NCBI GenBank assembly: GCA_947627235.1
Contig: CANQVG010000001.1
Location: 1-64,000 of the forward strand
DNA from: an uncultured Clostridia bacterium
GTDB lineage: Bacteria; Bacillota; Clostridia; Oscillospirales; Ruminococcaceae
Reading direction: 5' to 3'
Length of the DNA: 64,000 nucleotides
Below the pieces are notes generated by a model that saw nothing but the letters and a program-made list of their open reading frames with translations, did not search any database and was not told the origin of the DNA. Below, in pieces: positions 1 to 64,000 of the stretch (positions are counted from its first letter, which is position 1; each line of letters begins with the position of its first letter). The position numbers and the translations under genes are program-made.

Positions 1-131
1 GACGGCACGCCGGTACCCATTTCCCACTTCGAGACCGCCTGACGCGACACTCCGAGCGCTTCGGCGAGTTCCTCCTGCTTCAGGTTTCTTTGCGTGCGCA
101 AATCATAGAGCCGCTTCGGCAGACTGTTCAT
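1..131 (-). CDS. XRE-family regulator, N-terminal part (runs off window)
   Basis: This is the first 43 codons or so of a helix-turn-helix regulator that continues beyond base 1. The visible residues begin MNSLPKRLYDLRTQRNLKQ and continue into an ELAEALGVSRQAVSKWEMG recognition helix typical of XRE/Cro repressors. A GGAGGA ribosome site lies 7 nt before the ATG. The start lies inside the last codons of the upstream gene, a 29-nt overlap in another frame, so the two are probably translationally coupled. The DNA is about 92% identical to bases 998-1128, and the 77 bases nearest the edge match exactly, so this is a tandem paralogue of the next gene. By analogy it may also carry a membrane C-terminus, but that part is not visible. 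Confidence 0.85.
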   Translation of the reverse strand, partial: MNSLPKRLYDLRTQRNLKQEELAEALGVSRQAVSKWEMGTGVP

Positions 132-1128
132 TTTCGGGTTCCTCCTTTACAAAAGTAGAGCGTGTATGGCATACGGCAACGGTCATCAGAATAAATGCCG
201 TATATATAAAGTCAAAGAAATCGTTTATCCTCGGATAAGTTATATCCGTTGCCGTAAAGAATGCGGGTTGCAAGCGCATTCTGCTGTAGGAGCCGAGTAT
301 CTCAGCAATTGTAAATAAGCCCGATACCGCTATTGCCGCAAAAAGATTTAATTTGCTTCTGAAGAGCGATCGGCAGCCCTTTGAAATGATTGCATATATT
401 ATAAATGTTTCAATTATCACCGAAAGAGCTCCAATCATGCATGAGCTCGACCATATAGACCTCATACCGGCTTTCCAGAACACGATTTCCAAAATATTCG
501 TTGCCGCCGGCATAATAAGATGTACCGCAAATGCCGCTAAGACCTTTATCAATATGATCCGCCTTTTCTCGGCGGTTGGTCTGATATACAGTGCTTTTGA
601 AAAAACCGACATATTTTTATCTATCATCATCGTTGCAAGATATAAGAACGGAACGGCATATAGCGTGGAAACAATGTAAATAACAATTTCAGCTATAGGT
701 ATCGCACGGTACATTGCGTTGGAGTCTTTTATGACTATCTGCATAATGGAAGATACCAATATCGTCGTTACCGAGCTGAGCAAAATAACTATGAGAAAGC
801 CCAAGAATACCGCCGACGAATTTGCAACACGTTTAAGAAACGGGTCTTTTTCGACGGGGCTTATGTATGTCCGAGCAGAGTCTTCACGCCGGACGCTGGC
901 ACTGATTTGTTTGCTTTCAGCCGTGGTTGGGGAGTCCTTCACGAGGCTGTCTATTGTCACTCCGAAGAAATCGCTTATAGCCTTTAGGTTTTCAAGAGAC
1001 GGCACGCCGGTACCCATTTCCCACTTCGAGACCGCCTGACGCGACACTCCGAGCGCTTCGGCGAGTTCCTCCTGTTTCAGGTTTGTTTGCGCGCGCAGAT
1101 CATAGAGCCGCTGAGCGAGGTTGTTCAT
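103..1128 (-). CDS. XRE-family regulator with a polytopic membrane domain
   Basis: A 341-residue protein. Residues 1-66 are an XRE helix-turn-helix (recognition helix around VSRQAVSKWE). A polar linker of about 40 residues follows, then about six hydrophobic segments that look membrane-spanning. HTH-membrane fusions of this kind are common in Clostridia, and most have no assigned signal. I chose the ATG at 1128 because AAAGGAG sits 8 nt before it and the HTH starts at once; an in-frame extension to 1290 would run through the promoter. A promoter (TTTACT, 17 bp, extended TATAAT) and a perfect 25-bp palindrome lie upstream. The gene overlaps its tandem paralogue by 29 nt. It may be an autoregulated membrane-tethered transcription factor; ligand and targets are unknown. 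Confidence 0.85.
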   Translation of the reverse strand: MNNLAQRLYDLRAQTNLKQEELAEALGVSRQAVSKWEMGTGVPSLENLKAISDFFGVTIDSLVKDSPTTAESKQISASVRREDSARTYISPVEKDPFLKRVANSSAVFLGFLIVILLSSVTTILVSSIMQIVIKDSNAMYRAIPIAEIVIYIVSTLYAVPFLYLATMMIDKNMSVFSKALYIRPTAEKRRIILIKVLAAFAVHLIMPAATNILEIVFWKAGMRSIWSSSCMIGALSVIIETFIIYAIISKGCRSLFRSKLNLFAAIAVSGLFTIAEILGSYSRMRLQPAFFTATDITYPRINDFFDFIYTAFILMTVAVCHTRSTFVKEEPENEQSAEAAL

Positions 1129-1152
1129 ATATCGCACTCCTTTCGTTAAAAA

Positions 1153-1181
1153 ATTATACCAGAAGCACGCTGAAAAGTAAA
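1153..1181 (-). promoter_or_regulatory. Promoter of the XRE-membrane gene
   Basis: On the minus strand TTTACT (1176-1181) and TATAAT (1153-1158) are exactly 17 bp apart, and the -10 is extended (TGG before it). It lies 25 bp upstream of the ATG at 1128. Confidence 0.75.
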
Positions 1182-1198
1182 GCGACAGAGGCTGACAA

Positions 1199-1223
1199 TT
1201 TGCGCAACGCGGCGTTGCGCAAA
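1199..1223. promoter_or_regulatory. Perfect 25-bp palindrome upstream of the XRE-membrane promoter
   Basis: Two 12-bp arms (TTTGCGCAACGC and its complement) flank a single central base. It lies 18 bp upstream of the -35 hexamer of the XRE-membrane gene. Such symmetry suits a dimeric HTH regulator, possibly the adjacent gene product. It could instead form a hairpin at the far end of read-through from the tRNA operon. Confidence 0.6.
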
Positions 1224-1266
1224 AATATGCCGCCGCTAACGATAAGAAGCGCACATAAAAAGGGAC

Positions 1267-1297
1267 CCCATAAATGGCAAGGGAAACCATTTATGGG
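1267..1297 (-). repeat. Hairpin module of the tRNA-linked repeat family (copy A, third hairpin)
   Basis: CCCATAAATGG and CCATTTATGGG form a perfect 11-bp stem. On the minus strand it is followed by GGTCCCTTTTTATG, a U-rich tail. Flanks (a GGGACCCC-type edge and a GGGAAAGAGG-type edge) resemble those of the hairpins at 1333-1358 and 43055-43079, although the stem sequence is different. Confidence 0.6.
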
Positions 1298-1332
1298 AAA
1301 GAGGCGGAGCAGCAGTTCAAGATAAAAAGAGA

Positions 1333-1358
1333 CCCAGCAAAGTCGAAGACTTTGTGGG
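1333..1358 (-). repeat. Hairpin module of the tRNA-linked repeat family (copy A, second hairpin)
   Basis: The arms are CAAAGTC and GACTTTG closed by a GAA/TTC loop, with CCC/GGG at the base. The edge GGGGAAAAGGAGCGGCA is nearly the same as that of copy B at 43076-43092. On the minus strand a TCTCTTTTT tail follows, so it may act as a backup terminator for the tRNA operon. Confidence 0.6.
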
Positions 1359-1386
1359 GAAAAGGAGCGGCAGACAGTAAAGAGAA

Positions 1387-1430
1387 GCCGCGATTAAAAA
1401 ATCGCGGCGAGCCAAAAGGACTCGCCGCGA
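1387..1430 (-). terminator. Terminator of the tRNA cluster; two mutually exclusive hairpins (copy A, first hairpin)
   Basis: Directly after the tRNA-Cys CCA end, arms 1402-1411 and 1421-1430 (TCGCGGCGAG with CTCGCCGCGA) form a 10-bp stem, followed on the minus strand by TTTTTT. The same middle segment can instead pair with 1387-1395 (GCCGCGATT with AATCGCGGC, 9 bp). The same two-way arrangement recurs at 43107-43155, and the first hairpin alone recurs after tRNA-Arg at 8672-8700. Confidence 0.75.
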
Positions 1431-1432
1431 CG

Positions 1433-1506
1433 TGGAGGTGCCACCCAGATTTGAACTGGGGGTCAAGGAGTTGCAGTCCTACGCCTTACCACTTGGCTAT
1501 GGCACC
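1433..1506 (-). tRNA. tRNA-Cys (GCA)
   Basis: A 74-nt cloverleaf on the minus strand. Acceptor GGTGCCA pairs with TGGCACC, the discriminator is T, CCA is encoded, and the anticodon loop CTGCAAC gives GCA. The last base pair of the anticodon stem is a T-T mismatch. It is third in the Asp-Gly-Cys operon. Confidence 0.95.
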
Positions 1507-1509
1507 GTA

Positions 1510-1585
1510 TGGAGCGGATTACGAGGCTCGAACTCGCTACCTCCACCTTGGCAAGGTGGCGCTCTACCGGATGAGCTAAATCCGC
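1510..1585 (-). tRNA. tRNA-Gly (GCC)
   Basis: A 76-nt cloverleaf with acceptor GCGGATT/AATCCGC, discriminator T, encoded CCA, and anticodon stem CCACC/GGTGG around loop TTGCCAA, giving GCC. Only 3 nt separate it from tRNA-Cys. Confidence 0.95.
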
Positions 1586-1596
1586 ATAAATATATA

Positions 1597-1673
1597 TGGC
1601 GACCCGGATCGGGCTCGAACCGACGACCTCTAGCGTGACAGGCTAGCGTTCTAACCAACTGAACTACCGGGCC
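1597..1673 (-). tRNA. tRNA-Asp (GTC)
   Basis: A 77-nt cloverleaf with acceptor GGCCCGG/CCGGGTC (one G-T pair), discriminator G and encoded CCA. Anticodon stem CTAGC/GCTAG closes loop CTGTCAC, giving GTC. It is the first gene of the minus-strand tRNA operon. Confidence 0.95.
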
Positions 1674-1701
1674 ATTTCGGCACCCCGTGCCGACTTCAAC
1701 T

Positions 1702-1730
1702 ATTATACAGAAGCTTACGCAAAATGTCAA
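1702..1730 (-). promoter_or_regulatory. Consensus promoter of the Asp-Gly-Cys tRNA operon
   Basis: TTGACA (1725-1730) and TATAAT (1702-1707) on the minus strand are 17 bp apart, an exact sigma-A consensus. The -10 lies about 28 bp before the first base of tRNA-Asp. Confidence 0.9.
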
Positions 1731-1800
1731 GACCTAAATACAAAAAACTTATAAAATATTCTCGTAAAGCAAAAGTGCTTGACATAATCTGCACAATCTG

Positions 1801-2700
1801 TCAATCGACGCTTTTCTCGGAAACCGCCTGTTTGCGCGATAACAGCTCAAGTATCTCATCACGTGTAAAGTGATAAACCTTGTCGCAGAAATGGCACCTG
1901 ACTTCGGTCACTTCGTCCTCGGCGAGGCTCTCGATGTCTTTTTTATTGAGGCTGAAAAGAATCCTTTCGGTGCGTTCACGGCTGCAATCACATTTATATG
2001 AAACCTCGAAGTCATCAAGAACATTTGGCTCAAGCCCTTCAAGAGCTTTCATCGCTATCTCCTCGGCGGTCATTCCGAGTTCCAGCATTGTGGTTACGCT
2101 CGGCATCGCTGCGATGTTCTTTTCGATGGCGTCGATGCACTCGTCCGGCGAGAAGGGGAGAAGCTGCAAAATGAATCCTCCCGCCTTTTTGACGGTCAAA
2201 TCCGGATTTACAAGCACGCCAAGCGCGCAGACGGTAGGCACCTGCTCGCTGACGGCGAAGTAGTTGGTAATATCCTCGGCAATCTCGCCGCTCACGAGTT
2301 CGGTCTGCCCTACATACGGCTCTTTCAGGCTCAGGTCTTTTATTACGGTTATGCTGCCGCTGCTTCCGACGGCAGCGCCGACATCGAGCTTGCCGTTCGG
2401 CTTGAGCGGAAGCTCGACAATACTTTCATCGCAATATGCCTTGACGTTTCCGAAGCTGTCCGAAACTGCGGTCATTCCGCCTATAGGACCCCCGCCGTTT
2501 ACCCTTACCGTCACCGAGTCGTCCTTGTCTTTCAGACCAAAGCCGATGAGCGACGTCCCGAGGGCGAGCCTTCCGAGAGCGGCGGTTGCGACAGCGCTTG
2601 TGCGGTGAATCCTCTCGATTTCCGCGACGATATCGGTTCCGTCGATGGCACTGCACACCGCCGACGCGTCAGCGCTTATCGTTCTCACAATCCTGCCCAT
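1801..2700 (-). CDS. hslO: Redox-regulated molecular chaperone Hsp33
   Basis: A 299-residue protein that matches Hsp33 throughout. Hsp33 is a cytosolic holdase that is switched on when oxidation releases zinc from its C-terminal cysteines. The switch is intact: C237 and C239 (CDC) and C269 and C272 (CHFC). The N-terminal domain has the expected features (IHRTSAVATAALGRLA near 31-46 and a GGGPIGGM stretch near 69-76). It is the last gene of a yerC-methyltransferase-hslO run, 2 nt after the methyltransferase gene, so it is likely co-transcribed. For an anaerobe, a thiol-switch chaperone fits protection during oxygen exposure. Confidence 0.95.
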   Translation of the reverse strand: MGRIVRTISADASAVCSAIDGTDIVAEIERIHRTSAVATAALGRLALGTSLIGFGLKDKDDSVTVRVNGGGPIGGMTAVSDSFGNVKAYCDESIVELPLKPNGKLDVGAAVGSSGSITVIKDLSLKEPYVGQTELVSGEIAEDITNYFAVSEQVPTVCALGVLVNPDLTVKKAGGFILQLLPFSPDECIDAIEKNIAAMPSVTTMLELGMTAEEIAMKALEGLEPNVLDDFEVSYKCDCSRERTERILFSLNKKDIESLAEDEVTEVRCHFCDKVYHFTRDEILELLSRKQAVSEKSVD

Positions 2701-2702
2701 AA

Positions 2703-3452
2703 TTATATTCTCCTTGCAACGTAAAGTATTCGTTCTGTGTGCGGGTGAGGCGGGCAGCTTTTGAGTTCGTTAAAAACCGCCTCGGTTTTGAAGCCTGAAT
2801 AGCGCAAAGCGTCTGTTATTACGCTTTGCGGGTATGCTTTTTCTATAAAATTCTCGGTGTATCTGCGGTATCCGTTATCGGTTTTAGCGAAAAAATCAAG
2901 CGTGATGTCCACGGAGCAGTCGCTTTCGCGGTAGCTGTTCTGCCAGACGGTATACACCTTCGGAAAGTCGTAGACAAAAGTATTGTCGCCGAGGACGCAG
3001 CGGTGTTTATATGGGGTGTTCATATCAAAAATGAAAACGCCACCGCGCCTAAGACAGCCTCTTATGCTGACGAAAGCCTGCTTTACGGAGTCAATTCCGT
3101 CAAGGTGATTCAGGGCGTCAAGCGAGCAGACTGCGGCGTCGGCAGAGCAAAGCTTTACGGGTAGACTGCGAATATCGCTAACAATAAGTTCAAAGCGCCT
3201 TTTAGGACGCTTTGAGCCGAGTTTATCCAAGGCTGCGGATATCATATCGAAGCTTATATCCGCTCCTATAATTCCGTAGCCAAGCTTTGCAAGCTCGAAG
3301 CCGAGGTTTGCGGTTCCGCAGGCGGCGTCGAGAACGGTACATTTTGCGAGACCGAGCCGAGACAGCAAAAAGTCGATTCTGCGGGCGTATCCCGCATAGT
3401 TGACATTAGCCGTCAGAAGGTCATAATAAGCCGCGAACGCTCCGTAGCTCAT
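2703..3452 (-). CDS. Class I SAM-dependent methyltransferase
   Basis: A 249-residue protein with a methyltransferase Rossmann fold. Motif I is VLDAACGTANLG near residues 40-51, an acidic end of strand 2 follows (GADIS), then SLDALNHL in the motif IV region. The N-terminus (YDLLTANVNYAGYA) resembles cytosolic small-molecule methyltransferases of Firmicutes. The substrate cannot be told from the sequence. The ATG overlaps the end of yerC by 4 nt (ATGA), so translation is probably coupled, and hslO follows at once. Confidence 0.85.
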   Translation of the reverse strand: MSYGAFAAYYDLLTANVNYAGYARRIDFLLSRLGLAKCTVLDAACGTANLGFELAKLGYGIIGADISFDMISAALDKLGSKRPKRRFELIVSDIRSLPVKLCSADAAVCSLDALNHLDGIDSVKQAFVSIRGCLRRGGVFIFDMNTPYKHRCVLGDNTFVYDFPKVYTVWQNSYRESDCSVDITLDFFAKTDNGYRRYTENFIEKAYPQSVITDALRYSGFKTEAVFNELKSCPPHPHTERILYVARRI

Positions 3453-3748
3453 TTACCCTTGGCTTCTTCGAGACGCTTAAATACCATAGCGTAGCCGCCG
3501 TTGCCGTAATTTATTGAGCGGTTGACCCTGCTTATGGTCGCGGTAGAAGCGCCTGTTTCAGCAACAATGTCGCTGTATACATAGTGATTCGAGAGCATTT
3601 TTGCAACCTCATACCGCTGAGAAATGCTCTTCAATTCCAAAACGGTGCAGATGTCTTCAAAGAAACTGTAACATTCTTCCTTTGTTTTAAGACAAAGAAT
3701 AGCTTCAAACAAATCGTCGAGCTGCTGATCTTTTAAAACGGATTTCAT
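3449..3748 (-). CDS. YerC/YecD-type TrpR-like DNA-binding protein
   Basis: A 99-residue protein of the YerC/YecD family, a TrpR-superfamily helix-turn-helix group conserved in Firmicutes. The signature is visible: LTKEECYSFFEDICT-like helices (KTKEECYSFF near 22-31), SQRYEVAKML, and the recognition helix ETGASTATISRVNRSINYG near 64-82. It is probably a transcription regulator; its effector is unknown, and the TrpR name does not imply tryptophan sensing. RBS AAAGGAG lies 7 nt upstream. It leads the yerC-methyltransferase-hslO operon from the promoter at 3790-3818. Confidence 0.85.
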   Translation of the reverse strand: MKSVLKDQQLDDLFEAILCLKTKEECYSFFEDICTVLELKSISQRYEVAKMLSNHYVYSDIVAETGASTATISRVNRSINYGNGGYAMVFKRLEEAKGK

Positions 3749-3789
3749 ATTCTTCTCCTTTCGTCGACGTCCAACTTTCTATATACAAT

Positions 3790-3818
3790 ATATTACCACG
3801 TTATCTCAAAAAAGTAAA
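3790..3818 (-). promoter_or_regulatory. Promoter of the yerC operon
   Basis: TTTACT (3813-3818), 17 bp, TAATAT (3790-3795) with TGG before the -10 (extended). The -35 overlaps the outer base pairs of the lon-engB terminator. Confidence 0.7.
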
Positions 3819-3843
3819 GTGGCAATTCGCGGAATTGCCACTT
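3817..3843 (-). terminator. Terminator of lon-engB
   Basis: AAGTGGCAATTC and GAATTGCCACTT form a perfect 12-bp stem with a 3-nt loop. On the minus strand a T-rich tract follows (TACTTTTTT), and the + strand side has seven Ts, so it could stop transcription both ways. It lies 30 bp beyond the engB stop. Confidence 0.85.
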
Positions 3844-3872
3844 TTTTTGCAAAAATTTTCAAAATTTTTCTG

Positions 3873-4460
3873 TCAATCCTCTGCGATTTCCTCTACAATT
3901 CCTCTCAGGCGTTCTACGCCCTCGTCGGTGACGGCGGAAAAAGGCACGATTGTAAGCTCGTCATAGTAAGGCAACTCGGATTTGAGCGCTTCAAGGCGGG
4001 TTTGCCTCTCGGACTTATTCAGCTTATCCGCCTTTGTCAGCACGACCACAAACGGCAGCTCGCACTCGACGAGATATTCGATCATCTGCAAGTCGTCCTT
4101 TGTAGGACTGTGTCGCATATCCACAAGCTGAAAGACGAGCGCGATGTCGCGCTCAGGGTCGGCGAGGTATCCGCCTATAAGCTCGTTCCAACGGTCCTTT
4201 TCCGACTTTGATACCTTAGCGTAGCCGTATCCGGGGAGGTCGGCGAAATAGAGGTTTTCGAGGGAATAAAAGTTTATTGTAGCGGTTTTGCCGGGCTGCG
4301 AGCTTACCCTCGCCAATGACCGCCTGCCGAACAGGCGGTTTATAAGCGAAGATTTCCCCACGTTTGAGCGACCGGAAAAGGCGATTTCCTTCCGCTCCGG
4401 CGGGGGTAGCTGCTTAAAAACGCCGTATGACGCCTTAAATTCTGCGGCGGCAAAGTTCAT
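3873..4460 (-). CDS. engB: Ribosome-biogenesis GTPase YsxC/EngB
   Basis: A 195-residue TRAFAC GTPase of the EngB (YihA/YsxC) family, needed for late assembly of the 50S subunit. The G motifs are in order: G1 GRSNVGKS (30-37), a switch region with PGKTATINFY, G3 DLPGYGYAK, G4 TKAD and a G5-like FSAV. Length and motif order are normal. The ATG shares one base with the stop of lon (TGATG), so it is translated by coupling with lon. The lon-engB pair is a classic conserved gene order in Firmicutes. Confidence 0.95.
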   Translation of the reverse strand: MNFAAAEFKASYGVFKQLPPPERKEIAFSGRSNVGKSSLINRLFGRRSLARVSSQPGKTATINFYSLENLYFADLPGYGYAKVSKSEKDRWNELIGGYLADPERDIALVFQLVDMRHSPTKDDLQMIEYLVECELPFVVVLTKADKLNKSERQTRLEALKSELPYYDELTIVPFSAVTDEGVERLRGIVEEIAED

Positions 4461-6859
4461 CAGCTTCTCGCTCCTATTCCCTGAGGAGTTTTTTTGTACT
4501 GCGTCGGCGGAATCAGCTTTCTCTGCGACTCGGGGAGTATCAGCGCCGTTTCGAGCACGTCCTCTATTGTGTCTGCAAACACAAATTCAAGGCTTTCGCG
4601 GACTTTTTCATCTACCTCTTCGAGGTCGGGTTTGTTGGCTTTGGGGATAACCACGGTTTTGATTCCGGCTTTGTAAGCAGCCATAGTTTTTTCGCGGAGT
4701 CCGCCGATAGCGAGAACCTTTCCTCGCAGGGTGATTTCACCGGTCATTGCGACGTCCGAGCGCACGGGGATTCCCGAAAGCTCCGATATTATAGCGGTCG
4801 CGAGGGTAACTCCCGCCGATGGACCGTCCTTCGGGACTGCTCCCTCTGGCGCATGTATGTGAATATCTTTTTTGGTGTAGAAGTCCTTTTCTATGCCGTA
4901 TTTTTCCGCGACGCTTCTTGCATAGCTCACGGCGATTTTTGCGCTCTCTTTCATAACGTCGCCTAAAGAGCCGGTTAGCTCTACGGCGCCCTTGCCGTCG
5001 ATGCTGAGTACCTCGAGCGGCATAAGAGTGCCTCCGACAGATGTCCACGCGAGACCGTTGACCTCGCCGACCTGCGGCTTTTCCGACTTGAGGTCGTCGG
5101 TGAACTTTCTTACGCCGAGGTATTTTTCGACGGCTTCCGGAGTGACGGTTATCCTTTGCGCCTCGTGCGAGACGATATCCTTTGCCGCCTTTCTGCAAAT
5201 CGAGGCAATGGTGCGTTCAAGCGTTCTGACGCCGGCTTCGCGGGTATAAAAGTCGATGATTTCATAAAGACACGCGTCGGGGAAGCGTAGCATATTTCCG
5301 TTGAGACCGTTTGCCTTGAGCTGCTTGGGTACAAGGTGGCGCTTTGCAATTTCAAATTTTTCCTCGCGCGTGTAGCTCGGCAGTTCGATAATGTCCATTC
5401 TGTCGAGCAGCGGGGGAGCTACAGTATCGAGATTATTCGCCGTCGTAACAAAGAGTACGTCCGAAAGGTCAAACGGCACTTCAATATAATGATCGCGAAA
5501 TTCCTTGTTTTGCTCGCTGTCAAGGACTTCAAGCATAGCGCTCGATGGGTCGCCGCGGAAGTCGTTTGACATCTTGTCGATTTCGTCGAGGAGAATCAGC
5601 GGGTTAGAGGTGCCGGCCTGTTTAATCGCAGCGATAATGCGTCCCGGCATTGAGCCTATGTAGGTCTTTCTATGGCCTCTGATATCAGACTCGTCTCTTA
5701 CGCCGCCGAGCGAGACTCTTGCATATTTTCTGCCGAGAGCCTTGGCTATTGATCTGCCTATCGAGGTTTTGCCTACGCCCGGAGGTCCCACGAGACAGAT
5801 TATCTGCCCTTTTACGTCGGGAACGAGGCTGCGCACTGCGATGAGTTCAAGGATTCTGTCCTTGACCTTTTTCATACCGTAGTGGTCCTTGTCGAGCTGT
5901 GCGCGGACGCGCTCTATGTCGGTTTTGTCCTCGGTTTTTGTGTTCCACGGCAGCTCGATTACGGTGTCGAGGTAGCTGCGTATAACAGCCGCCTCCTGCG
6001 AGCCGTACGGCATTTTTTCGAGGCGCTTTGCCTCACCCACGAGCTTCTCTACGCTTTCCTCGGGGAGATTGAGCTTGGCTATTTTTTCGAGATACTGATA
6101 GCTTTCGTCGGCGGGGTCTTCCTCCTCGCCGAGTTCCTCTCTGATGACACGCATCTCTTCACGCAGGTAGTATTCCCGCTGACCGCGGTCTATAGCCTCG
6201 CCGACCTTCATATGTATATCCTTTTCAATGGCGAGAATCTGCGTTTCTTTGGTGAGAACCGCGAGCAGAACCGAGAGCTTGTCGCTCAAAGACGGCGCTT
6301 CGAGAATCTGCTGTCTGTCTTCGGCGGGTATGCTCAGGTTGAAAGCGAGCGTTTCATAGAGCGCCTCGGCGGTTTTGGCGTTTTCGACGGCGCTTCTCAG
6401 CTCGTCGGGCATTCTCGGCACGACCTGCGTGTAGGCACCGAAAGCTGATTTCAGAACTCTCATCAGCGCAAAAATCTCCTCGTCGCTCGCGTGCTCGCGG
6501 GAGAAGTTCTTGAGCGGGCGGACGATAGTGAGTATACCGGCGGTGTCCTTGTTAAAGTCTATAATTCTTGCCTTGTAAAGACCCTCGACCCTCACGCGGG
6601 AGAGCCCGTCGGCGCCCTTTACAATCTGTTTTACCTCGCATACGGTGCCGACGGTGTATACGTCTTCAAGCGAGGGGTCGGCGACCGTAACGTCGCGCTG
6701 GGCGGTCAAAAATACCTGTCTGTCGCCGTCGAGGGCATACTGCAAAGATTCGAGGGAGCGTTTGCGGGAGATATCGAACCTCAGCGACATGCCCGGCTGC
6801 ACGATGACGTCGCGCGTGGCGATGCAGGGCAGTGTGAGAAAAGTAAATTTTTCGGACAT
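4460..6859 (-). CDS. lon: ATP-dependent protease Lon
   Basis: A 799-residue LonA-type protease that degrades damaged and regulatory proteins in the cytosol. An N-terminal substrate domain begins LPCIATRDVIVQPG. The AAA+ module has Walker A GPPGVGKT near 358-365 and Walker B LLDEIDKM. The C-terminal protease has the Ser-Lys dyad: S681 in PKDGPSAG and K724 in GGLREK. I chose the ATG at 6859 because a GAGGT ribosome site precedes it and the family N-terminus starts there; an in-frame extension to 6964 would cross the promoter. engB follows with a one-base overlap. No CIRCE or CtsR box is visible upstream. Confidence 0.96.
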   Translation of the reverse strand: MSEKFTFLTLPCIATRDVIVQPGMSLRFDISRKRSLESLQYALDGDRQVFLTAQRDVTVADPSLEDVYTVGTVCEVKQIVKGADGLSRVRVEGLYKARIIDFNKDTAGILTIVRPLKNFSREHASDEEIFALMRVLKSAFGAYTQVVPRMPDELRSAVENAKTAEALYETLAFNLSIPAEDRQQILEAPSLSDKLSVLLAVLTKETQILAIEKDIHMKVGEAIDRGQREYYLREEMRVIREELGEEEDPADESYQYLEKIAKLNLPEESVEKLVGEAKRLEKMPYGSQEAAVIRSYLDTVIELPWNTKTEDKTDIERVRAQLDKDHYGMKKVKDRILELIAVRSLVPDVKGQIICLVGPPGVGKTSIGRSIAKALGRKYARVSLGGVRDESDIRGHRKTYIGSMPGRIIAAIKQAGTSNPLILLDEIDKMSNDFRGDPSSAMLEVLDSEQNKEFRDHYIEVPFDLSDVLFVTTANNLDTVAPPLLDRMDIIELPSYTREEKFEIAKRHLVPKQLKANGLNGNMLRFPDACLYEIIDFYTREAGVRTLERTIASICRKAAKDIVSHEAQRITVTPEAVEKYLGVRKFTDDLKSEKPQVGEVNGLAWTSVGGTLMPLEVLSIDGKGAVELTGSLGDVMKESAKIAVSYARSVAEKYGIEKDFYTKKDIHIHAPEGAVPKDGPSAGVTLATAIISELSGIPVRSDVAMTGEITLRGKVLAIGGLREKTMAAYKAGIKTVVIPKANKPDLEEVDEKVRESLEFVFADTIEDVLETALILPESQRKLIPPTQYKKTPQGIGARS

Positions 6860-6922
6860 AAACCAATTACCTCTTTTTATAAAATAGGAAACCCGTTGTC
6901 TGCTTATTATGTGTGTGCTCTT

Positions 6923-6928
6923 ATTATA
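6923..6928 (-). promoter_or_regulatory. Likely -10 of the lon promoter
   Basis: TATAAT on the minus strand with an extended TGC before it, 64 bp upstream of the lon ATG. No good -35 is present at 17 bp, as often seen with extended -10 promoters. Confidence 0.5.
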
Positions 6929-6964
6929 GCATAAAACCGAAGGCTTTGTGCTATAATTTGCCAT

Positions 6965-6998
6965 CTTTTGCGTTCCCGACGAAGTCGGGGAGCAAAAG
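6965..6998. repeat. Strong hairpin, probable diverged member of the tRNA-linked repeat family
   Basis: CTTTTGC pairs with GCAAAAG and CCCGAC with GTCGGG around a GAA loop, giving about 14 paired bases in 34 nt. The edge GGGGAGCAAAAGGGCG resembles GGGGAGAAGGAGCGGC at 43076-43091. It lies between the downstream end of the DWLP-repeat gene and the lon promoter. There is no T tract, so it is not a simple terminator. Confidence 0.5.
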
Positions 6999-7090
6999 GG
7001 CGACTAAAATATAATATAATAATCGCTTGCATTATTATAGCAGACTGTTTTGCATTTTGCAATAGATAAAAAAATGGATTATATATTACA

Positions 7091-7118
7091 AAAAAACAGG
7101 CGGGAAATACTTCCCGCC
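7091..7118 (-). terminator. Terminator of the XRE-DWLP gene
   Basis: GGCGGGAA and TTCCCGCC form an 8-bp stem with a 4-nt loop, followed on the minus strand by TGTTTTTTTG. It lies 21 bp beyond the stop codon at 7139. Confidence 0.9.
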
Positions 7119-7138
7119 CACTGTTGTCCGACAACCGT

Positions 7139-8377
7139 TTATTTCTTTTTCAAACGCTTTCTGATAAACTCGCTCAATATGTCCTCATCTATAAAAGGCA
7201 GCCAGTCTTCCGGTATCGCGCTTATACCGTCTTTTTCCATAATTTCTCTTGCGATTTTGCCGAGAACCTCCTCATCTACAAACGGTAGCCAGTCCGTCGG
7301 AAGCGCGTCTTTTCCGCCTTTTTCGACCGCTTTCTTTGCCTGCTCACTTATCCATTCTTCGCCGATGTACGGCAGCCAGTCTGACGGCAGCGCGCCGATA
7401 CCGTTTTTTTCACATACTTCGTCCACCATATCGCTGAAGCTGTCCTCATCTATAAAAGGCAGCCAGTCTTCCGGTATCGCGCTTATGCCGTCTTTTTCCA
7501 TAATTTCTCTTGCGATTTTGCCGAGAACCTCCTCATCTACAAACGGTAGCCAGTCCGTCGGAAGCGCGTCTTTTCCGCCTTTTTCGACCGCTTTCTTTGC
7601 CTGCTCACTTATCCATTCTTCGCCGATGTACGGCAGCCAGTCTGACGGCAGCGCGCCGATACCGTTTTTTTCACATACGATATCCACCATATCGCTGAAG
7701 CTGTCCTCATCTATAAAAGGCAGCCAGTCTTCCGGTATCGCGCTTATACCGTCTTTTTCCATAATTTCTCTTGCAATTTCGCTGAGAACGTCCTCATCTA
7801 CAAACGGGAGCCAATCTGCGGGGACAGCTCCTATCCCGTCCTTTTTAACTGCGTCGGCGATAAGCTCGTTTATAAGATCATCGCTCAAATACGGCAGCAG
7901 CGAAGTCGGAACGGTAAAGAGGCTTTCCGGTTCCTCGTTGTCTTCACTGCGGCTTTCTTCCTCCGTAGTCTTGTAATCCTCGTTGTCGTCCAAGAGATTT
8001 TTTCGCACAACGCTGTCCGCCTGAGTTTCGTCGAGTATCGGAGCGAAGTTCTTTATTTCCTCTGCCGACATCTTCGGAGCCTTTTCTTCGCTGATGTCGG
8101 TGACAAGCTCTGCCGCGCGCTCGCTGCCGAGTATTCTGTCGACGCTGACGCCGAACAGCTTCGCTAGCTCCATAAGGTTGGCTATGTCGGGACAGCTTTG
8201 TCCGCGCTCCCAGTTTGAGACAGCCTGAAAGCTCACATTAAGCCTGTCGGCGAGTTCTGTCTGGGTGAGTCCCGCAGACTTTCTCAGCCTTGAGATGTTT
8301 GCGCCGACCTTCATAATGTCGAACACTTCGCACTGACTGCTCTTTAAAATTTCGCTTTTTGATTTTCCGAATATCAT
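7139..8377 (-). CDS. XRE-family regulator with nine 29-residue DWLP repeats
   Basis: A 412-residue protein. Residues about 22-80 are an XRE helix-turn-helix (LRKSAGLTQTELADRLNVS, then FQAVSNWERG). A charged linker of about 80 residues follows. From about 155 to the C-terminus there are nine consecutive 29-residue units with the pattern (L/I/V)P-x-DWLP-(F/Y), then an acidic patch and an amphipathic helix ending in E-K-(D/N/G)-G; the first unit is degenerate (TSLLPYL). I take the ATG at 8377, with AAAGGA upstream. No transmembrane segment is seen. I do not recognise the repeat family. It looks like a helical-repeat scaffold that could bind a protein or peptide and feed the signal to the HTH. 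It is monocistronic. Confidence 0.85.
   Translation of the reverse strand: MIFGKSKSEILKSSQCEVFDIMKVGANISRLRKSAGLTQTELADRLNVSFQAVSNWERGQSCPDIANLMELAKLFGVSVDRILGSERAAELVTDISEEKAPKMSAEEIKNFAPILDETQADSVVRKNLLDDNEDYKTTEEESRSEDNEEPESLFTVPTSLLPYLSDDLINELIADAVKKDGIGAVPADWLPFVDEDVLSEIAREIMEKDGISAIPEDWLPFIDEDSFSDMVDIVCEKNGIGALPSDWLPYIGEEWISEQAKKAVEKGGKDALPTDWLPFVDEEVLGKIAREIMEKDGISAIPEDWLPFIDEDSFSDMVDEVCEKNGIGALPSDWLPYIGEEWISEQAKKAVEKGGKDALPTDWLPFVDEEVLGKIAREIMEKDGISAIPEDWLPFIDEDILSEFIRKRLKKK
7181..7702. repeat. 261-bp tandem DNA repeat inside the XRE-DWLP gene
   Basis: The marker stretch GTCCTCATCTATAAAAGGC starts at 7181, 7442 and 7703, exactly 261 bp apart (87 codons, three protein repeats). The two full units are almost identical at DNA level, including third positions, so the duplication is recent and copy number may vary between strains. 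Confidence 0.9.
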
Positions 8378-8408
8378 TTTGACCGTCCTTTCGTCATTTG
8401 GTGATGCT

Positions 8409-8414
8409 ATTTTA
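8409..8414 (-). promoter_or_regulatory. Possible -10 of the XRE-DWLP gene
   Basis: TAAAAT on the minus strand, 32 bp upstream of the ATG. No convincing -35 is seen at 17 bp. Confidence 0.4.
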
Positions 8415-8460
8415 ACCCGACGTCTGAAAATTTGCCAGCAAGCGGTAATTGAACCTCGGA

Positions 8461-8477
8461 TTTCAAGAGACACTTGA
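8461..8477. promoter_or_regulatory. Inverted-repeat site shared with the XRE-TPR gene
   Basis: TTTCAAG-N5-CTTGA, 84 bp upstream of the XRE-DWLP ATG and about 24 bp upstream of where its -35 should lie. The 17-mer differs at only two positions from that at 42847-42863, upstream of another XRE gene. It is a candidate operator. Confidence 0.55.
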
Positions 8478-8550
8478 ATATAATATATTATATTTTCGAG
8501 TTGTACGCAACGGTCTTCCGAAAATTTTCAAATATTTTTCTTCCAATCGC

Positions 8551-8579
8551 TTGACAAGACCGAGGATTTGTGATAACAT
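8551..8579 (+). promoter_or_regulatory. Promoter of tRNA-Arg
   Basis: TTGACA (8551-8556), 17 bp, TAACAT (8574-8579) with TGA before the -10 (extended). It ends 14 bp before the tRNA. Confidence 0.75.
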
Positions 8580-8593
8580 ACCTACTTGTAGAT

Positions 8594-8669
8594 GCGCCCG
8601 TAGCTCAGTGGATAGAGTGCCCGGCTACGAACCGGTAGGTCGAGAGTTCGAATCTCCCCGGGCGCGCCA
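8594..8669 (+). tRNA. tRNA-Arg (ACG)
   Basis: A 76-nt cloverleaf with acceptor GCGCCCG/CGGGCGC, discriminator G and encoded CCA. The anticodon loop CTACGAA lies between CCGG arms and gives ACG, whose A34 is normally deaminated to inosine to read CGU/CGC/CGA. Confidence 0.95.
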
Positions 8670-8671
8670 TT

Positions 8672-8700
8672 TCGCGGCGAACCCTTTTGGCTCGCCGCGA
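8672..8700 (+). terminator. Hairpin after tRNA-Arg (copy C of the tRNA-linked repeat)
   Basis: TCGCGGCGA and TCGCCGCGA form a 9-bp stem 2 nt after the CCA end, followed by TTTGCTATGT. Stem and loop (ACCCTTTTGGC) are the same as in copy B at 43127-43155, but the competing downstream arm is missing here. Confidence 0.65.
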
Positions 8701-8721
8701 TTTGCTATGTATTCATAAAAA

Positions 8722-9981
8722 ATGCGGACATTCAATGTGCCGCGACTGTATTTGAATTTTGTTTTTCGGGTGATACTTTTGGAAAAATCCTACCGCAAAA
8801 CCGTATACGCCTGCTACATAGGCTACATAACTCAGGGCGTGGTCAACAACCTCGCTCCGCTTTTGTTTCTGACGTTTATAAATTCCGGTTGGGCGACGCT
8901 TCGCACGGTCACTTTTCTTACGACCCTCAATTTTGCTACCCAGCTCGCCGTAGACCTGCTCTCCGCCTGTTTTGTGGATAAAATCGGTTACCGAAAGTGC
9001 ATCGTCGCGGCGCATATTTTCTGCTTTGTCGGACTCGTCGGAATGGCGTCGCTGCCGTTTATTCTCCCTTCTCCTTTTGCGGGTCTCCTGATTTCGGTAG
9101 TGCTCTACGCTGTAGGAGGAGGTCTACTTGAGGTGCTCGTCAGTCCCATAGTTGAGGCGTGTCCGTCCGACAATAAGGCGGGAGCTATGAGTTTACTTCA
9201 CTCATTTTACTGTTGGGGAGTGGTAGCCGTCATAGCGCTTTCCACCCTTTGGCTGTGGGTATTCGGGCGCGACAGTTGGCGCCTGCTCTGCGTGCTGTGG
9301 TCTGTTATCCCGCTTGCAAACGCTTTTTTATTCACCCGCGTTCCGATAAACAGTCTCACCTCCGAAGGAGAGGGTATGAGCCTCGGCGGGCTTTTCAAGA
9401 CTAAAATTTTCTGGATTTTCGCGCTGCTGATGTTTGCCGCCGGAGCCTCGGAGCTTGCTATGGCGCAGTGGGCGTCGGCATTTGCAGAGAGCGGACTCGG
9501 AATCGAAAAGGCTGTAGGCGACCTCGCAGGACCCTGCGTCTTTGCGGTACTTATGGGAATTGCCCGAACGGTCTACGCGAAAGCAGGCAGCAAAATAAAG
9601 CTCGAAAGATTCATACTTTTCAGCGGAATTATGTGCCTTGCGAGTTACCTTGCGGCTTCTCTATGCCCGATACCCGCCGTGGCGCTTTTGGGCTGCGGAG
9701 TTTGCGGCTTTTCGGTGGGAATAATGTGGCCGGGAGTATTCAGCCTTGCTTCGGCTTCAATTCCCAAGGGCGGGACTGCTCTCTTTGCGCTTCTCGCGCT
9801 TGCGGGAGACCTTGGCTGCACCGGCGGCCCGACGTTTGTGGGACTTGTGTCTTCGTCGTTTGGGGACAGTCTTAGGGCAGGGCTTTTAGCCGCGATAATC
9901 TTCCCGATAATTATGATTGCCGGAATACTTGTTTTGAAGCGTTCAAAAAAGAGACAAGGCTTTGTTACCGAAAATTCATAA
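8722..9981 (+). CDS. MFS transporter
   Basis: A protein of up to 419 residues with about 12 hydrophobic segments, typical of the major facilitator superfamily. A Gly/Asp-rich FVDKIGYRKCIV loop after the second or third segment matches the MFS loop 2-3 motif, and ALLALAGDLGCTGGPTFVG marks the late C-terminal half. Substrate is unknown; the overall look is that of sugar or drug permeases of Clostridia. The start is uncertain. The ATG at 8722 has no ribosome site and lies right after the tRNA terminator; GTG or TTG codons around 8770-8780, near a GGTG, are alternatives and would remove about 17-20 residues before the first membrane segment. A terminator follows. Confidence 0.85.
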   Translation: MRTFNVPRLYLNFVFRVILLEKSYRKTVYACYIGYITQGVVNNLAPLLFLTFINSGWATLRTVTFLTTLNFATQLAVDLLSACFVDKIGYRKCIVAAHIFCFVGLVGMASLPFILPSPFAGLLISVVLYAVGGGLLEVLVSPIVEACPSDNKAGAMSLLHSFYCWGVVAVIALSTLWLWVFGRDSWRLLCVLWSVIPLANAFLFTRVPINSLTSEGEGMSLGGLFKTKIFWIFALLMFAAGASELAMAQWASAFAESGLGIEKAVGDLAGPCVFAVLMGIARTVYAKAGSKIKLERFILFSGIMCLASYLAASLCPIPAVALLGCGVCGFSVGIMWPGVFSLASASIPKGGTALFALLALAGDLGCTGGPTFVGLVSSSFGDSLRAGLLAAIIFPIIMIAGILVLKRSKKRQGFVTENS

Positions 9982-9988
9982 AATTGTA

Positions 9989-10019
9989 ACCGCTCTGGAA
10001 TTGATTTTTTCGGAGCGGT
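9989..10019 (+). terminator. Terminator of the MFS gene
   Basis: ACCGCTC and GAGCGGT form a 7-bp stem with a long T-rich loop, followed by GTTTTAT. It starts 8 bp after the stop. Confidence 0.7.
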
Positions 10020-10103
10020 GTTTTATAATAAAATTACCGACAAAATTCGGCATTATAATTCAAAAATTACCGCCGATTTTTGACGCTTTTCTGCGCATAT
10101 TAT

Positions 10104-10126
10104 AACTGCGGGAAAATCCCGCAGTT
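10104..10126. repeat. Perfect 10-bp inverted repeat in the pdaA-like leader region
   Basis: AACTGCGGGA and TCCCGCAGTT enclose AAA. No T tract follows. It lies about 120 bp upstream of the deacetylase gene. The stretch 10180-10235 after it can also pair (GTCA-GCCG with CGGC...TGAC). No known riboswitch consensus was recognised. Confidence 0.5.
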
Positions 10127-10244
10127 CAAGAGCGTTACAGGCGTGATTTGCGATAATCCGCCTTTTAAAGGAAAAACAAACGACAGGCGTCAGCCGCGGC
10201 ATGACTTAATGCGACCGGCGCTGTGACAGGAAACGGAGATAACA

Positions 10245-11279
10245 ATGTCAGTTAAAACACGATTTATTTCAATTATGTCCGCTGCGGTTATGACCTTGTC
10301 GCTCTGCGGCTGTATGTCTTTGGAGGACGGCCGTTATCAGAACAACGGTCAGACCTCGCAGACTGTTCCCAACGACGGTGAACCCCGCGTCTCGATTTCA
10401 ACAGCCGCACCGCAGGAGACGGCGTCCGTTTCGACGGAGCCGGACGACATCGGTTCAACAACACAGTTGACCGATCCGCCGCATGAAGACGAAACTATGC
10501 CCGAAGCCGACAAAGAGGAACCCTCGGAGTCGGTAAGCGACGTAAGCGACGTTATAGAGCCTTTGGCTACTATGCAAAAGCGGGACTATTCGGCTCTTGA
10601 CACCGAGTCTCACGGATACGGTCAGGGAGTCAGATTTGACGACTTAAACCGTCCGAAAGGCGCGCTTAATTTTAACGACGGATATTCAATTTATAACGCA
10701 AAAGCGATAAACGACACCGATGAAAAGGTGATAAACCTCACTTTTGACCAAGGCTATGAAAACGGTTTCACCTCTATGATTCTCGACACATTAAAAGAAA
10801 AGGGCGTAAAAGCGACTTTCTTTGTGGTAGGGGATTATGCCGAGCGTCAGCCCGAGCTTGTTCAGCGAATGATAGACGAGGGACACACCGTCGGCTCTCA
10901 TTCAGTGAACCATTATTCGATGCCTGAGCTTTCGGTTGAGGAAGCCACGGAAGAGGTAATGGGTCTTCACAGATATATGCTTGAGCATTTCGGCATACAG
11001 ATGACGCTTTTCAGACCACCGAAAGGTGAATATTCCGAAAAGAGCCTTGCGGTGACGGCGGATCTCGGATATAAGACGGTATTGTGGAGTTTTGCCTATG
11101 CCGACTGGGATACGGATAACCAACCCAATCCTCAGGAGTCTCTGCAAAAGCTTATTGACAGAGCCCATCCGGGAGCGATATATCTTCTGCACTCGGTATC
11201 CGAGACCAACGCAAATATTCTCGGAGATTTTATTGACGCAATGCTTGCCGAGGGATACACCTTTAGCTGTGAATTTTGA
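10245..11279 (+). CDS. PdaA-like polysaccharide deacetylase lipoprotein
   Basis: A 344-residue exported protein. The N-terminus has a lipoprotein signal with lipobox LCGC (Cys about residue 23). An acidic, Ser/Thr-rich linker reaches to about 110. A NodB-type domain follows: LTFDQGYENG (metal-site Asp motif, in the PdaA-type DQGYENG form), TVGSHSVNH (His pair), FRPPKGEYS and the late LLHSVS motif. PdaA-type enzymes remove acetyl groups from muramic acid on the route to muramic-delta-lactam in the spore cortex, or act on related peptidoglycan units. The lipid anchor suggests it works at the outer face of the membrane. RBS GGAG lies 7 nt before the ATG. A shared terminator separates it from rqcP. 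Confidence 0.88.
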   Translation: MSVKTRFISIMSAAVMTLSLCGCMSLEDGRYQNNGQTSQTVPNDGEPRVSISTAAPQETASVSTEPDDIGSTTQLTDPPHEDETMPEADKEEPSESVSDVSDVIEPLATMQKRDYSALDTESHGYGQGVRFDDLNRPKGALNFNDGYSIYNAKAINDTDEKVINLTFDQGYENGFTSMILDTLKEKGVKATFFVVGDYAERQPELVQRMIDEGHTVGSHSVNHYSMPELSVEEATEEVMGLHRYMLEHFGIQMTLFRPPKGEYSEKSLAVTADLGYKTVLWSFAYADWDTDNQPNPQESLQKLIDRAHPGAIYLLHSVSETNANILGDFIDAMLAEGYTFSCEF

Positions 11280-11290
11280 ATACCGACAAA

Positions 11291-11325
11291 ATAAAACGCC
11301 CGTTTCTGGTGAACGGGCGTTTTAT
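11291..11325. terminator. Bidirectional terminator between the deacetylase gene and rqcP
   Basis: ATAAAACGCCCGTT and AACGGGCGTTTTAT form a perfect 14-bp stem with a 7-nt loop. The A/T-rich arms give a U tract on either strand; the genes converge on it. Confidence 0.92.
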
Positions 11326-11326
11326 G

Positions 11327-11569
11327 TTATTGAATTATTTCGTACAGTTCCTGTGCCGACTCTTTTCTTACTACCTCTGTTACCGCAGTTACCTTAGCCT
11401 TAAGCGGAACCTGTCCGAGATTAACTTCGATTATGTCTCCGACATTCACGTCGTAGGAAGCGCGGGCAATTTTACCGTTTACAGAAATCCTGCCTGCGTC
11501 GCAGGCTTCGTTGGCCACGGTGCGGCGCTTGATGAGCCGCGATACCTTTAAATACTTATCCAGTCTCAT
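11327..11569 (-). CDS. rqcP: S4-domain RNA-binding protein RqcP (YabO/Hsp15-like)
   Basis: An 80-residue protein that is almost wholly one S4 RNA-binding domain: MRLDKYLKVSRLIKRRTVANEACDAG with a downstream RISVNGK loop. This matches RqcP (YabO), which in Firmicutes works with RqcH on stalled 50S subunits to add C-terminal alanine tails to incomplete peptides. Length is typical. It lies about 65 bp downstream of the HU gene on the same strand, a common pairing in Firmicutes, but an HU terminator lies between them. Confidence 0.9.
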   Translation of the reverse strand: MRLDKYLKVSRLIKRRTVANEACDAGRISVNGKIARASYDVNVGDIIEVNLGQVPLKAKVTAVTEVVRKESAQELYEIIQ

Positions 11570-11597
11570 AAAAACCTCTTATTACGACAAAAAATTA

Positions 11598-11622
11598 ACC
11601 GACCGGCACGGAACCGGTCGGT
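11598..11622 (-). terminator. Terminator of the HU gene
   Basis: ACCGACCGG and CCGGTCGGT form a 9-bp stem with a 7-nt loop, followed on the minus strand by TAATTTTTTG. It starts 13 bp beyond the HU stop. Read-through could feed rqcP. Confidence 0.85.
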
Positions 11623-11634
11623 CAAAGCTTTTGA

Positions 11635-11910
11635 TTACTTGGCTACTACGTCCTTGAGAGCCTTGCCTGCCTTGAAGGTAGGAACCTTCCTTGCAGGAAT
11701 CTTGATCTGAGCCTTGGTTCTCGGGTTAATGCCAACCTTGGCATCGCGCTTCTTTACCTCAAAGGTTCCGAAACCGACAAGGGTGACCTTGTCGCCGTCA
11801 GCGAGAGCCTCAGTAATGCTGTTGACTACAGCATTGAGGGCCTTTTCGGCATCCTTCTTAGAGCAGGCAGCTTTAGCTGCAATCTTGTTTACAAGTTCGA
11901 CTTTAGTCAT
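11635..11910 (-). CDS. hup: DNA-binding protein HU
   Basis: A 91-residue HU family protein that bends and compacts the nucleoid as a dimer. Typical blocks are MTKVELVNKIA, VTLVGFGTFEV and the DNA-binding arm RDAKVGINPRTKAQIKIPARKVPTFKAGK. I take the ATG at 11910, with AGGAGG 7 nt before it; a longer in-frame ATG at 11934 lies inside that ribosome site. A promoter (TTGATT, 17 bp, TAAAAT) lies 70-98 bp upstream. Confidence 0.95.
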   Translation of the reverse strand: MTKVELVNKIAAKAACSKKDAEKALNAVVNSITEALADGDKVTLVGFGTFEVKKRDAKVGINPRTKAQIKIPARKVPTFKAGKALKDVVAK

Positions 11911-11979
11911 TTTTGTTTCCTCCTGTTTTTGCATAAATCATATTTTCGCCGCGGACACCCGCAGGCTCAACATAAACAC

Positions 11980-12008
11980 ATTTTATACCGATTTTGCCCA
12001 AAAATCAA
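11980..12008 (-). promoter_or_regulatory. Promoter of the HU gene
   Basis: TTGATT (12003-12008) and TAAAAT (11980-11985) on the minus strand with a 17-bp spacer. The -35 overlaps the end of the flippase gene. Confidence 0.6.
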
Positions 12009-12010
12009 GC

Positions 12011-13708
12011 CTATTTTCCCAATATTTCCGCTTTAATGCGATTTTTAGTAGAAATGTCCAACAGGAGAATGAAAATTATGTACGATATAACGGCAAAAAT
12101 TACAGAAACTGCTACAGAAAGGGCGTCGGAGAGGTACAGAGAAAAATTCTCATAAATTTTCAGCGCCGCAAAAGACGCCGCGGCACCGCCCAAAAGAGGA
12201 AGAAATACCGAATATGACGGTTTGGGTTTTGTTTTTGTTATTCTGTAGAGAGAACCGACGGATATCATACACATCACCCCTCCGCTTACCAAAGACGCGA
12301 TTGCCGCGCCCGAAAGTCCGAGAGAGGGAATCGGGACGAGCAGGGTATTAAGTCCGAGCTTCACAAACGCCCCGAAAAGGTTTATTTTAATAGGAAGATC
12401 TGCCCGACCGACCGCCTGAAGCATCGAGTAGGAAGCGCCGCCGGCAGTAACAAAAGCCGTTCCGAGCGCCATAATGCTCAGGGGAACTGCGGTAACGGCT
12501 ACCTCCTCGGCTCTTGATGAAAACAGCAACCCGAGAATCTGCCTTGACATAGCCGAAAGACCGATTCCGGCAGGTATTGAAATAAAGAGTATGACCGATA
12601 TTACCCGTCTTATCTCCCTGCTGACTCTTTCGCCGTCCTTTCTTGCCCAGTATTCGGCGATGTTCGGCAAAGCGCTTTTTCCGAAGACAGAGCAGAGCGA
12701 CGGCGCCAACCCGAAGACTGTAGCGGCAAGTCCCGTGAATGAGCCGTAAAGGTAGTTTGGCAGTTCTTTGAGTGAGACCCCGCTTGCAATAGCGTCAGCG
12801 TATTTTTCCATATAAAGCCACGGATTTTTTGCCAAAGACGTCTTGATGCAGAGAATAATCGTATAAAGGTCGACCATTCCCGCGAGGCTTGAAACTATCG
12901 CTGCCGCCGAGATGGGAAGTATAAGCCTTATGAGCTTTTTGCTTTCTTCCTTTATTTCGGCGTCTGTGGGTGAGATTTCCCGCTCGATGCCGTCGGAGCC
13001 GAGCCAGTGTCTTAAAAGCATAAACAGAAAGCTCGACATTTCCGAAACGGTCACCCCGAGTACAGCCGCCGCCGCGACGTATGGAAGCGATACTTCCGAA
13101 AGCTGCTGAATACCCGCGCAGTGGATTCCGAATACGTTCTTGTCGTCGATAAAGCGTATGTAAGCGTAATTCTGTGTAAAATACGCAAAACCGAGTCCCG
13201 CGGCCACCCTGACGACGGATTCGAGAATCTGTGAAAGGGCGGTGGGGGTCATATTGCGCAGACCCTCGTAATAGCCCCTGTAAATCGCGGTAACGGTTCC
13301 TAAGAACACGCAGGGTAAAATCGCGATGACTGCGGCTTTTGCGCCCTCGTTGCCGATAAACCGCCTTGTGATGAAGCCTGCAAATACCATCGGTACCGTT
13401 GAGCATAGTATACTCGGTATCAGAAAGAGCCGCAGTGCGGCGGTCTTTACGCCTTTTACGCTTTTAAGGCGTCCCTTTGCTTCGTTTTCCGAGACGAGCT
13501 GAGCGACAGCCGGCGTAAGGCTTGCGGCGCAAAGCGCGTACAGCGGCGTAAAAACGGCGTAGGCGCTTGAAAAGTACCCCATACCTATGCCGCCGAGAAT
13601 GTTCGCAAGAAATATTTTGAATACAAGTCCCGCCGCCTTGCCGACAAAAACAGCGGTCATAAGAATAATCGAGCTGTGAATAAGTCCCTGCTTTTTCGTA
13701 ATTGTCAA
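12011..13708 (-). CDS. SpoVB/MurJ-type polysaccharide flippase
   Basis: A 565-residue membrane protein with about 14 hydrophobic segments, of the MOP superfamily SpoVB branch. These proteins flip lipid-linked cell-wall precursors; SpoVB itself serves the spore cortex, MurJ and paralogues serve vegetative wall. Family traits are the N-terminal KAAGLVFKIFLANILGGIGMGYFSSAYAVF stretch and AIYRGYYEGLRNMTPTALSQILE. The start is uncertain: a TTG at 13708 gives MTITKKQG, but the AAGGGG ribosome site is too close. No ATG in the first 16 codons offers a better site. It diverges from trpS. Whether it is SpoVB or another paralogue cannot be settled here. Confidence 0.85.
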   Translation of the reverse strand: MTITKKQGLIHSSIILMTAVFVGKAAGLVFKIFLANILGGIGMGYFSSAYAVFTPLYALCAASLTPAVAQLVSENEAKGRLKSVKGVKTAALRLFLIPSILCSTVPMVFAGFITRRFIGNEGAKAAVIAILPCVFLGTVTAIYRGYYEGLRNMTPTALSQILESVVRVAAGLGFAYFTQNYAYIRFIDDKNVFGIHCAGIQQLSEVSLPYVAAAAVLGVTVSEMSSFLFMLLRHWLGSDGIEREISPTDAEIKEESKKLIRLILPISAAAIVSSLAGMVDLYTIILCIKTSLAKNPWLYMEKYADAIASGVSLKELPNYLYGSFTGLAATVFGLAPSLCSVFGKSALPNIAEYWARKDGERVSREIRRVISVILFISIPAGIGLSAMSRQILGLLFSSRAEEVAVTAVPLSIMALGTAFVTAGGASYSMLQAVGRADLPIKINLFGAFVKLGLNTLLVPIPSLGLSGAAIASLVSGGVMCMISVGSLYRITKTKPKPSYSVFLPLLGGAAASFAALKIYENFSLYLSDALSVAVSVIFAVISYIIFILLLDISTKNRIKAEILGK

Positions 13709-13809
13709 CCCCTTAGAACAGTTTGTACTATTCTATTTTGACGTGGGACAATATAGAAGTCTTAAGTCGGAAAAGAGATTTTGTCTTCTGTTTTCTTGCC
13801 AGTAAGGGT

Positions 13810-13838
13810 TTGACATTTTCTGAACGTTGTGCTAAAAT
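13810..13838 (+). promoter_or_regulatory. Promoter of trpS
   Basis: TTGACA (13810-13815) and TAAAAT (13833-13838) with a 17-bp spacer and TGC before the -10. It lies 37 bp upstream of the ATG, leaving no room for a T-box leader. Confidence 0.85.
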
Positions 13839-13874
13839 ATCCCCGATTACATTTTCCGAACGAGGAGGATAATT

Positions 13875-14882
13875 ATGTCGGAACCCGAAAGAAAAAAAGT
13901 CATATTCAGCGGAATACAGCCTACAGGCGTCTTTACTCTCGGCAATTATGTCGGAGCTGTGCGCAACTGGGGACCCTTGCAGGATGAATACGACTGCATA
14001 TATTCCATCGTCGACGAGCACGCGATAACCGTCCGCCGCGACCCTGTCAAATTCCGCCAGCAGACCGTCGAGAGCTATGCTCTGCTTCTTGCCTGCGGAA
14101 TCGACCCCGAAAAGTCTATAGTTTTCATTCAATCTCACAACCCGAACCACGCCCAGCTCAGTTGGATTCTGGGCTGCGTTACGCAGTTCGGCGAGCTTTC
14201 GAGAATGACCCAGTTCAAGGACAAGGCGGCAAAGCACGCCGACGATATCAACGCGGGGCTTTTCACCTATCCCGTGCTTATGGCTGCCGATATTCTCACA
14301 TATAACGCCGACGTCGTCCCGATAGGCGATGACCAGCGTCAGCATCTCGAGCTTGCGAGAAATATTGCCGTGAGATTCAATCAGCGTTACGGCGAGACTT
14401 TCACCGTTCCCGAGGCGTATATACCCAAGGTCGGCGCGAGGATAAAGTCGCTTCAGGAGCCGACCAAGAAGATGTCGAAGTCCGATGACAACCCTAACTC
14501 CACCATCTACATTCTCGACGACAAGGACACTATTATACGCAAGTGTCGCCGCGCCGTCACCGACAGCGAGACCGAGATCCGCTATGCCGAGGGCAAAGAC
14601 GGCATCAACAACCTGCTGACTATCTATTCCTGCGCCTCTGGCAAAAGCATAGAGGAAGCCGAAAAGGAGTTCGCGGGCTGCGGCTACGGCGACTTCAAGC
14701 TGGCTGTGGGCGAAGCTGTAGCCGACTGGTTGGAACCGGTGCGCACCGAGTACGCCCGCCTTATGAACGACAAGGCATACCTCAAGCAGTGCTGGACCGA
14801 TGGCGCACAGCGCGCGTTCAGACTTTCAAATAAGATATACGCCAAGGCTTGCAGGAAGATAGGCTTTGTGGATTATCGGTGA
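13875..14882 (+). CDS. trpS: Tryptophanyl-tRNA synthetase
   Basis: A 335-residue class I aminoacyl-tRNA synthetase that charges tRNA-Trp. The HIGH-equivalent is TLGNYVGA (21-28), preceded by FSGIQPTG, and KMSKS is at 199-203. Length fits bacterial TrpRS (about 330). GAGGAGG precedes the ATG. It is the first gene of a + strand run with ychF and a small membrane protein. Confidence 0.96.
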   Translation: MSEPERKKVIFSGIQPTGVFTLGNYVGAVRNWGPLQDEYDCIYSIVDEHAITVRRDPVKFRQQTVESYALLLACGIDPEKSIVFIQSHNPNHAQLSWILGCVTQFGELSRMTQFKDKAAKHADDINAGLFTYPVLMAADILTYNADVVPIGDDQRQHLELARNIAVRFNQRYGETFTVPEAYIPKVGARIKSLQEPTKKMSKSDDNPNSTIYILDDKDTIIRKCRRAVTDSETEIRYAEGKDGINNLLTIYSCASGKSIEEAEKEFAGCGYGDFKLAVGEAVADWLEPVRTEYARLMNDKAYLKQCWTDGAQRAFRLSNKIYAKACRKIGFVDYR

Positions 14883-14935
14883 CTTGATATGAATTTTTTG
14901 CGGGAGTTCTACACTTCCGAGTAAGGAGAAAGATT

Positions 14936-16027
14936 ATGAAATTAGGAATGGTGGGGCTTCCGAACGTAGGTAAAAGCACGCTTTTCAATGCTCTGACCAA
15001 CGCCGGCGCGGAGTCGGCTAACTATCCTTTCTGCACTATTGAGCCGAACGTCGGCATCGTTTCGGTTCCCGACGAGCGACTTGACTGGCTCGCCGAGCTT
15101 TACGATACCTTGAGCTTCAAACCCGCTACTCTCGAATTTGTCGACATAGCGGGACTTGTCCGCGGGGCGTCAAAGGGTGAGGGACTCGGCAACAAATTTT
15201 TGGCGAATATCCGCGAGTGCGACGCTATAATCCACGTCGTGCGGTGCTTCGAGTCTGACGATATCATACACGTTGAGGGTTCCGTCGACCCGAAGCGCGA
15301 CATTGAAACCATTGACCTTGAACTCATTTTTGCCGACCTCGAGGTGTTGGAGAGGCGTCTTGACCGCGCCAAAAAAGCCCTCAAGGGAGACAAGAAGTAT
15401 CAGTCCGACATCGACATGACCGAGGCGCTTATCGCGCACCTGACCGACGGTAAGCCTGCGCGTTCCTATCGCTTTAACGATGAGGAGGCGGAGATGATAA
15501 AATCCACGCCGCTTCTCTCACAGAAGCCGGTCATCTACGCCGCCAACGTTTCTGAGGACGATTTTTCCGACATAGATTCCTGCAAAAACTATCAGGCGGT
15601 AAAGTCTATAGCAGACGCCGAAGGTTCGGTCGTGCTGCCTATATGCGCTCAAATCGAGGCGGAGATTTCCGAAATGGACGAGGAAGACAAGCAGATGTTC
15701 CTCGAAGAAATGGGGCTCAAGGTCTCGGGACTTAACCGCGTCATCAAAGAGGGCTACTCGCTCCTCGGGCTTATTTCTTTTCTGACCGCCGGTCACGACG
15801 AGTGCCGAGCGTGGACGATAAAGCGCGGTACGAAGGCTCCGCAGGCTGCGGGAAAGATTCATACCGACTTCGAGCGGGGATTTATCCGTGCTGAGGTGGT
15901 CGCGTTCGACGACCTCAAAGCCTGTGGAAGTATGAACGCTGCAAAGGAAAAAGGGCTTGTGCGCTCCGAGGGAAAGGACTACGTTGTGCAGGACGGAGAC
16001 GTAATTCTTTTTAGATTTAACGTGTAG
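14936..16027 (+). CDS. ychF: Ribosome-binding ATPase YchF
   Basis: A 363-residue protein, exactly the usual YchF length. It is an Obg-family P-loop protein that prefers ATP and binds ribosomes. Motifs: G1 GLPNVGKSTLFNAL (7-20), DIAGLVRGASKGEGLGNKFL, and a C-terminal TGS-like domain ending YVVQDGDVILFRFNV. AAGGAG lies upstream. It is 53 bp after trpS with no terminator between them. Confidence 0.96.
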   Translation: MKLGMVGLPNVGKSTLFNALTNAGAESANYPFCTIEPNVGIVSVPDERLDWLAELYDTLSFKPATLEFVDIAGLVRGASKGEGLGNKFLANIRECDAIIHVVRCFESDDIIHVEGSVDPKRDIETIDLELIFADLEVLERRLDRAKKALKGDKKYQSDIDMTEALIAHLTDGKPARSYRFNDEEAEMIKSTPLLSQKPVIYAANVSEDDFSDIDSCKNYQAVKSIADAEGSVVLPICAQIEAEISEMDEEDKQMFLEEMGLKVSGLNRVIKEGYSLLGLISFLTAGHDECRAWTIKRGTKAPQAAGKIHTDFERGFIRAEVVAFDDLKACGSMNAAKEKGLVRSEGKDYVVQDGDVILFRFNV

Positions 16028-16113
16028 TTTTGGACGCTCACACCCTGATCACCGCTTATTCCTTGAGGAAAAGTTTTCAAAACTGCTGAAATAAAACAGA
16101 GCGGAGGTTTAAT

Positions 16114-16506
16114 ATGGCTGAAAAAGCGCGCCTAACCCTTCTAAAAATTTACAGAACTATGGCAAAATACAGATTCGTTATTTACGCAGCCTGCCTTGCT
16201 TTTGGCATGGTGTATATCATAAAGAATATTATACGGACCGGTACTGCTGATATCTTAGGCTCTGGAGTGCCGTTTGCGGCGGTAATACTTATTATGGCTT
16301 TACTGCCGTTTTACCGCTTCCGGCTTTTCGCCTCCGATTATATCGTCGAGCTTGTATTGCTTCCGTTCTTCGCGGTGTTTCTCATCATTTTTATAATAAT
16401 AGGCTTTGCCACCGAAAACGAGCTTTTGGGGATAATGTCCTGCACGGTAATCGCCGTTCAAGCTATTTATTCAAAGAAGATATCCGCGCACGAAAGCGAT
16501 TTTTAA
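16114..16506 (+). CDS. Small membrane protein of unknown function
   Basis: A 130-residue protein with about four hydrophobic segments (near 21-37, 50-65, 75-97 and 105-118), short basic ends and no recognised domain. RBS GCGGAGG lies 7 nt upstream. It probably shares the trpS-ychF transcript and ends at the terminator before gap. No function can be assigned. Confidence 0.7.
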   Translation: MAEKARLTLLKIYRTMAKYRFVIYAACLAFGMVYIIKNIIRTGTADILGSGVPFAAVILIMALLPFYRFRLFASDYIVELVLLPFFAVFLIIFIIIGFATENELLGIMSCTVIAVQAIYSKKISAHESDF

Positions 16507-16512
16507 TCACGC

Positions 16513-16545
16513 AAAAAAGACCTCCCGCAGGGGAGGTCTTTTTAT
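16513..16545. terminator. Bidirectional terminator between the trpS run and gap
   Basis: AAAAGACCTCCC and GGGAGGTCTTTT form a 12-bp stem with a 4-nt loop and A/T arms, giving U tracts on both strands. The flanking genes converge. Confidence 0.92.
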
Positions 16546-16555
16546 GTGTTTTTGA

Positions 16556-17626
16556 TTATCCGAGTTCAGCGAAGTACTTGATGGTTCTTACCATCTGGCT
16601 GGTGTAGCTGTTCTCGTTATCGTACCAAGAAACTACCTGAACCTCGTAAAGACCGTCGGCGATCTTGGCAACCATAGTCTGTGTGGCGTCGAAGAGGGAG
16701 CCGTATCTCATACCGATAACGTCGGAGGATACGATAGGATCTTCGTTGTAGCCGTAGGACTCGGAGGCGGCAGCCTTCATAGCGGCGTTGATGCCGTCCT
16801 TGGTGAGCTCGTCTGCCTTGACGACAGCGGTAAGAATGGTGGTGGAGCCGGTGGGAACGGGGACTCTTTGTGCGGAGCCGATGAGTTTGCCGTTCAGCTC
16901 GGGGATTACAAGACCGATAGCCTTGGCGGCGCCGGTGGAGTTAGGAACGATGTTGGCAGCGCCGGCACGGGCTCTGCGGAGATCGCCCTTGCGGTGAGGA
17001 CCGTCGAGGATCATCTGGTCGCCGGTGTAGGCGTGAATGGTCGACATAATGCCGCTCTGAATGGGAGCGTAGTCGTTGAGAGCCTTAGCCATAGGAGCGA
17101 GGCAGTTGGTGGTGCAGGAAGCTGCGGAAATGATAGTGTCGTCCTTGGTGAGAGTATTTTCGTTTACGCCGTAAACAATAGTGGGGAGGTCGTTTCCGGC
17201 AGGAGCGGAGATGACAACCTTCTTAGCGCCGGCGTCGATATGAGCCTGACTCTTTGCCTTAGAGGTGTAGAAGCCGGTGCATTCGAGAACTACGTCTACG
17301 CCGAGCTTGCCCCAAGGAAGGTTCTGAGCCTTAGGCTCTGCATAAATAGTGATTTCTTTTCCGTCGACGATGATGGCGCCGGGAGTGACGACGGTCTTGC
17401 CGTCCTCAGCGTAAACAGCGGGCTTTACGTCAACAGTGTGAAGATTCTCACCGATCTTTCCGCAGTAACCGCCCTGAGCGGTATCATACTTGAGAAGATG
17501 AGCGAGCATTTCGGGGTTAGTGAGGTCGTTGATGGCAACGATCTCGTAGCCGGGAGCGTTGAACATCTGGCGGAAAGCAAGACGTCCGATTCTTCCGAAG
17601 CCGTTAATTGCAACTTTTACTGACAT
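16556..17626 (-). CDS. gap: Glyceraldehyde-3-phosphate dehydrogenase
   Basis: A 356-residue NAD-dependent GAPDH of glycolysis. The N-terminal dinucleotide motif is [14 protein letters not shown]. The catalytic block is [12 protein letters not shown] with C171, and H198 is in [10 protein letters not shown]. NPxT-like D34 in INDLTN suits NAD. It is about 20 residues longer than the usual 335; the extra length is mostly around residues 70-95 ([20 protein letters not shown]), as in some clostridial enzymes. AGGAGG lies upstream. It is monocistronic with its own promoter and terminator and not in a pgk/tpi cluster here. Confidence 0.96.
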
Positions 17627-17669
17627 AATGAGTTACCTCCTGTAAAATTTTGCGCTTTATTGCACCTAT

Positions 17670-17698
17670 ATATTACACCAAAACAATGCTCTTTGCAA
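17670..17698 (-). promoter_or_regulatory. Promoter of gap
   Basis: TTGCAA (17693-17698) and TAATAT (17670-17675) on the minus strand with a 17-bp spacer, 44 bp upstream of the ATG. Confidence 0.7.
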
Positions 17699-17778
17699 GT
17701 CCTTTGGGAAAAAAATATCAATAAATTTTCCGAACAAAGCAGAAAAAAATATACTTTCTCAAAAATTCGGAAAAATAC

Positions 17779-17807
17779 TTTACTATTCGACAAAAAAATG
17801 CTATACT
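17779..17807 (+). promoter_or_regulatory. Promoter of the histidine-kinase-like gene
   Basis: TTTACT (17779-17784) and TATACT (17802-17807), 17-bp spacer, TGC before the -10. It lies 30 bp upstream of the ATG. Confidence 0.65.
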
Positions 17808-17836
17808 GAAAACAGTAACGGATTGTGGGTGATATA

Positions 17837-18589
17837 ATGAACGACATCGAAAACACGGGTATAAATCCGGCAATACTCAGCGAGTTTCTTACGCGTGCGC
17901 TTGCGATTGATCAGGAGCTTCACTACCGCCTTGAGAGCGCGGATATGATAGAGGAAGCCCGGCTTGTTCGCGAGCAGGCGAGATGCTGTCTTCGTTCGCT
18001 GGCTCAGGTTCAGAATTACTTTGAAGCCTCCGTATACCGCGACGGAAAGGTAAGACCTACAGTTTTCAATCTTTCCGAGCTTATGGAAGACATAGCGTCT
18101 GCCGTTCGTTCAAGGACACGCAGTATAAGAATAGAAATCACTTACGATATAGAAAAAGGTGTTTTCTGCCTTGCCGACCCTGACCGTCTTTCGGTATGCG
18201 TTGTAAACCTGATAGTAAACGCGCTTCAGAACGTTGATCAGGACGAGGGAAAAATAAAGATATCCCTTAAACGTCAGCCTGACTGTGCAAATATATCGGT
18301 GATTGACAACGGCTACGGAATGACTAACGGTGAGCTTTCGGAGCGTCTTTATCGCGACGGAGGTTCTCAGGGACTGGATATTCTCAGAATGTTCTGCGAA
18401 AGCGTAGGAACCAAGCCTTTGACGGAAACAACTGAAAACGGCGGCTTCAGCATAACCGTTAAGGTGCCGCTTGCGCCGCCGTCTGACGTTATTGAGCTAA
18501 GAGCCGATGTCGAGCATATAAAAACCGGAACTATGGCTCCTTACACGCTTTTGATTTATAAGTACGACGGAGCTTCCGCAATACTTTGA
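17837..18589 (+). CDS. Orphan histidine-kinase-like ATPase
   Basis: A 250-residue soluble protein. Residues about 80-210 form a GHKL ATPase: N-box NLIVNALQNV, G1 box DNGYGM, and a G2-like GSQGLDILRMF helix. Residues 1-75 are helical and resemble a DHp dimerisation region, but I see no certain phosphoacceptor motif; H30 in QELHYRLES is the only candidate. No sensor, membrane segment or partner response regulator is nearby. I chose the ATG at 17837, since GGGTGAT lies before it and a GTG four codons upstream falls inside that site. It may be a cytosolic sensor kinase or anti-sigma-like kinase. Confidence 0.75.
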   Translation: MNDIENTGINPAILSEFLTRALAIDQELHYRLESADMIEEARLVREQARCCLRSLAQVQNYFEASVYRDGKVRPTVFNLSELMEDIASAVRSRTRSIRIEITYDIEKGVFCLADPDRLSVCVVNLIVNALQNVDQDEGKIKISLKRQPDCANISVIDNGYGMTNGELSERLYRDGGSQGLDILRMFCESVGTKPLTETTENGGFSITVKVPLAPPSDVIELRADVEHIKTGTMAPYTLLIYKYDGASAIL

Positions 18590-18598
18590 TATATATTA

Positions 18599-19117
18599 TT
18601 ACTCGTAATCCTCGTCTGCAAACTTTTTAAGGTAGAATCTGTGAGCGATAAGATAGCTTACTATGCAGAGCAAAGCCTGAATGACCGCTCCGACAAGAGC
18701 GTAAATCTGCGGGTCGTCATTGAATTTTGAGAGCCAAAAGCTTGTGAAATACAAGTTCTTAACGACGGCTACTACCTTTTTGTCGGTCATATATTCGAGG
18801 ATAAACACAGGCGCGTAGTATACCGCCGCAGTAAGAATAACGATTATCGCCACCGCCACGGGATTGTAAAGACCGTAGGCGGTGTGTCGTTTTGCGTCGT
18901 CCCAGAAAAGCCAGATCAAAAGCCATACAGGAATTATCCACGAAATAAGGCTCAGAGTCTCGGGGTTATCATAAAGAGCAAGCCGCGGCAGAAAGGTTCC
19001 CGCTATTCCTAAAATTGCGGTTCTTCCGATGATTGTCGCGAAAATATTTATCAGCCAGAAAAGTCCGAATCTTGCCCAACCGTACAGCACAGTACGAAGA
19101 CTGTCTCTTTCTTCCAT
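18599..19117 (-). CDS. Membrane protein of unknown function
   Basis: A 172-residue protein with about four membrane segments (near 17-42, 55-71, 86-110 and 140-160). It ends in an acidic cytosolic tail (KKFADEDYE). No domain is recognised. It converges with the histidine-kinase-like gene, only 9 bp apart, with no clear terminator between. RBS: a purine-rich AAGGGG lies before the ATG. Confidence 0.65.
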   Translation of the reverse strand: MEERDSLRTVLYGWARFGLFWLINIFATIIGRTAILGIAGTFLPRLALYDNPETLSLISWIIPVWLLIWLFWDDAKRHTAYGLYNPVAVAIIVILTAAVYYAPVFILEYMTDKKVVAVVKNLYFTSFWLSKFNDDPQIYALVGAVIQALLCIVSYLIAHRFYLKKFADEDYE

Positions 19118-19258
19118 AATGTCATCCCCTTTAAGTATATCGGAAAGCCGTCTGCGTTTTATATATATTCATTATATCATATTTTTTTCGGCATATCAAG
19201 AGTATTTGTACAAAAACATCAAAAAGGTGTACAAGCCGTCAGAAAAGGGGTAAAAATA

Positions 19259-19285
19259 AAATTCGGGGTTATATTCCCCGAATTT
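19259..19285. terminator. Terminator downstream of the Cys/Asn-rich gene and hairpin cluster
   Basis: AAATTCGGGG and CCCCGAATTT form a perfect 10-bp stem with a 7-nt loop; both strands have T-rich tails (TTTATAT on +, TATTTTTA on -). As the genes either side are both on the minus strand, it probably ends the transcript coming from 19654. Confidence 0.8.
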
Positions 19286-19305
19286 TTTATATCTTCATCG
19301 CAGCA

Positions 19306-19428
19306 GCATTAAGCGGCGCAGAAGCGCCGCTTAATGCGTAAGCATAGCACGCAGGCTATGCAGAAGGGGGAATCGGGAACACTGTAGGAGGTTCCCGGTC
19401 AGAGGGCGTCCGTCTATGCGTGGCCCTC
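19306..19428. other. Cluster of four consecutive hairpins; possible structured RNA
   Basis: Four stems in 123 nt: GCATTAAGCGGCGC/GCGCCGCTTAATGC (19306-19337, 14 bp, loop AGAA), GCATAGC/GCTATGC (19342-19361), CGGGAAC/GTTCCCG (19374-19397) and GAGGGC/GCCCTC (19402-19428). A CCGCCG/CGGCGG pair at 19431-19436 and 19465-19470 could add a fifth. There is no open reading frame, and the block sits between the Cys/Asn-rich gene and a terminator. I could not match it to SRP, 6S, tmRNA or RNase P RNA. It could be a structured 3' UTR, an sRNA or a repeat element. Confidence 0.5.
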
Positions 19429-19492
19429 AGCCGCCGTTTTTGACGCTTTTTTTGGAAGCATCACCGGCGGAATACCGAACTGATGTTAAAAA

Positions 19493-19654
19493 TCAGTTGC
19501 AGCCGCAGCCGCAGTCGTTGTTGTTATTGCATCCGCAGCCGTTGTTGTTGCAGCCGCAGGTGTTGCAGCCGCAGGTGTTGCAGCCGTTGAAGCCGAAGAG
19601 GATGATCAGAATGAGAATGATTATCCACCAGTAGCCGTTTCCGAAGTAGTTCAT
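19493..19654 (-). CDS. Tiny membrane protein with a Cys/Asn/Gly-rich tail
   Basis: A 53-residue protein: a short head (MNYFGNGYWW), one very hydrophobic helix (IIILILIILFGF, about 11-22), then a tail of GCNTCGCNTCGCNNNGCGC type with eight or nine cysteines set in Asn/Gly runs. AAGGAG lies 8 nt before the ATG at 19654. A single membrane helix plus a Cys-rich low-complexity tail is seen in small spore-coat or sporulation proteins of Clostridia, so a spore role or metal binding is possible. Neither is proven. A short hairpin spans its stop codon. Confidence 0.75.
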   Translation of the reverse strand: MNYFGNGYWWIIILILIILFGFNGCNTCGCNTCGCNNNGCGCNNNNDCGCGCN

Positions 19655-19850
19655 ACGTTTATCTCCTTCAAGTAAGTTTTGAAGCACTTCATACTTCATA
19701 CTACAGTTTATGATATTCCCGAAAATGTGTTACAGCTATGGGTAAATCGTAAGCAAGCGGTCTTCGGCATAGAATTTACCGTGCGTGATTATAACACTGA
19801 AATCTGCCGATAATTGATATCGGAATATTTATCGGAAAGGAAGGACGGAT

Positions 19851-22190
19851 ATGTTTGAATTTAATGAGCTGTACGGCAGCGACAACTTCACCGATTCGGC
19901 GCTCAGAGCGGTGAGCCACGGTATACGCCGCGCAAGTCAGATGGGACACACCTACGTCGGCACCGAACACCTTCTTTTGGGACTTCTCAGTGAGGAATCG
20001 TCTGCGGCTGCGTCGATACTTGAAAGATTTTCGGTGAGCTATAAGGCGGTAGAGCAGAAAATATACGAGCTTATAGGAACCGGCGAGCCCACAACGGTAA
20101 CAGGCGCTCAGCTCACACCCGCGGCAAAAAGGTGCATACGTTTTGCAATGCGCACAGCGTCGGAGATGTCAAACACCAAAACCGGAACAGAACATCTTCT
20201 CTGTGCAATTTTGAATCAGCAAAACTCTACCGCCCGAAGTATACTCTATGACCTTAACTGCAATATTTCCAGACTGTATACCAGTGCGGGCGAAGCGGTG
20301 GAAAAGAGCGCCGTTTTGGGTAACGCGAAGGAACAGCCGAAGCTTGCTCAGCTTGAAAAATACGGTTTTGATATGGTAGAGCGCGCGAAAAAGTCGGGAT
20401 ACGACCCTTGTGTGGAGCGCGACGCGGAGCTTGAGAGAATGATAGAGATTCTTATGCGCCGCGGAAAGAACAATCCGTGTCTTGTCGGCGAGGCAGGAGT
20501 CGGGAAAACCGCGATTGTAGAGGCTTTGGCGACAAAAATAGCCAACTGCGACGTCCCGCAGCCGCTTATCGGAAAGAGGATATTTTCGCTCAGTCTGACA
20601 TCGCTGCTCGCGGGAGCAAAATATCGGGGCGACTTTGAGGAACGTCTTAAGGCATGTATTGAGGACGCAAGCCGGACAGGCGACGTAATACTGTTTATAG
20701 ACGAGCTTCACACGCTCGTGGGAGCAGGAGCCGCCGAAGGTGCGATTGACGCCGCGAACATTCTCAAGCCTATGCTTGCGCGCGGCGAGCTTCGTCTGAT
20801 AGGGGCGACAACCTATGACGAATACCGCCGCACGGTTGAGGGGGATAAGGCGCTTGAACGGCGTTTCTGCGTTATAAAGGTAAGCGAGCCGACTCAGGAG
20901 TCGGCGGTTAGGATGCTTGCACGTCTCAAATCAAAGTATGAGCAGCATCACAGCGTAGTCATAGAACAGTCGGCACTTGAGGCGGCAGTCAGGCTTTCGG
21001 CAAGGTATATCACCGACAGATATTTACCCGACAAGGCCATCGACATCATCGACGAGGCCTGCGCATCTGTGAAGCTAAGAGACTTTACAAGCGTAAATTC
21101 AAAGAACGATTTGTCTTCGGCATTTAACGATTATGTAAGCGGGAAGATTCCCAAAGAAAGGTATTTTGAGGAGCTTTTCAGGCGCACGGGCGGCTCAGGT
21201 GGGGTTCCGAGGGTAAGAGCGGAGGATGTGGAAAGGATAATTACTTTACAGACCGCAATTCCTCAGGAACGTCTGTTAGCGGTAAAATCCGAGGATGTCT
21301 TCAAGGAACTTTCCGAAAGGATAATCGGGCAGCCCGAAGCCGTTGGCTCCCTGATAAGCGCTCTCAAGCGTTCGGGTTCGGGACTGCGCTCCGGCGATGG
21401 ACCTATAGCGGCGCTGATGTTTTCCGGACCGACGGGCGTCGGAAAAACAGAGCTTGCGCGGGCGCTGTCCAAGAGTCTTTTCGGCAGCGAGGATTCGCTT
21501 GTCAGATTTGATATGTCGGAGTTTTCCGAGAGATACAGCGTTTCGCGGCTGATAGGCTCGCCGCCGGGATATGTGGGCTTCCAGCAGGGCGGCGAACTGA
21601 CAGAGAAAGTCCGCAAAAGACCGTCGTGCGTGCTGCTGTTTGACGAATTTGAAAAGGCCGACCGCGAGGTCGCGGCGCTTCTTTTGCAGTTGCTCGACAC
21701 CGGTTTTCTTACCGATTCCAACGGCAGGCGCGTGTCGTTCAAGAGTACGGTTGTTATTCTGACCACTAACGCCGTTTCGACAAAGAGCGCTTCATGCGGG
21801 TTTTCCGGTAACGGCGCAGAAAGCAGCGCTCGAGGCGGGCTTTCAAAGGTGTTTTCCTACGAGCTTATGAACCGTCTTGACGCCGTATGTTCGTTCAGAA
21901 GGCTTTCGCTCGAGGACTGTGAAAAGATAGCACAGATGCGTTTTGACGAGCTTGCCGGACGGGCGAAAGAGCAGGGTATAGAGCTTGAACCTGACAACGG
22001 CGTAGTTCGTGCGATAGTTGACGGAGCCGATTACCGGAATTTCGGCGCACGTGAAATTGCACGGGTTATAGCCGAAAAAATTGAGAATCCTCTTGCGGAT
22101 ATGCTGCTTTCCGGCGCGAGCGGCACGGTAAAGGTCGTATCGGACGGCGGCGCGATAAGCTTTGAGCAGACGCCGGTTCTGTCGGCGTGA
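19851..22190 (+). CDS. clpC: ClpC-like AAA+ unfoldase without the usual middle domain
   Basis: A 779-residue Hsp100 protein. Two Clp-N repeats occupy about 1-145 (GTEHLLLGLL and GTEHLLCAIL). AAA-1 has Walker A GEAGVGKT (213-220) and Walker B ILFIDELH. AAA-2 has Walker A GPTGVGKT (526-533) and Walker B LLFDEFEK. ClpC normally carries a coiled UVR/M domain between the modules; here only about 45 residues (415-460) replace it, with no UVR motif. A ClpP-docking loop may be CGF in ASCGFSGN. It should unfold substrates for ClpP. No ctsR, mcsA or mcsB is adjacent and no CtsR box is seen. A terminator follows. The exact subtype is less certain than the family. Confidence 0.85.
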   Translation: MFEFNELYGSDNFTDSALRAVSHGIRRASQMGHTYVGTEHLLLGLLSEESSAAASILERFSVSYKAVEQKIYELIGTGEPTTVTGAQLTPAAKRCIRFAMRTASEMSNTKTGTEHLLCAILNQQNSTARSILYDLNCNISRLYTSAGEAVEKSAVLGNAKEQPKLAQLEKYGFDMVERAKKSGYDPCVERDAELERMIEILMRRGKNNPCLVGEAGVGKTAIVEALATKIANCDVPQPLIGKRIFSLSLTSLLAGAKYRGDFEERLKACIEDASRTGDVILFIDELHTLVGAGAAEGAIDAANILKPMLARGELRLIGATTYDEYRRTVEGDKALERRFCVIKVSEPTQESAVRMLARLKSKYEQHHSVVIEQSALEAAVRLSARYITDRYLPDKAIDIIDEACASVKLRDFTSVNSKNDLSSAFNDYVSGKIPKERYFEELFRRTGGSGGVPRVRAEDVERIITLQTAIPQERLLAVKSEDVFKELSERIIGQPEAVGSLISALKRSGSGLRSGDGPIAALMFSGPTGVGKTELARALSKSLFGSEDSLVRFDMSEFSERYSVSRLIGSPPGYVGFQQGGELTEKVRKRPSCVLLFDEFEKADREVAALLLQLLDTGFLTDSNGRRVSFKSTVVILTTNAVSTKSASCGFSGNGAESSARGGLSKVFSYELMNRLDAVCSFRRLSLEDCEKIAQMRFDELAGRAKEQGIELEPDNGVVRAIVDGADYRNFGAREIARVIAEKIENPLADMLLSGASGTVKVVSDGGAISFEQTPVLSA

Positions 22191-22195
22191 AAAAA

Positions 22196-22217
22196 GTCCC
22201 TGCTATATAGCAGGGAC
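22196..22217. terminator. Terminator between clpC-like gene and radA
   Basis: GTCCCTGCTATATAGCAGGGAC is avoided here as one string: arms GTCCCTGCT and AGCAGGGAC form a self-complementary stem, with GCTTTATTTATTTT after it on + and TTTTTTC on -. The genes converge. Confidence 0.85.
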
Positions 22218-22224
22218 GCTTTAT

Positions 22225-23592
22225 TTATTTTACCGCTTCAAAAGCCTGTCTGAGGCTGCTCACGCCGATAACTTCGATATCGTCATACTGTCTGATGTTT
22301 TTAAGTGAGTGGCGTGGGACGATACATTTTGAGAAGCCGAGTCTGCGAGCCTCCTGAATACGCTGTTCGATGTGTGAAACCGAGCGTATCTCTCCGCCGA
22401 GACCGATTTCTCCGAATGCTATCACGTCGTCGCCTATGGGTTTGTCGGTCAGCGAGGAATAGAGCGCCATAGCTACCGGCAGGTCGGCGGCGGGTTCGTT
22501 TATTCTGAGACCTCCGATGATATTTACATAAACGTCGAGCGCTCCGTAGTAGAAGCCGAGCCGTTTTTCGAGGACTGCGAGTATGAGCCATACGCGGTTG
22601 AAGTCGAAGCCTGTTGTGACCCGCCGCGGCGCACTTGCGCCGCTCTTGGCGACGAGCGCCTGAACTTCGGCGAGAATCGGCCTTGTACCCTCCATAGCGC
22701 ATACGACGCAGCATCCCGAAACTCCCTTCGGACGCCCGGAAAGCAGCATCTGCGACGGATTTTCGACCTGTTCAAGACCTCTGTCCCGCATCTCGAAAAC
22801 TCCGATTTCATTTGTGGAACCGAAGCGGTTCTTTGCCGCACGCAGTATTCTGTATGAGAGATTTCTGTCGCCCTCAAAGTAAAGCACAGCGTCTACGATG
22901 TGTTCCATAACTTTCGGTCCCGCTATTGCGCCGTCCTTGTTGACATGTCCGACAATGAAAAAGGGTATCTCCTCGGATTTGGCGAGCCTCATAAAGAGGT
23001 TTGCGCACTCTCTGACCTGTGTGATGCTTCCGGGTGCGGAATTTATTTCGGCGACCGACATAGTCTGAATCGAGTCGATGATAACAATATCGGGTTTGGT
23101 TGCCGATACCGTGTCGGCAATGGTCTGGGCGTCGGATTCAGCTAAAAGGAAGAGATTTTGGCAGCTCACGCCGAGGCGTTCCGCTCTGAGCTTTATCTGC
23201 CTTACGGATTCCTCGCCCGAGACATAAAGAATACTGTTTTCGTTTCCCAAAAAACGGCATATCTGAAGCAAAAGAGTTGATTTTCCGATGCCGGGTTCGC
23301 CTCCAAGCAGTACCAGCGAGCCTTTTACAAGTCCTCCGCCGAGTACTCTGTCGAGCTCGTTGAATCCGGTTTTATATCTCACTTCCGACGTTTCCGTGAG
23401 GTCGACGTCGTTTAAGTTTACTGCTTTTTGCGAGACGCGTGATGCAGTTCTTGCGGAAGATGAGCTTTTTAAAACAACCGGCTCGGTTTCTTCAAAGGTG
23501 TTCCATTCGCCGCAGCTTGGACAGCGGCCGTTCCATTTCGGGCTTTCGTAACCGCAGGAGCGGCATATAAACACACTTTTTGCTTTGGACAT
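22225..23592 (-). CDS. radA: DNA repair protein RadA
   Basis: A 455-residue RadA (Sms) protein, which aids branch migration and processing of recombination intermediates. It has an N-terminal zinc finger (CRSCGYESPKWNGRCPSC, Cys 10-27), Walker A GGEPGIGKS (97-105), the RadA motif KNRFG (254-258) and a C-terminal Lon-like domain. Length is typical. It follows cwlD by 23 bp, so the two are probably co-transcribed. Confidence 0.96.
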   Translation of the reverse strand: MSKAKSVFICRSCGYESPKWNGRCPSCGEWNTFEETEPVVLKSSSSARTASRVSQKAVNLNDVDLTETSEVRYKTGFNELDRVLGGGLVKGSLVLLGGEPGIGKSTLLLQICRFLGNENSILYVSGEESVRQIKLRAERLGVSCQNLFLLAESDAQTIADTVSATKPDIVIIDSIQTMSVAEINSAPGSITQVRECANLFMRLAKSEEIPFFIVGHVNKDGAIAGPKVMEHIVDAVLYFEGDRNLSYRILRAAKNRFGSTNEIGVFEMRDRGLEQVENPSQMLLSGRPKGVSGCCVVCAMEGTRPILAEVQALVAKSGASAPRRVTTGFDFNRVWLILAVLEKRLGFYYGALDVYVNIIGGLRINEPAADLPVAMALYSSLTDKPIGDDVIAFGEIGLGGEIRSVSHIEQRIQEARRLGFSKCIVPRHSLKNIRQYDDIEVIGVSSLRQAFEAVK

Positions 23593-23615
23593 ATTTTTAA
23601 CTTCCTTTCATCTTG

Positions 23616-24362
23616 TCAGGATGCGCTTATTTTGCTGATTTCAAATATATAATCGCAGATGCTTTTATAAATCGTAAATGCAACCTGAGACTGATATTCA
23701 TCGCTTTCGAGCTTTGCGGCCTCGTCGGGGTTTGACAAAAAGCCGCATTCCGCCATCACAGCGGGACATTCGGCGTTGTGAAGCAGGTAAATTTCCGTAC
23801 CTACCGGTTTGATTTCGCGGGTGTTTTCTGGCTGAAGCATCAAAACGAAATTACCCTGCATAATGGCTGCGAAGCGTTCGCTTTCGGAGCTTTCCGCGGG
23901 ATAGAACATCTGAGCGCCGCTGTATTTCGGGTCGGTGAACTGGTTCTGATGTATCGACACAAAGACCGCGTTGTCGAAGGAGTTGATAATGTTGAGGCGG
24001 TTAGCCATATCGGATTTTTTCTGATTTCCGAGTCCCGTTATGCCGGTGTCGTGGATAGAGCGGTCGGTATCGCGCGTTACCTCGACCTGAAAGCCGGTAA
24101 ATCTGAGCATTTCTCTGAGCTTAAGGAGGATATTGAGGTTGATGTCTTTTTCCTCCGCGCCGTTTACGCTCACACAGCCGCTGTCGATGCCGCCGTGTCC
24201 GGCGTCCAATATGATTACAGGAAGGGAATTTTCCGCCTCAGCTCCCACAGGAACAGCCTGTTCCGGCAGGGTAGAGGTCTTTATGAATCCGAAAACCAAA
24301 AGATATGTGCAGAGCAATACTATAAGCGCGCCGACGCGGTTGACCCAAAGTTTTTTTAACAT
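23616..24362 (-). CDS. cwlD: N-acetylmuramoyl-L-alanine amidase, CwlD-like
   Basis: A 248-residue amidase_3 protein. One N-terminal membrane helix (about 12-27) anchors it outside. The zinc and catalytic residues are visible: DAGHGG, E in AEEKD, H in VSIHQN and E in MAECGFL. CwlD cuts peptide side chains from muramic acid, after which PdaA deacetylates to make cortex muramic lactam, so it forms a functional pair with the PdaA-like gene at 10245. CGGAGGT lies before the ATG. radA follows. Confidence 0.9.
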   Translation of the reverse strand: MLKKLWVNRVGALIVLLCTYLLVFGFIKTSTLPEQAVPVGAEAENSLPVIILDAGHGGIDSGCVSVNGAEEKDINLNILLKLREMLRFTGFQVEVTRDTDRSIHDTGITGLGNQKKSDMANRLNIINSFDNAVFVSIHQNQFTDPKYSGAQMFYPAESSESERFAAIMQGNFVLMLQPENTREIKPVGTEIYLLHNAECPAVMAECGFLSNPDEAAKLESDEYQSQVAFTIYKSICDYIFEISKISAS

Positions 24363-24412
24363 ATTCTTACCTCCGTAGTCTTTTTTACAAGACTATGAGG
24401 TTGTCTCGCAAT

Positions 24413-25009
24413 TTATGACCTGTCTTTTCCGCCGTAAAGGATTTTTTCTTTGAGGTCTACATGCTGATATCCGATATAAAAAGCCGCCCAGCAGGTGAGG
24501 ACAAAAAGAAGAGGCAAAATAGTGAGGAATATCATTCCGGCTGCAGAAAGCTCAGTCGCCGGAACGCTGACCGACATCGAGCGTCCGGCTTCGTCGAACT
24601 CGAGATGATTCGGAGCAAAGATATAAGTAACCGGCATAAAGTAGAAAGTAAGGGTTTTGTACCACGGGAAGAAGTCAAAGCCGAGGACTCCGAATTTTGA
24701 AAGATAAAGCAGTATGACGAAGATGTAGTTGATTCCCGCGGGAACCGCGCCGATGACAGCTCCGAAGTGCTTTGTGTTTTCACTGAGACCCTCGCGGTTG
24801 AATTTTGTGTTAGCTCTTGCTCCTGCCTTATTGCAGAAGTCGGCATATATGCAGAGAGAGGCGCCTATAGAGCAGAACCCGAACAGCCAGCACATAATTG
24901 TACCGAAATTCTGGTAACACATAGGGAAGAAGTAGTTTATTACAAAGCCGGCAAGTTCGCAGAGAATAAGAAAAAGCGCGGATTTTATCAGGAGTTTTGG
25001 TTTGTTCAT
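24413..25009 (-). CDS. Membrane protein of unknown function
   Basis: A 198-residue protein with about five hydrophobic segments (near 10-28, 35-56, 84-103, 122-135 and 157-180). The second carries several cysteines (MCYQNFGTIMCWLFGFCSIG). No domain is recognised. It lies 50 bp before cwlD on the same strand, with no terminator between, so it may be the first gene of the cwlD-radA transcript. A likely promoter is TTGTTT, 17 bp, TATAAT, with the -10 at 25046-25051 (minus). Confidence 0.65.
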   Translation of the reverse strand: MNKPKLLIKSALFLILCELAGFVINYFFPMCYQNFGTIMCWLFGFCSIGASLCIYADFCNKAGARANTKFNREGLSENTKHFGAVIGAVPAGINYIFVILLYLSKFGVLGFDFFPWYKTLTFYFMPVTYIFAPNHLEFDEAGRSMSVSVPATELSAAGMIFLTILPLLFVLTCWAAFYIGYQHVDLKEKILYGGKDRS

Positions 25010-25165
25010 TTTATCATTTCCTTTCGCAGTCTGCGGTTTTTAATAATTATACTCCAATGCTGCGAGAAAAACAAGAGGGTTTTGTACCTTTGCTTGCAGC
25101 TAAGACTTTGCGCTTTGAATTTTGCGTTGAAAAAGCGCTCAGACGCCGCACCTGCGCGCTTTGAC

Positions 25166-25251
25166 GGCGAAGCCCGCCCGCGCTTCGCGCGGGTCCCCGC
25201 ACGGCTCTGCCGTGCGGGGGCAGCCGTCCTGCGGACGGCTCGGGCTTCGCC
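25166..25251. repeat. Cloverleaf-like palindromic element (four-way junction)
   Basis: An 86-bp, very GC-rich element. An outer 11-bp stem (GGCGAAGCCCG at 25166-25176 with CGGGCTTCGCC at 25241-25251) encloses three perfect hairpins: 25177-25193 (7 bp, CCCGCGC-TTC-GCGCGGG), 25195-25219 (11 bp, CCCCGCACGGC-TCT-GCCGTGCGGGG as separate arms) and 25222-25240 (8 bp, AGCCGTCC-TGC-GGACGGCT as arms). Only three bases between stems are unpaired. It lies between the divergent starts of the membrane-protein gene and trkA, with no T tract. It could fold as RNA or extrude as DNA; it may be a mobile palindromic repeat or a protein-binding site. Confidence 0.8.
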
Positions 25252-25334
25252 TGCACCAAGAGCTGAATCGGGCGCGTTCCCAACATATGTTAAGGTGCGG
25301 GATTAAAGGCTCTCTGAAAATTTTCCTCAAACAG

Positions 25335-25363
25335 TTGCAAAAAATCTCCGACAGTGCTACAAT
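25335..25363 (+). promoter_or_regulatory. Promoter of trkA-trkH
   Basis: TTGCAA (25335-25340) and TACAAT (25358-25363) with a 17-bp spacer and TGC before the -10, 37 bp upstream of the trkA ATG. Confidence 0.7.
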
Positions 25364-25400
25364 AAATATGTATATATTCTGACACCTTTTGGAGGTCAAT

Positions 25401-26762
25401 ATGAAGATTATAATTGCGGGATGCGGCAAAATCGGCGTCTCGGTGCTCGCAAGCCTCGCGCAGGAGGGTCATGACATCACAGCCATAGATAACGACAGCA
25501 GCGTCATTGCCGAGCTTACCAATGTTTACGACGTTATGGGCGTCTGCGGCAATGCTGTCGACTGCGATACGCTTATGGAAGCGGGAGCTGCCGATTGCGG
25601 GATGTTCGTCGCTATGACAGACTCCGATGAACTCAATATGCTGAGCTGTTTTCTTGCCAAAAAAATGGGTGCGCAAAACACCATAGCGCGTATTCGCAAC
25701 CCTGAGTACAACGATTCGAGCCTCGGATTTATGAGGCAGCATCTTGAGCTTTCTATGGCGATAAACCCGGAGCTCAGAGCCGCAAATGAGCTTTATAACA
25801 TCTTAAAATTCCCGTCGGCGCTTAAAATAGAAACGTTTTCGCAGCGAAATCTTGAAATGATTGAGTTTAGGCTCAGCGAGGAAAGCGACCTTGCCGGCAA
25901 GAGCATAATCGAGATCAGAAAGAAATATGACGCAAAGTTTCTCATCGGATGCGTGCAGCGCGGTGACGACGTATATATTCCCGGAGGCAACTTTATTCTT
26001 CGGGCGGGGGATAAAATAGGTCTTACAGCTTCGCAGAGCGAGATGCAAAAGCTTCTTAAAATGCTCAATTCACTCAGGCGTCAGGCAAAGAACATACTCA
26101 TTCTCGGCGGCAGCAAGACGGCTTATTATCTTGCAAAGATGTGTGAGGCGTCGGGAAGCACCGTGAAAATCATCGAACAGGATGAGGCGCGCTGCCTTGA
26201 GCTTACATCTTTGCTTCCGTCCGCCACAATAATCCACGGCAACGGAGCCGAGCAGGAACTGCTTATGGAGGAAGGTCTTGCAAGCTGCGATGCTTTTGTC
26301 GCGCTTACGGGTATGGACGAGGAGAATATACTGCTGTCGATTTTCGCGTCGATGCAGAACGTCCCTAAGACCGTTGTAAAGATAAATCGGGACGAGCTCG
26401 TCTGGCTTGCGCAGAAAATAGGCATCGAAAGCGTTGTTTCGCCGAAACAGATAACCTCGAATATTCTCGTTCAGTATGCACGTGCGCTCGAAAACTCATC
26501 AGGATCGGCAGCCGTAGAGACCTTATATAAACTCTTTGACGGCAAGGCTGAGGCTCTTGAGTTTATCGTAAAGACAGAATCGAAGCTCACGGGAGTTACG
26601 CTCAAGGATATAAGTCTCAAGCCGAATATCCTAATCGGGGGCATAATGAGAGGCAGAAAGACGATAATTCCATCCGGCGTTGATATGATTCTCCCGGGCG
26701 ACAGAGTTATAGTGATATCCTCCAACAACCGTCTCAACGACATATCCGACATTCTCAAATAA
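25401..26762 (+). CDS. trkA: Potassium uptake regulatory protein TrkA
   Basis: A 453-residue cytosolic protein with two RCK halves, each an NAD-binding Rossmann domain plus a TrkA-C domain. The first begins MKIIIAGCGKIGVSV, the second NILILGGSKTAYYLAK near 228; TrkA-C regions run about 135-215 and 370-450. It gates the TrkH channel according to nucleotide state. GGAGG lies 6 nt before the ATG at 25401. trkH follows after 19 bp, so they form an operon. Confidence 0.95.
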   Translation: MKIIIAGCGKIGVSVLASLAQEGHDITAIDNDSSVIAELTNVYDVMGVCGNAVDCDTLMEAGAADCGMFVAMTDSDELNMLSCFLAKKMGAQNTIARIRNPEYNDSSLGFMRQHLELSMAINPELRAANELYNILKFPSALKIETFSQRNLEMIEFRLSEESDLAGKSIIEIRKKYDAKFLIGCVQRGDDVYIPGGNFILRAGDKIGLTASQSEMQKLLKMLNSLRRQAKNILILGGSKTAYYLAKMCEASGSTVKIIEQDEARCLELTSLLPSATIIHGNGAEQELLMEEGLASCDAFVALTGMDEENILLSIFASMQNVPKTVVKINRDELVWLAQKIGIESVVSPKQITSNILVQYARALENSSGSAAVETLYKLFDGKAEALEFIVKTESKLTGVTLKDISLKPNILIGGIMRGRKTIIPSGVDMILPGDRVIVISSNNRLNDISDILK

Positions 26763-26781
26763 AAAGGAAACCGGTGTATAT

Positions 26782-28227
26782 ATGAATCGCAAAATGGTAT
26801 TTCACATATGCGGACAGATGCTGCTGATAGAGGCTGCACTGCTGGTTTTGCCGCTGATAACGGCTCTCATATACGGTGAGAGCTGCGCTCTGGCAATTCT
26901 TGCGACAATAGGCATAGCCTTGGTTCTCGGGGCTGCGCTTATGCTTATTTTCCGTCCCGACGACACCGTCATATATTCCCGCGAGGGCTTTGTGATAACC
27001 GCGCTGACATGGTTTGCTTTCTCGGCTGTCGGAGCGCTTCCGTTCGTGATATCGGGGGAGATACCCTCATACATAGACGCCTTTTTCGAGACTGTCAGCG
27101 GCTTTACCACGACAGGAGCCTCGATTCTGCGCAATGTAGAGGAGATGAGCCGCGGACTGCTTTTCTGGCGCAGCTTTACCCACTGGGTCGGCGGTATGGG
27201 AATACTCGTTATGGTTATGGCGGTACTCCCGATGACCACCGATCGCTCGATTCACATAATGCGCGCCGAAATGCCGGGACCTATCGTCGGCAAACTGGTG
27301 CCGCGCGTGCGGCAGACCGCGAAAATTCTGTATGTAATCTATATAGCATTCACTCTGCTTGAAATAGTGCTGCTTCTTTTCGGCGGAATGAACCTCTTTG
27401 AAGCCTCCGTTCACGCCTTCGGAACGGCAGGTACCGGCGGCTTCGGTGTAAAGGCTGACAGCATTACAAGCTACAATCCGTATATACAGTGGGTAATGAC
27501 CGTGTTTATGATGATATTCGCGGTGAATTTCAACCTCTACTATCTTATGCTGATAAGGCGTTTTAAGGCAGCGCTGTCGAGCGACGAACTCTGGGTATAC
27601 CTCGGGATAATCGCCGTTTCCGTGACTCTTGTATCGGTAAATATCGCTCCGCTTTACGCTACCGTTGAAGAGACCGTCAGAAAAGCCGCTTTTCAGGTAC
27701 TCTCAATAATCTCGACCTCAGGTTTTGCGACCGCAGATTTCAACCTCTGGCCTCAGTTTTCAAAGAGCATACTCTTTGCGCTGATGCTGATAGGCGGCTG
27801 CGCGGGCTCGACCGGCGGCGGACTTAAGGTCTCCCGCGCGCTAATGCTTTTCAAATCCGGACGCCGCGAGCTTAAAAAGATGCTCCATCCGCGCTCGGTT
27901 TCGTCTGTGAGGCTCGAGGGTAAGACCGTCGACGACGCAACCATATCAAGCGTCGGGGTTTATTTCGCATTTTACGTTGCGATTCAGCTTTTGGCGTTTA
28001 TACTCATAAGCTTCGAGCCGTTTGACTTCGAGACCAAGATAACGAGCGTCGCCGCCTGCTTCAACAACGTCGGACCCGGACTCGGCGCGGTGGGTCCCGC
28101 AGGCAACTACGCCGACTATTCGGCGTTTTCAAAGCTTGTGCTGTCTGTAGCGATGCTTTTCGGCAGACTTGAAATCTATCCCGTCATCTTCCTGCTCAGC
28201 CCGTCGGTGTGGTTTAAAAAGAGATAA
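26782..28227 (+). CDS. trkH: Potassium uptake channel subunit TrkH
   Basis: A 481-residue membrane protein of the TrkH/KtrB superfamily. Four pore loops are visible with their selectivity glycines: SGFTTTGAS, GTAGTGGFG, ISTSGFATAD and NNVGPGLGAVG. With TrkA it takes up potassium. RBS AAAGGAAACCGG lies upstream. The next gene follows after 32 bp, perhaps in the same transcript. Confidence 0.95.
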   Translation: MNRKMVFHICGQMLLIEAALLVLPLITALIYGESCALAILATIGIALVLGAALMLIFRPDDTVIYSREGFVITALTWFAFSAVGALPFVISGEIPSYIDAFFETVSGFTTTGASILRNVEEMSRGLLFWRSFTHWVGGMGILVMVMAVLPMTTDRSIHIMRAEMPGPIVGKLVPRVRQTAKILYVIYIAFTLLEIVLLLFGGMNLFEASVHAFGTAGTGGFGVKADSITSYNPYIQWVMTVFMMIFAVNFNLYYLMLIRRFKAALSSDELWVYLGIIAVSVTLVSVNIAPLYATVEETVRKAAFQVLSIISTSGFATADFNLWPQFSKSILFALMLIGGCAGSTGGGLKVSRALMLFKSGRRELKKMLHPRSVSSVRLEGKTVDDATISSVGVYFAFYVAIQLLAFILISFEPFDFETKITSVAACFNNVGPGLGAVGPAGNYADYSAFSKLVLSVAMLFGRLEIYPVIFLLSPSVWFKKR

Positions 28228-28259
28228 AGTCGCGGTTGACCGAAAGGAGAGAATCTGAA

Positions 28260-28568
28260 ATGGTAATAATGCTTCTTGTTTTCGCTGCGCTTGTCGCGCT
28301 CGGCTTTGTGTTTCTTAGCGGCAGGGGACTGTCGCTTATAGCCGGCTATAATACCTTGTCGAAATCGGAAAAAGATAGGTTCGACACTAAAAAGCTCGGC
28401 AGATTTATGGCGGTATTTATGTTCGTTTTGGCAGGGTGTTGGCTCGTCATTATCGCAGGATTTGCCATCGGCATAAAACCTATTGCGTGGTGGGGGATGC
28501 TTCTGTTTTTAGTTGCGGCTGTAACCGGAGTTATCCTTGCAAATACCGGCAACCGCTTTCTAAAATAA
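28260..28568 (+). CDS. DUF3784-like small membrane protein
   Basis: A 102-residue protein with three hydrophobic segments and a DUF3784-like signature: GRGLSLIAGYNTLSKSEKDRFDTKKLGRFM after the first helix. Function unknown. I chose the ATG at 28260, with AAAGGAGAG before it; an upstream TTG overlaps that ribosome site. It lies between trkH and an acetyltransferase gene at short distances, so the four genes may share a transcript. Confidence 0.8.
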   Translation: MVIMLLVFAALVALGFVFLSGRGLSLIAGYNTLSKSEKDRFDTKKLGRFMAVFMFVLAGCWLVIIAGFAIGIKPIAWWGMLLFLVAAVTGVILANTGNRFLK

Positions 28569-28588
28569 TTCTGCAAGAAAGTGATTTT

Positions 28589-29173
28589 ATGGAAAGACTT
28601 AACTTTGAAACGCCGTCGATTTCCCGCAAAACCGACGCGATTGAATATATAGACGAGTTCCGCGAATATGGCTCTGATATCAACGGCTCAGGCGGCTTGG
28701 ACCGTTTCACCGGCGACTATGAGGGCTGGCTTTTAAAGCTTGAAGCCGACCGAAACAGGATTCCCGATGAAAAAAGGTCCCCCGGCGAGACATATTTTTT
28801 AGTGCGGCAGAGCGATAAAAGGATCGTCGGAATGATAAATATCAGGTATGTCCTGAACGAGCGGCTGAAAAAATACGGTGGGAATATCGGTTACTCCATT
28901 CGCCCGACCGAAAGAAGAAAGGGCTATAACAAAATCAATCTCTATCTTGCCCTGAAGCTCTGTCAACTCCACGGCGTTAAAAAGGTTCTTCTTGATGCTA
29001 ATACCGACAACCCCGCGTCGTGGAAGACGATTGAGGCTCTCGGCGGAGCGATGCTGAGGGAATATTTTGATGATGAATTTGACCACTGCATGGTCAGGGA
29101 TTATGAAATCGACGTTGACGCGAGCCTTGAACGGTTTTCAAAAATTTACGAGCCTATGGTCGCGAAGATATAA
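28589..29173 (+). CDS. GNAT-family acetyltransferase
   Basis: A 194-residue protein with a GNAT fold. The acetyl-CoA loop is IRPTERRKGYNKINLYLAL (about 112-130) and the late strand/helix DANTDNPASWKTIEALGG is typical of the GNAT_3/RimJ-like group, often acting on small amines or protein N-termini. Substrate is unknown. The start at 28589 follows AAAGTGAT; a longer frame from 28436 runs inside the preceding gene and is rejected. A bidirectional terminator follows. Confidence 0.88.
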   Translation: MERLNFETPSISRKTDAIEYIDEFREYGSDINGSGGLDRFTGDYEGWLLKLEADRNRIPDEKRSPGETYFLVRQSDKRIVGMINIRYVLNERLKKYGGNIGYSIRPTERRKGYNKINLYLALKLCQLHGVKKVLLDANTDNPASWKTIEALGGAMLREYFDDEFDHCMVRDYEIDVDASLERFSKIYEPMVAKI

Positions 29174-29177
29174 AAAA

Positions 29178-29201
29178 GACCGTATCCGAAAAGATACGGT
29201 C
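29178..29201. terminator. Bidirectional terminator between the acetyltransferase gene and htpG
   Basis: GACCGTATC and GATACGGTC form a 9-bp stem with a 6-nt loop. TTGCTTTTT follows on +, TTTTTTATA on -. The genes converge. Confidence 0.85.
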
Positions 29202-29213
29202 CCTTGCTTTTTA

Positions 29214-31097
29214 TCAAACCATAAGCTCGCTTATCAGCCCGCTCAGCTCCTCGGCGTCCTCGATTTCGAGTCCCGAAAGAAGCCTTGCCTGCGCGTAGAG
29301 CAGCTTGCAGTATTTCGCGCACTTATCTTTGTCGCTGCCGTAAAGCTCCTTTATCTTCGCAGTGACGGCATGCTCGCTGTTGATTTCAAGCACGAGCGAC
29401 GCTTTCAGACCTTCGCCCGCATCGGGCATCTTCGAGAGAACCCTCGCCATTTCTATCGTCATTCCGCCCTCGCTCGAAAGAGCCGCCGGATGACCGCCGA
29501 GGGCGTTGGAGAACTTGACCGAATTAAGCCCGCCGACGCTTTCTTTGATGAAGTCTAAAAGCTCCTTACCGCTCTCGTTTTCCTCAGCGAGCTTTTTGGT
29601 CTCCTCCTCGGTGTTGAGGTCAAGCTCGTCGGTAGAGACGTTCACAAACTTCTTGTCTTCAAAGCTCATAAGCGTCTGGAGCGTGAACTCGTCGACGTCC
29701 TCGGTCAGCAGGAGTATTTCGTAGCCTTTCGACTTGACCGCTGCCGCCTGTGGGAGCTTAAGCGCCTTTTCGGGGGTATCTCCGCAGGCGTAGTAGATGC
29801 TCTTTTGCTCCTCGGGCATACGCGCGACGTATTCCTTGAGGGTGGTATACTTCATCTCGTTGGAGGAGATGAACATAATCAAATCCTGAAGCTGTTCTTT
29901 GTGGGTTCCGTAGTCGGAGTAGACGCCGAACTTGAGCTGCGAGCCGAACGCCTTGAAGAACTTTTCATACTTTTCTCTGTCGGTTTCAAGGAGCTTCAGA
30001 AGCTCGCTCTTTATCTTCTTTTCGACCGCTTTGGCGATGGTTCTTAGCTGATGGTCCTGCTGAAGAGTCTCGCGCGAGATATTGAGCGAGATGTCGGAGC
30101 TGTCGATAAGTCCCTTGACAAAGCTGAAGTAGTCGGGGAGCATTTCGGCGCAGCGGTCCATTACCATAACTCCGCTCGAATAGAGCTGCAAGCCTTTTTC
30201 GTAGTTTTTGGAGTAGTAGTCAAAGGGCGCGTGAGAGGGAATATATAGCAGGGCGGTGTATTCTACGGTACCCTCCTGCCTGTAGTGCATAACCTTTATC
30301 GGCGGCTCGTAGTCGAAGAACTTGGCGCTGTAGAAGCTGTTGTACTCCTCCTCGGTGACCTCCGCCGCCGGTTTTTTCCATAGCGGAGTTATGGAGTTGA
30401 GCGTTCTGCGTTCTATTACCTTTTCGGTCTCGTCTTTTTTGCCCTCGACCGGCTTTGTGACCTCAAAGTCCATTCTTATGGGGTAGTGGATATAGTCGGA
30501 ATACTTCTTGACGAGACGCTGAATCGAATAGGGTTCGAGGAAGTCGCAGTAGTCCTCCTCCTCGGAGTCGGGCTTGATGTGAAGCGTTATCTCGGTGCCT
30601 ACGCTGTCTTTTTCGCACTCCTCAAGAGTGTAGCCGTCGACACCCTCCGATTCCCACTTCCAGGCTTTCTCGGCACCGTAAACCTTTGACACGACAGTGA
30701 CCTTGTCCGCCACCATAAACGCAGAGTAGAAGCCCACGCCGAACTGACCGATTATGTCGACGTTTTCTGCTGAATTTTCGCTCTTGAAGTCGAGCGAGCC
30801 GCTCTTTGCTATGGTGCCGAGGTTGTTTTCAAGCTCTTCCGGGGTCATTCCGCAGCCGTTGTCCGATACGGTAAGGGTACGCGCGTCGCCGTCGACGGCG
30901 AGCGAAATCTCGTATTCCGAGCGCGGCAGACCGGAGTCGCTGTCGGTCAGCGACTTGAAGTATCTTTTGTCAATAGCGTCGCTCGCGTTTGAAATAAGCT
31001 CTCTCAGGAAAATTTCCTTGTGGGTATAGATGGAGTTTATCATCATATCGAGCAGCTTTTTCGACTCTGTCTGAAATTGTTTCTTTTCCAAAACCAA
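29214..31097 (-). CDS. htpG: Molecular chaperone HtpG (Hsp90)
   Basis: A 627-residue bacterial Hsp90. The N-terminal ATPase has ELISNASDAIDK, VSDNGCGMT and IGQFGVGFYSAFMVADKV. The middle domain includes GVMVMDRCAEMLPDYFSFVKGLIDSSDISLNISRE, and a dimerisation C-terminus is present. Length matches the family (about 620-630). It helps fold or remodel client proteins in the cytosol. It is monocistronic. Confidence 0.96.
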   Translation of the reverse strand: MVLEKKQFQTESKKLLDMMINSIYTHKEIFLRELISNASDAIDKRYFKSLTDSDSGLPRSEYEISLAVDGDARTLTVSDNGCGMTPEELENNLGTIAKSGSLDFKSENSAENVDIIGQFGVGFYSAFMVADKVTVVSKVYGAEKAWKWESEGVDGYTLEECEKDSVGTEITLHIKPDSEEEDYCDFLEPYSIQRLVKKYSDYIHYPIRMDFEVTKPVEGKKDETEKVIERRTLNSITPLWKKPAAEVTEEEYNSFYSAKFFDYEPPIKVMHYRQEGTVEYTALLYIPSHAPFDYYSKNYEKGLQLYSSGVMVMDRCAEMLPDYFSFVKGLIDSSDISLNISRETLQQDHQLRTIAKAVEKKIKSELLKLLETDREKYEKFFKAFGSQLKFGVYSDYGTHKEQLQDLIMFISSNEMKYTTLKEYVARMPEEQKSIYYACGDTPEKALKLPQAAAVKSKGYEILLLTEDVDEFTLQTLMSFEDKKFVNVSTDELDLNTEEETKKLAEENESGKELLDFIKESVGGLNSVKFSNALGGHPAALSSEGGMTIEMARVLSKMPDAGEGLKASLVLEINSEHAVTAKIKELYGSDKDKCAKYCKLLYAQARLLSGLEIEDAEELSGLISELMV

Positions 31098-31174
31098 TTA
31101 CTCCTTTTTGTTGATATTAAAATTTTACCAATATATATTTTAGCACGTCCGCGTGAAAAATCAACCTTTTTCAC

Positions 31175-31203
31175 TTTACTTTTTTTAAAAAGGGTGATAT
31201 ACT
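31175..31203 (+). promoter_or_regulatory. Promoter of galE
   Basis: TTTACT (31175-31180) and TATACT (31198-31203), 17-bp spacer, TGA before the -10 (extended). It lies 41 bp upstream of the ATG. Confidence 0.7.
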
Positions 31204-31244
31204 TACTTCTGAAAACAATTTCGTATCTGAAAGGAAGCGTTGAT

Positions 31245-32279
31245 ATGTCTGTTCTTGTAACCGGCGGAGCGGGCTATATAGGCTCTCACACCGTTCTCGC
31301 GCTTTTAGAGCGCGGCTATGAAGTCGTGGTCTTCGACAATCTCTCAAACTCCTGTGAGGAGTCGCTTAAAAGGGTGGAAGAAATCACCGGGAAAAGGATA
31401 AAATTCTACGAAGCGGATATGTGCGACGCCTCGGCTATGGACCGTATTTTCAATGAAAATCCCGAAATAACTTCGGTGATTCATTTTGCGGGACTCAAGG
31501 CGGTTGCCGTTTCCGTCTCTCAGCCGATAGAATACTACAAAAACAACATCGGCGGCACTCTTACGCTTGTCGATGCAATGCGTGCGCACGGTGTAAAGAA
31601 TATAATTTTCAGCTCCTCGGCAACCGTTTACGGCGAGGCGGCGGAGATTCCCACCACCGAAAAATGCCCGAAAGGAGTATGCACCAATCCCTACGGCTGG
31701 ACCAAGTCGATGATAGAGCAGATACTCACCGACGTTCATACCGCCGACCCGAGCTGGAACGTTATTTTGCTGAGATACTACAATCCTGTCGGCGCGCATA
31801 AAAGCGGTCTTATCGGCGAGGACCCGCAGGGTGTTCCGAACAATCTTACTCCCTATATAGCGCAGGTTGCCGTTGGAAGAAGACCGCATTTGAATGTAAA
31901 CGGCCACGACTATAACACTCCCGACGGCACAGGCGTGCGCGACTATATTCATGTCGTTGACCTCGCCGAGGGACACATCAAGGCGCTTGAAAAGATAGAC
32001 GTTCTCGGCGGCGAAGTAAAGATATACAACCTCGGAACCGGTAAGGGCTCCTCGGTTTTCGACGTTCTTCACGCTTATGAGCGCGCATGCGGCAGAGAAT
32101 TGCCTTATGTGATTGCACCGCGCCGTCCCGGCGACTGTGACATCAGCCTCGCGGACCCTTCGCTCGCCGAGAAAGAGCTCGGCTGGAAGGCAAAGCTCAC
32201 GCTCGACGACATGTGCCGCGACTCGTGGAACTGGCAGAGTAAGAACCCCTATGGTTACAGGAATGCGGAAGCTGTTTAA
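31245..32279 (+). CDS. galE: UDP-glucose 4-epimerase
   Basis: A 344-residue extended short-chain dehydrogenase. The NAD motif is VTGGAGYIGSH (5-15), with SSSATVYG (123-130) holding the catalytic Ser and Y150-x3-K154 in NPYGWTK. It interconverts UDP-glucose and UDP-galactose for exopolysaccharide or galactose use. I take the ATG at 31245, after AAAGGAAG; the in-frame extension upstream lies within the promoter region. It is a single-gene unit ended by a strong terminator. Confidence 0.95.
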   Translation: MSVLVTGGAGYIGSHTVLALLERGYEVVVFDNLSNSCEESLKRVEEITGKRIKFYEADMCDASAMDRIFNENPEITSVIHFAGLKAVAVSVSQPIEYYKNNIGGTLTLVDAMRAHGVKNIIFSSSATVYGEAAEIPTTEKCPKGVCTNPYGWTKSMIEQILTDVHTADPSWNVILLRYYNPVGAHKSGLIGEDPQGVPNNLTPYIAQVAVGRRPHLNVNGHDYNTPDGTGVRDYIHVVDLAEGHIKALEKIDVLGGEVKIYNLGTGKGSSVFDVLHAYERACGRELPYVIAPRRPGDCDISLADPSLAEKELGWKAKLTLDDMCRDSWNWQSKNPYGYRNAEAV

Positions 32280-32309
32280 AAATCCTCTAAATAATACTCA
32301 AAACTTGCA

Positions 32310-32339
32310 TTTTGCCCGACTTTTTTGAGTCGGGCAAAA
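32310..32339 (+). terminator. Terminator of galE
   Basis: TTTTGCCCGACT and AGTCGGGCAAAA form a 12-bp stem with a T-rich loop, then AATTTTC. It starts 30 bp after the stop. Confidence 0.88.
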
Positions 32340-32346
32340 AATTTTC

Positions 32347-32375
32347 TTGCATGTCGGAAGAAAAAAGTGTATAAT
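32347..32375 (+). promoter_or_regulatory. Promoter of the GH30-dockerin gene
   Basis: TTGCAT (32347-32352) and TATAAT (32370-32375) with a 17-bp spacer, 58 bp upstream of the ATG at 32434. Confidence 0.65.
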
Positions 32376-32433
32376 ATATTCGATATATTTTGCGGTCAAA
32401 TATGTATGCTGATTTATGAAAGGAACATTATTT

Positions 32434-34515
32434 ATGAAACGCCGTACTGTGTTTAAAAGAATGATGACAGTATTTCTCGCCGTACTCATAGCGTGTCTGA
32501 GTGTGAACGTATCGGTAAGCGCCAATAATATTTCGGTATCCGAAAAGAGCTTCGTTGTCTTTGAGGGACAGAAAGTGCTTGAAGGTTGGTACCCGTCCTT
32601 TATTATGAAGCACGAGAATCCTACGCTTATGGAAGGATTTCTCAAAGCCGTTCAGAACGTAGGCGCGGTAATTGAAGTAACATACTCGGGAAATTCAAAT
32701 ATAGGTCTGCTGCTTATGAGCTATCCTCAGGGCGGAAGCCACTATACATCCGTTACATATCAGGATTCTTCGGTAACAGTTTCCGGAAACCGTAAAACAG
32801 CCACGTTCAGTGCCGCCGGGCTTATAAACAGATATACCTCTGCAAAGCATGAGGACGACGGTAATAATATGAGACTTGACAATCTCATGAACTTCGGCAT
32901 AGACGGTGGGGGCAACACCGTTTACTCCGTCATCGTAAAGTGGATGTCGGACGGAATACCGTCGCTCAACGTCAATCTCGATTCTACGCATCAGACCATC
33001 GAGGGCTTCGGAGCTTCCTACACTTGGTACGGTGACTGGATTTCGGGCAACAATCAGAAAGAGACCGTTTTTAACTGGATTTTCAACGACTGCGAGTTTA
33101 ATATCCTCAGATTTCGCGACCTTCACCGCGTGCGCGGCTACGGCGGCGAATTTGAAGACACAAATTACCGGGCGCGTGCCTATAAGCAGTATTACGACGC
33201 GGCGGTCAGAAGAGGAATCAAGCCTATTGTTCTCGTGACGAGCTGGGGCGAATACCGTGACGAAGACTGGATACAGTTTGTCGACAGAGGTACTCACCAT
33301 ACTTGGCAGGGAGACGTTCCGTATACCTACTATACTTTGAAAAAGGATTCAAACGGCAACTATCGTTATAATGACCTTGCAAAATTCTGTGTTGAGTCGG
33401 TTCAGCTGTTTTTGGATGCCGATATACCGGTCGACTACTTCTCAATATCAAACGAAGTTGAGCTTCAGGACGACCGTATGGATGAAAACGGCACTCCGCG
33501 TGATTATTCAGGCTTCTTCTTTGACACCGTGGAGACAGAATATGCCTGTTCATACGCCAAGGCTTATATTGCGGTTTATGACGCTTTCAAAGAGGCTTTC
33601 GGAGATAAAGCCCCCAAGCTTATAGCGCCCGAGACTATGGCTGCCATACCCAGTCTTATAAAGTCATATGTCGACCCTATACTCAGCGAACGTCCCGAGA
33701 CCGTAACCACTATCGCACACCATCTCTACGGCAGCCCGAACACCGCTTCCGATTTTGCGACGATTTCTGGCATGTACTCCGGCAAATATTCCATCTGGCA
33801 GACAGAGTGGTATGAAAACAACCTTTATGCACTTACGTCCGAAATAATAAGAGAGCTTGTATACGAAAACCTCAATGCTTATCTTTACTGGAACGGCGTA
33901 TGGATTCCCGACGATGGAAGATGCCTCATTCAGATTGATGACTGGCCCGCTTATGCAGCCGTTTCCCGCCGCGGACCGCATTATATAATGATGCACTTCT
34001 CTAAGTTTATCAAGAACGGCTATATCCGCGTTGACACCAACAGCTACGCCTCCGGTTCGGAAATCGCGGCGTTTAAGTCGCCCGAGGGAGATAAACTTGT
34101 TATAGTTGCGTTCAACAACAGCGGAGCCAACGAAGAGCTTAAGCTTAATATCGGCGCAAAGGTACTCGGCTCGGAAATATGGCGTTCTATGCTGAATACC
34201 CCCAACTTTGATCGGGAGCAGACAGTGAACGACTATATGAGAAATGTAAATCAGCCTGTCAGCAACGGCGGAATGATTTCGCTTCCCGCAAACAGCCTTT
34301 CCACCATAGTTCTGGACATTGACCCTATAAGATACATTCCGGGCGACGCCGACGGAAACGGCATAGTCAATCTATCTGACGCAGTAACGATTCTCAGACA
34401 TCTTGCCAAGCTCGATGTTGCCGCCTTCAATGCCGACGCGGCCGACGTCGACGGCGATAAGGTCATAACCCTTTCCGATGCCGTTATGATTCTCAGGCAG
34501 CTTGCGAATCTTTAA
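32434..34515 (+). CDS. Secreted GH30-like glycosidase with C-terminal dockerin
   Basis: A 693-residue exported enzyme. A signal peptide spans about 1-30 (cut near SVSA/NN). Residues about 35-175 look like a beta-rich accessory module, possibly carbohydrate-binding. The catalytic barrel starts near 180 (TIEGFGASYTWYGDWI). The likely acid/base is E341 in SISNEVE and the nucleophile E458 in WQTEWYENN, the GH30 pattern for beta-glycanases such as xylanases. A beta domain follows. Residues 636-693 form a type I dockerin with two calcium loops (GDADGNGIVNLSDAV, DVDGDKVITLSDAV). The dockerin should bind a cohesin scaffold, but none is in this window. The ATG at 32434 has AAAGGAA 8 nt before it, unlike the ATG at 32416. 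Confidence 0.85.
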   Translation: MKRRTVFKRMMTVFLAVLIACLSVNVSVSANNISVSEKSFVVFEGQKVLEGWYPSFIMKHENPTLMEGFLKAVQNVGAVIEVTYSGNSNIGLLLMSYPQGGSHYTSVTYQDSSVTVSGNRKTATFSAAGLINRYTSAKHEDDGNNMRLDNLMNFGIDGGGNTVYSVIVKWMSDGIPSLNVNLDSTHQTIEGFGASYTWYGDWISGNNQKETVFNWIFNDCEFNILRFRDLHRVRGYGGEFEDTNYRARAYKQYYDAAVRRGIKPIVLVTSWGEYRDEDWIQFVDRGTHHTWQGDVPYTYYTLKKDSNGNYRYNDLAKFCVESVQLFLDADIPVDYFSISNEVELQDDRMDENGTPRDYSGFFFDTVETEYACSYAKAYIAVYDAFKEAFGDKAPKLIAPETMAAIPSLIKSYVDPILSERPETVTTIAHHLYGSPNTASDFATISGMYSGKYSIWQTEWYENNLYALTSEIIRELVYENLNAYLYWNGVWIPDDGRCLIQIDDWPAYAAVSRRGPHYIMMHFSKFIKNGYIRVDTNSYASGSEIAAFKSPEGDKLVIVAFNNSGANEELKLNIGAKVLGSEIWRSMLNTPNFDREQTVNDYMRNVNQPVSNGGMISLPANSLSTIVLDIDPIRYIPGDADGNGIVNLSDAVTILRHLAKLDVAAFNADAADVDGDKVITLSDAVMILRQLANL

Positions 34516-34680
34516 TGAAGCTTTGCCGAATAAAAGCATTAAAAAATTCTGTTAAAATTAACATAAAATTTACAATGTTTATGCAACATTTTAACGTTTT
34601 TTGCACAATAGCCGATTTTGTCAAAAAATATTAATAAAAGATTGTATAAATTGGCTATAGTAAAACTGCCCAAATTAATG

Positions 34681-34686
34681 TATAAT
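34681..34686 (+). promoter_or_regulatory. Likely -10 of the NPPTG surface protein gene
   Basis: TATAAT, 48 bp upstream of the ATG, in a long AT-rich stretch (34516-34733). No clear -35 at 17 bp. Confidence 0.45.
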
Positions 34687-34733
34687 AATAACACAAAAAG
34701 CGTTTTTGCTTAAAATCAAGGAGGTTTTCAATT

Positions 34734-35006
34734 ATGAAGAAATTACTTGCTATGCTTCTGGCTGTGGCTATGGTTCTCTCGATGCTTACTGTTGTTGCTT
34801 TTGCTCAGAGTACCGATCAGCAGACTGATCCCGAGGGCGGTGACGACGAAATGAACGCCGGCGATTCCACTGAGGATCCTACCGAGGGCGAAAGCAGCGG
34901 TAATGCTGCTGATGACGGGGAAACCAACCCTCCCACCGGTGTAGCTCTTGCTGTTGTTCCTATGATGGTTGCCGCTGCTGCCGCAGTAGTTGCCAAGAAG
35001 CACTAA
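34734..35006 (+). CDS. Tiny secreted surface protein with NPPTG sorting-like end
   Basis: A 90-residue protein. A signal peptide covers about 1-24 (MKKLLAMLLAVAMVLSMLTVVAFA). The mature part is only about 40 residues and very acidic (QQTDPEGGDDEMNAGDSTEDPTEGESSG). The C-terminus has NPPTG, a hydrophobic helix (VALAVVPMMVAAAAAVVA) and KKH. This is the layout of a sortase substrate (NPxTG variant of LPxTG). Once processed, just a short acidic peptide would stay on the wall. An AGGAGG site precedes the ATG. It lies next to the GH30-dockerin gene but has its own promoter. No sortase is in the window. Confidence 0.75.
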   Translation: MKKLLAMLLAVAMVLSMLTVVAFAQSTDQQTDPEGGDDEMNAGDSTEDPTEGESSGNAADDGETNPPTGVALAVVPMMVAAAAAVVAKKH

Positions 35007-35030
35007 TCGTTTATTAAATTAAACACTCAG

Positions 35031-35051
35031 AAGCGCTCCTATGGGGCGCTT
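35031..35051 (+). terminator. Terminator of the NPPTG protein gene
   Basis: AAGCGCTCC and GGGGCGCTT form a 9-bp stem (one T-G pair) with a 3-nt loop, then TTGTTTTAT. Confidence 0.85.
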
Positions 35052-35169
35052 TTGTTTTATGCTTATTTGCCGCCGTTTGGCGCTTTAACGCGAGTATTGA
35101 TCTGCATGACAAAATACTGCGTATTTTTTCGCTCTTTATATTTAAAACGACAATCTTGAAAACAACATG

Positions 35170-35198
35170 TTGACAACGCGGGCGCGTAATGTTAAAAT
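35170..35198 (+). promoter_or_regulatory. Promoter of fhs
   Basis: TTGACA (35170-35175) and TAAAAT (35193-35198) with a 17-bp spacer, 57 bp upstream of the ATG. Confidence 0.85.
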
Positions 35199-35254
35199 TT
35201 TGGTAGAAAAACCGCGCGGCGGATAACCGCTCGCCAAATGAAAAGGGGATAATT

Positions 35255-36931
35255 ATGGCTTATCTTACAGACATTGAAATTGCGCAGAATACACCGTTAA
35301 AGCCCATTACTGAAATCGCCGAAAAGGCGGGCATTGACCTTGATTACCTTGAGCAGTACGGCAGATACAAGGCCAAGCTTGACAACCGTCTGATTCTCAG
35401 GTCAGACCGCCCCGACGGCAAGCTGATTTTAGTCACTGCCATCACTCCGACTCCCGCAGGCGAGGGGAAAACCACCACAACCATCGGTCTTGCGGACGGG
35501 CTGCGCAGGCTCGGCAAAAATTCCGTAGTCGCGCTCAGGGAGCCGTCGCTAGGTCCGGTTTTCGGAATCAAGGGAGGAGCCGCAGGCGGGGGCTACGCGC
35601 AGGTCGTGCCTATGGAAGACATAAATCTTCACTTCACAGGCGACTTCCACGCCATAGGAGCCGCGAACAACCTCCTCGCCGCTATGATTGACAACCACAT
35701 CTATCAGGGCAACGCGCTCAATATCGACCCGAGAAAGATAACTTGGAAGCGCTGCGTGGATATGAACGACCGCCAGCTCCGTTTTGTCGTTGACGGTCTC
35801 GGCGGCAAAGCGAACGGTACTCCCCGTGAGGACGGCTATGATATCACCGTTGCGAGCGAGATTATGGCAGTATTTTGCCTTGCGAGCGATATCGACGATC
35901 TCAAGGCGCGCCTTTCGCGAATCGTTGTCGGATACACCTATGACGATAAGCCGGTCACAGCGGGCGAGCTGAAAGCCGTCGGCGCTATGACTGCGCTTCT
36001 CAAGGATGCGCTTAAGCCTAACCTTGTCCAGACCCTTGAGGGTACGCCGGCTATAGTTCACGGCGGACCGTTTGCAAATATCGCCCACGGCTGCAACTCC
36101 GTCATCGCGACCCGCACCGCTCTCAAGCTCGGAGACTATGCCGTCACCGAGGCGGGCTTCGGCGCAGACCTCGGGGCAGAGAAATTCCTCGACATCAAGT
36201 GCCGTATGGCAGGGCTCACCCCCGACGCTGTGGTCGTCGTCGCGACGGTCAGGGCGCTCAAGATGCACGGCGGTCTTCCGAAGACAGAGCTTGGCAGTGA
36301 AGACCTCTCAGCGCTTGAAAAGGGCATACCCAACCTTATGCGTCACGTTTCAAATATAAAGAATGTCTACGGCCTTCCCGTAGTCGTGGCTGTGAACCGC
36401 TTCCCGACAGATACCGACGCCGAAATCGAGCTTGTAATCAAAAAGTGCGCCGAACTGGGCGTCAAGGCTGTACTCAGCGACGTTTGGGCAAAGGGCGGCG
36501 AGGGCGGCAAGGAACTCGCCGAGGAGGTTATACGTCTCTGCGAGGAGGAAAAGCCCGACTTTAGGTTCTCTTATGAGCTTGACATGCCTATTGAGAAGAA
36601 GATAGAAGCCGTTGTGAAGCGCGTTTACGGCGGCGACGGCGTTATCTTCCAGCCCGCTGCTTCCAAGGAGATAGCGAGGCTCACGGCACTCGGTTTCGGA
36701 AAATGTCCTGTGTGCATCGCCAAGACACAGTACAGCTTCTCAGACGACCCGACCAAACTCGGTGCTCCGACGGGCTTCACCGTCACCGTAAAGAGCGTCA
36801 AGGTTTCGGCCGGTGCCGGATTCATCGTCGCGCTGACCGGGGATATCCTCACAATGCCGGGTCTTCCCAAGGTCCCTGCGGCAGAGAAGATAGACGTCGA
36901 CTCTGACGGGAAAATAAGCGGCTTGTTCTGA
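35255..36931 (+). CDS. fhs: Formate-tetrahydrofolate ligase
   Basis: A 558-residue enzyme that makes 10-formyl-THF from formate, ATP and THF, feeding purine synthesis and one-carbon flow, or the methyl branch of the Wood-Ljungdahl route in acetogens. The P-loop is [16 protein letters not shown] near residues 64-79, followed by [24 protein letters not shown]. Length is typical. AAAGGGG precedes the ATG. It is monocistronic; no other Wood-Ljungdahl gene is in the window, so an acetogenic role is not supported. Confidence 0.96.
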
Positions 36932-36997
36932 TAATTTAAAAGGGGAGTCCTCAGGCCCTTGGGCACAAGGAAACAAAGTTGCATAATCTAAACGCAT

Positions 36998-37023
36998 AGC
37001 CGCCGACTTCATCGTTGGCGGCT
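36998..37023 (+). other. Hairpin downstream of fhs
   Basis: AGCCGCCGAC and GTTGGCGGCT form a 10-bp stem (one G-T) with a 6-nt loop, 67 bp after the fhs stop. It lacks a T tract (CTTGCAATT follows), so terminator function is uncertain. Confidence 0.45.
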
Positions 37024-37188
37024 CTTGCAATTACATATAGTAATTCGTGCGAGCTGCTGTCTTGATTCGGTGTATCTGCGCGACTTGCGCTTTGCGATGT
37101 CCTTATGACACCTTTGTTTTTATGTCAGGGGGGATTTCGACGGGTTTCTATTTATTGGGTACTAATTAGCACTCGCACTTTGCATCTG

Positions 37189-37215
37189 TTAGCACTTAAC
37201 ACACTTGACTGCTAA
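37189..37215. promoter_or_regulatory. CIRCE-type operator (HrcA site) upstream of hsp20
   Basis: TTAGCACTT-N9-GACTGCTAA against the CIRCE consensus TTAGCACTC-N9-GAGTGCTAA: 16 of 18 positions match and the spacing is exact. An extra left half-site TTAGCACTC lies at 37166-37174. The operator covers a possible promoter (TTAGCA, 18 bp, TGC-TAAAAT), so HrcA binding would block it. Confidence 0.8.
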
Positions 37216-37310
37216 AATTCAGCTATTTGTCACTTTATTATCACAAATATAACACAAATAGGGTATATATTGATAATTGTCAAAGGGAAGGAAAACTCCC
37301 GAAGACAAAA

Positions 37311-37337
37311 TTTGCGGACAGCGGCCGCGTCCGCAAA
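37311..37337 (+). other. Stem-loop in the hsp20 5' untranslated region
   Basis: TTTGCGGAC and GTCCGCAAA form a 9-bp stem around a GC-rich loop, 54 bp upstream of the ATG. It does not sequester the AGGAGG site directly. Confidence 0.5.
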
Positions 37338-37391
37338 TAAAATCGCAATCAAAACATATAATATAGTAAATCCTAAAAGGAGGAAATTACA

Positions 37392-37823
37392 ATGTTAGTA
37401 CCTTATGTAAGAAGAAATCTTTCAGCTTTTGATCCGTTCCGTGAACTTGATGAAATCGAGCGTGCTTTCTTCGGAAGCAACGACGGCAAGGTTTCCGCAT
37501 TCTCAACCGATATCAGAGACAACGGCAGTGAATTTGTCCTCGAGGCTGACCTCCCGGGCGTCAAGAAGGAAGATATCAAGCTTGACCTTTCTGACAACAT
37601 TCTCACTATCTCCGCCGAGCGTCATTCGGAGTATGAGGAGAAAGACAAGAAAGGCAACTACGTTCGCTGCGAGCGTTCGTTCGGCTCTTACCAGCGCAGC
37701 TTTGACACCACCGGCATCGACATTGATAAGATTGACGCCGAGTTTAAGGACGGAGTTCTTAAGCTCACAATGCCGAAGCTCGTCGAGAAAAAGCCCGAGC
37801 CCAAGCGCCTTGAAATCAGATAA
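37392..37823 (+). CDS. hsp20: Small heat shock protein Hsp20
   Basis: A 143-residue alpha-crystallin-type holdase that keeps unfolded proteins soluble. The alpha-crystallin domain runs about 35-135 (EADLPGVKKEDIKLDLSDNILTISAER, then GVLKLTMPKL). The end KRLEIR holds the short hydrophobic motif used for assembly. AAAGGAGGAAATTAC precedes the ATG. The gene is alone, with a CIRCE element and a long 5' UTR upstream and a terminator behind. Confidence 0.95.
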   Translation: MLVPYVRRNLSAFDPFRELDEIERAFFGSNDGKVSAFSTDIRDNGSEFVLEADLPGVKKEDIKLDLSDNILTISAERHSEYEEKDKKGNYVRCERSFGSYQRSFDTTGIDIDKIDAEFKDGVLKLTMPKLVEKKPEPKRLEIR

Positions 37824-37830
37824 TATTTAT

Positions 37831-37864
37831 AAAACCGGCGTTCCTCAAAAGGAACGTCGGTTTT
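37831..37864 (+). terminator. Terminator of hsp20
   Basis: AAAACCGGCGTTCC and GGAACGTCGGTTTT form a 14-bp stem (one G-T) with a 6-nt loop, ending in six Ts. Confidence 0.92.
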
Positions 37865-37901
37865 TTATGCCAAAAGCATTTGATTTTTCCGAATAGACAA
37901 A

Positions 37902-37923
37902 AACCCCGTCTTCCGACGGGGTT
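37902..37923 (-). terminator. Terminator of pyrR-uraA
   Basis: AACCCCGTC and GACGGGGTT form a 9-bp stem with loop TTCC. On the minus strand TTTTGTC follows. It lies 20 bp beyond the uraA stop. Confidence 0.85.
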
Positions 37924-37942
37924 CTTGATGTTGATATTATTT

Positions 37943-39301
37943 CTAAGATTTTTTGCGTCCGAGTATTTGGTTTACGATGATGCCAAGAATGAGTGCGGTT
38001 GCTATAGAAGTCACGGTGATTGAGCCGAAGTTGAGCGCGAGACCGCCGATGCCGCAGATGAGTATAGTCGAGACTACAAAGAGGTTTCTGTTTTCCTCGA
38101 GGTCGACTTTCTGAACCATTTTAAGTCCGGATACGGCGATGAAGCCGTAGAGCGCGATGCAGACGCCGCCCATTACGCAGCTCGGAATGGAGTTGACGAA
38201 AGCGACGAACGGCGCGAAGAATGATACGATTATCGCGAGAACGGCGGTGGTAATGATAGTTGCGACGGAAGCGTTGCCGGTAATGGCTACGCAGGCTACG
38301 GACTCACCGTATGTAGTGTTGGGGCAGCCGCCGAATAAAGCGCCTACCATAGAGCCCACGCCGTCGCCGAGGAGGGTTCTCGAAAGTCCGGGGTCTTCAA
38401 GCAGGTCTTTTTCGATAATGGAGGAGATGTTTTTGTGGTCGGCTATGTGTTCCGCGAAGACGACGAGCGCGACGGGGACATATGCCGTGGCTATGGTGCC
38501 GATATACTGACCGGTGATGCCGCTGAAGCCGCCCAAAGCCCTGATAAAGGTAAATTCGGGAAGCTGTACGAATGTCTTGATTCCCATGCCGCCGTCAACG
38601 AGCTTAGCAAAGGAATCGAAGCTGATTATCTTAAGCGCGTCTATACTTGCAAGGCTGCCTATGACCGTCAGAACAACGCCGACGGCATAGCCCGCGAGTA
38701 TGCCGATGATGAAAGGTATGAGCTTGGTCATCTTCTTGCCGTAGGTGGAGCAGACGGTGGTCACGATGAGGGTGATAATACCTACGAGTACGCATATGAG
38801 AGGATTCGCGACTGCCGAGCCGACGGAATCCTTGACGCCGCCGGTCTGGAGGTCGCCGATCGCGTTGCCGGCGAGTGAAAGCCCGATTATCGCAACGGTG
38901 GGACCGATTACAACGGTAGGCATAAGCTTGTTGAGCCAGCCAACGCCGACGAATTTGACGAGTATCGCTATGACTACATAAACGAGTCCCGCGAGGATTG
39001 CGCCGATAATGAGGCCGAGGTAGCCGACTTCAAGTGTGGCGGCTCCCGCAAAAGCGGCTGCCATAGAGCCGAGGAAGGCAAAGGACGAGCCGAGGAAGAC
39101 CGGACTGTTCGCCTTGGTAAACAGAACGTAGATAAGGGTGCCGGCTCCCGCGCCGAAGAGCGCCGCAGCGGGGCTCATCTCGTTGCCTGTGATGATAGGT
39201 ACCGCGAGGGTCGCCGCCATAATGGCGAGCAGCTGCTGGATAGCGAAGACGATCATCTGACCGAACTTCGGCTTGTCCTTGATGCCGTAGACTAATTTCA
39301 T
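37943..39301 (-). CDS. uraA: Uracil permease
   Basis: A 452-residue nucleobase transporter (NCS2/UraA family) with about 14 hydrophobic segments. Family blocks are VPIITGNEMSPAAALFGAGAGTLIY, a central VVFAEHIADHK (the substrate-binding Glu region) and NTTYGESVACVAITGNAS. The pairing with pyrR behind an attenuator identifies uracil as the likely substrate. AGGAGG lies upstream. It is co-transcribed with pyrR, 39 bp away. Confidence 0.93.
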   Translation of the reverse strand: MKLVYGIKDKPKFGQMIVFAIQQLLAIMAATLAVPIITGNEMSPAAALFGAGAGTLIYVLFTKANSPVFLGSSFAFLGSMAAAFAGAATLEVGYLGLIIGAILAGLVYVVIAILVKFVGVGWLNKLMPTVVIGPTVAIIGLSLAGNAIGDLQTGGVKDSVGSAVANPLICVLVGIITLIVTTVCSTYGKKMTKLIPFIIGILAGYAVGVVLTVIGSLASIDALKIISFDSFAKLVDGGMGIKTFVQLPEFTFIRALGGFSGITGQYIGTIATAYVPVALVVFAEHIADHKNISSIIEKDLLEDPGLSRTLLGDGVGSMVGALFGGCPNTTYGESVACVAITGNASVATIITTAVLAIIVSFFAPFVAFVNSIPSCVMGGVCIALYGFIAVSGLKMVQKVDLEENRNLFVVSTILICGIGGLALNFGSITVTSIATALILGIIVNQILGRKKS

Positions 39302-39340
39302 TTTAACATTCCTCCTATATAGTTGTCGGAAAGCGCGGCG

Positions 39341-39883
39341 TCAGCCGTCGTTTTCCGTTAGCGTAACCGCCGTTTCGCTGTCGAACGGCGGAATATGCAC
39401 ACAAATGAGTTCGCTGCGAGAGGTGGGGATATTCTTCCCGACAAAATCCGCTCTTATCGGCAGCTCTCTGTGACCACGGTCAATCAGAATAGCGAGCTGA
39501 ATAGAAGCCGGTCTGCCGACGGAAAAGATAGCTTCAATAGCTGCCCTTACCGTCCTTCCGGTGTAGAGCACGTCGTCGACAAGTATCACCTTTTTTCCGG
39601 CGACCGAAAAAGGCAGCTCGGTTTTTTTGAGAACGGGCATATCCGAGAACTCCGAGATATCGTCGCGGTAATACCCTATGTCGATATCCCCGCAGGGGAC
39701 GCGCACACCCTCGAATCTGAGGATATTGTCGGCAATCATTTCGGCGAGAGCGGCTCCGCGCCGCCTGATTCCCACGAGGCAGATACCGTCGGTGCCGCGG
39801 TTTTTTTCGAGTATCTCATGTGAGATTCTCGTCATAGCGCGGATAACGGCGCTTTCCTCCATCAGCACAGCCTTTACAGCCAT
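39341..39883 (-). CDS. pyrR: Pyrimidine operon regulator PyrR / uracil phosphoribosyltransferase
   Basis: A 180-residue PyrR. It binds pyr mRNA leaders when UMP/UTP is high and also has uracil phosphoribosyltransferase activity. The PRPP loop is VILVDDVLYTGRTVRAA near 97-113, with LVGIRRRGAALA earlier and the RELPIRADFVGKNIPTS region later. I take the ATG at 39883, after AAAGGAGG; the in-frame extension upstream runs through the attenuator. uraA follows in the same transcript. Confidence 0.95.
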   Translation of the reverse strand: MAVKAVLMEESAVIRAMTRISHEILEKNRGTDGICLVGIRRRGAALAEMIADNILRFEGVRVPCGDIDIGYYRDDISEFSDMPVLKKTELPFSVAGKKVILVDDVLYTGRTVRAAIEAIFSVGRPASIQLAILIDRGHRELPIRADFVGKNIPTSRSELICVHIPPFDSETAVTLTENDG

Positions 39884-39906
39884 AGCTTCCTCCTTTACCG
39901 AAAAAA

Positions 39907-39964
39907 CCCTATCGCGCCGCAAGGTACGATAGGGCAGGATATCAATTTTACCGTATCTTGCGGC
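39907..39964 (-). promoter_or_regulatory. Transcription attenuator of pyrR-uraA
   Basis: Two exclusive structures fit the minus-strand leader. The terminator pairs CCCTATCG with CGATAGGG (39907-39914 and 39927-39934), followed by TTTTTT. The antiterminator pairs GCCGCAAG-A-TACG (39952-39964) with 39916-39928, 13 bp with one mismatch, and uses part of the terminator. An upstream pair TACCGT/ACGGTA can trap the antiterminator strand. This matches PyrR-controlled attenuation. Confidence 0.8.
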
Positions 39965-40073
39965 ATCACGGTACCGCATTTAAGATTCTTTGTAAAGTAT
40001 AACACCATATATGGTAGATGTCAATAGAAAAATAAAATTTTTGAGTTAAATTCGGATTTTTTGCATAAAAAGA

Positions 40074-40099
40074 GCAGGCTGCGAAAAGACACAGCCTGC
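40074..40099 (-). terminator. Terminator of the sigma factor gene
   Basis: GCAGGCTG and CAGCCTGC form an 8-bp stem with a 10-nt loop. CTCTTTTTATG follows on the minus strand, 8 bp beyond the stop. Confidence 0.82.
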
Positions 40100-40106
40100 A
40101 ATTATG

Positions 40107-41594
40107 TTAATTCTTGAATCCGAAGAAACCGGGGAATTCGTTCTCTTCGGCAGGCTTAAGAGCGCCGGTTTTGACAGCAGCTCCGCCGTACCAGCCCATC
40201 AGGTTCCAGAGGACGATGTGCGGGCAGTGGTAGTCGATGACCTCAGCCGCACAGTCGGGGGAGTGGTCCTTGAGCGTTTCGGTCGCGAGCTTTCCGACCT
40301 CGGTCATCATCTCCTTGAGGGCGCCAAACTCCTCGCCCAAAATGCCGTAGAGAAGGTGATCGCGCTGCTCCAAGGTAAAGCTCGGGAATTTCACGTCTTC
40401 CAGCCGTACTTCTCTGTCGCGTCTGTCGCGGCTGAATCCGTCCGCATACTTGACCGAATATGCGGCATTGAACTCTATCCAAGTCGCCTTATGATCACCG
40501 ATCATCCCTAAGCCGGCATAGGCTATCGTGCCGTAATCTCTGCTCGCCTCGAGGTTTTTATCCTCGATCCCGTAGCAGATACCGGTGACCTCTTTGTCTC
40601 CGACGTTGTAGATCGTTCTGAATTTCGCGCCGCCGTCGGTTTGCTGAGTGCCGCTCATGACCGCATAGGCGAAGATATCCCACAGAAGAATATTGTCCGG
40701 GAATTTGTCGCAGCCCTCGAAGCCGATCTTTTTGATCTCGGGCAGCTTTTCGCGCATAGAATCTACGAGCGCCTTTACTCTGTCTGAATACTTTTCGTTT
40801 AGCGCTTTAAGGATAGCTTCGTTGTAGTCGGCGGTGAGAATCGGAATGCAGGTCTGATATTTTTTGCCCTGCTGCTTGATGAAGTTATAGCGTAAAAGCG
40901 TGTCAAGCTCGTCCTCAAGGTAAACCGAGGCGATGCCGAGCTCTACCGATAGCTGCTCGACGGTCATCGGCTCGTAGTATGCCGAGAGCAGGATCTGCCC
41001 GGGCAGCTTTCTTGTCACCAGAGTGTCGAATGCGTTGTTATAGTTACCGTTGAAAATATAGCGGAAATTAAAGGGCTGGGGGTTGAAGCTTTTTTCTCCG
41101 AACTGTCTTTCCATAGCGATGCCTTCTTTCAATATTTTTCTCGATTGGAACAGGTTGAACTTTACCGTCTGGGCGGTAAGCCCGTATTTTTCGGAGATGT
41201 CCTTTATCGACATTCCCTCGTAATAATACGCAACGGTGCAGAGACGGTATTTTTCCGACAAAAAGGCGAGTTCCCGTCGTAGGGTGTTTTCCTGCTCTTT
41301 TTCACAGATGTCGTCTTCAAGGTCCGAGCCGTCGGGGATATCCTCGTCAAGCTCCGCAGAGGTATGCTTCAGGTTTTTGCGCAGGTAGTGCTTATATGTA
41401 TTTGCAGCTACTTTCCACACGAATCCGAAAAATGCGTCGTCGCATTTGAGGTTCGGCGCGCTCTTTAATACCGCGAGGATTATGTCCGAACAGAGATCTT
41501 CCGCCTTATAGGGGTCGGAGGTTTTGTGAAGCGACCATAAATAGAGTGTGCGCATGTTTTCCGAGATGAGTTCTCCTGCTTTTTGCGTCGTCAT
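40107..41594 (-). CDS. ECF-type sigma factor with long C-terminal extension
   Basis: A 495-residue protein. Residues about 10-80 are sigma region 2 (NMRTLYLWSLHKTSDPYKAEDLCSDIILAVL) and about 105-160 are region 4 (EKYRLCTVAYYYEGMSIKDISEKYGLTAQTVKFNLFQSRKIL). The remaining 330 residues are not part of a normal ECF sigma. They start with a winged-helix-like stretch (about 195-240: EPMTVEQLSVELGIASVYLEDELDTLLRYNFI), then a mixed alpha/beta domain with several tryptophans and a YHCPH motif, which I do not recognise. It may sense a ligand and control the sigma core. AGGTGA lies before the ATG. It is 96 bp after the XRE-TPR gene on the same strand. Confidence 0.85.
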   Translation of the reverse strand: MTTQKAGELISENMRTLYLWSLHKTSDPYKAEDLCSDIILAVLKSAPNLKCDDAFFGFVWKVAANTYKHYLRKNLKHTSAELDEDIPDGSDLEDDICEKEQENTLRRELAFLSEKYRLCTVAYYYEGMSIKDISEKYGLTAQTVKFNLFQSRKILKEGIAMERQFGEKSFNPQPFNFRYIFNGNYNNAFDTLVTRKLPGQILLSAYYEPMTVEQLSVELGIASVYLEDELDTLLRYNFIKQQGKKYQTCIPILTADYNEAILKALNEKYSDRVKALVDSMREKLPEIKKIGFEGCDKFPDNILLWDIFAYAVMSGTQQTDGGAKFRTIYNVGDKEVTGICYGIEDKNLEASRDYGTIAYAGLGMIGDHKATWIEFNAAYSVKYADGFSRDRRDREVRLEDVKFPSFTLEQRDHLLYGILGEEFGALKEMMTEVGKLATETLKDHSPDCAAEVIDYHCPHIVLWNLMGWYGGAAVKTGALKPAEENEFPGFFGFKN

Positions 41595-41689
41595 TTTTGT
41601 TCACCTGTTTTTCTTATGATGTCTATGCTCTGAAAGCTTTCACCCATATAGTGACAGAAAGCGGGCTGTGGTTAGAAAGTTTTTGAAAA

Positions 41690-42751
41690 TTATTTTGCAG
41701 AGTGTTTTTGAAGCATGTCAATCACCGCTTTGAACCTGACGGTATCGCGAACGAAGTCGTAAACAGGACAATTAAGTCCCTCCAAAAGGTCGTCGGCGAT
41801 ACTTTTGCCGTCGGGGTTCGGCATCCAATCTATTACTTCTTTGCCTCTGAAAGCGGGGGAGGTGTAGTGCGAGTTAAAGTCATAGGTCAGGAACCTTGCA
41901 GCATGCTCCGCTTCTTTTTCGAGGCACAAAAGAGTGTTTTCTGTGTCTTTGCGGTTGGCGTATATAACCGACATATCATCAAAAGCGCCGGCTAAAGAGT
42001 AAGAGTGATAGGTCGTATCGCCGTCGCAGAAAACCGTTTCGCATACGTCGACGCACTGCTTCAAAAGCCTGAGTCTGTCATCAGCGGAATAGGACGCTTC
42101 ATCGTTTCCGAGCATTCTGAGGCCCATCTCCAAACGCCCGAGGCAAAACAGCATATGTTCCTGCAAATTCGGCTTAAAGTCTGCATCGGCCTTTTCAAGC
42201 AGGAACATCAGCATATCCTCCTTTGAAAACCACGTCGGTGGGCAGGTTTTAGCTATTTCTACAGCACGCTGACGGTTGCCTGAGTTGCGGTAAGCGTAGA
42301 TAAGTGTCTGCGTTGTCCGGCAGCGGATTTCGTCGTCGGTACATTCCGAAAGTATCTTTTTGCAAAGCTCTATTGCTTCCTGATATTTGCCGAGACATCC
42401 GAAGTTTTCCGCAAGCTGATACATTATCTCATAAGAGCGCGGGAACTCCCTGAGTCCCTTTTCGAGCACGGCTATTGCCTCCTCAAACTTGGACTGTGCG
42501 TAAAACTCCCTCGACTCGTCGACGATAGTTTTGATTTTCTCGTTCGTTTTGGTGAGGTCGACGCCGAGAAGCTGGTCGGTGGTCACGCCGAAAATGTTTG
42601 CGAGAACCGGAAGCTGTGAGATGTCCGGCGCGGTTTTGTCGGTTTCCCACTGGCTAACCGCCTGCGCAGAGACGTTAAGATACTCCGCAAGCTGCTCTTG
42701 GGTGATGTCGTGCTCTCGGCGCAGGGTTTTGATAGTTGTTCCTATTGTCAT
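41690..42751 (-). CDS. XRE-family regulator with TPR-like repeats
   Basis: A 353-residue protein. Residues 1-65 are an XRE helix-turn-helix (LRREHDITQEQLAEYLNVSAQAVSQWE). The rest is helical with TPR-like units, e.g. EEAIAVLEKGLREFPRSYEIMYQLAENFGCLGKYQEAIELCKKIL (about 85-130). This layout resembles peptide-sensing RRNPP-like or MerR/XRE-TPR regulators, but no small peptide gene was found beside it. I take the ATG at 42751, after AAAGGAG. Its promoter and a 17-bp inverted repeat lie upstream, and the ECF-like gene follows. Confidence 0.85.
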   Translation of the reverse strand: MTIGTTIKTLRREHDITQEQLAEYLNVSAQAVSQWETDKTAPDISQLPVLANIFGVTTDQLLGVDLTKTNEKIKTIVDESREFYAQSKFEEAIAVLEKGLREFPRSYEIMYQLAENFGCLGKYQEAIELCKKILSECTDDEIRCRTTQTLIYAYRNSGNRQRAVEIAKTCPPTWFSKEDMLMFLLEKADADFKPNLQEHMLFCLGRLEMGLRMLGNDEASYSADDRLRLLKQCVDVCETVFCDGDTTYHSYSLAGAFDDMSVIYANRKDTENTLLCLEKEAEHAARFLTYDFNSHYTSPAFRGKEVIDWMPNPDGKSIADDLLEGLNCPVYDFVRDTVRFKAVIDMLQKHSAK

Positions 42752-42797
42752 AGTAAAAACTCCTTTAAAAATATTCAAAAGCGCTTTTGTTGTCTGT

Positions 42798-42826
42798 ATT
42801 ATAACATCTTTGTGACGTCTTGTGAA
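42798..42826 (-). promoter_or_regulatory. Promoter of the XRE-TPR gene
   Basis: TTCACA (42821-42826) and TATAAT (42798-42803) on the minus strand with a 17-bp spacer, 47 bp before the ATG. Confidence 0.75.
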
Positions 42827-42846
42827 GACAGCAGATGTTGTTTTGA

Positions 42847-42863
42847 TTTCAAGCGTCACTTGA
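42847..42863. promoter_or_regulatory. Inverted-repeat site shared with the XRE-DWLP gene
   Basis: TTTCAAG-N5-CTTGA, 21 bp upstream of the -35 hexamer. It differs at two positions from the 17-mer at 8461-8477, which sits at the same place before another XRE gene. Confidence 0.55.
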
Positions 42864-43054
42864 TTTTTTAAAGCAAAAGTCGCATTCTAAAGGTGCGGCC
42901 TGAGGAATTATTCACGTGTTTTTCTGACCCATTCGTCGAGACTGTACGCAGAAGAGTCAGCCTCTTTTCGATGTTTACGTCAACGTCGTTATCGTATTTC
43001 GCAAGAGAAGCTGCCTATGTTGCCGCAAGACACGACCAAAAGAGAAATAGGGGT

Positions 43055-43079
43055 CCCCGAAATGCGAAGCGTTTTGGGG
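43055..43079 (-). repeat. Hairpin module of the tRNA-linked repeat family (copy B, second hairpin)
   Basis: CCCCGAAATGC and GCGTTTTGGGG form an 11-bp stem (two G-T pairs) with a GAA loop. The edge GGGGAGAAGGAGCGGCA matches copy A (1356-1372) apart from one base, while the stem is unrelated. Bases 42864-43054 hold no gene that I can support. Confidence 0.6.
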
Positions 43080-43106
43080 AGAAGGAGCGGCAACCCGTCA
43101 AGCGAA

Positions 43107-43155
43107 GCCGTGATTTGCATAGCAAATCGCGGCGAGCCAAAAGGGTTCGCCGCGA
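43107..43155 (-). repeat. Two mutually exclusive hairpins (copy B, first hairpin)
   Basis: TCGCGGCGA (43127-43135) pairs with TCGCCGCGA (43147-43155); alternatively GCCGTGATTTGC (43107-43118) pairs with GCAAATCGCGGC (43122-43133), 12 bp. Seven bases are shared, so only one can form. Next to it (43157-43164) the minus strand reads GGCACCACGTC, the same junction as the CCA end of tRNA-Cys in copy A, so it may be the remnant of a tRNA 3' end. Confidence 0.65.
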
Positions 43156-43172
43156 CGTGGTGCCAATAGAAG

Positions 43173-43242
43173 CGTTATTTCTTGCCGTTCGCTCTCGCTC
43201 GCCGTTACGGCTTGGCTCGCGGAGCTCACGGAGAAATAATCG
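43173..43242. repeat. Long imperfect hairpin
   Basis: CGTTATTTCT (43173-43182) pairs with AGAAATAATCG (43232-43242, one bulge). Shorter nested pairs lie inside (CCGT/ACGG, GCTC/GAGC, GCCGT/ACGGC). It lies between copy B of the repeat and the tRNA-Leu terminator, with no gene. Confidence 0.5.
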
Positions 43243-43261
43243 CGTCTATGCGCACAAAGAA

Positions 43262-43284
43262 AAAATCCGCATACGCGGATTTTT
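43262..43284 (-). terminator. Terminator of tRNA-Leu
   Basis: AAAATCCGC and GCGGATTTT form a 9-bp stem with loop ATAC, with T tracts on both sides. It lies 5 bp beyond the CCA end. Confidence 0.88.
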
Positions 43285-43288
43285 TCTT

Positions 43289-43374
43289 TGGTGCCGCTGA
43301 CCGGACTCGAACCGGTACGCTTTAAGGGCGGGGGATTTTAAGTCCCATGTGTCTGCCAATTTCACCACAGCGGC
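43289..43374 (-). tRNA. tRNA-Leu (TAA)
   Basis: An 86-nt tRNA with a long variable arm. Acceptor GCCGCTG/CAGCGGC, discriminator A, encoded CCA, anticodon loop CTTAAAA giving TAA. It is transcribed alone on the minus strand. Confidence 0.95.
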
Positions 43375-43383
43375 GCGACATTT

Positions 43384-43412
43384 ATATTACCACTTTGAAA
43401 CGTAAATGTCAA
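43384..43412 (-). promoter_or_regulatory. Promoter of tRNA-Leu
   Basis: TTGACA (43407-43412) and TAATAT (43384-43389) on the minus strand, 17-bp spacer, TGG before the -10. Confidence 0.88.
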
Positions 43413-43475
43413 CACACCGAATATAAAAATCTTTTTTGAGCATAATATTTCCAAAACATCCGAAAGGAGAAAGCT

Positions 43476-43649
43476 ATGTCTGAAAAAGAAGAGGATCTCA
43501 AGATTTATAAGCCAAAGGGAAAGGTTCTGCCGCTTTATGAGACGAATCCGATAGTTGACAACTATACCGCCGAAAACGGCAGGGTTTACAACCGCTCCGA
43601 AAAAAACGCCGTTCAAGCCAAAAAAGAAGTTGACGCAAACGAGAAATAA
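43476..43649 (+). CDS. Small hydrophilic protein of unknown function
   Basis: A 57-residue protein starting MSEKEEDLKIYKPKGKVLP and ending in a charged tail (AVQAKKEVDANEK). GAAAGGAG lies 6 nt before the ATG and a strong terminator follows, so it looks like a genuine single-gene unit. It is highly charged, with no membrane helix or cysteine. No family is recognised. Confidence 0.7.
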   Translation: MSEKEEDLKIYKPKGKVLPLYETNPIVDNYTAENGRVYNRSEKNAVQAKKEVDANEK

Positions 43650-43658
43650 CGCGCTGTT

Positions 43659-43687
43659 AAAAGCTCCTGACACGTCAGGAGCTTTTT
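43659..43687 (+). terminator. Terminator of the 57-residue protein gene
   Basis: AAAAGCTCCTGA and TCAGGAGCTTTT form a 12-bp stem with a 4-nt loop, ending in TTTTTT. Confidence 0.92.
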
Positions 43688-43823
43688 TATGTATTGCATT
43701 GTGAAATGTTTTGTGCTACAATATTTTTCGGAAGTTTTTTCTGCCGAAGCAACGGTTGCTTTTCGTGACGGGACCCCGAGTTTTTGCATAAAATATAGTA
43801 TGAATTACTTGGGGGAGTGACAT

Positions 43824-44150
43824 ATGAGAGATATAATCTTTTCGGTGATTCTTATAGCGGCAACAATAGGGCTTATTTACATAATAAGGCTGCTTTCCGC
43901 GGATTTTCAGAACGTATGCGAGCGGCCACGCGCCGATATGCGCATATATTTTGACCGAAGCTGTGAGTGCCTTGAATATATGCTCGGCAGGATATATTCG
44001 TGTTCATCGCTCAGCGACTTGAACCTCAGAATAACGATTGTCGACTGCATCGGAACCTCGGAAAGCAGGCAGTGGCTGCTTGCGCTTCGCACCAAGCTCA
44101 GGCGGGACTTTGATATAGTTTTGGAGGAAGAATGTGACGGAAAAGAATAG
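43824..44150 (+). CDS. Small single-pass membrane protein before recD2
   Basis: A 108-residue protein with one N-terminal membrane helix (about 4-22) and a cytosolic part with RMYFDRSCECLEYMLGRIY-like and DCIGTSESRQWLLALRTKL stretches. Unknown function. It overlaps the recD2 start by 17 nt in another frame, so the two are probably translated together. A GGGGG-containing ribosome site lies before the ATG. Confidence 0.7.
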   Translation: MRDIIFSVILIAATIGLIYIIRLLSADFQNVCERPRADMRIYFDRSCECLEYMLGRIYSCSSLSDLNLRITIVDCIGTSESRQWLLALRTKLRRDFDIVLEEECDGKE

Positions 44151-46365
44151 CACCGTGACAATAAAAGGAACGGTTGACAGTGTTACATACAGAAATGAAG
44201 ATAACGGCTTCGGCGTGATCGTGCTTGATTACGCCGGCGAGCCTTTGAATGTTGTCGGAGAGCTTGGAAATGTCGAAGAGGGCGAAGACCTTGAACTCAC
44301 GGGTATGTTTGTAAAGCACCCGAAATTCGGCGACCAATTCAGGGCGGAAGTATGTGTCCGTTCGCTCCCGGTGGAGGCGTCCGCCATACAGCGATATCTT
44401 GCGGGCGGAGTCGTAAAGGGCATAGGACCTGTTCTTGCAAAACGCATAGTCGCACGTTTTGGCGACAAGACCCTCGAAATTATGGAAAACGACCCCGACC
44501 GTCTTACCGAGGTTGAGGGAATCACAAAGTCAAAGGCCGACTCGTTTTCCGACGAATTTATCAAAGTAATCGGCTTTCGCAACCTGCTTATGTATTTTAC
44601 CGAGTGCAGAATCCCTGCGCTTTACGGCATAAGGGCGTGGAAAAAATACGCCGAAATCGCGCTCGAGCTGATAAACCGGAATCCGTATATTCTCTGTTCG
44701 GCTTCTATAGAGCTTCCGTTTTTAAAAGCCGAGGAGATAGCCAGAGAGAAAGGCGTACCCGAGGACAGCTCTTTTCGTCTGACAGCCGGAATAAAATACA
44801 TTCTCGAGGAAAATGCCGACGCCGGTCATACCGCTCTTCCTCAGGACAAGCTTTTAGACCTTGCCGCGAGGCTGCTTAGGGTCGAGCCGTCGGTGGTATA
44901 CGACGCTGTTCAGCAGGAAATTTCCGAGGAGAATCTTTTTGTTTATTTAAAGAAAAACCGTCCGTTCATTATGCTTCGCGACTATTACATCGCCGAGCAG
45001 TATATTGCCCGACGCCTTGCGATAATGAACAGCCTTTCCTATGACACAAGGATAAACTACGACGAGGTCATTGACATAGCCGAGCAGGAAAACGGCATAG
45101 AATACGCCGATAAGCAGCGCGAGGCGATAAACACCGCACTGTCAAAGGGGTTTATGGTACTCACTGGAGGCCCCGGTACCGGAAAAACCACCACTCTAAA
45201 CGCCATAATTTCGCTCTTTGAGCAGCAGCGTATGAAGCCGCTCATCTGCGCACCTACGGGTAGGGCGGCAAAGCGCGTCTCCGACCTCACGGGATACGAA
45301 GCCAAGACCATTCACCGTCTTCTCGGAGTCAGGGCGGGAGGCGAAATAGCCGGTTTTGAGCATAACGAGGAGAACCTTTTGGACTGCGACGTCGTGATAA
45401 TCGACGAGATGTCTATGGTAGACACGCTGCTCTTTGAGGCGCTTCTAAGGGCGCTGCCGATTGACTGCAAACTGATAATGGTTGGTGACAGCGACCAGCT
45501 CCCCTCAGTCGGAGCGGGGAACGTTCTTCACGACATAATCGAGTCGCAGACCGTTCCTGTAATCTCACTTACAGAGATTTTTCGTCAGGCGCTCGAAAGC
45601 GCAATCGTCACCAACGCCCATAAGATAGTCGGCGGCGAGATGCCGGTGCTTGACAATTCAAAGGACTTCTTCTTTTTGCAGCGGCTCGATTTCGACGAAG
45701 CTGCCAAGCTCACTGTCGACCTCTGTGAAAACCGTCTGCCAAAGGCTTACGGTTTCGATTCGATAACCGATATTCAGGTGCTTTCTCCTACGAGAAAGGG
45801 ACCGCTTGGTACAGTGGAACTCAACAGAATGCTTCAGGCAGCGCTCAATCCGCCATCCCGCCAGAAGACCGAGATTAAGACCTTCCTTTATACTTTTCGC
45901 GTCGGCGACAAGGTTATGCAGACAAAAAACGACTATGAAATCGACTGGAAGAAGGACGGCGAGCGCGGAACCGGCATTTTTAACGGCGACATCGGGGTTA
46001 TTTTGCGGTTAAACCGTCTTCTCGGCGAAATTGAAATCGACTTCGACGGCAGAGTCGCGGTATATAACACCGAGATGCTCGATAACTTGGAGCTTGCCTA
46101 CGCCGCTACGGTACACAAAAGTCAGGGCAGCGAGTTCGACGCGGTGATTCTGCCGGTTCTCGGCGGATATGACAAGCTGTATTTTCGCAACCTGCTCTAC
46201 ACTGCCGTCACGAGAGCTAAAAAGCTGCTTGTGATCGTAGGCTCAAAGAACCGGCTGGAGTTTATGGTCAAAAACAACCGCAGAATGAACCGCTACACCT
46301 GTCTGAGACAGATGCTATGCGAGGAGGCATACGGAAGCTCCGCGGAGGAAAATGACAATGAATAA
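44134..46365 (+). CDS. recD2: RecD2-type 5'-3' DNA helicase
   Basis: A 743-residue SF1B helicase of the RecD2 (YrrC) type, which works without RecBC. The N-terminal region (about 1-190) has OB-like and helix-hairpin-helix parts (TEVEGITKSKADSF). Walker A is GGPGTGKTT near 345-353, then CAPTGRAAKR, IIDEMSMVD and GDSDQLPSVG. The end has the UvrD-like YAATVHKSQGSEFD. The start is a GTG at 44134 with GGAGGAAGAAT before it. comF follows with a 14-nt overlap. The role is probably repair or fork processing. Confidence 0.94.
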   Translation: MTEKNSTVTIKGTVDSVTYRNEDNGFGVIVLDYAGEPLNVVGELGNVEEGEDLELTGMFVKHPKFGDQFRAEVCVRSLPVEASAIQRYLAGGVVKGIGPVLAKRIVARFGDKTLEIMENDPDRLTEVEGITKSKADSFSDEFIKVIGFRNLLMYFTECRIPALYGIRAWKKYAEIALELINRNPYILCSASIELPFLKAEEIAREKGVPEDSSFRLTAGIKYILEENADAGHTALPQDKLLDLAARLLRVEPSVVYDAVQQEISEENLFVYLKKNRPFIMLRDYYIAEQYIARRLAIMNSLSYDTRINYDEVIDIAEQENGIEYADKQREAINTALSKGFMVLTGGPGTGKTTTLNAIISLFEQQRMKPLICAPTGRAAKRVSDLTGYEAKTIHRLLGVRAGGEIAGFEHNEENLLDCDVVIIDEMSMVDTLLFEALLRALPIDCKLIMVGDSDQLPSVGAGNVLHDIIESQTVPVISLTEIFRQALESAIVTNAHKIVGGEMPVLDNSKDFFFLQRLDFDEAAKLTVDLCENRLPKAYGFDSITDIQVLSPTRKGPLGTVELNRMLQAALNPPSRQKTEIKTFLYTFRVGDKVMQTKNDYEIDWKKDGERGTGIFNGDIGVILRLNRLLGEIEIDFDGRVAVYNTEMLDNLELAYAATVHKSQGSEFDAVILPVLGGYDKLYFRNLLYTAVTRAKKLLVIVGSKNRLEFMVKNNRRMNRYTCLRQMLCEEAYGSSAEENDNE

Positions 46366-47056
46366 GGCGCTTTTGTGGATTTCCGACCTGATTTTTCCGA
46401 ACCGTTGTCCGTTCTGCTCCGGGTTTATCCCGTGGAACGCGCTCGTATGTCCCGAATGTGAGCAAAAGCTTGAAAATGGCAGCTTCTGTCCCGTATGCGG
46501 AAAGCAGCGCTGCGAATGTTTGGCGGGCGGCTTTTTCTACGACGGTTGCGCCGTTGCACGGCCATACGAGGGAACCGTCCGAAAAGGCATACTCGAGTTG
46601 AAATACCGCTGCGGCTTCAACGCTGCAAAATATCTTATATCCGATGTCAGGGATATTCTTGACAAAAACGGATATCTGAAAGAGGCTTCGGTTATAACTT
46701 CGGTTCCGATGACGCCTTCACGGAGGCGCCAAACGGGTTACAATCAGGCAGAATACATAGCAAAGGAGCTTTCGGCGCTTACGGGTATCAGGTGCGACTT
46801 CGGGCTTATTGACAAGAAAAACACCGCTTCGCTTCAGCATGAGCTTTCTGTCGGCGAAAGAAAAGCTGAGGCTTTCAAAGCTTATTCGGCGCGCAAAAAG
46901 CACGCGGACATAACCGGCAAAACCGTCATTCTCTGCGACGATATCATCACCACAGGGTACACTCTTTCAGCCTGTGCCAAAGTGCTAAAGGCTATGGGCG
47001 CCATAAAGGTATACTGTGCGGTGCTCGCCGGAACGCCTATCGGCGGCGATAATTAA
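46352..47056 (+). CDS. comF: ComF-family phosphoribosyltransferase-like protein
   Basis: A 234-residue ComF-like protein. The N-terminus has zinc-binding cysteines (CPFC, CPEC, CPVCGKQRCEC) and the C-terminus a PRPP-binding loop (VILCDDIITTGYTLS, about 191-205). ComF is needed for DNA uptake in competent Firmicutes; in others it may serve in repair. dprA at 57966 is another competence-linked gene here. The start overlaps recD2 by 14 nt; ATG at 46352 or 46358 are both possible. Confidence 0.9.
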   Translation: MTMNKALLWISDLIFPNRCPFCSGFIPWNALVCPECEQKLENGSFCPVCGKQRCECLAGGFFYDGCAVARPYEGTVRKGILELKYRCGFNAAKYLISDVRDILDKNGYLKEASVITSVPMTPSRRRQTGYNQAEYIAKELSALTGIRCDFGLIDKKNTASLQHELSVGERKAEAFKAYSARKKHADITGKTVILCDDIITTGYTLSACAKVLKAMGAIKVYCAVLAGTPIGGDN

Positions 47057-47075
47057 CAAAAACGGAGGGATAAAA

Positions 47076-48092
47076 ATGTCTGTTCTCGATCTCGGAATCG
47101 ACCTCGGCACGGCTAATATAATCATATCCACGGGCAAGGGCGGGGCGGTTCTCAACGAACCGACCGTTATCGCTTTTGATAAAAAAACCGACCGCGTGGT
47201 AGCTTTCGGCGAGGAAGCCTATAAGATGATAGGACGCACGCCGGAGCATATAGCGGTAATAAAGCCGCTGAAGGACGGCGTAATTTCCAATAACGACATG
47301 GCTCAGGAGCTTATCCGTCTATGTATACTCAAGGTCATCGGCAAGCGGCTTATAAATCCCCGCATAGTTATGTGCGTACCGAGCGGAATAACCGCCGTGG
47401 AGAGAAAAGCCGTCGTTGAGAGTGCGGTTTCGGCAGGGGCAAGAACGGTATATCTGATTGAGGAGCCGGTTGCGGCGCTTCTCGGCGCCGGTGAGGACAT
47501 TATGCGCCCGTTCGGACGAATGGTCGTCGACATCGGCGGCGGTACATCGGATATAGCCGTAACGTCGCTCGGAGGAATAGTCGCGGCAAACTCCGTCAAG
47601 AAGGCTGGCAATGCTTTTAATGCCTCCATTCAGCGCTATTTTGAGGAGAACTATAAAATTCTCATCGGGGAAAGAATGGCTGAGGACGCAAAAATCAGAT
47701 ACGGAAACGTATTTTGGCCGTCTATTGAAAAGACCGGAATCATTTCGGGGCGCAGCCTTATAACCGGGCTTCCCACTAAGCTTGAAATCAGCGAGGACGA
47801 TATCTGCAACGCCATTACCGACGACATTGACGCCATAGTTTCCGCTATACGCGTCGTGTTCGAGAGAACGCCTCCCGAACTTGTTGGCGACATCTTTGAA
47901 CACGGCATCGTGATAACCGGCGGCGGCGCTTTATTAAGGGGTCTTGATATGCACATCACGCGGGAGTTCGGTGTAAAGTGTTTTGTCGCCGATGATCCTC
48001 TCGGATGCGTCGCGCGGGGAACTCATATGGCGTTCAGGGTCAGAGATAAGCTCCGAAACGGTTTTGAAAAGGTCTCGGTGTCAAGAATCTGA
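47076..48092 (+). CDS. mreB: Rod shape-determining protein MreB
   Basis: A 338-residue actin-like ATPase that guides wall synthesis along the cell body. Motifs: phosphate 1 DLGIDLGTANIII (5-17), phosphate 2 VVDIGGGTSDIAV (about 160-172), the connecting VPSGITAVERKAV and adenosine GITGGGALL-like IVITGGGALLRGL. I take the ATG at 47076 after CGGAGGG; an upstream in-frame start lies within comF. No mreC or mreD follows, so it may be an Mbl/MreBH-type paralogue. Confidence 0.93.
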   Translation: MSVLDLGIDLGTANIIISTGKGGAVLNEPTVIAFDKKTDRVVAFGEEAYKMIGRTPEHIAVIKPLKDGVISNNDMAQELIRLCILKVIGKRLINPRIVMCVPSGITAVERKAVVESAVSAGARTVYLIEEPVAALLGAGEDIMRPFGRMVVDIGGGTSDIAVTSLGGIVAANSVKKAGNAFNASIQRYFEENYKILIGERMAEDAKIRYGNVFWPSIEKTGIISGRSLITGLPTKLEISEDDICNAITDDIDAIVSAIRVVFERTPPELVGDIFEHGIVITGGGALLRGLDMHITREFGVKCFVADDPLGCVARGTHMAFRVRDKLRNGFEKVSVSRI

Positions 48093-48149
48093 ATATTTTA
48101 GGAAAAATATACCAATAATCCTTCCGAATAAAAATCGGGAGGATTTTTT

Positions 48150-48746
48150 GTGAAGAAATTTACTGTTGCTGTTATTTTATCGCTGCTGATATGCACTTTT
48201 CTGAGCTTTTTGAATAGCGCAGGAGAGGTAGAGAATATGACCGATAAGCTGATTCGGATTCACATTATAGCAAATTCCGACAGCGAGGCCGATCAAGCTT
48301 TGAAGCTTACGGTGCGTGACGGGATTCTCGGAACGGTTTCCGAGCTTACAGGCGGCTGTGAAAACAAGGACGAAGCTATGGCTGCGATTTCGGAAGGTCT
48401 TGACGCACTCGGCGCTAAGGCAAGAGAGATAGTTGTCGGGAAAGGCTTTGATTATTGCGTTAGCTGCACGCTTGCCCGAGAGGAGTTCGACGAACGCAGG
48501 TACGACGGTTTTACGCTTCCGGCGGGAGAGTACGACTCGCTCTGTTTGAGAATCGGGGACGCAAAAGGCAAAAACTGGTGGTGTGTGTGCTATCCGTCGG
48601 TGTGTGTCGGCGCCGCTGTTTCCGTAGACGACTGCGGCGTATTTACGGACGGCGAGCTTGTGATCATCAAAGAGCCGGAAAAGGTCAGATATAAGCTGTG
48701 GTGCTTTGAAGTCATCAGAAAACTGAAGAAGCTTTTCAAAAGTTGA
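48150..48746 (+). CDS. spoIIR: Stage II sporulation protein R
   Basis: A 198-residue secreted protein. The N-terminal helix (about 4-20) is an export signal or anchor. The SpoIIR block IRIHIIANSDSEADQALKLTVRDGIL (about 35-60) is clear, and the WCVCYPSVC block near 145-153 is typical. SpoIIR is made in the forespore and triggers pro-sigma-E processing in the mother cell. Start is a GTG with GGAGG 7 nt before it. Its presence supports a sporulation-capable lineage, although the rest of that programme cannot be seen here. Confidence 0.92.
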   Translation: MKKFTVAVILSLLICTFLSFLNSAGEVENMTDKLIRIHIIANSDSEADQALKLTVRDGILGTVSELTGGCENKDEAMAAISEGLDALGAKAREIVVGKGFDYCVSCTLAREEFDERRYDGFTLPAGEYDSLCLRIGDAKGKNWWCVCYPSVCVGAAVSVDDCGVFTDGELVIIKEPEKVRYKLWCFEVIRKLKKLFKS

Positions 48747-48841
48747 GTACGCTTTTTTGTACACGTCTTTAAAAAACTCAAATTCCGTTTGACATATGAG
48801 TATCGTTATGATAAAATTTTTGTAGAACGGAGGCGAGTGGG

Positions 48842-51800
48842 ATGCTCAGAATTTTCCTCGGGGAAAACCAGAATGAAAAGCTTCACCGATGCGCGCTTGA
48901 TATGAAGGAGCGGCTGAAAAACGGCGGCAGCGTGACCGCCATAGTGCCGGACCAGTTTTCATTTGCATTTGACAAGGCGCTTTACCGTGAGCTTGGCGTC
49001 AGGGATTTTAACAGAGTCACCGTGCTCAGCTTCAGAAGGCTCTCTGAGTCGCTTATTGAGCGCTTCGGCACAAGAGAAGGAACCCTCGTCAGTCAGAATG
49101 AACGCATAATTCTGATATGGCTGGCGCTCAGGCGGGTGAAGACCGAAAAATCGTTGGGATTTCTTGAACGTGCAGCCGAAAAACCCGCCTTCTGCGAGGA
49201 TATGTCCCTGCTGGCAGATCGTTTGCGCCGTGCGGGAATCCTGCCGGAAGACCTTGCGAAAGCCTCCGAAAAGCTCAGCGGTGCGCTTAAGGACAAACTC
49301 TGTGATATTTCACTCATATACGGCGCTTATCTTGAGCTTTTAAAGGAGCGCTCGCTCCGCGACGAAAGCTCGGTTATACTTGAAGGCGCGCGGATTGCAT
49401 CGGAAAGCGGGGTCTTCAAATGTGAGGAAGTTTTTGTCGACCGTTTCGACAGCTTTTCTCCCGATGAGCTTTCTCTGCTTCGCACGATTATGAAAGACGC
49501 GCAGTGCGTCACGGTGAACCTGAGTATGCCGTTTTCGCCTAAGCGATCGGCGGTTTCGCCCTATCTTCACTGCGAGTCTACGCAAAAGGCGCTTGTAAAC
49601 CTCGCAGGCAGTCTCAACGTTCCGGTAAAATATCTGAACTGTGAGCTGCCGAAAACGGATAATCCGGTACTTGCCGGCGTGGGCGAGTGTCTGTACGCTC
49701 CGATACATAACAGGTTTCTGAACGACGGCAGCATAAACGCCGTCAGGGCGGACAATATGTATGAGGAGGCTGAATATGTCGCTGCGCAGATTCGCAGACT
49801 TGTCACCCTCGAGGGCTTCAGCTTCAACGAAATCGCCGTTATAACTCACGATATAGACGGTTACTCGGGAGTATTTGAAGCGGCGTTTGAGAGATTCGGA
49901 ATAGAGGCTTTTATAGACAGACCGCAGCCTGCCGCGGGGATGTCGCTTGTACTGTTCGCGCTCGACTCCCTTGAAGCCGCCGCGACCCGCGTACCCGACA
50001 CCGACAGGATAATGAAATATCTCCGCTCGCCGTTTTCTCCGCTGACGCAGGAGGAAGTCTCGCTGCTCTGGGACTACTGTGTGAGGTGGAACGTCGACGG
50101 CGAGATGTGGAAAAGTGATTTTACCGCAGCCGACGCCAATCTTGAAATTATAAATGCAGCAAGAAAAAAGGCTGTCGGACCTTTGATAAAGCTGCACGAT
50201 GCGGCGCAGTCGGCGACGGCAAAGGCAACTGCTGAGGCTTTCTGCGAATTTTTGAAAGAGACCGGTCTTGCGGAGCGCGCGTATAAGGTAATCGAAGACT
50301 GTGCGGATCAAGATATCAAGCTTGAAACCGCGCGCTTGTTCAAGCAGCTCTGGAACGCGGTTATGGCAGCGGTGTCGGCGGTTTATCTGACGGCGGGGGA
50401 AGAAAAAATTACCCTGCGCGGTTTTGCCGACATTCTTAGACTTATGCTTATGCAGACCTCGGTTGCAAACCCGCCGCAGAAGCTCGACAGCGTCACCGTT
50501 GCCGATGTCGGGCGTTCTATAATCTCGGAGCCGAGGGCGGCGTTTGTAGTAGGGCTTGCAGAGGGGGTTTTTCCCGCAGAAGTAAGAAAGACGGGTCTTT
50601 TTTCGGGTCGCGACCTCGCCGAGCTTGAGGCTGTGGGCGTGTGCTTCGACATAACCCCTGAAGCGCGGCTTAAATCCGAGCGGTTCGACTGCTACAAAGC
50701 GCTGACCGCACCGTCGGAGAGGCTTTATCTGAGTTTTTCCGGCTCCGACCTAAGGGGAAAGGAATTGCGGCCGTCGCGCTTTATAAGAAGAATAGCCCAA
50801 TTCTGCGGCGTTGAGACAAAAAGCGCGTTATCGCTGGGTACCGCGCTCTATTCCTCCACGCCGGCTGCGGCATACTATGCCTGCTCGGTGTCGCGTAGCT
50901 GCACTCCGTCTGAGAAAGCCGCGATATACAAGGCTCTCGGTGAAATACCCGAATACCGCGAAAAGCTTGAGCGTCTCTTGAGTACCGCCGATAGACGCCA
51001 CGGCCTGAGACCCGACATTTCTCAAAGTCTGTTTGCGGCGAAGGACATTAACGTCACAGCTTCGAGGATAGACGTATATAACCGCTGTGCGTTTGAATAT
51101 TTCTGCAAATACGGCTTGAAGATAGAGCCTGTAAAACCTATGGCGGTCGATCCTGCCGGCAGAGGCACGGTTATGCACTTTTTGTTCCAGAGCGTGCTGG
51201 AATATTTCGGCGACGGTTTTTCTGAGGCGTCCGACGCCGAGATAACCAAGCTTGTGAAAAGACTGCTTGATGAGTTTTCCGAGGAAAATCTCGGCGGCGA
51301 TTTCGGAAAGAGCGCAAAGTTTCGCGCAGATTACAGTCGGCTCGGCGATGCCGCGCTTGAAATTCTGTTCAATATGCGTGAGGAATTTAAGGTTTCAAAG
51401 TTCCGCCCCGTAAGGTTTGAATACGACCTTTCCCGGGAAAACGGAGAAAGCGTGCTTTCAATTCCGCTCGGCAGGGGAATAAGCGTGAAGATTCGCGGCG
51501 TTGTCGACAGGGTGGATACCTACACCTCGCCTGATGGCAGGCGGTATATCCGAGTTGTTGACTACAAGACAGGCAGCAAAAAATTCTGTTTAGAGGACAT
51601 CTATAACGGAATAAATTTACAGCTTTTGCTCTATATGCTCGCGCTCACCGAGGGCAGCGACGCGGATTTCAAGGACTGCATACCGAGCGGAATCCTTTAT
51701 ATGCGTGCGGGCTTTTTGGAGTGCAAGGACAGCTTTGACCCCCTCGCCGAGGACTCAAAGTCGAGGCTTAAGCGTACCGCAGAGCAACTCAGAAGAAACG

Positions 51801-52162
51801 GGCTTATCGTCGGGATAGACGAGGCGGTAGAGGCTATGGATTCGACGTTTGGCGGGCAGTATGTCCCCGTCAAAAAGAAAAGCGGCGGCGAATATACCGC
51901 GTCATCAGAAATTATAAGCCTTGATAGCTTTAAACTTCTGGAAGAATTTGCAAAGCGCAAGGTCGCCGAATTTGGACGCAATCTTCTCGGAGGCAGAATA
52001 GACGCCGTTCCCGTGGGCGACGACCCCGAGCATTTGCAGTGCGCCTACTGTGATTATTACTCGGTTTGCGACCGCAAAAAGTATCTTATGAGGATAATAA
52101 GCGGCGATGACGCCGAAAAACTGAAAGCCGAGATAGGCAAAGGAGGCGGCGAAAATGTATAA
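48842..52162 (+). CDS. addB: AddB subunit of the AddAB helicase-nuclease
   Basis: A 1106-residue AddB, which pairs with AddA to resect double-strand breaks and find Chi-like sites. The C-terminal nuclease has VVDYKTGSKKF near 903-913. Four cysteines for an iron-sulfur cluster remain: C749 (NRCAFEYFC) and C1067, C1070 and C1076. The N-terminal Walker A usual in Bacillus AddB (GxxGxGKT) is replaced by GENQNEKLH. addA overlaps by 8 nt. Confidence 0.93.
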   Translation: MLRIFLGENQNEKLHRCALDMKERLKNGGSVTAIVPDQFSFAFDKALYRELGVRDFNRVTVLSFRRLSESLIERFGTREGTLVSQNERIILIWLALRRVKTEKSLGFLERAAEKPAFCEDMSLLADRLRRAGILPEDLAKASEKLSGALKDKLCDISLIYGAYLELLKERSLRDESSVILEGARIASESGVFKCEEVFVDRFDSFSPDELSLLRTIMKDAQCVTVNLSMPFSPKRSAVSPYLHCESTQKALVNLAGSLNVPVKYLNCELPKTDNPVLAGVGECLYAPIHNRFLNDGSINAVRADNMYEEAEYVAAQIRRLVTLEGFSFNEIAVITHDIDGYSGVFEAAFERFGIEAFIDRPQPAAGMSLVLFALDSLEAAATRVPDTDRIMKYLRSPFSPLTQEEVSLLWDYCVRWNVDGEMWKSDFTAADANLEIINAARKKAVGPLIKLHDAAQSATAKATAEAFCEFLKETGLAERAYKVIEDCADQDIKLETARLFKQLWNAVMAAVSAVYLTAGEEKITLRGFADILRLMLMQTSVANPPQKLDSVTVADVGRSIISEPRAAFVVGLAEGVFPAEVRKTGLFSGRDLAELEAVGVCFDITPEARLKSERFDCYKALTAPSERLYLSFSGSDLRGKELRPSRFIRRIAQFCGVETKSALSLGTALYSSTPAAAYYACSVSRSCTPSEKAAIYKALGEIPEYREKLERLLSTADRRHGLRPDISQSLFAAKDINVTASRIDVYNRCAFEYFCKYGLKIEPVKPMAVDPAGRGTVMHFLFQSVLEYFGDGFSEASDAEITKLVKRLLDEFSEENLGGDFGKSAKFRADYSRLGDAALEILFNMREEFKVSKFRPVRFEYDLSRENGESVLSIPLGRGISVKIRGVVDRVDTYTSPDGRRYIRVVDYKTGSKKFCLEDIYNGINLQLLLYMLALTEGSDADFKDCIPSGILYMRAGFLECKDSFDPLAEDSKSRLKRTAEQLRRNGLIVGIDEAVEAMDSTFGGQYVPVKKKSGGEYTASSEIISLDSFKLLEEFAKRKVAEFGRNLLGGRIDAVPVGDDPEHLQCAYCDYYSVCDRKKYLMRIISGDDAEKLKAEIGKGGGENV

Positions 52163-55100
52163 CTGGACGGACGAGCAGCTTGAAGCGATAAACGCCTCCG
52201 GCACGCCGGTAATAGTTTCGGCGGCAGCGGGCAGCGGCAAGACGGCAGTTCTCGTAGAACGCACGATAAGGCTTCTTTGCGACAAAAGCTTAGATATCCC
52301 CGCGGATAGGCTTCTTGCGGTCACATTTACCAACGACGCTGCGTCGCAGATGTCGCAGAAGCTTTCACAGGCGATAGACGAGCGCGCCGAGCTCGAGTCC
52401 GAAAACGAGTGGATACAGCGTCAGCAGGCGCTTCTCAGGCTGGCCGAAATCACGACGATAAATTCATTTTGTTTTAATCTTGTAAAGGACAATCTTTCCG
52501 GAACCGATTTTCAGAGCGGAATAAGGATTCTTGAGGAGAACGAAGCCGCGATGCTCACCGACAGGGCGCTCACTGCCGTTCTTGAGAGGGAATACGCCGA
52601 GCGTCCTAAAGAAACCGAAGAACTCATATCTCTTTTTTGCCGCGAAAACGACTCCTCGCTTAGAAAAATGATTTTGCAGCTTTACAGGTTCTTGCGTTCG
52701 CTTCCCTTTGCCGAGGTCTGGACGGATAACGTTCTGCGCTCGCTGCAAGACGGCAGCGCAAAGCGCGAAGTCTTTGAGGAGCTTGATTCCCGCGCCAACG
52801 AAACGGTAATGCTAATTCAAAACGGCATAGCACGTCTAAGTCAGATTGCCGAGAGCTTAGAGTATCACTCTGCCGCCAAGGCGGTGCTTCTTGAAAACTG
52901 TAAGCTTGCGCAGAAAATTATTGACAGAATTTCAGCAGCCGACCGTGCTGACGTGTCTGAACTTGCGTCTGGAATAGAGTGGAAAGCGCTAAGGGTCAGG
53001 CAGACAAAAGCCGAGAAAGAGTGCTGTTCGCAGCTTGAAGATGGAATGTATGAATCGGCGAAAAATTGCTATGCTCATTTAAAGGGTCTGTTTGAGGAGC
53101 TTTCGCAGATTTACATATACTCGGAAGAAGACACCGACGCCGACGCAAAAAAGACCGCGTTTTACTTTTCAGAGTTCGTCAGGCTATGCAATCTTCTCGA
53201 TGCAGAGACTCACCGCCTTAAGTCCGAGCGCAACGCCGTCGATTTTGCCGACACCGAGCTGATGAGTGTTCGGCTTCTTGCAAGGTGCGGCAGTGACGGA
53301 AAAATCGTTCGGACGCCGCTCGCTGAGGAAATAGTCCGCTCAAGGCGCTATAAGGTCATACTCATCGATGAGTTTCAGGACGTCAACAATCTTCAGGAAG
53401 TCATTTTCAAGGCGATTTCGGACAGTGACAATACCGACGAGATAGGTTCCAATGTCTTTGCGGTCGGCGACGTAAAGCAGGCGATATACCGTTTCAGGCT
53501 AGCGAATCCACAGATTTTTATGCGCACACGCGCTCAGGGAAAATCGGCGGACAGTCCCGTTCGGGAAATACTTCTTCGACGCAATTTCCGAAGCCGCGGC
53601 GGAGTGCTTAAATTCTGCAACTACGTTTTCGGGGCGCTTATGTCGAAGCGCGTCGGCGAGACCGACTATACCGACGAGGAAGCGCTCATTCAGGGCGCGG
53701 AATTTGAATCTGCCGACTCTCCGACCGAGATTATCGTCATAAACAGCGACGTTGCGGACGATTCCGGGCTTGAATTTACCGCGATAGCCCGCCGGATTCG
53801 GCGGCTGCTCGACGCTAAGACCCCCGTCAGGGACGAGGGCGGGACAAGACCCTGCAAGCCGTCGGATTTCTGTGTTCTCAGCCGAAATAATATCGCAGGC
53901 CCCGAAATATCCGATATCTTCGCGGCAGAGGGACTTAAAATTCTTTCGAGCGACACCTCGGGATATCTCAAATCGCGGGAGATTTCGCTTTTACTCAATC
54001 TTTTGGCACTTATTTCCAATCCTATGCAGGACATACCGCTCGCTTCGGTGATGCTGTCTCCGATTTTCGGTTTTTCGGACGACGACGTAGCGACGCTTCG
54101 GCTGTTTTCGAGAAGCGACAAGCTATATAAGGTTATGCTCGCGGTATCCGTCGGAGAGTACGACGCCGACGAAAGTCTGCGCAATAAGTGCGCCGACGCC
54201 GTTTCGATGCTGAAAAAGCTCGGCATTTACGCGTCGGGGCTGACGCTTACGAGGCTGATAAGAAAAATTTACGACATTACCGATATCTTTGCGGCGGCGT
54301 CCGCCTACGAGGACGGCGCGCAGAAGTGTGCAAACCTGTATTTGCTTTTGGAATACGCGAGGAGCTATGAGCAGTCCTCGCCCGACGGCATCGCGGGCTT
54401 TTTAAGATACATAGATTATATTTCCGGAAGCGGTGGCGACTTTGAGCAGGCTCTCACCGTCACTGAGCCGGAAAACTCTGTGGTAATAAAAACCATTCAC
54501 CGCTCAAAGGGGCTTGAATACCCGTTTGTGTTTCTGTGTCAGACCGGCAGGAAGTTCAATCAGAATGACTTAAAAGGACTTTTGCAGCTCAACACCGAAA
54601 AGGGTGCGGGGTTGTGCTTCCTCGATTATTCCACGCTTACAAAGCGTCCGAATGCGTTATGGGAGCATATCAGAAGAGTAAACGGAAACGAACTGCTTTC
54701 TGAGGAGCTCAGGCTATTGTATGTGGCGCTGACGCGCGCCAGAGAGCGCCTGTTTATACTGCTTGACCTTAATGAACGGGCTGTAAAGCGCGCCGCCGAA
54801 TTTTCTTTTGAAATAGACGGACATCTTGTTCCTCCCGCCGTCACGCAGAAAGCCTCCTGCGCTGCCGACTGGCTTTTGGCGGCGCTTATGAAGCACCCGG
54901 ATTTCACTGCTTTGAGAAGCCGTCTTGACGCGGGAATATACACCGATGACGCTTCAATCCTGCCCGAGATTTCCGTGACGCCGATGCCGTTGTCTTCGGA
55001 GACTAATATTGAGCCGTCCGTTGACGCTGAGGTCGAGGCAGACATAGAGCTGTCCGAATTTTTGAAAAAAAGCTTTGCCTTGAACACAGATGACAGGCTG

Positions 55101-55715
55101 ACGCGAAACGAAGCCAAGCTTACCGTCACGGAGGTTGTCAAAGAGGACGCGCTGAGCTTCTTCCCGCAGGTGCCGAGTCTCGGAGAGTCGATTGATGAGA
55201 TATCCGCCGCACGAAGAGGTACGATAACTCACCGTTTTATGCAGTTTTGCGACTTTTTGCTTGCGAGCCGCGACATTGAAAAAGAGATATCGCGTCTTAC
55301 AATGAAAAGCATATTCACCGCGCAGGAAGCCGCCGTGATAGACCGCAGAGCCGTAAAGCGTTTCTTTGAGAGCGGCGTTTACGAAAGGCTCAGCCGCAGT
55401 AAAAACGTTCTTCGCGAAAAGAGATTTATCGTCAGATTTTCCGATATAGACGTTGACGAAAGTCTCAGAGAGATATATAACGGCACCGAAGGCATGCTTC
55501 AAGGAATTGCCGACTGTCTTTTTGAGGAGGACGACGGATATGTTCTGGTCGACTACAAGACTGACAGGGTTGAGAGAGCAGCAGAGCTTGTGACTAAATA
55601 CAGCGGTCAGCTTGAGCTTTATAAAGCTGCGTTTGACGTTTTGCTCGATAAACCCGTAAAGTCAAGCTTTATATATTCTTTCAGGCTCGGCGAGGGAATA
55701 GAGCTTAAAGCGTAA
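52155..55715 (+). CDS. addA: AddA subunit of the AddAB helicase-nuclease
   Basis: A 1186-residue SF1A helicase with a C-terminal nuclease. Walker A is SAAAGSGKTAVL near residues 22-33, Walker B ILIDEFQDVNN near 400-410, and motif VI LRLLYVALTRARERL near 855-870. The nuclease has YVLVDYKTDRVE. Length is slightly below Bacillus AddA (1232). It is the motor of the complex, while AddB contributes the second nuclease. It is translated with addB. Confidence 0.95.
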   Translation: MYNWTDEQLEAINASGTPVIVSAAAGSGKTAVLVERTIRLLCDKSLDIPADRLLAVTFTNDAASQMSQKLSQAIDERAELESENEWIQRQQALLRLAEITTINSFCFNLVKDNLSGTDFQSGIRILEENEAAMLTDRALTAVLEREYAERPKETEELISLFCRENDSSLRKMILQLYRFLRSLPFAEVWTDNVLRSLQDGSAKREVFEELDSRANETVMLIQNGIARLSQIAESLEYHSAAKAVLLENCKLAQKIIDRISAADRADVSELASGIEWKALRVRQTKAEKECCSQLEDGMYESAKNCYAHLKGLFEELSQIYIYSEEDTDADAKKTAFYFSEFVRLCNLLDAETHRLKSERNAVDFADTELMSVRLLARCGSDGKIVRTPLAEEIVRSRRYKVILIDEFQDVNNLQEVIFKAISDSDNTDEIGSNVFAVGDVKQAIYRFRLANPQIFMRTRAQGKSADSPVREILLRRNFRSRGGVLKFCNYVFGALMSKRVGETDYTDEEALIQGAEFESADSPTEIIVINSDVADDSGLEFTAIARRIRRLLDAKTPVRDEGGTRPCKPSDFCVLSRNNIAGPEISDIFAAEGLKILSSDTSGYLKSREISLLLNLLALISNPMQDIPLASVMLSPIFGFSDDDVATLRLFSRSDKLYKVMLAVSVGEYDADESLRNKCADAVSMLKKLGIYASGLTLTRLIRKIYDITDIFAAASAYEDGAQKCANLYLLLEYARSYEQSSPDGIAGFLRYIDYISGSGGDFEQALTVTEPENSVVIKTIHRSKGLEYPFVFLCQTGRKFNQNDLKGLLQLNTEKGAGLCFLDYSTLTKRPNALWEHIRRVNGNELLSEELRLLYVALTRARERLFILLDLNERAVKRAAEFSFEIDGHLVPPAVTQKASCAADWLLAALMKHPDFTALRSRLDAGIYTDDASILPEISVTPMPLSSETNIEPSVDAEVEADIELSEFLKKSFALNTDDRLTRNEAKLTVTEVVKEDALSFFPQVPSLGESIDEISAARRGTITHRFMQFCDFLLASRDIEKEISRLTMKSIFTAQEAAVIDRRAVKRFFESGVYERLSRSKNVLREKRFIVRFSDIDVDESLREIYNGTEGMLQGIADCLFEEDDGYVLVDYKTDRVERAAELVTKYSGQLELYKAAFDVLLDKPVKSSFIYSFRLGEGIELKA

Positions 55716-55732
55716 AAAATTTTCCAAACCCC

Positions 55733-55761
55733 TTGACAAATTTCGGGGAGGAGTATATAAT
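55733..55761 (+). promoter_or_regulatory. Promoter of infC-rpmI-rplT
   Basis: TTGACA (55733-55738) and TATAAT (55756-55761), an exact sigma-A consensus with a 17-bp spacer. Transcription would start near 55768, leaving a leader of about 160 nt. Confidence 0.92.
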
Positions 55762-55769
55762 AGTCGGGT

Positions 55770-55915
55770 AAAGAAAGCAGAAGCGTTCGCGTTCTCACCT
55801 CAAGCCTGTTGCGAAGAGGTCAATATCCGGGATTTCCGCAGTTTCGGCGTATGCCGCTGTGTGTATTTGTGGAGCGTGAACCGAAAGGCTTGCGCTCTTT
55901 AATTTATCTTAACTT
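55770..55915 (+). promoter_or_regulatory. infC operon leader, L20-leader-like
   Basis: A structured leader between promoter and infC. The stretch GTTCTCACCTCAAGC...GAGGTCAATATC (55792-55827) resembles the L20-binding leader known in Firmicutes. A late stem GAGCG/CGCTC (55873-55899) followed by TTTAATTT could act as an attenuator terminator. By analogy, free L20 would bind and turn off the operon. The family match is from memory and not searched. Confidence 0.65.
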
Positions 55916-55930
55916 TGGAGGTGTTGCGCC

Positions 55931-56452
55931 ATAGCCAGCATGGAGCATCAGATCAATGAAGAAATTCGCGACGCGCAGGTGAGAGTCATCGACGCCGACG
56001 GCACTCAGCTCGGTATCATTTCCTCTAAGGAAGCGCTTGAAATAGCGATATCCAAGGAAATGGACCTTGTTAAAATCGCGCCCAACGCGACCCCGCCCGT
56101 ATGCAAAATAATGGACTACGCGAAGTATTGTTTCGAGCAGTCGAAGCGCGAAAGGGAAGCCCGCAAAAACCAGAAGACGGTAGACGTAAAAGAGATTCAT
56201 ATGACCTCAAAAATCGGGATAAACGATTTTAACACCAAAGTCAATCAGGCGCAGAAGTTCCTGAAAGGCGGCGACAAGGTCAAGGTCTGCATAAGGCTTC
56301 AGTTCCGCAAGGGGGTTGCGCTTCATTCAGAGCTTAGCAATAAGCTTCTTGACCAGTTCAAGGATGCCGTGGCTGAATACGGCGTATTCGACAAGCCAAG
56401 CAAGGTTGAGGGCAGGAACATAGTTTTGTTTGTCTCGCCCAAAAAGCAGTAA
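55931..56452 (+). CDS. infC: Translation initiation factor IF-3
   Basis: A 173-residue IF3 if started at ATA 55931. The N-domain begins QINEEIRDAQVRVIDADGTQLG and the C-domain has KTVDVKEIHMTSKIGINDFNTKVNQAQKFL. The GGAGG site (55917-55921) is 9 nt from ATA 55931 but 18 nt from the first ATG at 55940, so the rare AUA codon is the likelier start. IF3 rejects such codons, which gives autoregulation as with AUU in other bacteria. It is the first gene of the infC-rpmI-rplT operon. Confidence 0.93.
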   Translation: MASMEHQINEEIRDAQVRVIDADGTQLGIISSKEALEIAISKEMDLVKIAPNATPPVCKIMDYAKYCFEQSKREREARKNQKTVDVKEIHMTSKIGINDFNTKVNQAQKFLKGGDKVKVCIRLQFRKGVALHSELSNKLLDQFKDAVAEYGVFDKPSKVEGRNIVLFVSPKKQ

Positions 56453-56477
56453 ATCATTATTTTAGGAGGATACAAAA

Positions 56478-56681
56478 ATGGCAAAAATCAAGGTTAAAAC
56501 CCATTCCGGTACCAAGAAGCGTTTTTCTTTCACCGGAACCGGCAAGGTAAAGTTCCAGCACGCCTATAAGAGACACCGCCTCGTTTCTAAGGACCACAAG
56601 GCCAAGAGACTCGCAAGAGGCACCGCTTATGCTTCGTCCGCCAATATCGAAGCGCTCAAGAAAACCATCCCTTACAAATAA
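56478..56681 (+). CDS. rpmI: 50S ribosomal protein L35
   Basis: A 67-residue basic protein with the L35 pattern KIKVKTHSGTKKRFSFTGTGK and a KRHRL block. AGGAGG lies 7 nt upstream. It is second in the infC operon. Confidence 0.96.
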   Translation: MAKIKVKTHSGTKKRFSFTGTGKVKFQHAYKRHRLVSKDHKAKRLARGTAYASSANIEALKKTIPYK

Positions 56682-56733
56682 ATCACGGGTTGTAAGGAAA
56701 ACTCAAAACATCAAATAACGGAGGTAATAAATT

Positions 56734-57090
56734 ATGGCTCGTGTTAAGGGAGCAATGATGACTCGCAAGAGAAGAAACAAAACCCTCAGACTTGCTAAAG
56801 GCTACTGGGGTTCAAAGTCGAAGCATTTCAAGATGGCCAAGCAGGCCGTTATGAAATCCGGCAACTATGCATACATCGGCAGAAAGCAGAAAAAGCGCGA
56901 ATTCCGTCAGCTCTGGATAGCGAGAATTTCCGCTGCCGCCAAGATGAACGGAATCAATTACTCGACCCTGATGAACGGTCTCAAGAAAGCCGGCGTCACG
57001 CTCAACAGAAAGATGCTTTCCGAAATCGCTATCAGCGACCCTGCAGGTTTTACCGCGATAGTGGAAAAGGCAAAGGCGGCTCTCAACTAA
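56734..57090 (+). CDS. rplT: 50S ribosomal protein L20
   Basis: A 118-residue protein with the L20 pattern [24 protein letters not shown] and [19 protein letters not shown]. It helps early 50S assembly and, in Firmicutes, represses its own operon by binding the leader. It is last of the core operon, followed by a terminator. Confidence 0.97.
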
Positions 57091-57099
57091 GCCCCTTAC

Positions 57100-57128
57100 A
57101 AAACACGCTCCTCACGCGGGCGTGTTTT
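57100..57128 (+). terminator. Terminator of infC-rpmI-rplT
   Basis: AAAACACGC and GCGTGTTTT form a 9-bp stem with an 11-nt loop, ending TTTTC. It starts 10 bp after the rplT stop. Confidence 0.82.
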
Positions 57129-57159
57129 CTAATTATCCGAAGTTTTAAAGGTGAAATTC

Positions 57160-57945
57160 ATGGAGATACTCAGTCGGGATAACCCCAAAATCAAGCTCTA
57201 TACCCGTTTGCGAGACAAAAAGCAGGCTCGCGCAAACGAGGGTCTTTTTGTGCTTGAGGGCGCGAGAATCATTGACGACGCTCTGCGCGAAGGCGTCGCT
57301 CTGAACTCGGCGTTTTACACCTCTATGGCATTAGAGCGTTATCCCGAAACCGTTTCCGCGTTGATAAGCGTTCTCGGCGACGGCGCCGCAAAAATTTCGG
57401 AAGATATATCGTTGAAGCTCGGTGGAACGGTGGCGCCTCAGGGTGTTTATGCCATAGCATCGAGACTTGACAAAACTCCGCCTTTGGATAAAATAGTAGA
57501 CGGAGGAAAATTTTTGATTCTCAACTCGCTTCAGGACCCCGGCAACGTCGGCACTATTCTTCGCGCTGCCGACGCCGTTGGGATATCCGGCGTATATCTT
57601 TGCAATTCCTGCGATATATATAATCCCAAGCTTGTCCGTTCGACTATGGGCTCGCTTTTTCGGGTTCCGCTGACCGACAGGCTCAGCTACCGCGAGGCGA
57701 TAGATCTTTTCAGATCGGCGGGTATTCCCGTGTACGCTTCTGTTGTGGACAAAGACGCCGAAAGTATCCGGGGCTTTGAGTTTCCGGAGAGCTGTGCAAC
57801 GGTAATCGGAAACGAAGGGAGCGGTCTTTCAAAGGAAGACGCCGCTCTATGCGACTCGAGAATAACCATAAAAATGAGCGGAACAATAGAATCGCTCAAC
57901 GCAGCCGCGGCGGCAGCGATTATTCTTTGGGAACTATGCAAGTGA
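57160..57945 (+). CDS. SpoU-family RNA 2'-O-methyltransferase
   Basis: A 261-residue SPOUT methylase. An N-terminal substrate-binding part resembles L30e (RDNPKIKLYTRLRDKKQARANEGLFVLEGARIIDDALREG). The knot domain has NSLQDPGNVGTILRAADAVG (motif 1), ATVIGNEGSGLS (motif 2) and IKMSGTIESLNAAAAAAIILWEL (motif 3). It is probably an rRNA methylase of the RlmB/TsnR kind; the site is unknown. The ATG at 57160 has AAAGGTG before it; a GTG at 57151 would start inside that site. It follows rplT, as in many Clostridia. Confidence 0.9.
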   Translation: MEILSRDNPKIKLYTRLRDKKQARANEGLFVLEGARIIDDALREGVALNSAFYTSMALERYPETVSALISVLGDGAAKISEDISLKLGGTVAPQGVYAIASRLDKTPPLDKIVDGGKFLILNSLQDPGNVGTILRAADAVGISGVYLCNSCDIYNPKLVRSTMGSLFRVPLTDRLSYREAIDLFRSAGIPVYASVVDKDAESIRGFEFPESCATVIGNEGSGLSKEDAALCDSRITIKMSGTIESLNAAAAAAIILWELCK

Positions 57946-57965
57946 CAAGAAAGTGAGCGACTTTT

Positions 57966-59147
57966 ATGCAATATACGGAATGTGAGTACTGGCTTTGGTT
58001 TACTCTTGCGTTCGGACCCGCCAATCCGCGAAAATGGAACGCTCTTTCACGCTACGGCTCAATATCCGAGGCTTATGAGGGGATAACCTCGTCCGACGCT
58101 GCCGGTATTCTTCCGCAGGACGTAAAAACGGTCTCTGCGGCGAATATGGAAAAGGTTGCAAAGCTTGAGGAGCTTTGCAAAAACAAGGGCATAAGCATTT
58201 GCTGCTTCGGTGATGCCGATTATCCGCAGAGGCTCAAAGAAATATACAACCCGCCGTCGGTGCTGTTTTATACGGGCGACATCTCAGGCATCGACGACAA
58301 TATCGTTCTGACGGTGGTCGGAACGAAGAACCCGAGCGAATACTCCGTTGACGTCGGCAGGAGGATAGTTTCGGAGCTTGCGTCTTGCGGAGTGAGAATT
58401 GCGAGCGGATTTACCGTCGGGCTTGATTCGGTTGCGCACTCTTCGGCATTGAAAGCCGGAGGTATAACCTATGCCGTTCTTCCATGCGGGCTTTTATGCG
58501 ATTATCCCAAGGAAAACTCTGAGGCAAAGCCTGTGATTACTTCTCACGGCGCGCTGATAAGCGAATATTTTCCGGGCGACGGCGTAACATCGCTGAATTT
58601 CAGGGCAAGAAACAGGGTTCTATCCGGCATCGGACTGGGTACGCTCGTTCTTCAGGCAGGCAAAAGGAGCGGTGCGCTTAGCACGGCTTCATTTGCGCTC
58701 TCTCAGGGCAGGGACATCTTCTGCATACCTCCTCATGAGCTGTTCAACGATTCCTACGCAGGTGTAATCGGGCTGATACGCGACGGAGCCAAGCCTGTTT
58801 TTGACAGTGACGACATTCTCTGCGAATACACGGGCATATACCCGCATAAGCTTCAAGCAAAGCCGTCGAATAAGAATACCGTTAAGAAGAATGTCAATCA
58901 AAAGCCGCCGAAAATGGCTTCCGGACCGTCTCAGGCTGAGCTTAAAGAGATAACGGAAGCGCCCGAGGCTTACGGTCTCGAGGGTACAAAGAAGCAGATT
59001 TACGAATACATCCGTGAGCACGGTGACACTCATCTGGACCAGCTTGCGGTTGGAATAGGGGACATATACGAGATAGAGGCTCTTTTGACCGAGCTTGAGC
59101 TTGACGGGCTGATACACTCGCTTCCCGGCAACAGATTCAGCATTTAG
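57966..59147 (+). CDS. dprA: DNA processing protein DprA
   Basis: A 393-residue DprA, which loads RecA on incoming single-stranded DNA. The Rossmann core has VVGTKNPSEYSVDVGRRIVSEL, SGFTVGLDSVAHSSAL, PCGL and FRARNRVLSGIG. A C-terminal winged helix (about 340-390) is present. It lies directly before topA, the usual order in Firmicutes. Confidence 0.94.
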   Translation: MQYTECEYWLWFTLAFGPANPRKWNALSRYGSISEAYEGITSSDAAGILPQDVKTVSAANMEKVAKLEELCKNKGISICCFGDADYPQRLKEIYNPPSVLFYTGDISGIDDNIVLTVVGTKNPSEYSVDVGRRIVSELASCGVRIASGFTVGLDSVAHSSALKAGGITYAVLPCGLLCDYPKENSEAKPVITSHGALISEYFPGDGVTSLNFRARNRVLSGIGLGTLVLQAGKRSGALSTASFALSQGRDIFCIPPHELFNDSYAGVIGLIRDGAKPVFDSDDILCEYTGIYPHKLQAKPSNKNTVKKNVNQKPPKMASGPSQAELKEITEAPEAYGLEGTKKQIYEYIREHGDTHLDQLAVGIGDIYEIEALLTELELDGLIHSLPGNRFSI

Positions 59148-59177
59148 CATTATCACAGCAATATCAAGGGGTAAGAA

Positions 59178-61253
59178 ATGTCAGATTTAATCATTCTGGA
59201 GTCACCTTCAAAGATTCACACTGTTCAGAGCACGCTCGGCAGGGGATATAAGGTCGTGGCGTGCATAGGTCATGTAAGGGACCTGCCGAAATCAAAGCTT
59301 GCCGTCGACATTGAACACGGCTTCAAGCCTACGTATGTCGACATCAAGGGCAAGGAGAAGATAATCGAGGACATACGCAAGCTTGCGGACAAGTCGGAGC
59401 ATGTCTATTTTGCGACCGACCCCGACCGCGAGGGCGAAGCAATTTCGTGGCATCTTGCGACAATTCTCGGTTTTGATATGAATGAAAAGAACCGCGTTAC
59501 GTTCAACGAAATAACAAAGACGGGCGTTGAGGCCGGAATGAAGTCTCCGCGCACGATAGATATGAATATAGTCAACGCCCAGCAGGCGCGCCGTATTCTC
59601 GACAGAATCGTCGGCTATAAGCTTTCGCCTTTTTTATGGAAGAAGGTAAGAAGAGGGCTGTCGGCGGGAAGAGTGCAGTCTGCGGCGGTGAGGATGGTAG
59701 TAGACCGCGAAAACGAAATAAGAGCTTTTGTGCCCGCCGAATACTGGAGCGTTGAGGCAAAGCTTACTGCGGGGGCTTCCAAAAAGGCGTTTAACGCGAA
59801 GCTCTCGACTGTCGACGGAAAAAAAGCCGACCTTAAGACCAAGGAAGAGACCGACGCCGTTCTTGCAAGAGTTGAGGGCGCGGAATTCAGAGTAGCTTCG
59901 GTCAAAAAGGGCAACCGTCTGCGTTCGCCGGCGGCGCCGTTTTCAACTTCTACACTTTTGCAGGACGCAGCGCAGCGTCTCGGCTGGCAGGCGCGCAGGA
60001 CTATGAATGTCGCGCAGGAGCTATACGAGGGCGTAGAGGTCGAGGGAATAGGCGCTATGGGTCTTATCACCTATATGAGAACCGATTCTCTGAGAATTTC
60101 CGACGAGGCTCGTGAAGCCGCGAAGTCTTTTATTGAGAGTTCATACGGAAGCAGATATATTCCTGAAAAGCCGAGAGTTTACCGTGCCGGCGGAAATGTT
60201 CAGGACGCCCACGAAGCCATACGTCCCACTATGCCGTCTCTGACTCCCGAAGCAGCTAAGGCATCGCTCAGCCTCGACCAGTACAAGCTATACAAGCTTA
60301 TATGGTCAAGATTTTTGGCAAGTCAGATGTCAGACTGCATACTCGACACCACCGCTGCGGCTGTCGAAGCCAACGGCTGCGTCTTCCGCACTTCGGGATT
60401 TTCTGTAAAGTTTGACGGCTTTACGGTACTATATGAGGAGCAGAACGACGACGATGAGGAAAATAACGCGCTTCCTCCGATTGAAAAGGGAGACATTCTT
60501 AACGTTAAATCCGTAGGCGGTATCCAGCACTTCACCCAGCCTCCGGCAAGATACACAGAGGCTACGCTTATCAAGGCTTTCAAGGAGTACGGTATAGCAA
60601 GGCCGTCGACCTACGCTTCTACGATAACGACGATAATTTCCCGCGCCTACGTTGAGCGGGACGGCAGACAGCTAAAGCCGACTTCTCTCGGAGAGGTCAC
60701 TACCGAGCTTATGAAAGAGCATTTTGAGAGTATAGTCGACCTCGGGTTTACCGCGGAAATGGAGAACGACCTCGATAAAATTGAGCTTGGCGAGAAGGAC
60801 TGGGTTGACGTGCTCTCGGGCTTCTATAACGGCTTTGACAAGACCTTAAAGCAGGCCGAAACTGATATGGAGGGCAAGCGTGTAAAAATTCCGGACGAGG
60901 CAACCGATGAAATATGCGAGCTATGCGGCAAACCTATGGTTATAAAGCTCGGCAGATACGGCAAATTTCTCGCCTGCACCGGTTTTCCCGAGTGCAAGAA
61001 CACGAAGCGCCTTGTTCAGGAGACGCCCGGAAAGTGTCCCGTCTGCGGAAAGAGGATAGTTCAGAGGAAGACCCGCAAGGCAAAAAAATACTTTGGATGC
61101 GAGGACAACCCGACCTGTAAGTTTATGACGTGGGACACTCCCACTGCCGAAATCTGTCCCAACTGCGGCTCAACGCTCTTCAACAAAGGCGGCGCCCACG
61201 GAAAGCTCATTTGTCACAAAGAGGGCTGCGGATACGAAAGGGAGCTTAAATGA
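59178..61253 (+). CDS. topA: DNA topoisomerase I
   Basis: A 691-residue type IA topoisomerase that relaxes negative supercoils. The TOPRIM domain starts LIILESPSKIHTVQ and has ATDPDREGEAI. The active tyrosine is Y299 in LITYMRTDSLR. Three zinc-ribbon units close the protein (CELCGKPM, CPVCGKRI, CPNCGSTL). AGGGG lies before the ATG. trmFO overlaps the end by 4 nt. Confidence 0.96.
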   Translation: MSDLIILESPSKIHTVQSTLGRGYKVVACIGHVRDLPKSKLAVDIEHGFKPTYVDIKGKEKIIEDIRKLADKSEHVYFATDPDREGEAISWHLATILGFDMNEKNRVTFNEITKTGVEAGMKSPRTIDMNIVNAQQARRILDRIVGYKLSPFLWKKVRRGLSAGRVQSAAVRMVVDRENEIRAFVPAEYWSVEAKLTAGASKKAFNAKLSTVDGKKADLKTKEETDAVLARVEGAEFRVASVKKGNRLRSPAAPFSTSTLLQDAAQRLGWQARRTMNVAQELYEGVEVEGIGAMGLITYMRTDSLRISDEAREAAKSFIESSYGSRYIPEKPRVYRAGGNVQDAHEAIRPTMPSLTPEAAKASLSLDQYKLYKLIWSRFLASQMSDCILDTTAAAVEANGCVFRTSGFSVKFDGFTVLYEEQNDDDEENNALPPIEKGDILNVKSVGGIQHFTQPPARYTEATLIKAFKEYGIARPSTYASTITTIISRAYVERDGRQLKPTSLGEVTTELMKEHFESIVDLGFTAEMENDLDKIELGEKDWVDVLSGFYNGFDKTLKQAETDMEGKRVKIPDEATDEICELCGKPMVIKLGRYGKFLACTGFPECKNTKRLVQETPGKCPVCGKRIVQRKTRKAKKYFGCEDNPTCKFMTWDTPTAEICPNCGSTLFNKGGAHGKLICHKEGCGYERELK

Positions 61254-62581
61254 CTGTTGTAAAGGTTGTCGGGGCGGGACTTGCGGGCTGCGAATCGGCG
61301 TGGCACCTCGCCGAAAGCGGCATAAGCGTTGAGCTTTTTGAGATGAAGCCGAAAAAATTCACCCCCGCGCATAAATATAAAGGACTGAGCGAGCTTGTCT
61401 GCTCAAATTCTTTAAAGGCGGAGAGGCTCGAATCGGCTGCCGGACTACTTAAAGAAGAAATGCGGCGTCTCGGCTCGCTTTCGATGCAGGCTGCTAAGGC
61501 TTCGAGGGTTCCGGCAGGAGGAGCGCTCGCCGTAAACCGCGAGCAGTTTTCCGATTACATCACCGAAAGGATACGCTCACACCCGCTAATAAACGTCGTC
61601 GAGGGTGAGGTCACAGAAATTCCGGAGGGATACGTTATTATCGCCACAGGGCCGCTCACCTCGGACGCACTTTCAAAGAGCATAAACAGGCTTGTTGGCG
61701 CGGAATATCTGTATTTTCACGACGCCGCCGCGCCGATAGTTACCGCCGAGAGTCTCGACAGAAATCTTGTTTTCGGAGCTTCGCGCTACGGCAGGGGCGG
61801 TGAGGACTATCTCAACTGCCCGATGAACAGGGAAGAATACCTGAGTTTTTACAATGAGCTGATAAACGCCGAGACCGCGCCGCTTCACGACTTTGATGAA
61901 GCTGGGAATTACAAGGTTTACGAGGGATGTATGCCGATAGAGGCTCTCGCAAAGCGCGGCGAAGACTGTATGCGCTTCGGACCGCTCAAGCCGGTCGGTC
62001 TCACAGACCCTCGGACAGGCAGGCGTCCGTATGCGGTCGTGCAGCTCAGGCTCGAAAACACCGCAGGAACGCTCTACAACCTCGTGGGATTCCAGACAAA
62101 CCTGAAATTCGGCGAGCAAAAGCGCGTCTTTTCGATGATTCCCGGGCTTCGTGACGCAGAGTTTATGAGATACGGCGTGATGCACAGAAACACCTATCTG
62201 AATTCGCCGGAGCTTTTGGACAGGCACTTTTGTCTGAAAAGCGACCCGAGGATATATTTTGCGGGGCAGATTACCGGAGTCGAGGGCTACATAGAGTCGG
62301 CGGCGAGCGGCATATACGCCGCGATGAGTCTTGCAAGGCGCATAAACGGTGAAAGTGAAATTACCCTGCCTGAAGATACGATGCTCGGGGCGCTTGCAAA
62401 ATACGTTGAAACAGGCTCGCCGTCGGGATTTCAGCCGATGGGTGCAAATATGGGAATCCTGCCCGAGCTTCCCGAAAAAATAAGAGGCAAGCAGGAAAAA
62501 TATGCGGCGCTCGCAAAGCGCTCTATTGCGAGCCTTGAGGCCGCGCTGACAGGAGGTAACCGAAATGAGAATAATTGTTGA
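61250..62581 (+). CDS. trmFO: Methylenetetrahydrofolate-tRNA-(uracil-5-)-methyltransferase TrmFO
   Basis: A 443-residue flavoprotein that makes m5U54 in the T-loop of tRNA using folate. The FAD motif is VVGAGLAGCESAWHLAESG (6-24), followed by the family block PAHKYKGLSELVCSNSLKAERLESAAGLLKEEM. It overlaps topA by ATGA, the conserved topA-trmFO order. plsX begins 17 nt before its end. Confidence 0.96.
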   Translation: MTVVKVVGAGLAGCESAWHLAESGISVELFEMKPKKFTPAHKYKGLSELVCSNSLKAERLESAAGLLKEEMRRLGSLSMQAAKASRVPAGGALAVNREQFSDYITERIRSHPLINVVEGEVTEIPEGYVIIATGPLTSDALSKSINRLVGAEYLYFHDAAAPIVTAESLDRNLVFGASRYGRGGEDYLNCPMNREEYLSFYNELINAETAPLHDFDEAGNYKVYEGCMPIEALAKRGEDCMRFGPLKPVGLTDPRTGRRPYAVVQLRLENTAGTLYNLVGFQTNLKFGEQKRVFSMIPGLRDAEFMRYGVMHRNTYLNSPELLDRHFCLKSDPRIYFAGQITGVEGYIESAASGIYAAMSLARRINGESEITLPEDTMLGALAKYVETGSPSGFQPMGANMGILPELPEKIRGKQEKYAALAKRSIASLEAALTGGNRNENNC

Positions 62582-63575
62582 CGGCTTCGGCGGAGATAAT
62601 GCACCGCTCGAAGTGCTCACGGGCTGCGTTCAGGCTGTAGACGGTCTCGGAGTAGATGTGACTGTTGTCGGGGACGAAAGCAAGCTCCGCAAGTGCGCCG
62701 ATGAGAACGGTATCGACATTTCCGGGCTTTCACTTAAGCACGCCGACACTGTTATCGACGTATGCTGCGACCCTACAAAGATTCTTAAGGAATATTCCGA
62801 CTCCTCGATGGCTGTCGGTCTTAAGATGCTTGCCGACGGTGAGGGCGACGCTTTTCTGTCGGCGGGTTCCACAGGCGCGCTTGTAGTCGGTTCGACTTTT
62901 ATTGTAAAGAGAATAAAAGGCATAAAGCGCGTTGCGCTGGCTACTCTTATCCCGACGCTTCGTTCGAATACGCTGCTGCTCGACGTCGGCGCTAATGCCG
63001 ACTGCCGCCCGGAAATGCTCGCGCAGTTTGCGGTTATGGGTTCGGCGTATATGACGCGTTTTATGGACATAAAAGCTCCGACCGTCGCGCTTGCGAATAT
63101 CGGCGCAGAGCCTACTAAGGGCAGGGAGCTTGAAACCGAGAGCTATAAGCTTCTTGAAACAGCGCCGGTGAAGTTTATCGGAAACGTCGAGGGACGTGAC
63201 ATACCGCTCGGCGCAGCAGATGTAGTGGTCGCGGACGGTTTTTCGGGTAATCTTATCTTAAAGACCGTCGAGGGAATGGGAAAATTTTTCTCAACCTCGC
63301 TTAAAGAGATGTTTTCGGGCGGGATAGGCGCAAAACTCGGCGCCGTTATGCTTCTTAAAAAGATAAACGCGTTCAAGAAAAAAATGGACTACACCGAACA
63401 CGGCGGCGCACCGCTTCTCGGCACTCAGAAACCCGTCATCAAGGCTCACGGCTCCTCAAACGCCAAAGCGTTTTACAACGCTGTCCGTCAGGCGAAAATC
63501 TGTGTTGAGAATAACCTTGTCGCCGAAATAACAAAAGGTCTTGACGAACTGAAAACACAGAGCGATGAGCTGTAA
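62565..63575 (+). CDS. plsX: Phosphate acyltransferase PlsX
   Basis: A 336-residue PlsX, which turns acyl-ACP into acyl-phosphate for phospholipid synthesis. Family blocks are MRIIVDGFGGDNAP, AFLSAGSTGALVVGSTFIV, LLDVGANADCRPEMLAQFA and VVADGFSGNLILK. AGGAGG lies 7 nt upstream, within trmFO. Usually acpP comes next, but here the next gene is rnc. Confidence 0.96.
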   Translation: MRIIVDGFGGDNAPLEVLTGCVQAVDGLGVDVTVVGDESKLRKCADENGIDISGLSLKHADTVIDVCCDPTKILKEYSDSSMAVGLKMLADGEGDAFLSAGSTGALVVGSTFIVKRIKGIKRVALATLIPTLRSNTLLLDVGANADCRPEMLAQFAVMGSAYMTRFMDIKAPTVALANIGAEPTKGRELETESYKLLETAPVKFIGNVEGRDIPLGAADVVVADGFSGNLILKTVEGMGKFFSTSLKEMFSGGIGAKLGAVMLLKKINAFKKKMDYTEHGGAPLLGTQKPVIKAHGSSNAKAFYNAVRQAKICVENNLVAEITKGLDELKTQSDEL

Positions 63576-63605
63576 AGAAATTTTACTTTACACGCAGGAG
63601 GAAGT

Positions 63606-64000
63606 AATGGACAAACTCGAAGAATTTGAGAAGATAATAGATTACCGTTTCAAAGACCGCGGGCTGCTTTTTGAAGCGCTGTCGCACTCCTCCTTTGCGA
63701 ACGAGTCAAAGCACCGCTTTCGTTCAAACGAGCGTCTGGAGTTTTTGGGCGATTCCGTGCTGTCGATAGTCGTTTCTGACTATCTATTCGAGAATTTTAC
63801 TGACATTCCCGAGGGCGAGCTCACCAAAACACGCGCAACGCTCGTCTGCGAAAAGGCTCTGCACCATTTCGGCTCACAGATAAATCTTGGGAATTACATT
63901 ATGCTCGGTAAAGGCGAAGAGCTTGCCGGAGGACGTGAGCGTCCGTCGATAATCGCCGACGCTTTCGAGGCGGTCATAGCGGCAATCTATCTCGACGGCG
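63606..64000 (+). CDS. rnc: Ribonuclease III, N-terminal part (runs off window)
   Basis: The first 131 residues of RNase III. The catalytic signature NERLEFLGDSVLS is at about 40-52 and a second acidic helix IADAFEAVIAAIYLDG closes the visible part. The double-stranded RNA-binding domain lies beyond base 64000. It processes rRNA precursors and double-stranded RNA. GGAGGAAGT lies before the ATG, 30 bp after plsX. Confidence 0.95.

Follow-up and report, generated by a model that had tools for sequence, protein, structure and literature searches.

A family of dispersed cloverleaf elements, probably maintained as a DNA fold, in a clade of uncultured Ruminococcaceae

INTRODUCTION

Several classes of small non-coding repeat are built on palindromes. 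REP sequences, with the REPINs and BIMEs composed of them, are described in the available parts of PMC2817692 and PMC3733652 as short, extragenic, palindromic, dispersed and species-specific, with complementary changes in their stems, and are moved by TnpA-REP (RAYT) or IS200/IS605-type enzymes. The available text of PMC7218506, citing Paquin 2000, describes GC-rich double-hairpin elements in the mitochondria of Allomyces and similar fungi, which are optional between related genomes and for which mobility has been argued although no enzyme is known. MITEs and other non-autonomous elements are small, non-coding and dispersed, with inverted-repeat ends. A further system is the integron attC site, a recombination site of variable sequence that is recognised as folded single-stranded DNA, and this recognition requires extrahelical bases in one hairpin.

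Here we describe a cloverleaf in an uncultured Clostridia bacterium of the Ruminococcaceae that has features in common with each of these systems and departs from all of them. Like REPs, the cloverleaves are short, extragenic, palindromic, dispersed and species-specific, with complementary stem changes; unlike REPs, they join three hairpins to a closing stem, lack the GTAG/CGTC tag, occur here in a genome without a detectable Y1 transposase, and are constant in topology rather than in sequence. They share GC-richness, hairpins, optional occurrence and putative mobility with the mitochondrial elements, which however belong to fungal mitochondria, have two hairpins by name and, in the description available in PMC7218506, are given neither a loop rule nor a four-way junction. 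The cloverleaves resemble MITEs in size, dispersal and inverted-repeat ends, but no fixed terminal repeat or target duplication was found for them, nor a parent transposon among the families searched (PF01797, PF07282 and PF00078). If their shape has the role proposed below, they would resemble attC sites in acting as folded single strands of variable sequence, although their stems are perfect and they have three hairpins instead of one with extrahelical bases. A literature search restricted to papers outside subscription found no description of a three-hairpin closing-stem architecture.

RESULTS

A predicted four-way junction between divergent genes

The window analysed here is a 64-kb stretch (positions 1 to 64,000 of contig CANQVG010000001.1, assembly GCA_947627235.1). 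Reading and parsing of the sequence at 25166–25251 gave an 11-bp outer stem, 100% paired, that encloses three perfect hairpins within 86 bases; the features below carry no strand assignment. The left arm of the outer stem (25166–25176, GGCGAAGCCCG) contains the mini-hairpin sequence GCGAAGC and is followed by hairpin 1 (25177–25193), with a perfect 7-bp stem and the loop TTC (GAA on the opposite strand). One unpaired junction base (25194) leads to hairpin 2 (25195–25219), a perfect 11-bp stem with the loop TCT, and two more (25220–25221) separate it from hairpin 3 (25222–25240), a perfect 8-bp stem with the loop TGC (GCA on the opposite strand), after which the right arm (25241–25251, CGGGCTTCGCC) closes the structure. 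This parse agrees exactly with the original prediction in all stem lengths, loop sequences and the three unpaired bases. The covariance-model match described below extends into a left flank (25151–25165), with GCGC and then 5–6 nt before the stem, and a right flank (25252–25268), which reads GCACCAAGAGC in the window copy and CACCAAGGCGCAAA in several others; the two flanks pair weakly in many copies. The cloverleaf lies between an ORF on the minus strand (24413–25009) and trkA on the plus strand (25401–26762), i.e. between divergent genes, and no T run follows it on its 3′ side in the sequence read, both as originally noted.

The RNA fold of 25150–25270 has an energy of −81.3 kcal/mol (z −6.0), which was equalled by none of 200 dinucleotide shuffles. 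A strict topology detector, requiring perfect stems, three hairpins and a closing stem, found one cloverleaf in the window and none in 200 first-order Markov copies of it (12.8 Mb). In random sequence with the GC-rich dinucleotide make-up of the element itself, 16 cloverleaves arose in 1.29 Mb, or ∼0.001 per element length, so that composition contributes to the cloverleaf but is insufficient to explain it. The original view that chance did not produce this structure thus holds, with the qualification that its GC-rich composition helps.

Copies throughout the genome

A nucleotide search of the genome with the 86 bases listed 15 places. Of these, L011 is the opposite strand of the query, L012 a further piece of another listed copy and L015 a false match in coding sequence. 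Without them 12 distinct copies remain, recovered by similarity of sequence alone, and all of them fold with three hairpins. A covariance model made from five of the sequence-found copies gave 35 strand-hits in this genome, corresponding to 21 distinct places including the window element; even the weakest, on C14 (E 0.9), folds like the rest. At all 21 places the minimum-energy fold is a three-branch multiloop, with small extra flank hairpins in three. The topology detector recovered 18 perfect cores in 18 stretches around the model places: five model places fail it because of bulges or longer loops, and two cores with other outer stems (L222:4597 and L229:3461) were found by the detector and missed by the model.

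The copies elsewhere adjoin unrelated genes and occur in both orientations. By a rough ORF method, the genes flanking the 21 places are codirectional at 13, convergent at four and divergent at four. An intergenic position was seen directly at five aligned sites, between conserved coding regions; at the other sites it is deduced from the rough ORF caller, with 11 of the 21 places overlapping a naive ORF extension. In 2.63 Mb of fetched loci, mostly picked for hits, the detector found 139 distinct three-hairpin cores, none with four or five hairpins, and eight two-hairpin objects, at least two of which are parts of three-hairpin copies. A different kind of element was seen in G125, where near-identical AT-rich two-hairpin junctions lie ∼300 bp apart (L311:7105 and 7407).

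Distribution among genomes

At E 0.01 the model matched 13 of 41 genomes. Besides this one they comprise half of the congeners (12 of 24), and the 16 genomes from other families of the order gave no match. Among the genomes with a trkA match (carrier G006 and four non-carriers gave none), trkA identity is at least 76% in carriers and at most 67% in non-carriers, and the carriers therefore form one subclade of the genus. Across 295 genomes of the order, four passed a threshold of 1e-6. Three belong to this genus; the fourth, G308, is from a different genus of the family, and its copies share the topology but not the stems. A model derived from G308 was run on 148 genomes of the family and matched one, G097, which belongs to the same genus as G308, and left this genome unmatched at 1e-6; since the models do not cross subfamilies, these counts are lower bounds. 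Searched by its sequence models and patterns, the family thus turned up in a single subclade of the genus and in two genomes (G308 and G097) of another genus.

The exact outer-stem pattern was sought in 84,980 species genomes and gave 113 matches in 106 stretches. A three-hairpin fold below −55 kcal/mol is formed by 65 of the 113, all from records titled as uncultured Clostridia bacterium, isolates Lapin, under eight record prefixes; one more three-hairpin fold, in Prevotellaceae (L194), is weak at −33 kcal/mol. Twenty stretches of 20 kb, some on contigs already known to hold hits, contained eight three-hairpin cores (six in G018, two in G017), none with two, four or five hairpins, and no three-hairpin core in the seven stretches from non-carriers or the two from another family. 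In 40 further stretches there were six cores. G308 contributed five, from a contig picked because it contained a hit, and G097 one. A phage vehicle was discarded as a candidate, the outer-stem pattern occurring in two viral contigs, neither with a cloverleaf.

Other repeats were observed in these searches. Planctomycetota OFTM220 contigs (L119, L122, L124, L133, L146, L156, L162, L197 and L212) carry a repeat of 95 nt that shares the 11-bp outer arms and lacks the three hairpins. In Bifidobacterium (L125:1353, L145:661 and L195:6086) a long single palindrome starting GGCGAAGCCCGGCATACATAGTG is conserved across several species. In G018, cloverleaf tandem pairs with a 285-bp period are present at L283:988–1360 and 3963–4330, with TTCTGACTTC-like repeats in the spacer. 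Mosaic arrays at L147:6500–7700, L217, L149, L183 and L213 combine cores and long shared flanks in various ways that are reminiscent of BIMEs.

Presence, absence and inversion at orthologous sites

Upstream of trkA, 14 loci were compared (12 other trkA loci were left out, and L098, L102 and L103 are on the wrong side or cut). The core is present in this genome and in G003, G010 shows other palindromes instead of an intact core, and in all eight readable, more distant relatives of the carrier clade the core is absent and a short spacer stands instead. At C13:50812, cores with quite different hairpins occur in this genome, G003 and G010, and none in G022 and G016. The same distribution is seen at C20:6806, where the middle hairpin of the G003 copy has been lost. 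Paired changes distinguish the outer stems of this genome, G003 and G010 at C20:7967. In G010 the core at C11:19445 is inverted between unchanged flanks, and that intergenic region holds cores with yet another, third type of outer stem in G016 and G022. The original prediction had named the lack of a second copy and of conservation upstream of trkA as what would speak against it; further copies were found, as was the orthologous trkA copy in G003.

Orthologous outer stems vary in pairs (GGCGAACC/GGTTCG, GGCAAACC/GGTTTGCC and GGCGACC/GGTCGCC). Coding flanks at the aligned sites are roughly 80–90% identical among the three species, which indicates that the hairpins change faster than their neighbours. 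Neither a target-site duplication nor exact ends could be cleanly defined, the empty sites being too diverged to fix the ends. From the dispersal, the presence and absence among species and the two orientations we infer mobility or amplification, on the basis of comparison between species rather than of insertion polymorphism between strains. For the copies shared at the same place by the three nearest species, old insertions with fast sequence turnover also fit.

Stems covary and loops follow a rule

Of 189 model matches, 150 were aligned, and 87 copies remained after removal of opposite strands, overlaps and identical rows. All four Watson–Crick pairs occur at 21 of the 24 modelled hairpin pairs, and doubly changed cells number 732 in the hairpins and 36 in the outer stem; this alignment was fitted to the model and so leans toward it, and the sequence-found copies and orthologous sites are independent of it. 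In the hairpins, 1933 of 2005 cells are Watson–Crick, with 19 G.T, 21 A.C and 32 other, so that G.T is no commoner than A.C, unlike in RNA, and no G.U tolerance is seen. The outer stem has the opposite trend: 981 of 1009 cells are Watson–Crick, and G.T (15, eight of them at the end pair) exceeds A.C (2), with 11 other. The flank stem pairs poorly (386 of 590 cells Watson–Crick, 65%; 71 G.T, 38 A.C).

Among 414 loops in 138 distinct cores, 332 are of 3 nt and 71 of 4 nt. GNA or its complement TNC accounts for 283 of the 332 triloops, the window's hairpin 2 (TCT) being an exception to this rule, and the closing pair is C-G in 317, T-A in 11 and G-C in four; the copies are related, and these counts are therefore of non-independent events. 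In control triloops outside cores, taken by the same detector with stems of at least 6 bp, GNA/TNC makes up 3/32 in the window, 8/59 in non-carriers, 1/15 in another family and 13/69 in carriers. Where loops on the same arm differ by a single base, it is the middle base in 71 of 92 cases. Stems that covary around fixed loops had been anticipated; the covariation was borne out, and the loops vary at their middle base. Tetraloops have the form G(CNNG)C in 42 of 71.

These are loops of a DNA type. The available text of PMC4686876 describes GNA and GNNA DNA mini-hairpins as extraordinarily stable, GCGAAGC melting at 78°C, and that of PMC5815330 reports that a d(GCA) loop melts at 68.9°C with C-G closure against 48.9°C with G-C, and says that the motif resembles RNA GNRA loops. 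The ViennaRNA DNA parameters in the set used score all 64 triloops alike and give no energy ranking. The tetraloop d(gCNNGc), for its part, is said to have been described as a stable DNA tetraloop by Nakano in 2002, and G(CTTG)C is a stable RNA tetraloop too.

The numbers of copies with 0, 1, 2 and 3 GNA loops are 9, 12, 7 and 7 of 35, against a binomial 5.9, 14.3, 11.6 and 3.1, and since the GNA loops of a copy are spread over its two strands, no single folding strand stands out. Pairs with identical arms carry the loop and the reverse-complement loop about equally often (238 and 233 pairs). Inversion of single hairpins was rejected as a cause, since after the copies were put in one orientation reverse-complement loops fell to 40 of 274, about the 14% expected from shuffling; the parity is accounted for by orientation of the whole element.

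DISCUSSION

The constant topology, the paired changes in the stems, the DNA-type loops, the non-coding location, the clade limits, the presence and absence among species and the inversion at one locus fit a non-autonomous folded-DNA element. On balance we favour, with modest confidence, a clade-specific family of dispersed non-coding DNA elements that is conserved as a fold, a four-way junction of a closing stem and exactly three hairpins with DNA-stable caps, and that is probably non-autonomous, selfish and MITE-like. The DNA-type loops and the lack of wobble tolerance in the hairpins suggest that the shape is maintained at the level of DNA and not of RNA, and lend weight to the cruciform or DNA structure that had been among the original suggestions. 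The fold would be formed by DNA, either by extrusion of a cruciform or in a single strand, for example at the lagging strand; a putative trans-acting enzyme, or some process of the host, guided by shape more than by sequence, would then have copied or moved the elements, and any effect on neighbouring genes would be incidental.

Passive palindromes are the alternative that survives best, although as a complete account we consider them rather unlikely. In this case quasi-palindrome template switching, a mutational process known in Escherichia coli (available text of PMC7202029), would copy arm onto arm and generate complementarity without function or dedicated mobility. Such copying accounts for the perfect arms, the lack of wobble tolerance and the faster divergence of stems than of flanks, but alone it fails on the dispersal to 21 places, the constant three hairpins and the clade restriction, and leaves unexplained why GNA/TNC loops are kept while their middle base changes; nor are flips of single-hairpin loops in excess. 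Quasi-palindrome correction probably helps to maintain the perfect arms, the spread, arm number and loops not being explained thereby, and it may act jointly with the conservation of a folded element that we favour.

A structured non-coding RNA family (leader, attenuator or sRNA) appears improbable. The very stable RNA fold, the strong covariation, the excess of G.T in the outer stem and the RNA-stable G(CTTG)C loops would all suit it, but the hairpins show no preference for wobble, the triloops are of DNA type, the copies lie in both orientations with flanking genes in all three arrangements, and the core is inverted at the orthologous site C11:19445. At the gathering score, Rfam gives only five tRNAs in the window and no family for the element, the best weak hit of the region reaching E 0.0073 and 17.2 bits against a threshold of 50. 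The more specific original suggestion of a folded RNA in the trkA leader was discarded, given the unrelated neighbours of other copies, their two orientations, the lack of wobble preference and the eight of eight readable distant relatives without the core upstream of trkA.

We regard REP-type elements moved by TnpA-REP or an IS200/IS605 enzyme as very unlikely, in spite of the dispersed, extragenic and palindromic character of the copies, their complementary stem changes and the tandem arrays in some relatives. The three hairpins on a closing stem are not REP architecture, and a GTAG, GTGG or CGTC tag lies within 10 nt of the foot in one of the 18 perfect cores of this genome, against 15% by chance. 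The Y1 transposase domain (Y1_Tnp, PF01797), the RAYT-type enzyme whose search had originally been advised, has no match in this genome (G000, 97.57% complete), nor in five of the 12 carrier congeners (G003, G006, G009, G020 and G022). It is present in eight of 31 genomes of the genus, the carriers G004, G010, G014, G015, G016, G017 and G018 and the non-carrier G005, the match in G010 being weak and partial (20.8 bits, listed over the cut-off), and is thus commoner among carriers (7/12) than among the other congeners tested; a RAYT may have been lost or missed. G004 has ten Y1_Tnp matches, several fragmentary or with stops. TnpB (PF07282) and reverse transcriptase (PF00078) also have no match in this genome; one and seven of the 31 genomes, respectively, exceed the cut-off, and their occurrence is unrelated to carrier status. 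Origins by TnpA-REP, IS200/IS605 or reverse transcriptase were accordingly rejected, and no transposase was recognised among the ORFs inspected by eye at the densest clusters. Of the original proposal of a mobile repeat mobilised by a TnpA-REP-like enzyme, the mobility or amplification is retained and the enzyme is not.

Transcription terminators or bidirectional insulators are hardly credible, for although the elements are GC-rich hairpins between genes, none of the 18 perfect cores of this genome has six or more T within 10 nt past either end, the gene upstream at C20:6806 has its own hairpin and T-rich run ahead of the element, and the window copy sits between divergent genes.

Returning to a family of elements conserved as a DNA fold, we tentatively raise the further possibility, which we hold with less confidence, of a class of mobile DNA that is defined by topology. 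An enzyme or replication process would recognise the folded junction by its three arms with GNA caps, with hardly any dependence on fixed bases, and the differing stem families would share this machinery across at least two genera.

Dispersed palindromes are common, but on our reading the members of this family share a DNA four-way junction and loops that follow the stability rules of DNA and not of RNA. Covariation is usually taken as proof of a functional RNA, and these elements are a warning that it can arise from DNA. About 140 natural variants are available for testing recognising enzymes. If our reading is true, the family would be natural evidence that DNA four-way junctions arise inside cells and are handled according to their shape.
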